From positions 1 through 35,075 of the forward strand of contig RFGU01000010.1 of the NCBI GenBank assembly GCA_003696955.1: 35,075 nucleotides of DNA. Reading direction: 5' to 3'. Positions 1-35,075 of the stretch are shown piece after piece. The stretch comes from Deltaproteobacteria bacterium. Its GTDB lineage: Bacteria > Myxococcota_A > Polyangia > Nannocystales > Nannocystaceae. Within the stretch, counting starts at the first letter, position 1, and each line of letters begins with the position of its first letter. The notes beneath the pieces are model-generated. The model ran no database searches. It had not been told where the DNA came from and was given only the letters and a program-made list of their open reading frames with translations. A program made the position numbers and the translations under genes.

Positions 1-151
1 CTTCTTGGCCGCGGTCTTCTTCTTGGCGGCGGTCTTCTTCTTGGCCGCGGTCTTCTTCTTGGCGGCGGTCTTCTTCTTGGCGGCGGTCTTCTTCTTGGCG
101 GCGGTCTTCTTCTTGGTGGCGGTCTTCTTCTTGGCCGCGGTCTTCTTCTTG
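1..151. repeat. 18-bp tandem repeat, about 8 copies
   Basis: Eight units, almost identical, encode KKKTAA on the minus strand. Variation is confined mostly to the Ala codons (GCC/GCG) and one Ala-to-Thr change. The array continues past the window edge, so copy number is unknown. Confidence 0.9.
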
Positions 152-1290
152 CGTTCGCGTTCCTTCTGCTTGCGGAGGCGCTCGCGCTCCTTCTCCTTGC
201 GAATCTTCTCGCGCTCCTTCTGCTTTCGGAGGCGCTCGCGTTCCTTCTGCTTTCGGAGGCGCTCGCGCTCCTTCTGCTTTCGGAGGCGCTCGCGCTCCTT
301 CTGCTTGCGGAGCTTCTCGCGTTCCTTCTGCTTGCGGATCTTCTCGCGCTCCTTCTCCTTGCGGAGGCGCTCGCGTTCCTTCTGCTTGCGGATCTTCTCG
401 CGCTCCTTCTGCTTGCGGAGGCGCTCGCGTTCCTTCTCCTTGCGCTTGCGCTCGCGCTCGGCCTCCCGTTCCTTGCGTTTGCGTTCGCGCTCGGCCTCCC
501 GTTCCTTTCGCTTGCGCTCGCGTTCGGCCTCCCGTTCCTTTCGCTTGCGCTCGCGTTCGGCCTCCCGCTCGGCGGCCCGACGCTGCCGTTCGGCCTCCCG
601 CTCCTTCCGGCGTCGCTCTCGCTCTTCCTCCCGGCGCTTGCGCTCCTCCTCCCGACGTCGCTCGCGTTCGAGGCGAGCTTCCTCCTCCTTGCGCTTGCGC
701 TCCTCGAGTTCTCGGCGTCTTGCTTCCTCCTCTTCCCGCTGCTTGCGCTCCCGCTCGGCGGCGATTTCCTCGGGCGTCGGTCCGAGTTCGAGGCCGAGGA
801 GCTGGCGCACCTCGTCGGCCGGCACCGGATCACCCTCGAGCTCTTCGGGGGTGGTTCCACGGTCGTGGATCAGCACGCGCCGCACGTTGTCCCGGAAGGT
901 GATCTCCACCTTCTGCTCGCCAAGGACCTCGCTGACGAACCCCACGCCGAAGGTGGGGTGCACGACCACACGGTGGAGATCGAGGCGAACCTTGGGCGTG
1001 TAGCGGACGGCGCGCTCGACGTCGTAGGTGGCCATGCCCTCGATCCAGTCCAGCTTGACCGACGGATCCTGGGGCTTCGTAGCGGTCGGTGCCGCCGGCG
1101 TCTCGCGATCCCGCGGCTTACGGTACTTGTGGGTGTCGCCGCAGACCACGCACTGGGCCGTGTTGATCTCGCCGCCGTAGCTCTCCACGACGACGTGTTG
1201 GGTGTCCGCGCGGCATTTGGGGCAGTAGCCTTCGACCTCGCCACCGCTGTCGCTCTGCCCGCCGAAGTGACTCTCGAAGATCTGGTCCAT
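1..1290 (-). CDS. Zinc-ribbon / Tudor-like protein with charged helix and histone H1-like tail (C-terminus cut by window edge)
   Basis: The minus frame is open from ATG at 1290 to the left edge (430 residues, no stop), so the C-terminus is missing. AGGGA lies just upstream of the start. Domains in order: a zinc ribbon (C23, C26, C47, C50); a linker; a small beta domain around residues 100-145 with 'VVVHPTFGVGFV' and 'VEITFRDN', resembling the CarD/CdnL RNA-polymerase-interaction domain or the PcrA/UvrD C-terminal Tudor domain; a roughly 200-residue Glu/Arg/Lys-rich region expected to form a single charged helix; then at least eight KKKTAA units from about residue 381. The tail is like histone H1-type DNA-binding tails. 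A nucleic-acid or RNA-polymerase-associated role is inferred; no exact family is recognised. The neighbouring chemoreceptor-like gene is co-directional, 173 bases upstream. Confidence 0.85.
   Translation of the reverse strand, partial: MDQIFESHFGGQSDSGGEVEGYCPKCRADTQHVVVESYGGEINTAQCVVCGDTHKYRKPRDRETPAAPTATKPQDPSVKLDWIEGMATYDVERAVRYTPKVRLDLHRVVVHPTFGVGFVSEVLGEQKVEITFRDNVRRVLIHDRGTTPEELEGDPVPADEVRQLLGLELGPTPEEIAAERERKQREEEEARRRELEERKRKEEEARLERERRREEERKRREEERERRRKEREAERQRRAAEREAERERKRKEREAERERKRKEREAERERKRKEREAERERKRKEKERERLRKQKEREKIRKQKERERLRKEKEREKIRKQKEREKLRKQKERERLRKQKERERLRKQKERERLRKQKEREKIRKEKERERLRKQKERERKKKTAAKKKTATKKKTAAKKKTAAKKKTAAKKKTAAKKKTAAKKKTAAKK
152..448. repeat. 27-bp tandem repeat, about 11 copies
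   Basis: Eleven degenerate 27-bp units encode nonapeptides of the type ERERLRKQK on the minus strand. Differences include Leu/Ile, Gln/Glu and synonymous CGA/CGC changes. It directly abuts the 18-bp array and lies inside the same reading frame. Confidence 0.85.
449..580. repeat. 33-bp tandem repeat, about 4 copies
   Basis: Four units of 33 bp encode hendecapeptides of the type ERERKRKEREA. The period changes from 27 to 33 bp at about 448, so the charged helix is built from two different tandem expansions. Confidence 0.75.
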
Positions 1291-1463
1291 GGTGATCCCT
1301 GTCGGAGCGCATCTTCCCCCTATCACGGAAGGCGCCTGCGGGACAAGGAAGGCAAGGGCGCCCGACCGCCCGACGAGGGTTCGGTTGGCGACGGACGTGT
1401 CGAACGAAGGGGATCGCGGTCGCGTACGGGCGGCACCTAGGTCGCCCCCTTCGACGACTCAAG

Positions 1464-2243
1464 TCATTGAGATAACTTGAATTTCGAGGATATCGCCCGA
1501 TCTCCGGGCAGGATGCGTCGCATCTGCGCCGTGCGTTCGGCGAGGGCCCCGAGTTCGCGAAAGACCAGCCGAAACGCCTTGCCGTGCTCACCGGCCTGGG
1601 CGGCGAGGATGTTGCCGTTGAGGGCGAGCAGTTGCAGGCGTTGGGAGAGATCGTCGAGAAGGCGACGCAGATCGGACAGGGTCTGGTCGCCGAGTCGGGC
1701 TTCGGGGGCATGGGTCCGCACGCCGGCCGTCAGCATCTCCGCCAATCGCCGGAGTCGGTCGATCCCCCGGTGGACCTCGACGATCCCCACGATGACGTCC
1801 CCGCCGGTCGAAAGCCGCAGGGGCCGGGCCGCGCTGACCGTGGCTGCACGGGCGGTGTGGTCGATGGTGCCCGAGAACGATCCCCCTTGCCGGAGCACCT
1901 CGTCGACCAGGACGGCCGGCGCGAAGGCGCCGGGGGCGAGAACGGTTCCGTCGTCGTCGCCCGGCAGCGACAGGACGCAGCGGTTGCCCGCGTAGAGGGT
2001 GACACCGCAGCCGATCTGCCGCGACAAGCGGGAGAGTTGGCCCTGTTGGTCCTCGAGGGGACGCCCCGCCACGGTCAGGCGTCCGTCCCGCCGTTCCACG
2101 GGGCCCTGGGCAGCGACATGTTCGACCACCAGCTCCAGCGCTCCGGCCAGCCGTTCCCGCTCGGCCTCGATCAGCCGTTCGAGCACGGCGCCGACGGCGG
2201 GATCGTCGGTCGGTACGGGGTCGGCGGACGCGATAGCAGCCAC
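1464..2243 (-). CDS. Soluble Cache-like / truncated methyl-accepting chemotaxis-like protein
   Basis: 259 residues from GTG at 2243. An open frame continues upstream to 2573 but would overlap gltX and looks non-coding. The GTG follows an extended -10-like TGGTAGAAT by 8 bases, which supports this start. An N-terminal helix is followed by a PAS/Cache-like sensor region: 'IGCGVTLYAGNRCVLSLPG', then 'VLRQGGSFSGT' and 'GGDVIVGIVEVHRG'. The C-terminus has a degenerate chemoreceptor hairpin tip, 'LQLLALNGNILAAQAGEHG', against the usual 'TNLLALNAAIEAARAGE'. No transmembrane helix is seen, and the protein ends soon after the tip, so half of the normal signalling hairpin is absent. A cytosolic ligand sensor contacting chemotaxis arrays or CheA/CheW-like partners is inferred. 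Confidence 0.8.
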   Translation of the reverse strand: MAAIASADPVPTDDPAVGAVLERLIEAERERLAGALELVVEHVAAQGPVERRDGRLTVAGRPLEDQQGQLSRLSRQIGCGVTLYAGNRCVLSLPGDDDGTVLAPGAFAPAVLVDEVLRQGGSFSGTIDHTARAATVSAARPLRLSTGGDVIVGIVEVHRGIDRLRRLAEMLTAGVRTHAPEARLGDQTLSDLRRLLDDLSQRLQLLALNGNILAAQAGEHGKAFRLVFRELGALAERTAQMRRILPGDRAISSKFKLSQ

Positions 2244-2251
2244 GGTGCGTG

Positions 2252-2260
2252 ATTCTACCA
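2252..2260 (-). promoter_or_regulatory. Extended -10 element of the chemotaxis-like gene
   Basis: Read on the minus strand the sequence is TGGTAGAAT, matching TGn-TANNNT. It ends 8 bases before the GTG at 2243, so transcription would begin at or beside the start codon. No convincing -35 is visible. Confidence 0.5.
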
Positions 2261-2517
2261 GGTCGCGGCCCGTCGCAGCGGCTCCCACGGGCAACCCGCC
2301 GCCGTCCCCGGATCGGCACGTCCGCCCCCCGCCCGGCGCCGGCGTGGTGGGCCGGTCTGCGCGGTCGCGCGGCCGGAAGAGAACCGTCGTTCCGGAGCGT
2401 CCGGTCCCCCGCGTCCAACGAATCCCCGACGCAGCGGCTCCGTCGTCGTCGGCGCTTCGTCCGAGCGCCCACGGAGAGGTTCGCTCCGGCTCCGGGCTGT
2501 GGTACGCAGCGGCGGCC

Positions 2518-3987
<1,470 letters not shown>

Positions 3988-3996
3988 GTTCCGTCG

Positions 3997-4935
3997 TCAG
4001 CCCTGGGGTGGTCGGGGGACGGCGCGCAGTCCCGTGAACGAGACGTGGTCCAACTCGGGGAAGCCGCGGCCGGCCGCGTCGTGGGCGGCAGGTCTTCTCC
4101 CGAGGCGCCCCACGAAGACGCGCAACCGGGGCTCGACGACCACGGGGCCTTCGCGGCGGATCGGCAGTCGCACGAGGGTCGGCGTTCCAAGGGGGCCTGG
4201 GGCGGCGGGTAGGGCCCGTCCCGTACGGCCTTCGACGAGGGCCCCGATCCAGGCCCGCGCATCCGGTCGCGACGCGGCCGCCTCCTGGATGGCGGTGCGC
4301 CAGCCACAGGCCGGAAGCCACGAGGGAGCGCAGATGAACGCGAGGTCCCCCTTGGCCACCGAGAGCCCGGTGGTGATCGCCTCGTCGACGGGCGCGTCCC
4401 GGTGCAGGTGTACGGACCGGAAGGATCCGTGGATCGTGCGCAGGAAGGCGGCCGTGCCGTCTTCGGATCCGCGATCGACCACGATGAGTTCCCACGCCGG
4501 CCGTACCGATTCGGCGGCGAGCACGGCCACCAAGCGCGACAGGGCGGCGAGATCGTCGCGGGTCGGGACCACCAGGGAGATCGGCCGGTCACCTCGGACC
4601 CGGGGGGCCGGCACGCAGAGGCGGAACCGTCCGCCGTCGACGCCGACGGTGCCGCGCACCTCGAGGGGCCCGTCGTCGCCCCACAGGTCCGGATCGTCGT
4701 CTTCCTGGCGGGTGTAGACCAGCACGAGCCCGTCGGCGCGCACGACCGAGAGTGCGGCGTCGATCGTCCCGTGGTCGGCGAGCACCAGGTCGGCGGCCTC
4801 CCCCGGGGAGAGGGGACGGCGGGGCAGGAGGGCGCCGCCGATCCCGTCGGCGGTGAGGTCCACGCAGCGAAGGCGGCGCAGATCGGGGGCGACCGAGGCG
4901 AGCAGGGCGGACAGGATCCGGCGCTTGGAGGCCAT
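3997..4935 (-). CDS. Degenerate family 2 glycosyltransferase-like protein
   Basis: 312 residues from ATG 4935 ('MASKRRILSALL'). The first 115 residues are unrecognised. From about residue 118 there is a GT-A fold signature, 'ISLVVPTRDDLAALSRLVAVL', then 'WELIVVDRGSEDGTAAFL', which corresponds to the 'VDDGSTDGT' nucleotide-sugar loop. The region where GT2 enzymes carry the metal-binding DXD reads 'GDLAFICAPSWLP', so DXD is missing. The C-terminus is short and ends with 'LDHVSFTGLRAVPRPPQG'. It may be an inactive or altered transferase. No Shine-Dalgarno is clear. It is convergent with gltX and divergent from the HD-GYP gene. Confidence 0.8.
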   Translation of the reverse strand: MASKRRILSALLASVAPDLRRLRCVDLTADGIGGALLPRRPLSPGEAADLVLADHGTIDAALSVVRADGLVLVYTRQEDDDPDLWGDDGPLEVRGTVGVDGGRFRLCVPAPRVRGDRPISLVVPTRDDLAALSRLVAVLAAESVRPAWELIVVDRGSEDGTAAFLRTIHGSFRSVHLHRDAPVDEAITTGLSVAKGDLAFICAPSWLPACGWRTAIQEAAASRPDARAWIGALVEGRTGRALPAAPGPLGTPTLVRLPIRREGPVVVEPRLRVFVGRLGRRPAAHDAAGRGFPELDHVSFTGLRAVPRPPQG

Positions 4936-5046
4936 GCATCGTCTATGGCCCCCTCGAAGGCGCGCCGGTGGGACCAGCACGGGACGCTCGCGGGGCGCCC
5001 GGCTCGCCGAGATACCTCCGGTGGCCCACGGCGGGCCGGCCGTGTC

Positions 5047-5052
5047 TATACT
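5047..5052 (+). promoter_or_regulatory. -10 hexamer TATACT before the HD-GYP gene
   Basis: TATACT lies 8 bases before ATG 5061. There is no Shine-Dalgarno between them, consistent with a leaderless mRNA. The -35 region is not convincing. Confidence 0.5.
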
Positions 5053-5060
5053 CGGGGCAG

Positions 5061-6983
5061 ATGGTCGAGCGATCCACCGGCGTGCCGCGGGCCTCTTCGG
5101 TCGTCGACGACGCGTCCGGGGGCGGCGAAGCGGTGCTTCGGACCTTCGGCGACGTGATGGCGCACGTACGCACCGTCTATGCGGACCGGGGCACCGTCAC
5201 GGAGCTACCGGGTGGGGCGATCCTGGACACGGGCAGGGCGGACGTCTGGCTCGACGACGGGAGCGGGTCGGAGGAGATCCCGCGGGACGCGGCCGTGGTG
5301 TGCGTGGGTGCGGAGCCGTCGCCTCGACGTCTCGCGTCGTTTCGCGGTCGCAGCGTAAGCTTCCTGCCCCTGCCGATCTCCGCCCCGACGGCGGCGGCGG
5401 TCGTCGCCACCGCGCTCGGTGCCGCCGACCGCGGCCACGCCATGGAGACGACGTCGCGGTTGCTCGACATCGGGCTCGCCCTGAACGCCGAACGGGACCC
5501 GGGGCGGCTGCTCGATCTCATCTTGACCCATGCTCGCCGGATCACCGGGGCCGACGCCGGAAGCATCTACCTCGTGGAGGAGGATGGGCGCCGCCTGCGG
5601 TTCAAGGTGGCGCAGAACGACTCGGTGGAGGCCGACTTCTCGGAGTTCTCGGTGCCCGTGACCGAGGAGAGCATCGTCGGGGCGTGCGTGGTCTGCGGCC
5701 AGACGGTCAACATCGCCGATCTCTACGAGGATCCGACGGCGCTCGGGCGTACGTTCCGCCACGACCGCCGCTTCGACGAGCGCTTCGGCTACCAGACGCG
5801 CTCGGTCCTGACGACCCCCTTGCGGCCGCCGGGTGGCGACGTGGTCGGGGTCTTGCAGCTGATCAACGCCAAGGAGGGCGACGGCCCCCTGCGGGGCGAG
5901 GACTTCCGCCGGCGCGTGCGGCCCTTCTCCCTGGCGGACGAACGGTTGTGCGAGGCGCTCGCCGCCCAGGCGGCGGTCGCCCTCGAGAACGCGCGGCTCT
6001 ACGAGGAGATCCGGGGGCTCTTCGAGGGCTTCGTGCGCGCGTCGGTCCACGCCATCGAACAGCGCGACCCCACCACCAGCGGCCACAGCCAGCGCGTGGC
6101 CGATCTGACCGTGGAACTGGCCAAGGTGGTCGATCGCGTGGACGACGGCCCACTGGCTCCGCTGCGTTTCGACCGGGAGGATCTGCGCCAGATCGAGTAC
6201 GCGGGGCTCTTGCACGACTTCGGCAAGGTCGGCGTGCGGGAGGAGGTGCTCGTCAAGGCGAAGAAGCTCCACCCGGCCCAACTCGACCGGATCCTCTCCC
6301 GCCTCGACCACATGCGGACGGCGGTCCACCTCGACGTCGCACGCAAGCTCATCGAACGCTTGCGCGCGGGCTGGACGGGCGGCGAAGAGGACCTGGAGCG
6401 CGAGCTTTCCCAGCGCCTGGCCGACGTGGACGCCTGGGCGAAGGCCGTGCTCGAGGCCAACGAGCCCACCCTGCTCGCCGCCGAACCCGAGGCGCGGATC
6501 CAGGAACTTGCGCGGCTCGAGTTCCGCGACGGGGACGGGCGCCGGATCCGGATCCTCGAGGACGAGGAGGTCCGGGCCCTGTTGGTGCGCAAGGGCAGCC
6601 TGACCGACGAGGAGCGCGCCCAGATCCAAAGCCACGTCACCCACACGTACAACTTCCTCGTGCGGATCCCCTGGGGCAAGCAGCTTTCGCGCCTTCCCGA
6701 CATCGCGGCGAAGCACCACGAGTACCTGGACGGAACGGGCTATCCCAATCGGTTGGGGGCCGAGGACATCCCGGTGGAGACGCGGATGATGACGATCTCG
6801 GACATCTTCGACGCGTTGACGGCGGCCGACCGGCCCTACAAGAAGGCGGTCCCCGTCCGCCATGCCCTCGACATCCTCGATGCGGAACGTCGAAATGGCC
6901 GCATCGACGCCGCGCTGCTCGAGGTGTTCGTCGAGGCCCGGGTCTTTCGGGCCATCGGGCTCGATCTGGAGGGCCCCCGGTGA
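5061..6983 (+). CDS. GAF / HD-GYP domain protein, probable cyclic-di-GMP phosphodiesterase
   Basis: 640 residues from ATG 5061. The first 130 residues are not assigned. A GAF sensor domain spans about residues 133-310 ('ARRITGADAGSIYLVEEDGR'). The HD-GYP domain follows, with the HD motif 'LLHDFGKVGV' (H385, D386) and the signature 'HHEYLDGTGYP' (H552-P562). 'MMTISDIFDALTAADRPYKKA' is also typical. The catalytic residues look intact, so hydrolysis of cyclic-di-GMP is expected. The spacing from HD to HHE is about 166 residues, some 110 longer than usual, because of an insertion at about residues 403-512 of Glu/Arg/Leu-rich, probably helical sequence. The gene overlaps ybeY by GTGA. The PilZ protein at 10654-11151 could be a reader of the same signal. 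Confidence 0.93.
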   Translation: MVERSTGVPRASSVVDDASGGGEAVLRTFGDVMAHVRTVYADRGTVTELPGGAILDTGRADVWLDDGSGSEEIPRDAAVVCVGAEPSPRRLASFRGRSVSFLPLPISAPTAAAVVATALGAADRGHAMETTSRLLDIGLALNAERDPGRLLDLILTHARRITGADAGSIYLVEEDGRRLRFKVAQNDSVEADFSEFSVPVTEESIVGACVVCGQTVNIADLYEDPTALGRTFRHDRRFDERFGYQTRSVLTTPLRPPGGDVVGVLQLINAKEGDGPLRGEDFRRRVRPFSLADERLCEALAAQAAVALENARLYEEIRGLFEGFVRASVHAIEQRDPTTSGHSQRVADLTVELAKVVDRVDDGPLAPLRFDREDLRQIEYAGLLHDFGKVGVREEVLVKAKKLHPAQLDRILSRLDHMRTAVHLDVARKLIERLRAGWTGGEEDLERELSQRLADVDAWAKAVLEANEPTLLAAEPEARIQELARLEFRDGDGRRIRILEDEEVRALLVRKGSLTDEERAQIQSHVTHTYNFLVRIPWGKQLSRLPDIAAKHHEYLDGTGYPNRLGAEDIPVETRMMTISDIFDALTAADRPYKKAVPVRHALDILDAERRNGRIDAALLEVFVEARVFRAIGLDLEGPR

Positions 6984-7456
6984 CGGCCCGGCCGGACGTG
7001 CTCGTCGAGTGTGCGACGTGGCCCTGGTCGGAGGCGGGGCTCGGGCGCCGCGTGGAGCGATGGGTGCGACGGTTGGCGCCGCGGCTCGGGCTCGATCCCG
7101 GCGAGATCCGCGTTCGCCTGGTGGACCCCGAGCGGATGCTGGAATTGGGCCGCACCCATCTGGGCAAGACGTCGGCGACGGACGTGCTTGCGTTCCCCGA
7201 CGAGGCGCACGGTGGAGATCTGGCGATCTGTTGGGAGGTGGTGTGCACCCAGTGTCCCCACGCCCCGGTGGACGAACTCGCCCGATTGTGCATCCATGGG
7301 CTGTGCCACCTGGCGGGCTACGATCACGGGGAGGCCGCCGAGGCGCGCACCATGTTGCGCCGGGAACGCTCCCTCTTGCGGAGCCTGGGGGTCGTCGACG
7401 TGCCGCGCCCCTACGGGGGGCCCCGCTCCGCCCGCATGCGGGAGCGGCGCTCGTGA
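6980..7456 (+). CDS. ybeY: Endoribonuclease YbeY (rRNA maturation factor)
   Basis: 158 residues from GTG 6980, overlapping the HD-GYP stop codon as GTGA, so the two are probably translationally coupled. YbeY is a metal-dependent single-strand endoribonuclease acting in 16S rRNA 3' maturation and ribosome quality control. The diagnostic metal site is 'HGLCHLAGYDH' (H106, H110, H116), followed by 'EARTMLRRE'. The N-terminal part has 'GKTSATDVLAFPDEA', matching the family's 'NKTDVLSFP' region. Length is normal. In many bacteria ybeY sits with an HD-domain 7TM protein and PhoH; here the HD-GYP gene occupies that upstream position. Confidence 0.95.
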   Translation: MTARPDVLVECATWPWSEAGLGRRVERWVRRLAPRLGLDPGEIRVRLVDPERMLELGRTHLGKTSATDVLAFPDEAHGGDLAICWEVVCTQCPHAPVDELARLCIHGLCHLAGYDHGEAAEARTMLRRERSLLRSLGVVDVPRPYGGPRSARMRERRS

Positions 7457-7504
7457 TCGCGTGCGCTTGCCTCGCCGTGGGGGCACGCCTATAAGGCGGG
7501 GGTC

Positions 7505-8866
7505 GTGGTGCGACGCCGTCTCCATGCCCTCGGAGTCGTGGCGGCCATGGTGGCTGCGGGTCCGTCGTCCGCCGCTGCGCGCACCGGTCCTGCGAGCCGG
7601 CCGGCCTCGCCCCCCGCCGAATCCACGGCGCGCGAGCGTGGCGCCGAGGGGGCGGACGGAGACCGCGAGCCGGCCGCGCCTCCGTCCGTGTCCGAGGCCC
7701 CGCCCGGCGGGGCGACGGCCGGTCCGGCGAGCGCCGAGGCGGCCGAACTCGTCCTGCCGCCGCTTCGGGTGCGCATCGAGGTGCACACGGCCGAGGGGGG
7801 GCGGGTCGCGGTGGTCGGACCGACGAACGAGCGCGTACGGCTCGGTCTCGGTGCTGGGCGAACCTACGTCCTCTCCGGCCCGGACGGCGCGAAGGTGCGT
7901 TGGAGCCCGGGGCAGGGGGAGCCGGCATTGCCGGAGGCCTGGACCGCGCCCGAGCCCGACGTGGCCGGTCCGGCGGAACCGTCCCCGCCCGCGCCCCCGC
8001 CCGCACCGGTCGTCGAGGAAGCGCCCGCGCGTGTGGAGGCCCGGGTGGAGGTCCGCAGTTCTCAGACGTGGCGCCGGTTCGTCCACCCGATGATGTCCGC
8101 CCTGGTGCCGGGGGCAGGCCAGATGATGAACGGCGAGCCCGGCAAGGGCGTCGCCATCCTGGTGTCCACCGTGGGGTTGCTGACGGGCACGATCCTCTTG
8201 TGGCCGCGTCCCGACCCCCACGAGGGTACGGGCGGGCGCGCCGACGACACGCGCAGTGCGGCGGAGGAGGTGGCCCGCCTCGCCGGATTCGCGGTGGCCA
8301 GTGGCGGATTCGGCCTGCTCTACGCCGGCCAGATCCTCGACGCATACCAGGGAGCGGTGGGGCGGCCGCCCCGACCGGCCGAGACCTTCTTCCTGCGGAT
8401 CGAGACCGCGGGGATGTACACCATCGCGGCGCAACCGGGTCAGCCGTCCCATCGCCTGCTGAGGGACTTCAACGTGTCGTTCATGTTCGAGCCCGTCCGG
8501 CGGTTCACCCTGGGCTTTTCGGACATCGGCGGGGGCCGGGACCCGTCGACGGGACGCGGGATGTCCCAGGCCGGACTTCGGGTCGGGTACCGGGTCTACG
8601 ACCGGCGCCGGTTGTGGCTCACCCTCTCGGTGGGCGGCGTCTTCCAGTCGGCCGGGCGGGACCGGGGACGTGGGGCGCGGGGCGACGTCGGCGGCTTCGT
8701 CTACGGTCAGCTCGGGATCCGGGTGTTCGTGACCGACTCCATCTCCCTCGCCCTCCTGCCGCGGCTTTCGATCCCGCTTGCGACGCGTTACTACGCCTTC
8801 GGCGGCTCCCTTCCCCGTTTCGCTCCCAGCCTCGAGATGGGGGGCGGCATCGGGGTGCACTTCTAG
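7505..8866 (+). CDS. Putative outer-membrane beta-barrel protein with Pro/Ala-rich linker
   Basis: 453 residues from GTG 7505 (a second GTG at 7508 is possible). The N-terminus looks like a signal peptide ending 'AAGPSSAAARTG'. Residues 30-80 and 135-180 are Pro/Ala/Glu-rich linkers around a small beta region ('VRIEVHTAEGGRVAVVG'). At about residue 198 the motif 'MMSALVPGAGQMMNGEPGKG' resembles the 'PGAGQFYNG' motif of DUF5683/TM2-like proteins, followed by hydrophobic segments. The C-terminal 150 residues have alternating beta-strand pattern and end '...GGIGVHF', with the terminal Phe typical of outer-membrane proteins. AAGGCGGGG upstream could be a ribosome-binding site. It is 48 bases after ybeY and 4 before the DUF4097 gene. 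Function is unknown. Confidence 0.8.
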   Translation: MVRRRLHALGVVAAMVAAGPSSAAARTGPASRPASPPAESTARERGAEGADGDREPAAPPSVSEAPPGGATAGPASAEAAELVLPPLRVRIEVHTAEGGRVAVVGPTNERVRLGLGAGRTYVLSGPDGAKVRWSPGQGEPALPEAWTAPEPDVAGPAEPSPPAPPPAPVVEEAPARVEARVEVRSSQTWRRFVHPMMSALVPGAGQMMNGEPGKGVAILVSTVGLLTGTILLWPRPDPHEGTGGRADDTRSAAEEVARLAGFAVASGGFGLLYAGQILDAYQGAVGRPPRPAETFFLRIETAGMYTIAAQPGQPSHRLLRDFNVSFMFEPVRRFTLGFSDIGGGRDPSTGRGMSQAGLRVGYRVYDRRRLWLTLSVGGVFQSAGRDRGRGARGDVGGFVYGQLGIRVFVTDSISLALLPRLSIPLATRYYAFGGSLPRFAPSLEMGGGIGVHF

Positions 8867-8870
8867 GACC

Positions 8871-9686
8871 ATGCGACGCTCGACGATCATCGCGTTCCTT
8901 CTGGCCTGCGGCTGCGTCTTCGGTGCGCGGGCCGAACGGGACGTGTCGGGCTCGTTCGACCTGCAGGACGTCGACACGGTTCGCGTGGACGTGCCCGACT
9001 CCCCGCTGACCGTGGTGGCGTGTACGGCCGAGGCCGAGACGTGCCCGCGTACGCTCTCGTTCGAGGGCACCTGGCTCGCCTTCGGCGGCACCCGATCCGA
9101 GGCGGAGAAGACGACCGAGCGCGGCGACATCCTGTTCGAGGTGGACGAGGGCTTCGCACGCCTCGAGACGGTGGAGGACGTGGACGTCGAGGAACTCCTG
9201 CGACTCGAGTTCGACGAGTTGCGGCTGCCCAACGACGTGGATCTCGAGCTCGTGACGGACCACGGCGACATCGACGTGTCCGGTACGCGGGCGAACGTGC
9301 GGGCGCTGACCGGGGCCGGGGACGTGGTGGTCTTCGGCGCCGACGCCGGCGTCGTGGTGCGCACGGACTACGGTGCGGTGGACGTCCACACGCCGGGGAT
9401 CGTGGACCTTGCCACGGAGGAGGGGGACGTGCACCTCGCCCAGACCGGGGGACCGCGGGACGCCTACGTCTACACGGGACGGGGCGAACTGGCCGTCGAC
9501 CTCGCGTCGGACGCCAATCTCGACCTCTACATCGAGGCGCGGGGACCTATCGACGTCAAGACGGATCTCGTGAACACGATCACCGAGGGGGCGTTCCACC
9601 GCGTGACGGGCAACGGGACGGTGCGGGTGGTGCTGTCGAACGACGCAGGCCCCGTGATCGTCCGGTTGTTCTCGGACGGGGCGTGA
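8871..9686 (+). CDS. Exported DUF4097-like beta-repeat protein
   Basis: 271 residues from ATG 8871, 4 bases after the preceding stop, so probably co-transcribed. The N-terminus 'MRRSTIIAFLLACGCVFG' is a signal peptide; it may be a weak lipobox at 'LLAC' or be cut after 'GARA'. The rest is repeated short beta strands with the pattern 'GDIDVSG', 'GDVVVFG', 'GAVDVHT', 'GDVHLAQT', 'GELAVDL', typical of DUF4097 right-handed beta structures. Asp and Val are very frequent. No catalytic residue is evident. A surface or periplasmic structural role is inferred. Confidence 0.8.
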   Translation: MRRSTIIAFLLACGCVFGARAERDVSGSFDLQDVDTVRVDVPDSPLTVVACTAEAETCPRTLSFEGTWLAFGGTRSEAEKTTERGDILFEVDEGFARLETVEDVDVEELLRLEFDELRLPNDVDLELVTDHGDIDVSGTRANVRALTGAGDVVVFGADAGVVVRTDYGAVDVHTPGIVDLATEEGDVHLAQTGGPRDAYVYTGRGELAVDLASDANLDLYIEARGPIDVKTDLVNTITEGAFHRVTGNGTVRVVLSNDAGPVIVRLFSDGA

Positions 9687-9807
9687 CCGTCGCGCCGGAC
9701 CCGCCGCCCGCACCGAGGCGCAGAGGGCGGCCACAGCGCGAGCGGCCTATGGGCCGGTTGGCTCCGGGACGCACGGGCGCGCACCGCGGAGGCGATACGG
9801 CGTGCAG

Positions 9808-9892
9808 TGCCAGAGGAGAGACTCGAACTCTCAAGGGCGCAAGGCCCAGCGGATTTTGAGTCCGCCGCGTCTACCAGTTTCGCCACTCTGGC
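9808..9892 (-). tRNA. tRNA-Leu (anticodon CAA)
   Basis: All arms fold by eye: acceptor GCCAGAG/CTCTGGC, D arm, 5-bp anticodon stem GCGGA/TCCGC with loop CTCAAAA, a class II long variable arm (GGGCC...GGCCC-type pairing region near 'TGGGCCTTGCGCCC'), and T arm GAGAG/CTCTC with loop TTCGAGT. Anticodon CAA (9856-9858) reads UUG. The discriminator base is A. The 3' CCA is not encoded, so it must be added by CCA-adding enzyme. The gene lies alone between two plus-strand genes. Confidence 0.97.
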
Positions 9893-9902
9893 GGGGGGCG
9901 GA

Positions 9903-9931
9903 ACCGTACCAACGTCCGCTCGCCGTTGCCA
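9903..9931 (-). promoter_or_regulatory. Probable tRNA-Leu promoter
   Basis: Minus-strand TGGCAA (9926-9931), a 17-base spacer, then TACGGT (9903-9908), which ends 10 bases before the tRNA 5' end. This gives a very short 5' leader. Position and spacing fit a sigma-70-type promoter; the -35 matches only in part. Confidence 0.45.
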
Positions 9932-9992
9932 GGGGGGACGCGGAATGCGCCTACGAGCGCCGCCGGCCGTCCTGTGGGAAACTCGAGGTCCC

Positions 9993-10628
9993 ATGGACGC
10001 AAGCGACGACGGTGCAAGTGCCCTCGAAGGCAATCTCCTGTGTGCGGTGCCGCAGCTGGCCGACCCGAACTTCCGGCGGTCCGTCGTGCTGATCCTCGAC
10101 CACGGTGATGCCGGAGCCCTCGGGTTGGTGCTCAATCAACCCTTGCCCCATGCCATGGCCGAGGTGGCCCAGAGCCTCGGCGTGCGCTGGACCGGAGATC
10201 CGGAGGCCCTCGCACGATCGGGGGGGCCTGTCGAGCCCATGCGCGGCTGGGTGCTGCACGAGGGGCGCGGCTGGGACGAGAACGCTCGCGAGGTGTTGCC
10301 GGGCGTCTTCCTCACCACGTCCGTCGCGCCGATCCAGCGTAGCGAGGAGGGGATCGGAGGGGCGTTTCGCATGCTCTTCCTCTTGGGCTACGCCGGGTGG
10401 GGGCCAGGGCAGCTCGAAGGGGAGATGGCCCAGGGAAGCTGGGTCGTGGTGCCCTTGAAGAGTGCCGACGGCGAACGTGCACTCACGCCGTCGTGGATCT
10501 TCGAGGCCGACCCGGCGGACATGTGGGACGAGGCATTCGCCTCCATCGGCGTGGATCCCGCCCGGCTCGTAGGGCTTTCGGGATTCGCCTCCGGGCCGAC
10601 CCTGGCGGGGCCCAAGTTCGTGCACTGA
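9993..10628 (+). CDS. YqgE/AlgH family protein (UPF0301)
   Basis: 211 residues from ATG 9993, with GAGGT just upstream. The N-terminus 'LEGNLLCAVPQLADPNFRRS' and 'VVLILDHGDAGALGLVLNQP' match the family signature. Later motifs 'GGPVEPMRGWVLH', 'RMLFLLGYAGWGPGQLEGEM' and 'GSWVVVPL' also match. The family is widespread in bacteria, cytosolic, and named after the Pseudomonas alginate regulator AlgH, but its biochemical role is unsettled. The C-terminal part is slightly longer than usual. The gene starts 100 bases after the tRNA on the opposite strand. Confidence 0.93.
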   Translation: MDASDDGASALEGNLLCAVPQLADPNFRRSVVLILDHGDAGALGLVLNQPLPHAMAEVAQSLGVRWTGDPEALARSGGPVEPMRGWVLHEGRGWDENAREVLPGVFLTTSVAPIQRSEEGIGGAFRMLFLLGYAGWGPGQLEGEMAQGSWVVVPLKSADGERALTPSWIFEADPADMWDEAFASIGVDPARLVGLSGFASGPTLAGPKFVH

Positions 10629-10653
10629 TGGGCCCGACCGCGGTGCGGGCCCG

Positions 10654-11151
10654 TCAGGCAGCTCGGCGGGGGGCGCTGGTGGACGGAACGTCGCGGATGG
10701 CCGCGCTGGTCGCCGCGATGCGTTGGTGCGCCACCAGGGGTTCGCCGAAGAACCGCACGCCGAAGCGCCGACCGTCGTCGCGTCGATGGACCACCTCGAA
10801 GGGCAGGAACACCCGCAGGGTGCTTCCCCCGGGGGCGATGTGCAGGGTGCCGGTGGTGCCCACGTGGATCCGGTCGGCGATGCCCGTGTCGTCACACAGA
10901 CATGCGCCCGAGCCCGAGAGGTCCTCGATGGTGGCCGGCGCGTCGATGCCGTCGATGCGGACGTAGGCCCGAGCGTCCAGGCGCACCCGACGAAAGGCGC
11001 GCTGTTCGAAGTCGCTGCGCCCTTCGATGCGTTCGCGCTCTCCGAGCAGGCGGCGCAGCCGTGCCAACTCGTCGCGTTTGTGGCGGCGCGTGGCGAGAAG
11101 GGTCCGGTAGCGAAGGACCGTCAGGAGGAACGCGCGGGAAGCCGGATCCAT
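10654..11151 (-). CDS. PilZ domain protein, probable cyclic-di-GMP receptor
   Basis: 165 residues from ATG 11151. The first 45 residues form a charged helix ('RHKRDELARLRRLLGERERI'). The PilZ domain follows with both ligand motifs: RxxxR as 'RAFRR' and DxSxxG as 'DLSGSG'. Strands 'GTLHIAPGGSTLRVFLPFEVV' and 'RRFGVRFFG' complete the barrel. The short C-terminal tail is Ala/Thr/Pro-rich. The start is 7 bases after the stop of the DUF423 gene, so it is the last gene of a three-gene operon. Binding of cyclic-di-GMP is expected from the intact motifs; the downstream target is unknown. Confidence 0.9.
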   Translation of the reverse strand: MDPASRAFLLTVLRYRTLLATRRHKRDELARLRRLLGERERIEGRSDFEQRAFRRVRLDARAYVRIDGIDAPATIEDLSGSGACLCDDTGIADRIHVGTTGTLHIAPGGSTLRVFLPFEVVHRRDDGRRFGVRFFGEPLVAHQRIAATSAAIRDVPSTSAPRRAA

Positions 11152-11158
11152 GGACGGA

Positions 11159-11629
11159 TCATCGCGGCGCCTCCGATGCGTCTTGAGGTGTGCCGTCTGG
11201 GCTCGGGCATGTCGCATCGGACCCGCGGGGACCGTTTCGGAACGAAGTCCACGCGGCGGCGGCAAGGGCGATCCAACCCGCGATGAGCAAGGTGCCGCCG
11301 ACGGGGGCCACGGCACCGAGCCATCGCGGCCCCCCCACGGCGAGGACGGCGACGGCACCGGCGAAGAGGATGGTCCCCGCGACCATCGTTGCCCCGGCGA
11401 CGTCGGCCAGGCGCCGCGCCCGCGGATGCGGCGGGACGAACAGGCCCGCGCCCACGAGGGCGAGGGCGTGGGTCTGCAGGTAGCGGACCGCCGTTCGCCA
11501 GGTCTCGAGGTCATGGGGGGAAAGGCGCGTGCGCAGGGTGTGCGTTCCGAACGCTCCGAGTCCGACGGCAAGGGCGCCGAAGACGGCACCAGCGACGATC
11601 CAGCGGGCAGCGTGGGCGGGGCGGGGCAT
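11159..11629 (-). CDS. DUF423 family small membrane protein
   Basis: 156 residues from ATG 11629. It matches YgdD-type DUF423 proteins: 'IVAGAVFGALAVGLGAFGTH' then 'LRTRLSPHDLETWRTAVRYL' and 'THALALVGAGLF'. Four transmembrane helices are expected, placing it in the inner membrane. The final 25 residues are a polar tail beyond the usual family end ('FRNGPRGSDATCPSPDG'). It lies 13 bases after the lipoprotein stop and 7 bases before the PilZ gene. No biochemical function is established for the family. Confidence 0.9.
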   Translation of the reverse strand: MPRPAHAARWIVAGAVFGALAVGLGAFGTHTLRTRLSPHDLETWRTAVRYLQTHALALVGAGLFVPPHPRARRLADVAGATMVAGTILFAGAVAVLAVGGPRWLGAVAPVGGTLLIAGWIALAAAAWTSFRNGPRGSDATCPSPDGTPQDASEAPR

Positions 11630-11642
11630 GGCGGGGATCCGT

Positions 11643-12455
11643 TCAGCGAGGGGCGGCGGCGGTGGTGACGGTGCGCAGCCAGTCGGCGACCGGCACGGTG
11701 CGGCCGTCCTCGAGCTGCACGAGATAGGGCGAGAAGACACCGAAGGGCTCCGCGGCGATCTCGTCGATGAACGTGCCCACGTCGTGGACGTCGGCGCCGA
11801 GGAAGTGCCACTTCTTGGTCAGCATGTCCGCGAAGGCGGCCGCGTCGAGGCGCTTGGGCGGCCCCGAGCGCTGGGGAACGAGGAAGGTTCGTCCCGACCG
11901 TTCGATCCGGGCGAGGAGGTCCACGATGTCGGCGTCGGTCGCGGCCCGTTCGCGGGGGGGCGTGGGGTCGGATGCGTGCACGCCTCCGTCCGGGGGCAGG
12001 CCGGCCTCGATGCGGTCGAGCGCGTCGTGCAGGTACGTCCGCACGTCTACCTCCGTTCCGTTCGGGAGCCGGACGCGGACCGGACGCCCGTCGGGGCCGG
12101 GGCGGCCCACGCGTTCGACGAACTCGCGGGCCGTGCGGATGTCGTCGTGGGCCGCGTAGGTCTCACGCATGACGTCGGCGAACTCGCCGGCCGTCGTCTC
12201 GCGACGTCCGCGCAGGAACACCCGGCCGCTTGCCTCGACCCAAGCGGCGAGCCGCTCGATCTTGTCCCGTTCCGAAAGACCCTCCGTCCGAGGCCTCGCC
12301 TGGGCCTGGGCGCGGACCGGCGCAGCGAGCGGTGGCTCCTCGGTCACGACGAGGGTAGGCGGCCGATCCCCGCATGCGGTCGCGGCGGCCGTCACGAGGC
12401 ATGCCAGGAGGCCGCGCACGCCTGCCGGCACGGTCGTGGGGAAGGGGCGACCCAC
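11643..12455 (-). CDS. Lipoprotein with two tandem DUF5329-like domains
   Basis: 270 residues from GTG 12455; internal GTG starts at 12431 or 12419 are possible. A hydrophobic N-terminus ends in a lipobox 'ATACGD'. Two similar halves follow: 'KIERLAAWVEASGRVFLRG...TAREFVERVG...PVRVRLPNG...YLHDALDRI', and 'DIVDLLARIERSGRTFLVP...VGTFIDEIA...PYLVQLEDG...VADWLRTV'. Both match my memory of DUF5329 ('IE.LL..VE.SGC.F.RNG'). The Cys of the usual SGCxF motif is Arg in both copies. It is first in the operon with DUF423 and PilZ genes. A TACCCT -10-like hexamer ends 6 bases before the GTG. Confidence 0.8.
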   Translation of the reverse strand: MGRPFPTTVPAGVRGLLACLVTAAATACGDRPPTLVVTEEPPLAAPVRAQAQARPRTEGLSERDKIERLAAWVEASGRVFLRGRRETTAGEFADVMRETYAAHDDIRTAREFVERVGRPGPDGRPVRVRLPNGTEVDVRTYLHDALDRIEAGLPPDGGVHASDPTPPRERAATDADIVDLLARIERSGRTFLVPQRSGPPKRLDAAAFADMLTKKWHFLGADVHDVGTFIDEIAAEPFGVFSPYLVQLEDGRTVPVADWLRTVTTAAAPR

Positions 12456-12461
12456 GGGGGC

Positions 12462-12478
12462 AGGGTAGCAGCTACCCT
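12462..12478. promoter_or_regulatory. Perfect palindrome carrying a -10-like hexamer on each strand
   Basis: AGGGTAGC-A-GCTACCCT is an inverted repeat with 8-base arms and one central base. It lies in the 35-base gap between the divergent lipoprotein and rarA genes. TACCCT occurs on the plus strand (12 bases before ATG 12491) and on the minus strand (6 bases before GTG 12455). It could be a bidirectional promoter core, a repressor operator, or both. Confidence 0.55.
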
Positions 12479-12490
12479 AGCTGCGCCCCC

Positions 12491-13843
12491 ATGGACGACC
12501 CTCTGTTCGAGCACGCGGTGCGCAACGATCCGAACATGCGCCCCCTGGCGGACCGCATGCGCCCGCGGACGCTCGACGAAGTGTGGGGCCAGCGGCACCT
12601 GGTGGGCCCACGGGGCATCCTGCGGCGCCTGTCGCCGGATCGCCCGCCGCCCAACCTGGTGTTCTGGGGACCGCCCGGGACGGGGAAGACCACCCTGGCT
12701 CGGGTCGTGGCGAGTCGGTGCTCGGCGGCCGTGGAGTCCCTGTCGGCGACCTCGTCCGGGGTACGCGAGATCCGGGCGGCCGTCGAACGCGCGGCCCGTC
12801 GTCGTCGCGAGCAACGGATCGCGACGGTGGTCTTCATCGACGAGATCCACCGCTTCCACCGCGGACAGCAGGACGCCCTCTTGCCCCACGTCGAAGACGG
12901 CACCGTCCGTCTCATCGGCGCCACCACGGAAAACCCCGCCTTCGAGCTGAACGCTGCGCTGCTTTCGCGGGCGCGCGTCCTCGAGGTGCATCCGCTGGAG
13001 ATCGACGATTTGGTGGGCCTGCTCGAAACGGCCCTGACCGATGCCGAACGGGGACTCGGCGGTGCCGATGTGCGGGCCGGGCGCCCCGCCCTCGAAGCCA
13101 TCGCGCACCTCGCAGACGGCGACGCCCGACGGGCCCTTACGATCCTCGAGTTGGCGGCGGAGTTGGTCGAGCCCGGCGCCGAGATCGACGAGGCCACCGT
13201 CGCCGACGCGGCGGGGAGCACGGTGCTGCGCCACGACCGGGCGGGCGACGGTCACTACGACGTGGCCTCGGCCCTCATCAAGAGCCTGCGGGCGAGCGAC
13301 CCGGACGCGGCCGCCTACTGGTGTATGCGACTGCTCCAAGGGGGCGACGACCCCATGTTCGTGGCGCGGCGGTTGCTCGTCTTCGCCAGCGAGGACGTGG
13401 GCAACGCCGACCCCCAGGCCCTGGTGGTGGCCCAGGCGGCCGCGGCCGCCACCCACGTCGTGGGCCTGCCCGAGGCGAGCCTCCATCTCGTCCAGGCGGC
13501 GACCTACCTCGCGCTCGCGCCCAAGAGCAACGCCGTGATCCGGGCCCGCGACGCCGCGGCCGCGGCGGTCGCCGAGCACGGGAGCCTTCCGGTACCGCTG
13601 CACCTGCGCAACGCCCCGACCCGCCTTGCGCGCACGCTCGGCCACGGCCGCGGATACGTCTACCCCCACGACCACCCCGACGGGCTGCCGCCGCCGGGCA
13701 CGCCGAGCTGTCTGCCCGAGGCCATCGCCGATCGGCGCATCTTCGTCCCGTCACCGCGTGGATGGGAGGCACGGGCCTTCCATCGTCTTGCGACGCTGCG
13801 GCAAGGACGGGACCGATCGGGCCGCCGCGACGGCGAGGCGTGA
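12491..13843 (+). CDS. rarA: Replication-associated recombination protein A (AAA+ ATPase)
   Basis: 450 residues from ATG 12491. RarA/MgsA is a tetrameric AAA+ ATPase acting at stalled replication forks, related to eukaryotic WRNIP1. Visible: 'LADRMRPRTLDEVWGQRHLV'; Walker A 'GPPGTGKTT' (60-68); Walker B 'VVFIDEIHRF'; sensor 1 'LIGATTENP'; arginine-finger region 'ALLSRARV'; sensor 2 'GDARRALTILE'; and the MgsA C-terminal domain 'YDVASALIKSLRASDPDAA', 'RRLLVFASEDVGNADP' and 'YLALAPKSNAV'. Length is normal. It is divergent from the DUF5329 operon and convergent with the small basic ORF. No Shine-Dalgarno is seen. Confidence 0.96.
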   Translation: MDDPLFEHAVRNDPNMRPLADRMRPRTLDEVWGQRHLVGPRGILRRLSPDRPPPNLVFWGPPGTGKTTLARVVASRCSAAVESLSATSSGVREIRAAVERAARRRREQRIATVVFIDEIHRFHRGQQDALLPHVEDGTVRLIGATTENPAFELNAALLSRARVLEVHPLEIDDLVGLLETALTDAERGLGGADVRAGRPALEAIAHLADGDARRALTILELAAELVEPGAEIDEATVADAAGSTVLRHDRAGDGHYDVASALIKSLRASDPDAAAYWCMRLLQGGDDPMFVARRLLVFASEDVGNADPQALVVAQAAAAATHVVGLPEASLHLVQAATYLALAPKSNAVIRARDAAAAAVAEHGSLPVPLHLRNAPTRLARTLGHGRGYVYPHDHPDGLPPPGTPSCLPEAIADRRIFVPSPRGWEARAFHRLATLRQGRDRSGRRDGEA

Positions 13844-13859
13844 CGGCCTCCGATGGCGG

Positions 13860-13985
13860 CTACTTCTTGCCGCCTTCGCGCTCGGCCTTGCGGGCCGCCG
13901 CCTTGCGCTTGTCGCGGGCCTTCTTCTTGAGCTGCCGCTTGCGGCGGCGCATCTTGGGGGTGCGTCGATTGTCGTTCCAACCCAT
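13860..13985 (-). CDS. Very small, highly basic protein
   Basis: 41 residues from ATG 13985 to TAG at 13860, of which 20 are Lys or Arg. It begins 'MGWNDNRRTPKMRRRKRQ' and ends in 'EREGGKK'. The frame stays open upstream, so ATG 14000 (adding 'MLPCP') is also possible. No Shine-Dalgarno is clear. Composition resembles small ribosome- or nucleic-acid-binding proteins, but no family is recognised. It sits between convergent rarA and divergent pdxJ, a gap otherwise unexplained. It could also be a chance ORF. Confidence 0.5.
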   Translation of the reverse strand: MGWNDNRRTPKMRRRKRQLKKKARDKRKAAARKAEREGGKK

Positions 13986-14069
13986 GGGGCACGGGAGCAT
14001 GGAGGAGGTCACGGTGGCCGTCAAGGGGGTGAATTGCGTCCGCTGGGGGGCTCTAGGACCATCACCCGC

Positions 14070-14810
14070 GTGATCCGACTGAGCGTCAACGTCAACAAGG
14101 TCGCCACCTTGCGCAACAGCCGCGGCGGCGACCGCCCCGATCCCGTCGAGGCGGCCCGCGTGGCCGTCGAAGCCGGGGCCCACGGCATCACGGTCCACCC
14201 GCGCGAGGACCGGCGCCACATCCGACCGGACGACGTCGAGCGACTTGCCGATTTCCTCGCACCCCTGCGCGAGCAGGTGGAGTTCAACATCGAAGGCGAT
14301 CCGCGCCCCGAGCTGCGCCGAACGTGGACGCGCGTCCGCCCCCACCAGGCGACCTTGGTGCCGGTCCGCCCGGGGGAGATCACGAGTTCGGCCGGCTGGC
14401 CCCCGTCGACGGACACGTCCATGATGCGGGAGATCGTCGCCGAACTTTCGGAATGCGGGATCCGGACGAGCCTGTTCGTGGAACCGGATCCGGCGGCCAT
14501 CGAGTGGGCGGCCGAGGTCGGGGCCGATCGGGTCGAACTCTACACCGAACCCTACGCCCGCGCCTTCGAGGCGGGCGGGGAGGCGCTCGAGGAGAGCCTC
14601 GCCCGGTACGTCTCCGCCGCCTCCCTCGCCCACCGGGTCGGGCTCGGGGTCAATGCCGGCCACGACCTCGACCGGGCGAATCTCGTGCGGTTTCGTAAGG
14701 TGCCCCATCTGGCCGAGGTGTCCATCGGTCACGCCCTCGTCTCGGACGCCCTCTACCTCGGCCTTGCGAACGCGGTGCGCGCCTATCTGGACGTGCTCCG
14801 TCCATCATAG
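14070..14810 (+). CDS. pdxJ: Pyridoxine 5'-phosphate synthase
   Basis: 246 residues from GTG 14070, preceded by AGGA 9-12 bases upstream. PdxJ condenses 3-amino-2-oxopropyl phosphate with deoxyxylulose 5-phosphate to make pyridoxine phosphate in the DXP-dependent vitamin B6 pathway. Family motifs: 'LSVNVNKVATLRNSRGGDRP', 'GAHGITVHPREDRRHI', 'VEFNIEGDP', 'TLVPVRPGEITSSAGW', 'VELYTEPYA', 'LGVNAGHDL' and 'VSIGHALVSDALYLGL'. Length is normal. The product cofactor (as PLP) is needed by thrC and by the D-amino-acid enzyme in this window, though they are not in one operon. It ends 18 bases from the convergent C45-like gene. Confidence 0.96.
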   Translation: MIRLSVNVNKVATLRNSRGGDRPDPVEAARVAVEAGAHGITVHPREDRRHIRPDDVERLADFLAPLREQVEFNIEGDPRPELRRTWTRVRPHQATLVPVRPGEITSSAGWPPSTDTSMMREIVAELSECGIRTSLFVEPDPAAIEWAAEVGADRVELYTEPYARAFEAGGEALEESLARYVSAASLAHRVGLGVNAGHDLDRANLVRFRKVPHLAEVSIGHALVSDALYLGLANAVRAYLDVLRPS

Positions 14811-14828
14811 GATGGGGCGAGCCTCGAT

Positions 14829-16544
14829 CTACTCGCGTGCGAGTTCGGCCAAGAGGCTGCGTACGCGCTCGTGGTCCCGCAGGCGGCCGGGGCTCAGTTC
14901 GAGGTACTGTTCGAAGTGTCGACGGGCCTCGGCGAAGTGACCGAGCCGACGCTCCACCTCGCCCATGACCCGGTACAGCTCGCCCACCTCGGGCGCGAGG
15001 GCAAGGCCGACCGCAGCCGCCGTGCGCGCCCGTACGAGCCGTCCCTCGGCGAGCATGCGGCGGGCGAAGTCGAGTTCCGCGAGGGCTTGCTGGTAGTCGG
15101 CGTAGGCAGCCGAGTAGAGCAGGGGGTCGGCGGGCAGGTCGGCAAGGGTCTGGGGCAGGCGCTGGGGGCGTCCCAAGTGCTTGCGCAGGTCGAATGCGCG
15201 AAACGGACCGATGGCGGAGGGGCCTTCACCCACCCAGAGCACCATGGACGACAGATCGACGACCACCGCGTGGCTTCCGTGCAGGGTTTCGAGGGCGTTG
15301 CGGTTGCCCAGACCCGCGTCGCTCCCGTCGGGCCCCTTTCGATCGCGAAGGATGGCGAGGGCGCGTTCGGCCGTGATCCGGCGCGTGCCCGAAAGCAGGG
15401 TCTCGAGGCGTTGCCAACGGGCTCCGCTGGCCGTATCGCGGCGGATCCGATCGTTGAACGGATCGCCCGAGAAGACGTCCGAGGCGAAGTGGTTGGTCAT
15501 GAAGACCACCGGATCCCCGTCGCCCCGGACGACCCGGCGCTCCTCGTTGGGGCGTGCCGAAAGCTCCACCACCGCGGCCCGGCCCGCCGCCCCGTCGGCC
15601 ACCAGGAACGCACCGGCCGTGCGGACCTTCGCGGCCTCGAGCATCTCGATGGCCCGGTCGAGGGTGTCGGCCTCCTCGAGCACCTGCCGCGCCAAGAGCG
15701 AGAGCGGCAGGCCGTCTTCCGGCGGGTCGTCGGTGCGCACGTTGTCGAGGGCCACGAAGATGCCCCGGGCGTTGACGCCGGTCACCACGCCGATCAACCC
15801 GGGCCACCCCACGGACGCGAACGGGTACTTGCCGTCGGGGTGGTGGAACGTGACGAGACGTTCGGGCTCGAAGTCGTGACCGAGGTCCACGTCGAAGGTG
15901 CGTCCCACCAGAAAGTTGCCGCGCTCGTGGGCTCCGGCCCGGCCCGGCACGGCGAAGGCGAAGCCCTCGAAGAAGACGTCGTCGACGCGTTTGGCCAGGT
16001 CTGGAAATACTTGGTACAGGAAGAGTACGTGATAGGGCCCATATTGGCCCGTCCGTGCCTCTGGGAGAGCGGCTGCAAAGGCCGCAAGTTCCTCGCGCAT
16101 GGCATCGGGCAAGGCGGCGTCGGCACCTCGATAGCGCCACCTGAGCAACACGCTCGCGCCCCATGCCTCGCTGGCCGAGGGATAGCGCGCGGCGATTTGG
16201 TCCAGGACGCGACGGTGCAGGTCGATGAAGGGGCGGGCGGAGAGTAGCCCCCGCGCGGCCCCCATCGCCGTGGGGCTCCCCTGAAGGTCGAGGGTCCAGA
16301 GGCGTCCGTCCCGTTCGAGGCGAGCCCCGGCGACCGAGATGCGGCGTCCCACCGCCTCCACCTCGGGGGTGCCGAGGTCCGGCGGATCCACGGGCGGCGG
16401 ATCGAGATCCGTGTAGCCGAGGTAGCCGGCGTAGAGGAGCAGGGCGACCACGGCGATGGTTCCGCCGATGGCCGCGAGCACGCGCAGCAGGCCGAGCACG
16501 GCGTGGTCGGTCCCGTGGGCGGGCGATGAGGAAAGGCGCGGCAT
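14829..16544 (-). CDS. Membrane-anchored C45/Ntn-hydrolase-like protein with C-terminal TPR, lacking any cysteine
   Basis: 571 residues from ATG 16544. One N-terminal membrane helix lies at about residues 20-42. The central region resembles acyltransferase/C45 peptidase or linear amide hydrolase-like proteins: 'FFEGFAFAVPG', 'GNFLVGRTFDVDLG', 'VTFHHPDGKYPFASVGWPG', 'GVVTGVNARGIFVALDN', 'DTLDRAIEMLEAA' and 'VVFMTNHF'. In active members a processed N-terminal Cys is the nucleophile ('GCTSFAV...GR..D'); here the region reads 'GFAFAV', and I see no cysteine anywhere in the protein. The C-terminal 100 residues form TPR-like helices ('RTAAAVGLALAPEVGELYRV', 'AEARRHFEQYLELSPG'). It shares a 34-base divergent promoter region with the glutaredoxin lipoprotein. 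Activity is uncertain. Confidence 0.85.
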   Translation of the reverse strand: MPRLSSSPAHGTDHAVLGLLRVLAAIGGTIAVVALLLYAGYLGYTDLDPPPVDPPDLGTPEVEAVGRRISVAGARLERDGRLWTLDLQGSPTAMGAARGLLSARPFIDLHRRVLDQIAARYPSASEAWGASVLLRWRYRGADAALPDAMREELAAFAAALPEARTGQYGPYHVLFLYQVFPDLAKRVDDVFFEGFAFAVPGRAGAHERGNFLVGRTFDVDLGHDFEPERLVTFHHPDGKYPFASVGWPGLIGVVTGVNARGIFVALDNVRTDDPPEDGLPLSLLARQVLEEADTLDRAIEMLEAAKVRTAGAFLVADGAAGRAAVVELSARPNEERRVVRGDGDPVVFMTNHFASDVFSGDPFNDRIRRDTASGARWQRLETLLSGTRRITAERALAILRDRKGPDGSDAGLGNRNALETLHGSHAVVVDLSSMVLWVGEGPSAIGPFRAFDLRKHLGRPQRLPQTLADLPADPLLYSAAYADYQQALAELDFARRMLAEGRLVRARTAAAVGLALAPEVGELYRVMGEVERRLGHFAEARRHFEQYLELSPGRLRDHERVRSLLAELARE

Positions 16545-16560
16545 GGGGCGACGCGCGCCG

Positions 16561-16568
16561 TTATACTC
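16561..16568. promoter_or_regulatory. Shared -10 core for divergent genes
   Basis: TTATACTC read on the plus strand contains TATACT, 11 bases before ATG 16579. Read on the minus strand the overlapping bases give TATAAC, 15 bases before ATG 16544. A single AT-rich site in a 34-base gap could therefore serve both directions. Confidence 0.5.
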
Positions 16569-16578
16569 TGCGTCACCC

Positions 16579-17331
16579 ATGCGTGCTGCTCGTCGCCCGT
16601 TTCGACCGTCCTGGCTGCTCGTTTGGGTCCTCGCCGGATGCGGTGCCGAACGCCCCCCCGCCCCCAAGCTCGAAGAGCGCCCGGCCGCGGAGGGGGCGGT
16701 GGCCTCGGCCGTCTACGATCCGAAGGCGCCCGCCGTGTTGACCTATGCGGGGGAGCGGGGCCGTTTCGCGGACACCCACGACCCGAGCGCCGTTCCCGAG
16801 GCGGCCCGTGGGTTCGTGCGGGTGACCCTGCTCGACGGCAAGGCACCTCCGCCCGGCATGGTCTGGGTCGCGAACCTGCGCGAGCCCACGCAGGAGGGCA
16901 CCTACCGTCTCGAGCCCGTGCCCCGCGAGATGTTCGAGGAACTCGCCCTGGGCCAGGGGCTCGCCAGCAAGGTGGAGTTGCCCGAGGGGCTCGAGCCACC
17001 CGAGCAGCCCGCCGACACGGGCCAGATCGTCGTCTACAAGACGTCGTGGTGCGGCGTCTGCAAGAAGCTCGAGGCCTACCTGCGCCGCAAGGGGGTGGAG
17101 TACGTCGCCAAGGACATCGAAGCCGATCGTGGGGCGGCTGCCGAGCTGGCGGCGAAGTTGGCGGAGCACGGCGCCCGGGGCGGGAGCGTCCCCGTGATCG
17201 ACGTGCGCGGTGAACTCATCGTCGGGTTCGACCGCGCGCGTCTCGAGCGGCTCTTGTCCGACGCACCCGAGGCAGGGCCGTCGCCTGCGCCTTCGACGGT
17301 CCCGAACACGGGCGCTTCGAAGGAGCCCTGA
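16579..17331 (+). CDS. Lipoprotein with glutaredoxin-like domain
   Basis: 250 residues from ATG 16579. The signal peptide ends in a lipobox 'WVLAGC' with Cys21. Residues 25-145 include a Pro/Ala-rich linker and an unassigned domain ('GFVRVTLLDGKAPPPGMVWV'). A glutaredoxin/NrdH-like thioredoxin fold starts near 150: 'IVVYKTSWCGVCKKLEAYL' with the redox pair C158-GV-C161, then 'GVEYVAKDIEAD', cis-Pro loop 'GSVPVIDV' and 'GELIVGFDRARLERLL'. The C-terminal tail is Pro/Ser-rich. Glutaredoxins are usually cytosolic and glutathione-linked, so a membrane-anchored extracytoplasmic one is unusual; electrons could come from the DsbD-like protein at 20698-21984. The following gene starts 3 bases after its stop. 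Confidence 0.9.
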   Translation: MRAARRPFRPSWLLVWVLAGCGAERPPAPKLEERPAAEGAVASAVYDPKAPAVLTYAGERGRFADTHDPSAVPEAARGFVRVTLLDGKAPPPGMVWVANLREPTQEGTYRLEPVPREMFEELALGQGLASKVELPEGLEPPEQPADTGQIVVYKTSWCGVCKKLEAYLRRKGVEYVAKDIEADRGAAAELAAKLAEHGARGGSVPVIDVRGELIVGFDRARLERLLSDAPEAGPSPAPSTVPNTGASKEP

Positions 17332-17334
17332 GCC

Positions 17335-18360
17335 GTGTGGGGCCTCCTCCTCGCGGGGGCGGTGACGTGGGGCGCGCCACAGGAGGCCACGTCGGCGTCC
17401 GGGGAGAAACTGCCCGTGTTCTCCTGGGATGCGCCGACGAAGGGGTGTCCCACGGAGTCCGAGGTACGCCGCCGCCTCGAGGCCCGGCTCGCGGAGGCCT
17501 CGCCGACCGACGAGACGGTCGATGTCGCTGCGGTGGCGCGGGTGCGCCGCACCGACGATGGCGCATACGAGCTGCGCCTTTGGACGGCCGAGCGCGGCGT
17601 GCTGCGGGAGCGTCGGCTGACAGACGTCGAGTGCGAGGTGCTCGCCGATGCCGCCGTGCTGCTGACCGTGCTCGCCCGTCACCCCTCGGCGCGCTCCGGA
17701 GACCCCAAGGCCGCCCGGTTGGCGGCCGCGGCCGAGGAGCGGGAGGAACCGACGCCGCCGCCCCGTCGGCTCGATCCTTCGCAGAGAGACGAGGACGAGT
17801 CCTCCCGGCACGAGCCACCGCCGCCTCCCGCGCATTCGATCGAAGGTCGCGCTGGGGTTGGGCTCGGCGTGGCGTTCGGGGCGCTCCCTGGGACGGGTCC
17901 GGCGCTGCGCGTCGAGGGAGCCTTCGAACTGCGGCTCCGCGCGCGCTTCGGTCTGCGCTTCGAGTTTCCGATCACCTACGAGGTGGAGCGTCGGGGGCGC
18001 TTCTCCGATCGTCCGGACGCGGGCGCCGATCTCCACCTCGTCGCGTCGGGGATCTCCACCTGCGCCGTGGGGCGTCTGGCGCGCGTGCACCTCCCGGCAT
18101 GCGCCGGCGTGGAGGCCGGCGCCATCGTCGGGCGTGGGGTCGGCGTGGCGGAGCCGAGGACCGACGCGGTCGCCTGGGTGGCGATCCCGGTGCGTGGCGG
18201 CGTCGACGTCCTGCTCGGTCGCCACGTCGTGCTCGCGTTCGCCCTCGAAGGGGTATTCCCGGTGTTGCGCACCGTGTTCGTGGTGGAGGGGCTCGGGGAC
18301 GTATTCCGGCCCGCCCCGGCTGCCCTTCGCGCATTCGCCGGCGTGGGGGCGCGCTGGTAG
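17335..18360 (+). CDS. Exported beta-barrel-type protein of unknown function
   Basis: 341 residues from GTG 17335 with a good AGGAG 9 bases upstream, 3 bases after the glutaredoxin stop. A short signal peptide ends 'TWGAPQEA'. Residues 25-125 form a domain beginning 'FSWDAPTKGCPTESEVRRRL' with a second Cys at 'TDVECEVLADAAVLL'; the pair may form a disulfide. A charged Pro-rich linker (130-165) leads to a C-terminal half with alternating beta strands ending '...FAGVGARW', typical of outer-membrane proteins. I do not recognise the exact family. Its two N-terminal cysteines could be substrates of the adjacent glutaredoxin; that is inference only. Confidence 0.8.
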   Translation: MWGLLLAGAVTWGAPQEATSASGEKLPVFSWDAPTKGCPTESEVRRRLEARLAEASPTDETVDVAAVARVRRTDDGAYELRLWTAERGVLRERRLTDVECEVLADAAVLLTVLARHPSARSGDPKAARLAAAAEEREEPTPPPRRLDPSQRDEDESSRHEPPPPPAHSIEGRAGVGLGVAFGALPGTGPALRVEGAFELRLRARFGLRFEFPITYEVERRGRFSDRPDAGADLHLVASGISTCAVGRLARVHLPACAGVEAGAIVGRGVGVAEPRTDAVAWVAIPVRGGVDVLLGRHVVLAFALEGVFPVLRTVFVVEGLGDVFRPAPAALRAFAGVGARW

Positions 18361-18477
18361 CATCGCCCGACGGTACGGGTGCACGGGATCGCTCCGTGGT
18401 GGACACCAAGGGGCGTGTACCTCTCTGCGGCTCCGCCCCCGGCGCGAGCGGTCGCGCCGACGCACCCCCGGGTGACC

Positions 18478-18993
18478 ATGGACGACGCCAACGCCGAGGC
18501 CCTGGCGACCCTCTACGACGCCCACGTGGACTTCGTCCACCGTGTCGTGCGGCAGCTCGGGGTACCGGCAGCGGATGCGGAAGACGTGGTGCAGGACGTG
18601 TTCGTCGTGGCCGTGCGGCGCTATCGGGAGTTTCGCGGCGAGGCCGCGGTGCGCACCTGGCTCTACGCCATCGCGGCCCACCTCGTCCGCAACCATCGTC
18701 GCGGCGCGGCGCGGCGGGAGCGTAGGCGGATTGCCTGGAAGTCCCGTACGACCGCCGAGGACCGGCACGTGACGACGGTGGACACGGCAAGGATCGACGT
18801 CGCGCGCCTGCTCGACCGTCTCGACGAGGCGAGCCGCGCTCTGGTCGTGCTCGTCCACCTGCATGGGATGTCGGTGAAGGAGGTCGCGCGGACCTTGGGC
18901 ATGAACGCCAATACGGCCCAGTCGCGGCTGCGCCGTGCGCGATTGCGCCTTGCCCGCTGGATGGAGCACCCCGCGGAGGAGACCGGCCGATGA
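18478..18993 (+). CDS. ECF-type RNA polymerase sigma factor
   Basis: 171 residues from ATG 18478; an upstream GTG at 18472, or at 18379 with a 33-residue extension, is possible. Sigma region 2: 'LATLYDAHVDFVHRVVRQLG', 'DAEDVVQDVFVVAVRRYREF' and 'AAVRTWLYAIAAHLVRNHRR'. Sigma region 4: 'SRALVVLVHLHGMSVKEVAR' and 'NANTAQSRLRRARLRLARWM'. No C-terminal extension is present. It redirects RNA polymerase to stress or envelope genes. The stop overlaps the next gene by ATGA, the usual sigma/anti-sigma arrangement. A TAGCAT hexamer at 18358-18363 could be a -10 for a 115-base leader. The target genes are unknown. Confidence 0.95.
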   Translation: MDDANAEALATLYDAHVDFVHRVVRQLGVPAADAEDVVQDVFVVAVRRYREFRGEAAVRTWLYAIAAHLVRNHRRGAARRERRRIAWKSRTTAEDRHVTTVDTARIDVARLLDRLDEASRALVVLVHLHGMSVKEVARTLGMNANTAQSRLRRARLRLARWMEHPAEETGR

Positions 18994-19811
18994 AGGAGAT
19001 CCGCGACGACATCGAACCCCTGAGCGAGGTCCAGCGGCGACGGATCCGGTCCGGCATCGAGCGCAAGCTGGCCGCCGGTTACGTGCCCCCGGTGCCGGAG
19101 GATCCCGTTGCGACCCTCGGGGCCAAGGCCTCGGGGACGAAGCTGGTCGTGGGCCTCGTGGCGGCCGGGCTGGTGGCCGGCGGCATCGCGGCTGCGGTGA
19201 TCCTCGGCGGGCATGGAGCGTCCCCCGAGCGACTCGAACCGCCACGGCCTACGGCCCCTTCGCCCGAGACGACCGTGCCGAAGGCCGCGCCGGCGCCGGA
19301 GGAAGGCGACGGCCCCCTGGCCGGCGGGGGCGATGCCACGGGGGCGATGCCTGCCGACCCGGCGCCTGCGAGCGCGAAAGGCACGGCGCCTCGTTCGAAG
19401 CATCGCGCCGCCCGAAAGCCGCGGCCGGCCGGCAAGGTCGTGCGCCCTCGGCCTTCCGCGGCGAAGGATCGGCAACCCACGACGCCACCCCCGGCGTCGC
19501 AACCGGCGCCCGCGTCCCCGGGGCGTGAGGGATTGGCCGCCGAACTCGCCCTCGTCGAAGCCGCCACGGCGGCCCTCGAGAACGGGCAGCCCACACGGGC
19601 CCTCGATCTCGCACGGGAGCACGCGCGCCGCTTTCCGGCGGGGGCGCTCGCCCCCGAACGCGAGCGCGTCGCCATCGCGGCGCTTTGCGACCTCGGGCGC
19701 GTGGAGGCGGCCAAGCGGCGGGCGGAGCGCTTCTACGCCCGTCACCGGAACTCGCCCCTCGTCCCAGCGGTCCGCGCGACGTGCGTCGGCGACGCGGAGA
19801 CGTCACCGTGA
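18990..19811 (+). CDS. Single-pass membrane protein coupled to the sigma factor, possible atypical anti-sigma factor
   Basis: 273 residues from ATG 18990, overlapping the sigma stop by 4 bases. The N-terminal 50 residues are cytosolic and charged ('SEVQRRRIRSGIERKLAAGY'). One membrane helix spans about residues 51-74 ('KLVVGLVAAGLVAGGIAAAV'). A Pro/Ala/Lys-rich periplasmic linker of about 100 residues follows, then a TPR-like helical domain ('LVEAATAALENGQPTRALDL', 'PAVRATC'). The zinc anti-sigma motif HxxxCxxC is absent. Position and topology suggest sigma control by membrane retention, but the sequence does not prove it. TPR-ended membrane proteins next to ECF factors are common in Polyangia. 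Confidence 0.85.
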   Translation: MKEIRDDIEPLSEVQRRRIRSGIERKLAAGYVPPVPEDPVATLGAKASGTKLVVGLVAAGLVAGGIAAAVILGGHGASPERLEPPRPTAPSPETTVPKAAPAPEEGDGPLAGGGDATGAMPADPAPASAKGTAPRSKHRAARKPRPAGKVVRPRPSAAKDRQPTTPPPASQPAPASPGREGLAAELALVEAATAALENGQPTRALDLAREHARRFPAGALAPERERVAIAALCDLGRVEAAKRRAERFYARHRNSPLVPAVRATCVGDAETSP

Positions 19812-19860
19812 TACAGCGCACATGTTCCGCCGCACGCGATGCCCCGCCGCCGGACACCAA

Positions 19861-19881
19861 CGAACGCGAGCGCTTCGTTCG
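19861..19881. promoter_or_regulatory. Inverted repeat upstream of the Cys-rich lipoprotein
   Basis: CGAACG and CGTTCG arms flank a 9-base centre containing the palindrome AGCGCT. It lies 25 bases before ATG 19906 in a 94-base gap. It may be an operator or a small hairpin between the two genes. Confidence 0.3.
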
Positions 19882-19905
19882 CGCACCGAATCCACGAGAA
19901 AGGAC

Positions 19906-20688
19906 ATGCGAAAGATGATCGAATTCCAAGATGGGATGCTACGGAACGCGCGCGCTTGGGTCGCTGCGACCTTCGCCGGAATGATTTTGGCTGCGTCGGC
20001 CTGTGAGGGGGACCTCGGGACGGCGGGGGACGACGGCACGGGGGGCGAGACGGGGTCCGCGACGGCAGGTGGCGGCGGCTCCGAACTTCCGTGCAGCGAC
20101 GCCGATCCGTGCCCCTCGGGGCAGTTCTGCTGGAACGGACTTTGTGCGCTCGGTTGTACCTCGAACGACGATTGCGCCGAGGATCAGTACTGCGACACCA
20201 TGTACACCCATCTGTGCCACAACCGTGAGGTACCCGAGTGCGAGATCGACGAAGACTGCGCCGCAGGCCAGGTCTGCGTCTCTGGGTTCTGCAGCACGCC
20301 CCCGCCGGAGACGGCCTGCGATCCGAACGGCGTGTTGGTAGGGGACGACGGCTGCTCGTCCCAGGCCCTGTGCATCGAGGACGTGGATACGGAAGCAGCC
20401 AAGTGCTACACGTTTCCGGCGTGTCGTCCGGACGACACCTGTCCGGTGGGAACCCAAGGGGCGGTTTGCAACGTGGATCTCGTTCCGAACAAGGATCGGA
20501 TCTGCCTGGTGGGCATGTGCACGGGCGAGGCGCACTGCCCCGCCGAGTGGAGTTGTGCGGTGCCGGAAGGTGGGGTCCTCGGCCTTTGCACGCCCGGGAC
20601 CCCGGGAAGTCCCTGCACGCAAAACGACCACTGCGGAAGCGGCGTGTGTCAGCTCCCGCTGCCGGGCAGCGTGGGTTTTTGCGCCTGA
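19906..20688 (+). CDS. Cys-rich lipoprotein with repeated DC-x-C modules
   Basis: 260 residues from ATG 19906, with GAGAAAGGA 6-9 bases upstream. The signal peptide ends 'MILAASACEGD', a lipobox-like site. A Gly/Thr/Ser-rich spacer ('TGGETGSATAGGGGS') follows. The rest has about 24 cysteines in short modules: 'CPSGQFCWNGLCALGC', 'DDCAEDQYCD', 'DEDCAAGQVCVSGFC' and 'QNDHCGSGVCQL'. This arrangement is typical of secreted Myxococcota proteins and implies disulfide formation outside the cytoplasm. No enzyme domain is seen. The stop lies in a 5-base-stem hairpin (20685-20701) shared with the convergent dsbD-like gene. Confidence 0.88.
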   Translation: MRKMIEFQDGMLRNARAWVAATFAGMILAASACEGDLGTAGDDGTGGETGSATAGGGGSELPCSDADPCPSGQFCWNGLCALGCTSNDDCAEDQYCDTMYTHLCHNREVPECEIDEDCAAGQVCVSGFCSTPPPETACDPNGVLVGDDGCSSQALCIEDVDTEAAKCYTFPACRPDDTCPVGTQGAVCNVDLVPNKDRICLVGMCTGEAHCPAEWSCAVPEGGVLGLCTPGTPGSPCTQNDHCGSGVCQLPLPGSVGFCA

Positions 20689-20697
20689 CGGGGGGAG

Positions 20698-21984
20698 TCA
20701 GTCGACGGTCTTCAGGATCGCCAGGAACTCGTCCGGTCCCACCAGCGTGGTGATGCGGGCGGCCGGCGGCGGGACGGACGCGCCGTCCGAAAGGCCGGCC
20801 ACCGCGTCACGTAGCTTCGGGGAAGGGTGATAGAGGACCACGGACGGGAGGGTGTGACTGTCGAAGGCCGCCTGGATCAGCGCCTGATCGTCGTTGGGAT
20901 CGGTCACGTCCACCTTGATCAGTTCGAAGCGCGTGGCTAGTTCCCTTTCGACGGCCGGGTCGTGGAAGGTCCCGACCTCGAGTTCCTTGCACGGCAGGCA
21001 CCAGGTCGCCGCGAAGTCCACCAGGATCGGACGCTGCTCGGCCACGGCGCGGTCGACGGCGCCCGCCAGGTCGTCGACGGTCTCCACGCGGGTCCACGCC
21101 ATGGGCGGCACGTAGAGCACGTTGTTGAGCACCACGACGAGGCCTACCGTCGTGACGGCGACTGCGACCGCCTTGCGCACGCGCACGGCCAGGGCGGGCG
21201 TGTGGAAGGAGAGGTGGACCGCACCGGCCAGGATCCCGGCCACGGCGATGGCGATACCCGCCCAAAGGCCCCACGCCGGATCCAGCACGAAATCCTCCAG
21301 GGCGGGGGCCAGGGGGCGCAGGAACCAATAGGTCATGACGAGCAGCAGGATCCCGAACACGCTCTTGACGTGTTCCATCCACGGGCCCGGGCGCAGCAGG
21401 CTGGCGCCGAGGGCGACCGCGAAGAACAGGGTGCCCATGCCGAGGGCGTAGACGAACAGCAACGAAGCCCCGTAGGTCATGCCGCTGCCCTCGGCCGCCG
21501 CCTTGGCGATGAAGGCGAGCAACGAGAGCAGCACGGGGCCCGTGCACGGCGCCGAGATGAGTCCGCTGACGAGCCCCATCAGGAACGCACCGGCGAACCC
21601 GCCGCCGCCTACGGTGCTCAAACGGTTCTGCCAGGAGACCGGAAGCTGCAACTCGAAGGCCCCGAACATGCTGGCGGAAAGGGCCAGGAGCAGCGCCGCG
21701 ATGGGCAGGACCACCACGGGTTCGGCCAGCCACGTCCCGAAGGCCGCGCCCGTCAGCGACACCGCGATGCCCAGGCCCGTGTAGAGCAGGGCCATGCCGA
21801 GCACGTACACGGATGCCAGCGAAAGGGCCCGGCCGCGCGAGACGCCCTTGGCGCCGAACACCGACACGGTGATCGGGATGAGGGGGTAGACGCACGGCGT
21901 CAGGTCGACGAGCACGCCTTGGCCGAAGGCCCACAGGTACGTGGCGAGCGTGCCCGCGTCGGAGGGAATCAGGGCAAGGTGCAT
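20698..21984 (-). CDS. dsbD: DsbD-like thiol:disulfide interchange protein lacking the N-terminal periplasmic domain
   Basis: 428 residues from ATG 21984, with AAGGAG 12 bases upstream. DsbD carries electrons from cytosolic thioredoxin across the inner membrane. The transmembrane beta domain is present with its redox cysteines C31 ('LTPCVYPLIPITV') and C147 ('ISAPCTGPVLL') and about eight helices. The C-terminal gamma thioredoxin domain has 'DFAATWCLPCKELE' (C329, C332). The N-terminal alpha domain, which in E. coli passes electrons to DsbC and CcmG, is absent. Another protein would have to take that role; the lipoprotein glutaredoxin at 16579-17331 is one candidate. It is convergent with the Cys-rich lipoprotein. 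Confidence 0.93.
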   Translation of the reverse strand: MHLALIPSDAGTLATYLWAFGQGVLVDLTPCVYPLIPITVSVFGAKGVSRGRALSLASVYVLGMALLYTGLGIAVSLTGAAFGTWLAEPVVVLPIAALLLALSASMFGAFELQLPVSWQNRLSTVGGGGFAGAFLMGLVSGLISAPCTGPVLLSLLAFIAKAAAEGSGMTYGASLLFVYALGMGTLFFAVALGASLLRPGPWMEHVKSVFGILLLVMTYWFLRPLAPALEDFVLDPAWGLWAGIAIAVAGILAGAVHLSFHTPALAVRVRKAVAVAVTTVGLVVVLNNVLYVPPMAWTRVETVDDLAGAVDRAVAEQRPILVDFAATWCLPCKELEVGTFHDPAVERELATRFELIKVDVTDPNDDQALIQAAFDSHTLPSVVLYHPSPKLRDAVAGLSDGASVPPPAARITTLVGPDEFLAILKTVD

Positions 21985-22074
21985 CGTGCGCAGGTCTCCT
22001 TCGAGCGGAGCAAGGATGCATCAGGAGGGCCCGCGGGGCGAGACGAGCGTGGTCGGCGCCGGTGGGCGGTGCGG

Positions 22075-23814
22075 CTACGGGGGCGTACAAGGTCCGCCGG
22101 CATCGGCGACGGCCTGTCGGTCCGTCTCGTCGAGGGCGTGGCAGCACGTATCGTGGCCTGCACCGACGGCGAACTCGAGCAGCAGGGACCGCGGCATCCC
22201 GTGACAGCAGGCGGCGTCGCCGTCGTCGCGGCAGTCCGTGAGGGCGAGGCACCCACCTTCGGCCGGGGCGGTGCACCGGGCGCGCAGGGAGGGGTTCGGG
22301 TCGGTGTAGTCGAGGACCAGGTCGGTGCCCGCGAGCATCGCCGTGCCGAGCAACCCGTCGGGTTCGATCCCATCGGGGGCGACGCTTCGCCGGACGGAGA
22401 CGGCCAGGGGATGGTCCGCCGGCAGGATCCGTGCGGTGATCCAGCGGTCGGTGGCCGGAGCCGTGGATCCCGCCGGCAGGAAGGCCTCACCGAGCACGAG
22501 CGCGGATGCGTCGGCGTCGTCGTCGGCGTCGCCCGGGTTGGCCGAGTACGGCGGCGAGGTGGCCGCGATGGAGCCGGCCTGGCGCGCGCTGCGGCGGTAG
22601 CGATCGCACTGGTTCTCCGCCGCCACCAGGCGTTCGGCCAATCGCGTGCACGGGGCGGGCGCCACCGGCTCGACCGCCCCCGGCAGGATCGCCAGGCTGC
22701 GCAGGCGCACCACGGGGAGCGGCACGTCCTCCCCGGCCGGAGGCCAGCCGGCGACGTAGAGGCGACCAGCCTCTTCGGTGGCACAGACCTGGGTCTGCGG
22801 GGTGGGGGCGACGGTGCACGGGGGCAACGCGTCGACGGGCCCGAACATCCGCTCGAACGCGTCCGAAAAGAGTGCCACGTCGGTAACCGACGTGGCGACG
22901 ACGAGGGTGGCCGAACGTCCTCCCATGGAGGCATCCGCACGAACACATGCACCCCCGGCATCGGGACCCGGTGCGAGACCGCAGGTCCCCGGTTGGGTGG
23001 GATCGTCCGCATCGGGGGTGTAGGTCACCGTGCACGGCGGTGGGGCCAGGCACGCGTCGAGGACCATGCGCGACGCGGCGAGGGCGAGCCGGTCGTCCCC
23101 GGGCACCAGGTCGACGCCCTTGGGCAGTTCGCAGTCGCGCCCGTCGACGAGACACCGATCGTCGCGCTGGCGGCCGAGCAGGCGGCCCGGGTACTGTACG
23201 GGCAGGAAGGCGTAGCCCTTGCGGGCCAGATCGCGATCGCTACCCGGGAAGGCGTCGTAGAAGGTCACCGTGGGCACGACGGCCTCGGTCTCGAAACGCA
23301 CGGCGAACGTCGCGAGGGCATGGGCGCCCAAGATCCCACCGGGGGTCGTGACGTTCGCCTCGGTGCCGTGTCGCCAGCTCCACGCTGCGGGCTCGGCGTC
23401 GGGGGCAGGCGTGCGGATGACGGGCAACTCCGTAAGGCGCAGGCGCGCGACCGACCGAGCCAGATCCTGGGCCGACGGCGTGGGCGCCCCGAGCCCGGCG
23501 GCGGGACGCAGTTCGAGGCATTCGGCCGACAACGAGAGTTCGTCGCCGGCGAGGCTGGGGTCGGGCAGGGCGGTCTCGGGGGCGAGACTGTCGAGGAGGA
23601 TCGGGCGACACACCCGCTCGGGATCGTCCATCGGGCAGCCGCCTCGGGCGATCTCGGAGCCGGGACATCCCTCGTCCACGAACGCGAGCCGGGGCGCGTC
23701 CACGCCGTCCCCGCTCCACAGGGGCAGGGGGCGGTCGAGCAGGCCCTCGGGGACGACCAGGGGCGGGACGCAGGCGGCCACGAGCACGGGCACGAGGGCC
23801 GGGGCGAGGCGCAT
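22075..23814 (-). CDS. Large lipoprotein of unknown function
   Basis: 579 residues from ATG 23814. A GTG two codons upstream (23820) is equally possible, because it lies 8 bases after an extended -10 TGCTACGGT. The lipobox is 'VPVLVAAC'. The mature part has many paired cysteines ('DEGCPGSEIARGGCPMDD', 'DDRCLVDGRDCELP', 'LDACLAPPPCTV' and 'LTDCRDDGDAACCHG'), and no recognisable catalytic motif. No family is assigned. The disulfide-rich composition fits an exported protein. It is 90 bases upstream of the DsbD-like gene on the same strand and divergent from thrC. Confidence 0.8.
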   Translation of the reverse strand: MRLAPALVPVLVAACVPPLVVPEGLLDRPLPLWSGDGVDAPRLAFVDEGCPGSEIARGGCPMDDPERVCRPILLDSLAPETALPDPSLAGDELSLSAECLELRPAAGLGAPTPSAQDLARSVARLRLTELPVIRTPAPDAEPAAWSWRHGTEANVTTPGGILGAHALATFAVRFETEAVVPTVTFYDAFPGSDRDLARKGYAFLPVQYPGRLLGRQRDDRCLVDGRDCELPKGVDLVPGDDRLALAASRMVLDACLAPPPCTVTYTPDADDPTQPGTCGLAPGPDAGGACVRADASMGGRSATLVVATSVTDVALFSDAFERMFGPVDALPPCTVAPTPQTQVCATEEAGRLYVAGWPPAGEDVPLPVVRLRSLAILPGAVEPVAPAPCTRLAERLVAAENQCDRYRRSARQAGSIAATSPPYSANPGDADDDADASALVLGEAFLPAGSTAPATDRWITARILPADHPLAVSVRRSVAPDGIEPDGLLGTAMLAGTDLVLDYTDPNPSLRARCTAPAEGGCLALTDCRDDGDAACCHGMPRSLLLEFAVGAGHDTCCHALDETDRQAVADAGGPCTPP

Positions 23815-23822
23815 TGCCACGG

Positions 23823-23837
23823 GGGCCGACCGTAGCA
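23823..23837 (-). promoter_or_regulatory. Extended -10 element of the large lipoprotein gene
   Basis: Minus-strand TGCTACGGT matches TGn-TANNNT and precedes GTG 23820 by 8 bases and ATG 23814 by 14. The same hexamer TACGGT stands before the tRNA-Leu gene. Confidence 0.4.
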
Positions 23838-23867
23838 CGCCGGCCGGCCGGCTCCGACATCTTCCGC

Positions 23868-23873
23868 TAGCAT
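23868..23873 (+). promoter_or_regulatory. -10-like TAGCAT before thrC
   Basis: TAGCAT is 6 bases before ATG 23880, with no Shine-Dalgarno in between. The same hexamer precedes the ECF sigma gene at 18358. No clear -35. Confidence 0.4.
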
Positions 23874-23879
23874 CCGGCC

Positions 23880-25274
23880 ATGGCCTACCGTGCCGAATTT
23901 CGTTGCGTGCGCGGCTGCGACGTCGCCTATCCCCTCGATGCCGTGGTGTACCGCTGCGAGGCGTGCGGCGGCCTGCTCGAGGTCGTCCACGACGAGGCGG
24001 CCTGGCAGCGACGATCCCCCGCCAGTTGGATGAAGCTCTTCGACGATCGCTACCTGCGCAACGCCTGGCCCTATGGCAGCGGCGTGTGGGGCAAGAAGGA
24101 GTGGGTGCAGCCCCACGTGGCCGACGAGAACGTGGTCTCCCTCTTCGAAGGGGGCACGAACATGTTCTGGGCCGAACGTTACGGCGCATCCTTGGGACTT
24201 TCGGACCTGTGGATCAAACAATGCGGAATCAGTCACACCGGGTCCTTCAAGGACCTGGGGATGACCGTGCTCGTCTCCACGGTCAAGCAGATGATCGCGG
24301 ACGGAAAGCCCATCCGCGCCGTGGTCTGCGCCTCGACCGGGGATACGTCGGCGGCGCTCGCGGCCTATGGTGCCGCCGCGGGGATCGACGTGGTGGTCCT
24401 GCTACCCGAGGCCAAGGTGACGGCGGCCCAACTCGTCCAACCCCTGGCCAACGGCGCCCTCGTCTGCAGTCTTGCGACCGACTTCGACGGTTGCATGCGG
24501 GTGGTCCAGCGGCTTTCCGAAGACCCCGACCTCTACCTCGCCAACTCCATGAACAGCCTGCGGGTCGAGGGACAGAAGACCCTGTCCATCGAGATCGTGC
24601 AGCAGTTCGACTGGGAGGTTCCCGACTGGGTGCTGGTCCCCGGCGGGAACCTCGGCAACGTCAGCGCCATCGCCAAGGGCTTCACCGAGATGCTGCGGGC
24701 CGGGCTCATCGACCGGATGCCGCGGATCGCCTGCTGTCAGGCCGCTCGGGCAAACCCCCTCTACCGCGCCTATGCCAAGGCGCGGGCCGAGGGGCGGGAT
24801 CTCCGGGAGGAGGACTTCGAGCCCGTGGAGGCCGGGCCGACCTTGGCTTCGGCCATTCGCATCGGCGCTCCGGTCTCGCTGCCCAAGGCCGTCCGAGCCC
24901 TGGTGGCCGCCCGGGGTGTGGTGGAGCAGGCGACCGAGGCCGAGTTGGCCGACGCCGCGGCGCGGGCCGACCGGACGGGCCTGTTCAATTGTCCCCATAC
25001 CGGCGTCGCCCTCGCCTGCCTCGAAAAGCTCGTCGCCCGCGGCGAGATCCGGCCGGACGACCGGGTGGTCGTGGTCTCGACCGCCCATGGCCTCAAGTTC
25101 ACGGAGTTCAAGACGCGCTACCACGAAGGCACCCTCGACGTGCCGGCCCGGCATCGCAACGTGCCCGTGGAGGTGCCCGGCGAGGTCGAGGCTGCCCGGG
25201 ACGCCATCTTGCGGGCCCTCGACCACCGCGATGCCCGCGCCGAGCAGCATGGGGGCGGTCGGCGGGTGCGGTGA
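23880..25274 (+). CDS. thrC: Threonine synthase
   Basis: 464 residues from ATG 23880. It converts O-phosphohomoserine to threonine with PLP in the cytosol. An N-terminal zinc-ribbon-like region has C9, C13, C26 and C29. The PLP lysine is K124 in 'SHTGSFKDLGM'. Other motifs: 'VSLFEGGTNMFWAERYG', 'CASTGDTSAALAAYGA', the PLP-phosphate loop 'VPGGNLGNVSAIAKGF', 'NSMNSLRVEGQKT' and 'GLFNCPHTGVALACLEKL'. Length fits class I/II threonine synthases with the zinc-ribbon extension. The last 20 residues are an Arg/His-rich tail. It stands alone, divergent from the lipoprotein gene, and appears leaderless. Confidence 0.95.
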   Translation: MAYRAEFRCVRGCDVAYPLDAVVYRCEACGGLLEVVHDEAAWQRRSPASWMKLFDDRYLRNAWPYGSGVWGKKEWVQPHVADENVVSLFEGGTNMFWAERYGASLGLSDLWIKQCGISHTGSFKDLGMTVLVSTVKQMIADGKPIRAVVCASTGDTSAALAAYGAAAGIDVVVLLPEAKVTAAQLVQPLANGALVCSLATDFDGCMRVVQRLSEDPDLYLANSMNSLRVEGQKTLSIEIVQQFDWEVPDWVLVPGGNLGNVSAIAKGFTEMLRAGLIDRMPRIACCQAARANPLYRAYAKARAEGRDLREEDFEPVEAGPTLASAIRIGAPVSLPKAVRALVAARGVVEQATEAELADAAARADRTGLFNCPHTGVALACLEKLVARGEIRPDDRVVVVSTAHGLKFTEFKTRYHEGTLDVPARHRNVPVEVPGEVEAARDAILRALDHRDARAEQHGGGRRVR

Positions 25275-25308
25275 TGTCGTGAAATGTAATCATTTTCATC
25301 GGGTACCG

Positions 25309-25337
25309 TTGCCCGTCGGCGCCCGTGGGCGTAGGCT
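25309..25337 (+). promoter_or_regulatory. Promoter of the von Willebrand A lipoprotein gene
   Basis: TTGCCC (25309-25314), a 17-base spacer and TAGGCT (25332-25337) form the best -35/-10 pair in the window. ATG 25345 is 7 bases after the -10, so the predicted transcript starts at or one base before the start codon. An AT-rich imperfect inverted repeat (25280-25298) lies just upstream. Confidence 0.55.
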
Positions 25338-25344
25338 GGGCGGC

Positions 25345-26523
25345 ATGGACATGCGGAAGATCGGCCGTACCCTGGGACTTTCGTGCGTCGCCGCCTTCGC
25401 CTTCGGTTGCGGCGATGGATCGTCTTCGGGGCGAACCGCGGGCGGGGACACGACCGGCGTCACGTCCATCACGTCGGCGGGGACCGAGACCTCCGGGGCG
25501 GGGAGCACCGGCACCGGGGGGAGCACGGCGACGAGCCAGGGCTCCGACTCGGCCGGCAGCGGCACGGCGGGCGAGAGCACGGGCACCGGGCAGACCTCGG
25601 CCATGCCGCCGAAGTTCGACGTCGGCGGCGCAGGATCGGGGACGGAAGGAACGGTGTGCGACGAGGTGATGTTCCAGGCCATGGCCCAGCGTCCCGACAT
25701 CGTGCTGGTCCTCGACAAGTCGGGCAGCATGGACTTCAACACCTGGCAGTTCATGGGCCAGACCATGAACCGCTGGGACAGCCTCTACCTGACGGTCCAG
25801 AGCGTCGTCACCCAGTTCGACGACAAGGCCGACTTCGGTGCCGAACTCTTCCCCCGGCGCAACGCCTCGGTGGGCGAGTGCAACGCCGACAACCCGATCA
25901 CCGTCCCGGTGGCGCCCATGAGTGGCCAGCTCATTCTCTCGTCGATCCCGCAACTCGGCGAGTCGGTGGCGGGCAACACGCCCATGGGCGAGGGCATCGC
26001 GGTGGCCAAGGCCCACCTCGAATCCATCGTGCAGCCCAACAAGCCGCAGGCGGTCATCCTGGTGGCCGACGGCGGGGTCAGCACGAGCTGCGGCAGCCCG
26101 AACTCGTCCGCGGAGATCGTGAACATGGTGTCCCAGATGGCGGCCGCCGGGGTGCCGACCTACGCCGTCGGGATCGACGCGGACACCCAGTCGCTGCAGG
26201 ACCAGCTCAATGCCATCGCCGCGGCCGGCGGTACCGGGCAGTTCTACAACGCCCAGGACGGCAACGCCCTGCTCATGATGATGGAGGGCATCGTCGAAGG
26301 CGTCTTGAGCTGCACGCTCGAACTCGAGATGGAGCCCGAATATCCCGGGTTCACCAAGGTCAACGTCGGCGGCATGGAGTGGCCGCAGGTCAACGACTGC
26401 AACACCGAACACGGGTGGATCTGGAGCGTGCCCTATACCGAGATCACCCTGTGCGGCGACGCGTGCCAGGCCTTGAAGGACACCGGCACCGCCGACCTCG
26501 AGTTCCTCTGCCCGCAGGGGTGA
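25345..26523 (+). CDS. Lipoprotein with von Willebrand factor A domain
   Basis: 392 residues from ATG 25345. The lipobox is 'FAFGC' with Cys22. Residues 25-85 are a Gly/Ser/Thr-rich spacer. The vWA domain starts near residue 118: 'DIVLVLDKSGSM' supplies the MIDAS DxSxS (D124, S126, S128); 'NTPMGEG' and 'ILVADGG' supply the other metal ligands. The C-terminal 80 residues contain four cysteines and may bind ligand ('LSCTLELEMEPEYPG', 'VNDCNTEHGWIWS', 'LCGDACQALKD'). It is an envelope-anchored adhesion or binding protein; the ligand is unknown. Proteins of this architecture are common in Nannocystaceae-type genomes. It is convergent with gltA. Confidence 0.92.
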   Translation: MDMRKIGRTLGLSCVAAFAFGCGDGSSSGRTAGGDTTGVTSITSAGTETSGAGSTGTGGSTATSQGSDSAGSGTAGESTGTGQTSAMPPKFDVGGAGSGTEGTVCDEVMFQAMAQRPDIVLVLDKSGSMDFNTWQFMGQTMNRWDSLYLTVQSVVTQFDDKADFGAELFPRRNASVGECNADNPITVPVAPMSGQLILSSIPQLGESVAGNTPMGEGIAVAKAHLESIVQPNKPQAVILVADGGVSTSCGSPNSSAEIVNMVSQMAAAGVPTYAVGIDADTQSLQDQLNAIAAAGGTGQFYNAQDGNALLMMMEGIVEGVLSCTLELEMEPEYPGFTKVNVGGMEWPQVNDCNTEHGWIWSVPYTEITLCGDACQALKDTGTADLEFLCPQG

Positions 26524-26570
26524 GCCCGCCGCCGGGGCACCGGGGACCGCAGACTCGGGGCGAGACGGGA

Positions 26571-26605
26571 ACGCGGCGAGGGCCCGCCGGGGGCCGTCGC
26601 CGCGT
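26571..26605. terminator. Strong GC-rich hairpin between convergent vWA and gltA genes
   Basis: ACGCGGCGA pairs with TCGCCGCGT (9 bp); after a single G-G mismatch, GGCCC pairs with GGGCC (5 bp) around loop GCCGG. It is symmetrical enough to act on both strands. There is no T tract, as is common in GC-rich genomes. It lies 47 bases after the vWA stop and 38 before the gltA stop. The rest of this 120-base gap holds nothing else visible. Confidence 0.55.
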
Positions 26606-26643
26606 CCGCGTGCATCGGGAGGGCCTGGGGCCGACCGGGCCCG

Positions 26644-27930
26644 TCAGCCGCGGGCGTCCATGGGCACGTAGTCGCGCTCCCCGGCACCCACGTAGACCTG
26701 GCGCGGCCGGGCGATCTTCTGCTCGGGGTCGGTGAGCATCTCTTGCCATTGGGCGAGCCAACCGGTCGTCCGCGGGATTGCGAACAGCACCGGGAACATC
26801 TCGGTGGGAAAGCCCATGGCCTGGTAGATGAGCCCCGAATAGAAGTCCACGTTGGGGTAGAGGCGCCGCTTGACGAAGTACTCGTCCTCGAGGGCGATCT
26901 TCTCGAGCTCCACGGCGATGTCGAGGAGCGGGTTCTTGCCCGTCACCTCGAACACCTCGTGGGCGAGGTTCTTGATGACCCGCGCCCGGGGGTCGTAGTT
27001 CTTGTAGACCCGGTGCCCGAAGCCCATCAGGCGCCCCTTGCCGTTCTTGACCCCCTCGATGAACTCGGGGATCCGGTCCACGCTGCCGATGGCCTGCAGC
27101 ATCCGAAGCACCGCCTCGTTGGCGCCGCCGTGGAGGGGGCCGTAGAGGGCCGCGGACGCGGCCGCCAGGGACACGTAGGGGTCGGCCTCGGACGAACCCA
27201 CCGAGCGCATGGCGTTGGCCGAGCAGTTCTGCTCGTGGTCGGCGTGGAGGATGAACAGCACGTCGAGGGCGCGCTCGAGCACCGGATGGGGTTCGTACTT
27301 GGGCTCGGCCAGCTTGAAGAGCATGGCCATGAAGTTGCCCACGTAGGACAACTCGTTGTCCGGGTAGACGTAGGGCTGGCCCAGGGAGTGGCGGTAGGCC
27401 CAGGCCGCAAGGGTCGGCATCTTCGCGATGGCCTTGATGATGTGACGCTTGCGGACCTCGGGATCGCGGACCTTCTTCGACTCGGGGTAGAAGGTGGACA
27501 GGGCCCCGAGCATGGAGACGAGCTTGCCCATGGGGTGGGCGTCGTACCGAAAGCCGCGCATCGCCTCCTTGAGGAACTCGTGCACGTACGTATGGTGGGT
27601 GATCTCGTCCACCCACCCGTCGTATTGGGCCTTGTTGGGCAACTCCCCGTGCAGCAAGAGGTACGAGACCTCGAGGAACGTGGACTTTTCGGCCAACTGC
27701 TCGATGGGGTAGCCACGGTAGCGCAAGATCCCGCGCTCGCCGTCGATGAGGGTGATGGCCGACCGGCAGCAGGCGGTGTTCTTGAAGGCCGGATCGTAGC
27801 TCATCAGGCCGAAGTCGTCGTCGGAAACCTTGATCTGCCGCAGGTCCATCGCCCGGATCGTGCCGTCCTGGATGGGGATCTCGTACGTCTTGCCGGTGCG
27901 GTTGTCGGTAATCGTCAGGGTGTCGGGCAT
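26644..27930 (-). CDS. gltA: Citrate synthase
   Basis: 428 residues from ATG 27930. It condenses acetyl-CoA with oxaloacetate in the TCA cycle. It is the long type II form: N-terminal beta region 'LTITDNRTGKTYEIPIQDGT', then 'GILRYRGYPIEQLAEKSTFL', 'VLFILHADHEQNCSANAMR', the active-site loop 'LYGPLHGGANEAVLRML', 'GFGHRVYKNYDPRA' with the second catalytic His, and 'VDFYSGLIYQAMGFPTEMFP' with the catalytic Asp region. Length and motifs are normal. A short GAGAAACGAG is upstream of the start. It is downstream of the DUF167-lipoprotein gene on the same strand but separated by a terminator-like hairpin, so it is probably transcribed separately. Confidence 0.97.
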   Translation of the reverse strand: MPDTLTITDNRTGKTYEIPIQDGTIRAMDLRQIKVSDDDFGLMSYDPAFKNTACCRSAITLIDGERGILRYRGYPIEQLAEKSTFLEVSYLLLHGELPNKAQYDGWVDEITHHTYVHEFLKEAMRGFRYDAHPMGKLVSMLGALSTFYPESKKVRDPEVRKRHIIKAIAKMPTLAAWAYRHSLGQPYVYPDNELSYVGNFMAMLFKLAEPKYEPHPVLERALDVLFILHADHEQNCSANAMRSVGSSEADPYVSLAAASAALYGPLHGGANEAVLRMLQAIGSVDRIPEFIEGVKNGKGRLMGFGHRVYKNYDPRARVIKNLAHEVFEVTGKNPLLDIAVELEKIALEDEYFVKRRLYPNVDFYSGLIYQAMGFPTEMFPVLFAIPRTTGWLAQWQEMLTDPEQKIARPRQVYVGAGERDYVPMDARG

Positions 27931-27981
27931 GGCTCGTTTCTCGTTGGCGTGCAGGTTACGAGGGATCGAAAGCGAGGGCGA

Positions 27982-28015
27982 AGGGGGCCGGCCCCCTCGG
28001 GCGTCAATCGCCCGA
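27982..28015 (-). terminator. Two adjacent GC palindromes at the end of the DUF167-lipoprotein gene
   Basis: TCGGGCG/CGCCCGA forms a 7-bp stem (27997-28015) with a 5-base loop containing the stop codon. A 16-bp perfect palindrome AGGGGGCCGGCCCCCT (27982-27997) follows in the direction of transcription. Together they could separate the lipoprotein unit from gltA. No T tract is present. Confidence 0.45.
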
Positions 28016-29650
28016 AGGCTGCGGCGTGAAGGTCTCCCAGGTGGAGACGCTCGCGCCTTCGCTCGCTCGGCCGCCCACCACCAGGGTGGTGCCGGTGGCG
28101 AGTGTAACCGAGGTGCCGCCCCCTTGGCGAGACAGGCCGTCCTGCACCGTTTGCGGTTCGAGCGTCCCTCGGTCGAAGCGCACGAGGCGTCCCTCCCCGT
28201 GCACGTACGTGGCCTCCGCGTCGAGCAACGCCAGGGGCGCCTCCATGGGAGCCGGCAACAGGTCGGGATGTTCGGTGACCTCGGGCGGCCCGTCGGCGCC
28301 GACCCGGATCGACAATCCATCTGCGGTGGGGGCGCCGTTTCGAATCCCCCCGAGACAGAGGATCGTGACGGGCCAGTCGGGTTCGACGGCGATCGGATCC
28401 GAGGGCGCGCAGGCGAGGCCCGTCCAGGGGCCGGTCGGACCGGCCGCGGCGGCGCCTTGGACCCACACCACGGGCGCGTCGGCGTCGGTGCCCACGAGCA
28501 CGGCACGGTCGTCTCCGGCGGCCGGACCGCGGGCCCAGGTCGCGACGGCTCCGCGCCGCGGGTCGGGGAGGACGAGGTCGGCCACCGTTGCGATGGCGAA
28601 GGCATCGCCCGGTACGAGGGGCACGGCGACCACGTCGACGCGACTCCCTCCGCCGAACACGAAGGCCGTGGCGCCGTCGTCGGTGGGGAGGACCGCGGCC
28701 CCGTCCCGCTCGGCCAGCAGGTCGAGGCCGCCCGGCTCGACGGTGGCCCAGGCGTCGGCGGCGGGGTCGTAGCGGTGGTAGGCGGGCGTCGCGTCGAAGC
28801 GCAGGGCGATGGCTCCGCCGAGGGCGTCGGGCACCAGGCGGAGGTCCGCCACCTCCTCGGGGGCGAACGGTGCACGGGCGGCCGGATATACGTCGTACGT
28901 GACGTGGTCGACGGCCCAACTCGCCCCGCCTTCGTCCACGACGAGGGCGCCGAATCCCTGAAGTCGGCTTGCTCGCGCCGCCGGATCGGCCACCTTCGGG
29001 GTCGCGGCCATGGCGGCGAGGGCTCCCGGCGGACCCACGAGCACGCCCAAGGCCGGGGTGTCCGCCAGGACCACGCGAACCGAGCGCCCCCACGCGAGCA
29101 GGTCGGTCCCTTCGGCCAGGTAGACGGCCACGTCCTGCGACGTGTCGCCCGGTTCGAGGGCCAGGTCGAGGGCGAAGTCGAGACCCGGCACGGATTCGGT
29201 CACCGTAGGGCCGTCCGGCGAGACCACCACGGACACGTTGTCGGTGCGGGCCAAGGTCGCCGTGTCGGCCGGAAGGACGAGCTGGACGTCCACCTCGACG
29301 CTGGCGGGCTCGCAGGCGCTCGCGAACAGGGAGAGGGCCGCGAGCAGCCCCACGGCGACGCCGTGCTCGCGCAGGGCGTGGCGTGCCGCCCGTTCGTCGA
29401 TCCCGTCCACGTACGCCCGCTTGCGTCGCCCCGTGGCGCCGCGTCGGATCTCCACGGCGCGCCGCGCCACACCGAACGTGGCCGCGAGCAGGCGCACGAG
29501 GGCATCGTTGGCGGCTCCGTCCACGGGCGGCGCGGTGATCTGGACCTTGAGCCGGTCTGCGTGGACCCCGACGATACGGTCGCGGCTGCTGCGCGGCACG
29601 ACCAGCACGTCGATCTCGACCCCTTCCCCCGCGGGGCGCAACCAGCTCAC
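28004..29650 (-). CDS. DUF167 (UPF0235) domain fused in frame to a lipoprotein
   Basis: 548 residues from GTG 29650, overlapping the stop of the upstream enzyme gene as GTGA. Residues 1-85 match DUF167/YggU: 'VEIDVLVVPRSSRDRIVGVH', 'LKVQITAPPVDGAANDALVR', 'ATFGVARRAVEIRRGATGRR'. Without any stop codon the frame continues into a lipoprotein signal, 'GVAVGLLAALSLFASAC' with Cys113, and a 435-residue exported part of beta-propeller-like repeats ('TAFVFGGGSRVDVVAVP', 'TTLVVGGRASEGASVSTW'). A cytosolic domain in front of a lipobox is not a sensible single product. A separate start at GTG 29410 would give a 468-residue lipoprotein. Either two nested products are made, or a lost stop or frameshift has joined two genes. 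Confidence 0.8.
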   Translation of the reverse strand: MSWLRPAGEGVEIDVLVVPRSSRDRIVGVHADRLKVQITAPPVDGAANDALVRLLAATFGVARRAVEIRRGATGRRKRAYVDGIDERAARHALREHGVAVGLLAALSLFASACEPASVEVDVQLVLPADTATLARTDNVSVVVSPDGPTVTESVPGLDFALDLALEPGDTSQDVAVYLAEGTDLLAWGRSVRVVLADTPALGVLVGPPGALAAMAATPKVADPAARASRLQGFGALVVDEGGASWAVDHVTYDVYPAARAPFAPEEVADLRLVPDALGGAIALRFDATPAYHRYDPAADAWATVEPGGLDLLAERDGAAVLPTDDGATAFVFGGGSRVDVVAVPLVPGDAFAIATVADLVLPDPRRGAVATWARGPAAGDDRAVLVGTDADAPVVWVQGAAAAGPTGPWTGLACAPSDPIAVEPDWPVTILCLGGIRNGAPTADGLSIRVGADGPPEVTEHPDLLPAPMEAPLALLDAEATYVHGEGRLVRFDRGTLEPQTVQDGLSRQGGGTSVTLATGTTLVVGGRASEGASVSTWETFTPQPSGD

Positions 29651-30807
29651 GGGGCGTCCTCCCGGTCGCGGGGATCGTACAGATGCCGTGCCCGGGCCTC
29701 TACCGGCCCGAAGCCCACGACGCGCCCGTCCCGAACCCACAGGGCCTCGCGGTGGAGGTTCACCGTGGTGCACACGTGGTCCGGGACGAGCAGGAGGACG
29801 TCGCCGCAGCGGACGTCCGTCGGGCCGTCGACGGCCAGGGGCAGGTGCTCCTCGCTTCGGGGCAAAGGACGCAGCTCCGGGTGCCCGACCACCTCGAGGC
29901 CCGGCGCGGGGCAGTCCGGGGCGATGGCCTTCGAGCCCGCGTCGCAGGTGCGTCGGTCCGCCCGTGGCGCGGAGATCACCCGGGTGGCCACGTAGGCGGC
30001 TTGCCGCAGCCCGAGGTGGCCCATGGCCTCCCTCGAACGCCGGTCGCCGAACACGATGGTGCCGGGGGAGACGCGGGCGTGGAACGGGCCTTCGGCCAGG
30101 TCCGCCGATGCCAGGGCGTGGGCGAACGCGTGGGTACCGGAGGTCACGACGTGTTCGACCCCCAACCTTCGCGCCACGTCGGCCACCCGGCGGTGGATCG
30201 CCGCGGCCTCGTCGCGATCCGACCAGCGCAGGTGCCCCTCGTAGGCGGAAAGCCCCACCAGGACGAACGGAGGTCGACGTAGTCGGTCTGCTGCCGCGTA
30301 CCACGCCTCCGGTGGTCGCCCCGTGCGGTGCATGCCCACGTCCAGGTCGGCGTAGACGGGGATCGTGGTCGCGCCGAGGCCACGGGCCCGCTCCGCGAGG
30401 TGCTCGAGGTGCTCCGGTCCGTCGGCGAGCAGGGCGATGCGTACCCCCGTCGCCTCCGCCTCGGCCACCCGGCGCACGGCGCCGTCGGCGTTGGCCCCCC
30501 ATGGCGGATGGGCCAGCAGGATCTCGACGTCCGTGTCCGCGGCTCGGGCCGCTGCGGCCACCAGGTCGACCTCCTCCAAGGTGGCGGCCTTGAATGCGCG
30601 CACGCCGGCACCGAGCAGGGCATCCACCACGATCCGTTGCTTCGCCGTCTTGACGTGGGGCATCCACCGAGCAGCGCCGATCCGTGCGACGGCGGTCGCG
30701 ACGTTGTGATCGAGGGCGTCGAGGTCGAGCACCAGCGCCGGGGTGCGGACGTCGGCGGCGGCGGCGATGGTCGCCGCGAGCACGTCGCTGGTCGGATCCC
30801 CGGGCAC
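29647..30807 (-). CDS. D-serine dehydratase / D-threonine aldolase-like PLP enzyme
   Basis: 386 residues from GTG 30807; this start lies 7 bases after TAGAAC, and longer starts would overlap the divergent MCE gene. The N-terminal alanine-racemase-type barrel has 'RTPALVLDLDALDHNV' and the PLP lysine K53 in 'WMPHVKTAKQ'. The C-terminal beta domain carries 'VPDHVCTTVNLH'. From known structures, this zinc site is His-x-Cys in D-serine dehydratase and His-x-Asp in D-threonine aldolase; here H344 and C346 favour the dehydratase type. The product would degrade a D-hydroxy amino acid. It is coupled to the DUF167 fusion by GTGA. Substrate is not proven. Confidence 0.88.
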   Translation of the reverse strand: MPGDPTSDVLAATIAAAADVRTPALVLDLDALDHNVATAVARIGAARWMPHVKTAKQRIVVDALLGAGVRAFKAATLEEVDLVAAAARAADTDVEILLAHPPWGANADGAVRRVAEAEATGVRIALLADGPEHLEHLAERARGLGATTIPVYADLDVGMHRTGRPPEAWYAAADRLRRPPFVLVGLSAYEGHLRWSDRDEAAAIHRRVADVARRLGVEHVVTSGTHAFAHALASADLAEGPFHARVSPGTIVFGDRRSREAMGHLGLRQAAYVATRVISAPRADRRTCDAGSKAIAPDCPAPGLEVVGHPELRPLPRSEEHLPLAVDGPTDVRCGDVLLLVPDHVCTTVNLHREALWVRDGRVVGFGPVEARARHLYDPRDREDAP

Positions 30808-30874
30808 GTCGCCGGTTCTACACGGGGGCGGGCGTGCGCGTGCGGCGCGCCACCGCCGAGGGGCCGCGGCGGGT

Positions 30875-32188
30875 ATGCTCGGGGCCAACGTGGACGAGGA
30901 ATTTCGCCGCAGCTTCCTGTGGGGGGTCGTCGTGACGGCGGTGATCCTTGCCGTGGGCACGGTCGTGTTCTTCCTCGGGCAGGGGGAGGGGCTGCTCGAG
31001 GAGCACGTGCGGATCACCACGGACTTTCGCTCGATCACGGGGTTGCGCCGGGGCAGTCCGGTACAGCTCTCCGGTGTGGAGATCGGCGAGGTGGACGCCA
31101 TCAGCTTCGAGGCCACGAGCTATCCGTGCGATCCGCTCCACGAGGATCTCGGCCGGCCCGAGGAGGGGCGCCGGGACGACTGCGACGCCCTCTTGTTCTG
31201 TGCCCCCGAAGGCTACTGTGCGGAACTCGAACCCTACGAACCTTCGGGCGAGCATCGGCCGTGCCGCTCGACCGGGGACTGCCCCGCGTCCGAGGTGTGT
31301 GTGGACCGGGAGTTTCGCACGCGCTACCCGAGCGTGTTCTGGGGCGGAGATCCCGGATACTGCGGGCACTACGAGACGGTCTTGAACCGTGTGCGGGTCA
31401 CCCTGTCCATCGAGGCCGACAAGCTGCCCCTCATCGGGAAGGACGCGGTGGCCAAGGTGGCCTCCAACAGCGTCCTCGGCGACCAGTTGGTGGAGCTGTC
31501 GCGAGGGGACGGTCCGCCGGTCGAGCCGGGCGGACACATCCGCTCCGCACCTTCGCTCATGGAGGATCTCGAGACCTTCCGGGCCCGTGTCGAGGTGGCC
31601 CTCGAGCGATTCGACGAGGGGATCTCGCGGGCGACCGACGTGTTCACCCGGATGAACGACCCCCGGACCACCGCGCGGGTCAAGGACGCCATCTTCGCCC
31701 TCGGCGAGAACGTCGAGGATGTGGCCAGCGGGCGGGGCAAGATCGGCTATTGGTTCGGAGACGAGGCGCACGCGGACGCTCGCGCAGCCCTCGACGGCGT
31801 GCTCGGGGTGTCGGAGCGGGTGCGCGGGATCTCCGCGGAAGGCCGAAGGCGCTTGACCGAGGCCGATGCCGAGATCGAACCGGCCATCGACCATGCACGG
31901 CAGCAGATGGCGGACCTTCGGGTCCGGGTCGAATCGTGGCGTACCGACGAGGACAAAGCGGCCCTGCTCGTCGATCCCAGTGGAGAGCGGCTCGCGACGC
32001 TGCGCCGGTCGATGGCGGACTTCGACGGTACGTTGCGGGACGGGCTCGAAGGCCGAGGGGTCCTCGGCGCACTCGTCGGCAGCGACGACGGCTGGGAGTG
32101 GGTGATCGAACTCATCGGCCTGGATGCGCGCATCCGCACGTTGCGAGCGGTCGTGCGGCGTGCCTACGCGGCCTACGAGGACCGCTGA
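30875..32188 (+). CDS. MCE/MlaD-family protein with a Cys-rich insertion
   Basis: 437 residues from ATG 30875. This ATG lies within a TATGCT -10-like hexamer; GTG 30890, 10 bases after it, may be the true start. One membrane helix at about residues 15-34. The MCE domain begins 'VRITTDFRSITGLRRGSPVQ' and 'LSGVEIGEVDAI', and resumes at 'RVRVTLSIEADKLPLIGKDA' and 'SNSVLGDQLVELSRG'. Between them is an insertion of about 80 residues with eight cysteines, including 'RPCRSTGDCPASEVCVD'. The C-terminal 230 residues are helical, as in MCE proteins that form periplasmic tunnels. MCE proteins carry lipids between membranes with an ABC transporter (MlaE/MlaF); no permease or ATPase is in this window. Confidence 0.9.
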   Translation: MLGANVDEEFRRSFLWGVVVTAVILAVGTVVFFLGQGEGLLEEHVRITTDFRSITGLRRGSPVQLSGVEIGEVDAISFEATSYPCDPLHEDLGRPEEGRRDDCDALLFCAPEGYCAELEPYEPSGEHRPCRSTGDCPASEVCVDREFRTRYPSVFWGGDPGYCGHYETVLNRVRVTLSIEADKLPLIGKDAVAKVASNSVLGDQLVELSRGDGPPVEPGGHIRSAPSLMEDLETFRARVEVALERFDEGISRATDVFTRMNDPRTTARVKDAIFALGENVEDVASGRGKIGYWFGDEAHADARAALDGVLGVSERVRGISAEGRRRLTEADAEIEPAIDHARQQMADLRVRVESWRTDEDKAALLVDPSGERLATLRRSMADFDGTLRDGLEGRGVLGALVGSDDGWEWVIELIGLDARIRTLRAVVRRAYAAYEDR

Positions 32189-32195
32189 TCCGACG

Positions 32196-32933
32196 TCAGT
32201 CGGCGGCCACGAGTTCGCGGGTGACCCCGCAGGCGGCCGCCACGGCCTCGCGGTACGCAAGCCAATGGTCGAGGGCCTGCTCCATGGCGTCGACGACCTT
32301 GACGTAGGCCTCGGGGGCGACGTATTCGAGCACCATACGCCAGGCCGCGGCGCGGTGATCGTGCTCGACCATGCGGTGGGCCCGTGTCAGCTCCAGCTTG
32401 TCCACGGGCAGGCCGTAGTAGCGCACCAGCGGGTGCTCGATGAGCGGCGGCGTGGGGCGCGAGGGGCCCGTGCCCTCGACCTCGTGCCGATCGTAGCGCG
32501 TGCCCTCGACGAAGATCGTCGAGACCGCCGCCGCCACCTCCCAGCCCCGCTCGAGGGTCGCCTCGTCGAGGAAGGCCCGATAGCGAGCCGCCGCTGGAAG
32601 CAGGCGAACGTGCTCGAACGCCGCAAGATCCATGCCCAAGCCCTCGGGAAAGAGCAGGAAGAGTTCGGCGTGGGGGCGGCCGAGGGACAGCTTGCCCGTC
32701 TCCTCCTCGTAGAGGTTCTCCGCCAACTCGCGGCGTACGTCGGGATGGGGGCACTGGACGTAGGTACGACCGAGGAAGAGCGGGAAGTCACGCACGTACG
32801 TGGCGAACTCCTGCTCGAAGTGGATGTGGAGCCGATCGGCGGGCACGAGGCCGCGCTCGAAGGCGCGCCACGACCAATGGTCCTTGCGATCCATGACCGA
32901 AAGGAGCGCTTCGCGAAATGCCCGCTTGTCCAT
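32196..32933 (-). CDS. TenA/PqqC/CADD-like heme-oxygenase-fold protein, probable iron-dependent oxidase
   Basis: 245 residues from ATG 32933; ATG 32948 is also possible. The all-helical heme-oxygenase-like fold is suggested by 'HWSWRAFERGLVPADRLHIH', 'LAENLYEEETGKLSLGRPHA' and 'TRAHRMVEHDHRAAAWRMVL'. The Glu (residues 76-78) and His (88, then the EHDH group) residues match the metal ligands expected for heme-oxygenase-like diiron oxidases; true TenA thiaminase would need a catalytic Cys, which is not evident. Substrate is unknown. It is convergent with the MCE gene, 7 bases away, and divergent from the EEP gene. Confidence 0.85.
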   Translation of the reverse strand: MDKRAFREALLSVMDRKDHWSWRAFERGLVPADRLHIHFEQEFATYVRDFPLFLGRTYVQCPHPDVRRELAENLYEEETGKLSLGRPHAELFLLFPEGLGMDLAAFEHVRLLPAAARYRAFLDEATLERGWEVAAAVSTIFVEGTRYDRHEVEGTGPSRPTPPLIEHPLVRYYGLPVDKLELTRAHRMVEHDHRAAAWRMVLEYVAPEAYVKVVDAMEQALDHWLAYREAVAAACGVTRELVAAD

Positions 32934-32997
32934 GGCCGACGGCAGCATACCACCGTTCGGGGGTCGACAAACGAGAATCCGGCCCCATAAAGGAGTC

Positions 32998-33811
<814 letters not shown>

Positions 33812-33822
<11 letters not shown>

Positions 33823-35075
33823 CGCCCTTGCTCTTGCAGAAGCGCTTGAGTTTGCCGCGCCGCAGCAGACGTACCTTCTTGAGGGCCGCGGCCGCCTTGC
33901 TCCCGTTCTTCATGCTGCAGGCGGCCTTGACCATGAGTTCGGCCGCCGCGTCGGACTTCTTCTTGCGGTGGCTGGCCGACGCCTGCGCGTAGGCCGTGGC
34001 GTATCGCCCGGAGGCATACGAGGCCTTGGCCTTCGCCAAGAGTTCGCCGGCGGTGGCCGGCTTGCTCGGCGCGGCGGCGGGCTTGCCCGCACGCTTCGTC
34101 GAGGAGCCGGTCGGGCGGGGCGAGGGCGTGCCGGATGCCGTCTTCTTCGTCGGCGAGGACGTGCGCGAGGTCCGGCGCCTGCGCTTGCGTCGCGCGGTGG
34201 CGGTCCCTTGCTTCGCCGCGTCCTTCGCGTCGCCGGCTGCCGGCGCGTCGTCCGGCGGGGCGGCCTCGTCGAGGCGAGGCGGTGGTGCTTCGCCGTCCGG
34301 CGGCGCACCGCCGGCCTCGGCATCGTCGGTTGCCGCGGCGTCGTCCGCCGGAGGTGACGGCGTCGGCGGTGGCGGGACGGCTTCCGTCGGCGCTTGCGCG
34401 CGTCCGGTGTCGGGTTCCGTCGTAGGGCCGGCGGCGACGACGGGGGCGATGTCGTCCGCCGGGGCAGCGGTCGGTCGATCGATCAAGCTCCAGACCACGA
34501 GGGCCAGGCCGGCGACTCCGACGACGGTCAGCGGACCGTAGTCCGCGACGAGGGCGAGGGCGCGGCCCGGTCGTTCCGGGACCGGGGCGTAGGCCATGGT
34601 CGGTGCGTCGTCGAGCGGTGCGCGGTCCGTCGCGCCGACGGGTTCGTCGCCTGCGGTCGTCCGTCGCGCATCCGCGGCCGCCCGCCGCGCCTGCTCGGCG
34701 GCCGCGATGAGATCGCCGGCCGCGGATGCGATCAGCGCTTGGGTGTCGTCCCGGGGCGTGGCGGCCACCGCCGGCGACGGAGCGGGCGGCGGGGCCGTCG
34801 GCCGTCGCCGGCCGGCGTCGCTCCTCGGTCGTGCGGCCCGAAAGTCCTTCGACGCCCGTGCCTTCGCCCCCGGTGCGGGCAACTGGGGCTCCGCCCGAGC
34901 ACGCGCCGCCTCTTCGGCGGCGCCGAGCGCCGGAACCCGCACCGTCGGGAGTTCCTCCACCGGGTCGGTCGGGGAGGCCGCGGGCGGCGCGCCTTCGCTC
35001 CCCGAGTCCCGTGCGTTCCGGACCGAAGTGGGGGCGGGGGGCGCTTTGCGGGAGGTGCCGGTGGGCGGTCTCTCC
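33812..35075 (-). CDS. C-terminal part of a single-pass membrane protein, possibly a Ser/Thr kinase (cut by window edge)
   Basis: The frame is open from the right edge (35075) to TGA at 33812, so the N-terminus is outside the window; an internal GTG at 34960 would give 382 residues but is unlikely to be the start. Visible order: Pro/Ala/Arg-rich cytosolic linker, one membrane helix ('YGPLTVVGVAGLALVVWSLI'), a long Pro/Ala/Asp linker, a basic segment ('ATARRKRRRRTSRTSS') and a TPR-like C-terminal domain ('LLAKAKASYASGRYATAYAQ', 'VKAACSMKNGSKAAAALKK') ending 'CKSKGVKL'. In Myxococcota this layout is common for the extracytoplasmic part of Hanks-type kinases; no kinase motif is present in the window, so this is inference. 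Confidence 0.7.

Follow-up and report, generated by a model that had tools for sequence, protein, structure and literature searches.

A minus-strand gene at the left edge of a 35,075-nucleotide stretch of Nannocystaceae DNA (contig C101, hereafter the window) encodes, in a single chain, a zinc ribbon, a predicted Tudor barrel, a long helix rich in Glu, Arg, and Lys (E/R/K), and a Lys-rich, histone H1-like tail. On balance, we regard the product as probably the long form of a Myxococcota family of RNA-polymerase-binding, DNA-anchored factors.

A head-helix-tail gene at a contig edge

The reading frame runs from an ATG at position 1290 to position 1, and 430 codons (430 amino acids) are visible. 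The N terminus, MDQIFESHFGG, is conserved in Nannocystaceae, and both the start and the order of the parts were the same in every Nannocystaceae relative of sufficient length. We conclude that the head-helix-tail gene is real, and neither a chance reading frame nor an assembly artefact, because its start and part order recur in those relatives. The gene, its parts, and two neighbors are as follows.

1..1290, minus strand: whole gene as seen, from the open reading frame and the sequence; the contig starts at window position 1 and its edge cuts the 3′ end
1120..1239, minus strand: zinc ribbon, residues 18 to 57 (C23, C26, C47, and C50), from four invariant Cys, an AlphaFold2 beta-hairpin model, and sub-threshold Pfam zinc ribbons
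859..978, minus strand: predicted PcrA/UvrD-type Tudor barrel, residues 105 to 144 (H111, F114, F132, R138, and L140), from AlphaFold2, hhalign, Foldseek, and ranking of PDB profile matches
778..819, minus strand: C-terminal capping helix of the head, residues 158 to 171 (158 to 169 helical in AlphaFold2), conserved in Nannocystaceae and directly before the GP(T/S)PEE start of the spacer
151..771, minus strand: E/R/K single-alpha-helix spacer, residues 174 to 380 (207 residues), from the salt-bridge score, the charge profile, and tandem 27-bp and 33-bp units
1..150, minus strand: (KKKTAA)n histone-H1-like tail from residue 381, eight units visible in an 18-bp tandem array cut by the contig edge
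1464..2573, minus strand: upstream neighbor, MCP-signal-like protein (Pfam MCPsignal at 33.4 bits, just below the cut-off of 34.6); an MCP-like neighbor is kept in most relatives
1999..3987, plus strand: open reading frame containing gltX, which clusters with the neighbor in 14 relatives; the Nannocystis neighbor matches tRNA-synt_1c

A plus-strand open reading frame at positions 1 to 1440 (479 codons with LLLGRG repeats) was rejected as a gene, being the mirror of the minus-strand repeat. A scan for sigma-70 promoters and terminators upstream of the gene found none.

The visible tail is incomplete because the contig edge truncates the gene. The host genome (4.36 Mb in 268 contigs, 94.5% complete) has a CAAX-protease gene on the minus strand at C9:18793-19506, in the right orientation to follow the missing 3′ end, and the end of contig C9 carries, on the same strand, KTAAKKKTSAKKKTSAKKKTSAKKKTAAKKKTKRRSGSRR followed by a stop, the C-terminal residues reading ...KKKTAAKKKTKRRSGSRR-stop. 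Since a CAAX protease follows the orthologue in relatives and sits here in the right orientation, the end of C9 is probably the missing C terminus of the ribbon-Tudor gene. No exact end-to-end overlap was found between the ends of C101 and C9.

The gene order gltX, MCP-like gene, ribbon-Tudor gene, and CAAX protease is common to relatives. These neighbors were also considered as a guide to function; they are conserved but point to no role in transcription or repair. Farther along, positions 4000 to 4980 on the minus strand encode a family-2 glycosyltransferase-like protein that also adjoins gltX in several relatives, and positions 4968 to 6983 on the plus strand hold, as read by eye, a frame with GAF-like and HD-GYP-like parts (HHEYLDGTGYP) and then a YbeY-like frame (HGLCHLAGYDH).

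Zinc ribbon and Tudor barrel

No Pfam or NCBIfam model reached its cut-off in a scan of the protein, which bears out the first-pass annotation in finding no standard family to name, and a PDB profile search with the whole head found no relative. Sub-threshold matches mostly agreed, with zinc ribbons for the first part and the CarD RID, the PcrA/UvrD Tudor, DUF3553, and KOW for the barrel. The four cysteines had been picked out as a zinc ribbon at the start, and all four were invariant in 23/23 aligned sequences. AlphaFold2 placed them as two CxxC knuckles on beta-hairpins (block pLDDT 83 to 85), which would bind metal. In most relatives, the best sub-threshold Pfam match of the ribbon was CPxCG_zf (PF19769), and other zinc ribbons also matched; the ribbon shares CPxC...CxxC with the CPxCG-related zinc fingers but matches only positions 1 to about 55 of the 183 in that model, below the curated cut-off. 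The head as a whole was modeled as ribbon hairpins plus a barrel with a mean pLDDT of 79, the barrel blocks reaching 90 to 95.

When residues 79 to 171 were modeled alone with a more diverse alignment, the mean pLDDT was 94.5 and the pTM was 0.84, so that the Tudor-like region of the first-pass annotation was predicted to fold as a barrel with pLDDT above 90. Foldseek favored the C-terminal domain (CTD) of UvrD, with top probabilities for 7egs (0.91; UvrD CTD on the RNA polymerase lobe) and 7egt (0.85; UvrD CTD with UvrB), and none of its E-values was significant, which is no surprise for a barrel as small as this (about 45 residues). A barrel profile searched against 177,635 PDB sequences ranked UvrD-type helicases 1 to 4 (E, 0.06 to 0.18). 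For profile-profile comparison, PcrA/UvrD Tudors and CarD/Mfd RIDs were taken from 24 related genomes and located by Pfam position, the barrel set was defined by alignment columns, and the short-form set was gathered through a pattern search. In hhalign, the long-form barrels matched the PcrA/UvrD Tudors with a probability of 95.7% and a score of 40.8, and the short-form barrels did so with 96.5% and 47.5. Scores against the Mfd RID were 18.0 (long form) and 15.8 (short form), and those against CdnL were 11.8 and 11.6. As controls, 60 column-shuffled Tudor profiles scored at most 18.4, and the accepted homologues Mfd and CdnL scored 41.1 against each other.

Single-sequence Pfam scans were less discriminating, with CarD_TRCF_RID matching 10 of 32 barrels and PcrA_UvrD_tudor matching 7 of 32, all weakly. 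The Tudor model PF21196 gave a short-form relative 20.7 bits against a curated cut-off of 23.9 and had no match in a scan of the window protein. The CarD RID was rejected as the nearest kin of the barrel on the profile scores, although it remains a weak match in the single-sequence scans. The barrel resembles the C-terminal Tudor of PcrA/UvrD (PF21196; PDB 5DMA and 7EGS) in an HxxFGxG barrel over about 40 columns and in counterparts of H681, W684, F705, K712, and L714 that are kept in kind; it differs in standing without a helicase, in being fused to a zinc ribbon, in having Arg at K712, and in falling below the Pfam cut-off. With Foldseek and PDB-profile E-values above 0.05, it is the combination of ranking, profile comparison, and residue matches that carries the fold assignment. 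We conclude that sequence comparison makes a strong case for a PcrA/UvrD-type Tudor and not clearly for a CarD/Mfd-type domain, such that of the original description, "CarD- or PcrA-like," the second half was favored by hhalign, PDB profile, and Foldseek and the first half was not.

In G. stearothermophilus PcrA, the single mutants H681A, W684A, K712A, and L714A severely lower RNA polymerase binding (PMC5397179). With the register fixed by the PDB 5DMA sequence, those residues align to H111, F114, R138, and L140 of the window protein, the two substitutions (W to F and K to R) being conservative, and the PcrA cage residue F705 corresponds to F132. H111, F114, F132, and R138 were invariant and L140 nearly so in the 23-sequence alignment; with both subfamilies taken together, the H and the two F residues were invariant and the R and L were at least 90% conserved. 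The PcrA Tudor recognizes [VIL]DxxTGE[VIL][VILT] in the SI1 domain of RpoB (PMC8318588), and the host RpoB carries the motif as VDENTGEVL. The DxxTGE core was found in 14 of 14 related RpoB sequences, some with F or Y as its opening residue, and a scan of 418,535 other residues turned up no copy of the strict motif. A genome search for a Tudor in the host UvrD gave no match, the helicase genes being fragmented over contigs. We conclude from the aligned residues and the RpoB motif that the head is fairly likely to bind RNA polymerase.

Two other roles for the head were weighed. PcrA Tudor binds UvrB and other partners via the same motif (PMC8318588), and the Foldseek match 7egt contains UvrB, such that the barrel might bind another peptide of the helicase-interaction type, for example in a UvrB-like repair factor, and the protein might be a repair scaffold or a PcrA/UvrD competitor rather than a transcription factor. 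We consider that unlikely, as the host UvrB locus lacks a match to TGE[VILM] while the host RpoB has the full motif, and as no repair genes lie nearby in relatives. Alternatively, the barrel and ribbon might act on nucleic acid or ribosomes in a general nucleoid or RNA-binding architectural protein, with the Tudor similarity being structural only. SH3-like barrels can bind nucleic acid (PMC5906684), the C-terminal half of the protein is very basic, and in a PDB profile search with the head, the ribbon weakly matched ribosomal L44e. The invariant residues are nevertheless the polymerase contacts of PcrA and not a generic basic surface, and the short forms keep the same residues without a tail, which implies that the conserved function is not that of the basic tail; we give this alternative, too, only a small chance.

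Predicted helical spacer and lysine-rich tail

The roughly 200 residues of Glu/Arg/Lys repeat reported by the first-pass annotation correspond to residues 174 to 380. Over residues 172 to 375, pairs of Glu with Arg or Lys at i/i+3 and i/i+4 exceeded the expectation from composition (z, 3.8), with none of 2,000 shuffles as high; the distal half alone scored lower (z, 1.9). The repeat of the basic half is nine residues long (KERERLRKQ) rather than seven, and so speaks against a coiled coil. The spacer is a predicted single alpha-helix; if helical throughout, it would reach about 31 nm. Counted per 20 residues, net charge lay between −2 and +2 until residue 280, rose to between +5 and +7 until residue 380, and reached +10 to +11 in the tail. 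Given its strongly basic charge, the distal half may itself contact DNA instead of keeping the head away from it. The proposal of a rigid helix that spaces the head from DNA stands as regards the E/R/K helix itself, but the helix is an addition of Nannocystaceae and not a trait of the family, and its distal half is basic. A eukaryotic counterpart in kind is the KER helix of CAF-1, which binds DNA and acts as a spacer (PMC10335832). Both are basic, E/K/R-rich single helices that join functional domains and may bind DNA as spacers; no sequence relation between them is known, and the helix here is bacterial, up to about 300 residues long, and followed by an H1-like tail.

The tail was correctly described as (KKKTAA)n and, in composition, as histone H1-like, in its visible and incomplete part. 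Complete tails of orthologues contain 36 to 53% Lys with Ala, Thr, or Pro, a composition that matches the C-terminal tail of H1-like proteins (about 40% Lys with Ala, Pro, or Thr). It is plausible, on the basis of charge, that the basic helix and tail anchor DNA.

The 18-bp KKKTAA repeat also occurs in unrelated genes of the host (L004 on C122, L006 on C257, L159 on C203, L158 on C135, and L160 on C82): in what looks like an N-terminal extension of topoisomerase I, in a frame that runs on into a Bcp-type peroxiredoxin, and at the C terminus of a short unnamed protein. Most copies lie at contig ends; the repeat is therefore a probable cause of the breaks in the assembly, and it may be able to move from one gene to another.

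Tandem 18-, 27-, and 33-bp arrays, a variable spacer length, and the existence of short and tail-only forms could mean that spacer and tail are neutral, low-complexity repeat expansions without function and that the head alone matters. The four 33-bp helix repeats, however, encode identical peptides, and 17 of 17 pairwise differences among them fall at third codon positions, which points to selection on the protein. Moreover, the head-helix-tail order and the basic charge are kept in the clade despite differing repeat sequences, and, in a tree of 37 sampled heads, a single branch separates the spacer group from the rest. We conclude that neutral expansion is distinctly improbable.

Three forms of the family and comparison with CarD

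The 171-residue head was 51 to 63% identical to its orthologues in those Nannocystaceae genomes that have one, and recognizable relatives were found in 51 of 59 near relatives and in 215 of 379 Myxococcota genomes. A scan of the genome collection with the long head returned Myxococcota-like records only, and a plasmid search with the short form returned no match. Three forms were distinguished. The short form, ribbon plus Tudor in about 150 amino acids, was present in 18 of 18 readable members from other classes of the phylum and in family f11 of the same class. The tail form adds a Lys/Ala/Pro-rich, mostly basic tail and occurs in other Polyangia families (f2, f3, f4, f6, f10, and f16). The long form, with an E/R/K spacer of about 100 to 300 residues and a Lys-rich tail in every sequence whose contig extends far enough, accounted for 22 of 22 distinct Nannocystaceae sequences, the spacer length varying widely. 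A search of Myxococcota for the domain order seen at first pass thus recovered it in full in Nannocystaceae only, other lineages having short or tail forms. The spacer group formed one side of one branch with support of 100/100, and a single gain of the spacer, by a protein already equipped with a tail, is the most parsimonious history.

Four tail-form members (L070, L071, L072, and L074) connect the Tudor to the basic tail by long stretches that are acidic or mixed, a different kind of linker from the E/R/K helix. The nearest relative of the host, in the same genus (G001; 95% complete), had no match to the head. The long form is the single family member in the host genome, which is without the short paralogue present in most relatives. 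No description of the ribbon-Tudor family was found in the open-access literature. We conclude that the family is conserved in myxobacteria and, as far as that literature goes, undescribed, and that its novelty is a putative polymerase-docking Tudor in a new architecture.

The mechanism that we propose for a polymerase-binding, DNA-anchored factor is as follows. The Tudor would dock where PcrA/UvrD does, at the "helicase interaction motif" of the beta subunit of RNA polymerase (SI1/lobe), and the zinc ribbon would make contact with RNA polymerase or with nucleic acid. DNA would be gripped, without sequence specificity, by the H1-like tail and the basic distal part of the helix; by analogy with the KER helix of CAF-1, a helix lying along DNA would cover about 90 bp. 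RNA polymerase would in this way be tied to nearby nucleoid DNA. If the docking site is shared, it follows that the protein would compete directly with PcrA/UvrD for the same RpoB peptide.

A purely functional analogy is to CarD of Myxococcus, which acts with CarG. CarD likewise joins a polymerase-binding, Tudor-like head to a K/A/P-rich, HMGA/H1-like tail, and zinc is involved in both systems, through zinc-bound CarG there and through a ribbon in cis here. The window protein differs in its Tudor subtype, in carrying the ribbon in the same chain, in its long rigid spacer, and in the lack of a metzincin-like CarG. For CarD-CarG, Cystobacterineae are the only reported source (PMC9304148), whereas the ribbon-Tudor form was found in lineages other than Cystobacterineae. 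The barrel is not of the RID type, and the neighbors are an MCP-like gene and a CAAX protease with no adjacent CarG. Strict membership in CarD_CdnL_TRCF, with binding to the beta1 domain as for CarD and Mfd, is highly improbable: the weak CarD_TRCF_RID matches reach a best E-value of 0.00036, and one orthologue matches model positions 1 to 23 at 21.2 bits, but in another scan the match covered just the first 21 of the model's 57 positions and stayed below cut-off, the profile scores against Mfd and CdnL are near the shuffled range, and the genome already has RID proteins in Mfd and two tail-less CdnL-like proteins (50 to 65 bits). Failing membership in the CarD family does not weaken the claim of working like CarD, and the best reading, by analogy, is a CarD-like design built from different parts.

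A bolder version, which we put forward tentatively and hold to be doubtful, is that in Polyangia, for which CarD-CarG is reported to be lacking, the family independently became its lineage's nucleoid-tethered RNA polymerase factor by way of the PcrA/UvrD docking site and, in Nannocystaceae, a rigid single-helix ruler, anchoring polymerase and limiting the access of UvrD. If the polymerase-binding reading is true, the family would provide a protein that is not a helicase yet docks on RNA polymerase at the PcrA/UvrD site, as well as a bacterial polymerase-binding head joined by a long single alpha-helix to a histone-like tail. Head alone, head with tail, and head with ruler and tail, all in one phylum, make a natural series in which the contributions of a rigid spacer and of an H1-like tail to a transcription factor could be told apart, and the three forms bear on whether myxobacteria evolved CarD-like tethering of polymerase to the nucleoid on more than one occasion.

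Follow-up and report, generated by a model that had tools for sequence, protein, structure and literature searches.

A palindrome between divergent rarA and DUF5329 genes as a probable compact two-way promoter with back-to-back TACCCT -10 boxes

Promoters that fire in two directions from a two-way -10 element are usually described as yielding antisense, non-coding RNA on one side. When such promoters arise from -10 symmetry, the two transcription starts lie 7–25 bp apart, 18 bp being the commonest distance (Warman et al. 2021, as described in the excerpted text of PMC10268837), and in the symmetric -10 element the -7T and -11A of the two -10 sequences pair, giving the form TANNNTA (same excerpt). 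Leaderless genes provide a further point of reference, as they carry TANNNT ~12 bp before the start codon, written TAnnnT for high-GC genomes, and the excerpted survey of Zheng et al. 2011 (PMC3160421) gives this signal for 8 of 33 delta-proteobacterial genomes. In Mycobacterium tuberculosis, the adjacent divergent genes prpD and Rv1129c have both been mapped as leaderless, and closely spaced divergent promoters are common, according to the excerpted text of PMC3898074. A literature search returned nothing on the rarA/DUF5329 pair or on Nannocystis promoters among the matches listed.

The locus considered here lies in the window, that is, the whole 35,075-nucleotide stretch of DNA that was analysed, and is centred on a 35-bp intergenic gap (12456–12490, no strand) between two divergent start codons, the GTG of the DUF5329 ORF on the minus strand and the ATG of rarA on the plus strand; this gap would be the whole two-way promoter region. 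The DUF5329 gene (11643–12455, minus; GTG at 12455), recognised by Pfam, encodes a predicted lipoprotein whose signal was read by eye, and it is followed at the second and third positions of the operon by a DUF423 gene (11159–11629, minus) and a PilZ-domain gene (10654–11151, minus), both likewise assigned by Pfam. PilZ domains bind c-di-GMP. On the other side of the gap, rarA (mgsA; 12491–13843, plus; Pfam RarA/MgsA) begins with an ATG at 12491. Next to it on the minus strand, at 13860–13985, there is a small ORF of 41 residues that is very rich in K and R (MGWNDNRRTPKMRRRKRQLKKKAR...) and lies outside the gene calls; a near-identical protein is found at the matching place in G001, the sister species, and it has no Pfam match.

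The earlier note had described, in this 35-base gap between divergent genes, a perfect palindrome that places TACCCT on both strands, and this was confirmed at 12462–12478 (17 bp, no strand), where the 17-mer AGGGTAGCAGCTACCCT reads AGGGTAGC-A-GCTACCCT, with two 8-base arms flanking a 1-bp axis. When as many as 3 mismatches are allowed, the window contains a single occurrence of the pattern, against 0.05 expected, and a search for further copies, which the same note had proposed, yielded none besides the one in the gap at up to 2 mismatches in the entire 4.36-Mb genome. Symmetry as such is unremarkable, because 8 perfect palindromes (arms of at least 8, spacer of 0–1) are present in the window; what stands above chance is the position of the palindrome and its letters. 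Another perfect palindrome, with 11-bp arms (GCCACGTCGGTAACCGACGTGGC), is located at 22874–22896 of the window, within a called gene.

The letters can be read against the start signals of the window's own genome, for which a sample of 467,580 of its 4,363,651 bases was taken, consisting of the window and 40 of 268 contigs, each limited to 20 kb; a simple home-made codon-usage caller, on which the gene starts rest, made 393 gene calls in this sample. In all, 271 starts had 15 bp or more of free sequence upstream. TANNNT is separated from the start codon by 6, 7, 8 and 9 nt in 19, 7, 12 and 12 of these, respectively (about 50 of the 271), over a background of 0.98 per position at 26–70 nt upstream. 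Because of this peak, genes predicted to be leaderless, with a TANNNT -10 that is often preceded by TG, are considered common in the genome, in agreement with what has been published for leaderless genes of high-GC bacteria (excerpted text of PMC3160421). TACCCT is one form of the box: together with TGCTAG and TAGGCT it is among the most enriched upstream 6-mers, and it is seen 8 times in upstream 60-mers, with 0.62 expected. A TG extension precedes 18 of the 50 boxes within the 6–9 nt peak, as against 7% of TANNNT boxes in M. tuberculosis (excerpted text of PMC3898074). A sigma-70 scan for TTGACA/TATAAT over 11400–13400 gave no match, and TTGAC is not enriched upstream of genes (11 seen vs 9.3 in shuffles); therefore, no -35 element is claimed.

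The earlier proposal that each arm supplies a -10-like hexamer pointing to its own gene is supported by these genome-wide -10 statistics, as well as by the sister species and the family relatives described below. The left arm, continued to the start codon on the minus strand, gives TGC-TACCCT-GCCCCC-GTG, an extended -10 at ideal leaderless spacing, in which the hexamer (12462–12467, minus) ends 6 nt before the GTG and the TGC extension (12468–12470, minus), present in G001 too, reaches the palindrome axis at 12470. The first T of this TANNNT stands exactly 12 nt before the GTG, so the DUF5329 side matches the leaderless pattern given in the excerpted Zheng et al. 2011 (PMC3160421), with the difference that the window packs two boxes into one 35-bp gap. 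Read on the plus strand, the right arm gives AGC-TACCCT-12 nt-ATG, a plain -10 preceded by AGC and lacking the TG; its hexamer (12473–12478, plus) is the sole TANNNT on that strand in the 170 nt leading up to rarA, and its first T stands 18 nt before the ATG both in G000, the window's genome, and in G001. TANNNT ending 12 nt before the start codon occurs in 4 of the 271 sampled starts. With a 9-base matrix trained on 49 other sites, the window pair being left out, the minus arm scores 10.97 and the plus arm 7.85, the training median being 9.33 and the lowest tenth 7.18, and -10 scores as good on both strands arise in 0.03% of 20,000 shuffles of the gap. By its sequence, the minus arm thus reads as a textbook leaderless -10, and the plus arm as a weaker one. 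Only the minus strand bears an extended -10, because the single axis base pair, A12470, can supply the T of TG to one strand only; the DUF5329 side receives this T, also in G001. Of the symmetrical bidirectional promoter that had been suggested, the two -10 boxes are supported, as both arms score as -10s, but full symmetry is not, since the TGC extension is confined to the minus strand and the distance from the plus box to the ATG is 12 nt instead of the usual 6–9.

In our reading, which the sequence makes probable, the gap of the window's genus is a compact, near-leaderless bidirectional promoter composed of two back-to-back TACCCT -10 boxes. For the DUF5329-DUF423-PilZ operon, the left arm with its TGC would give rise to a leaderless mRNA that begins with the GTG, the start predicted from the -10 spacing being 12455 (G of GTG, minus), and the right arm would start the rarA mRNA with a leader of ~6 nt, at a position predicted in the same way to be 12485 (plus). 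The -10 boxes, of housekeeping type, would carry most of the promoter work, no -35 being evident. As the predicted starts are ~30 bp apart, the geometry, in which polymerase footprints would overlap, suggests that a polymerase bound in one direction would block the other, which would make the two mutually exclusive. This arrangement differs from the symmetric -10 promoters in the excerpted account of PMC10268837, as the boxes of the window's genus (g1) do not overlap and their predicted start spacing falls outside 7–25 bp, and from prpD/Rv1129c, for which the excerpted text of PMC3898074 describes no shared or mirror-image -10. It could be argued that the dyad instead functions at the RNA level, forming a 5' hairpin or a terminator, since both strands fold better than shuffled sequences (z about -3.3). 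This is highly improbable, because the predicted starts lie outside the dyad, which would then not be transcribed; moreover, no T run follows the stem, the dyad sits between divergent genes, and the layout of the gap differs among relatives.

The two-box promoter reading can be examined further in G001, the only other genome of the window's genus in the comparison set, whose RarA is 74% identical. There, the divergent rarA/DUF5329 pair is present with AGCGTAGCAGGTACGCT at the corresponding place in the gap, and the identity of the palindrome is 14/17, compared with 8/18 for the rest of the gap on its two flanks (one-sided Fisher p 0.023). Of the three changes, two constitute a matched change in both hexamers (TACCCT to TACGCT, C to G), and the third breaks an inner pair of the palindrome. 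The hexamer-to-GTG spacing is 6 nt in G000 and 7 nt in G001, and the hexamer-to-ATG spacing is 12 nt in both. A relaxed motif, AGNGTAN5TACNCT, has a single site per genome in G000 and G001, located in both at the rarA/DUF5329 gap, and its reversed control has 1 and 0 sites. Conservation in relatives, on which the earlier note had made its case depend, is thus seen in the sister species, where the arms have changed alike; this paired change is a single case, from one sister species.

These data bear on two rival explanations. One is that the minus box alone is a promoter and the right arm a by-product, for example of an inverted duplication via template switching, with rarA served by a weaker or more distant promoter; the missing TG, the 12-nt distance and the lower score of the plus box agree with it. 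The plus-strand TANNNT and its spacing are, however, kept in G001 despite the diverged flanks of the gap, and no other plus-strand TANNNT is available in the 170 nt before rarA. The other is that a dimeric regulator acts on both genes, by repression or activation, through the palindrome as an operator overlapping the two start sites; an operator at the start sites had also been considered in the earlier note. The perfect dyad, kept in the sister species with arms changed as a pair, lends some weight to this explanation. Neither genome holds more than one site for the relaxed motif, however, and there is no second site at up to 2 mismatches in the window's genome, as a regulon would call for; nor does Pfam place a regulator gene next to the palindrome.

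Both explanations can be followed through the comparison set of 29 genomes, which is identical for the family and for the order. rarA and DUF5329 are adjacent and divergent in 21 of the 29, comprising 16 tabulated pairs and those of G009, G010, G014, G015 and G016; in the last four of these, DUF5329 was recognised by its place and by eye, and in G010 also weakly by Pfam. The two genes lie on different contigs in G022, G023 and G024, and the rarA search gave no match in G006, G021 and G028. A few genomes show peculiarities of their own. In G012, DUF5329 seems lost, its place as the gene diverging from rarA being taken by a DUF423-like gene, recognised by eye, whose strand carries TGCTACCTT. In G018, which is labelled g9, another gene stands beside rarA, which has no DUF5329 neighbour, and its RarA branches outside all other family members in the tree, suggestive of contamination or transfer. 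The rarA match of G002 contains one in-frame TGA.

Read by hand, and with the fitting codon chosen where relatives' genes offered several candidate start codons, TGNTANNNT ends 6–9 nt before the DUF5329 start in all 16 tabulated pairs and TANNNT ends 8–12 nt before the rarA start in 11 of the 16. The latter count speaks against a by-product origin of the right arm, whereas rarA without a -10 at near-leaderless distance in g12 (3 genomes) and in G007 speaks for it; in G020, no fitting rarA start codon was found. Taken with the evidence from the sister species, this leaves the minus box as the only promoter an unlikely explanation. Outside the family, near-leaderless TANNNT (5–11 nt) occurs in 9 of 20 rarA upstream regions from 20 other-family genomes, and the two-way form on both starts in none of the 20. 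DUF5329 scored above threshold in one other-family genome among 116 genomes of the class, on a contig different from that of its rarA; because the pair was not found together outside the order in these 116 genomes, it provides no deeper outgroup.

In 12 of the 21 pair-bearing genomes, from 6 genera, the two boxes are one: a single shared symmetric -10 of the TGNTANNNTANCA type. TANNNTA was found in G005, G008, G009, G010, G011, G013, G014, G015, G016, G017, G019 and G020, in sequences such as TGCTAGGCTAGCA, TGGTAGGCTACCA, TGCTAGGCTACCA, TGTTACGGTACCA and TAGTAGGCTAGCA, flanked on either side by TG or a close variant of it. In those cases in which both starts fit, 22–23 bp separate the start codons, and the shared hexamer lies 7–8 nt from the DUF5329 start and 9–10 nt from the rarA start. 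The predicted transcript starts would be 18 bp apart, the commonest spacing in the excerpted account of PMC10268837. The two-way promoter would be unusually compact yet of a known general type, and by sequence the shared form fits the -10-symmetry kind.

Across the 29 genomes, TGSTAGSCTASCA is present at 12 sites, 10 of them at the rarA/DUF5329 pair; at the remaining 2, just one side shows a suitably spaced gene start. G005 and G020 supply two looser shared forms beyond these sites. The reverse-read control of TGSTAGSCTASCA gives 91 sites (summed by hand), and because the control is commoner than the motif itself, the dyad is to be regarded as generally rare or avoided, not enriched. None of 126 other divergent pairs has the shared form (61 in G000, 45 in G013 and 20 in G005, the G005 sample being small and consisting of short contigs). 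Near-leaderless -10s on both strands are found in 12 of 61, 4 of 45 and 2 of 20 divergent pairs of G000, G013 and G005, respectively, and among such pairs that of the window shows by far the smallest box offset, 11 bp, the next being 35. A second divergent pair of the window, at 23821–23879, has near-leaderless -10s TGCTACGGT (8 nt) and CGCTAGCAT (6 nt), with boxes 39 bp apart.

The dyads at the corresponding gap of 12 relatives could likewise be taken for operators. Half-sites are 3 bp apart in g1, however, and 1 bp apart in the shared form (g4, g5, g6, g7, g9 and g10), and the boxes stand apart in g2, g3 and g12, while the box-to-start distances stay nearly constant, notably on the DUF5329 side, and the conserved letters are those of TGNTANNNT. 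A dimeric regulator should hold the distance between its half-sites fixed; because the spacing of the arms shifts between genera and the distances to the start codons stay, two -10 boxes are favoured over a dimeric operator. The operator overlapping the start sites, for which no second genome copy was found either, is accordingly disfavoured and rather improbable, although a local regulator with a single site might still fit.

The two-box promoter of the window's genus can be compared with the shared form in its relatives. In G000 the two proposed boxes are offset by 11 bp and do not overlap as TANNNTA; the genome also has TACCCTA at 12473–12479, whose minus box lies 18 nt from the GTG and is absent in G001. 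Measured by hand from the conserved DDxLFE motif of RarA, the minus box of G000 and the shared box of g9 lie at -32 and -33 nt, and the T needed for a plus-strand box at the old place is replaced by C in G000 and by A in G001. In G000, the plus box is 11 bp closer to rarA, whose start codon is closer as well. From the sequences, the window's genus thus seems to have divided the shared box into two, with the minus box remaining in its former position and a plus box newly arising 11 bp nearer rarA, if the direction of change is as we suppose. On the RarA tree, the shared form is found in G005, g7/g10 and g5/g6/g9, and separate boxes in g1+g3, g2 and g12; the shared form is likely ancestral, several deep forks of the tree being open.

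A broader picture may be drawn tentatively, although we regard it as doubtful as a whole: across the order, a single shared -10, practically the sole two-way box of each genome, would serve rarA and the DUF5329 operon in strict alternation, and the window's genus would have split this box into a mirror pair, in which the axis base pair chooses the direction of the extended -10. The proposed two-way -10 geometry of this gap has a protein gene on each side, and several genera have retained or rebuilt it. Everything that the two genes seem to require for starting fits into about 22 to 35 bp, and the relatives may offer a natural variant set, with which one-base changes could reveal direction, strength and polymerase exclusion.
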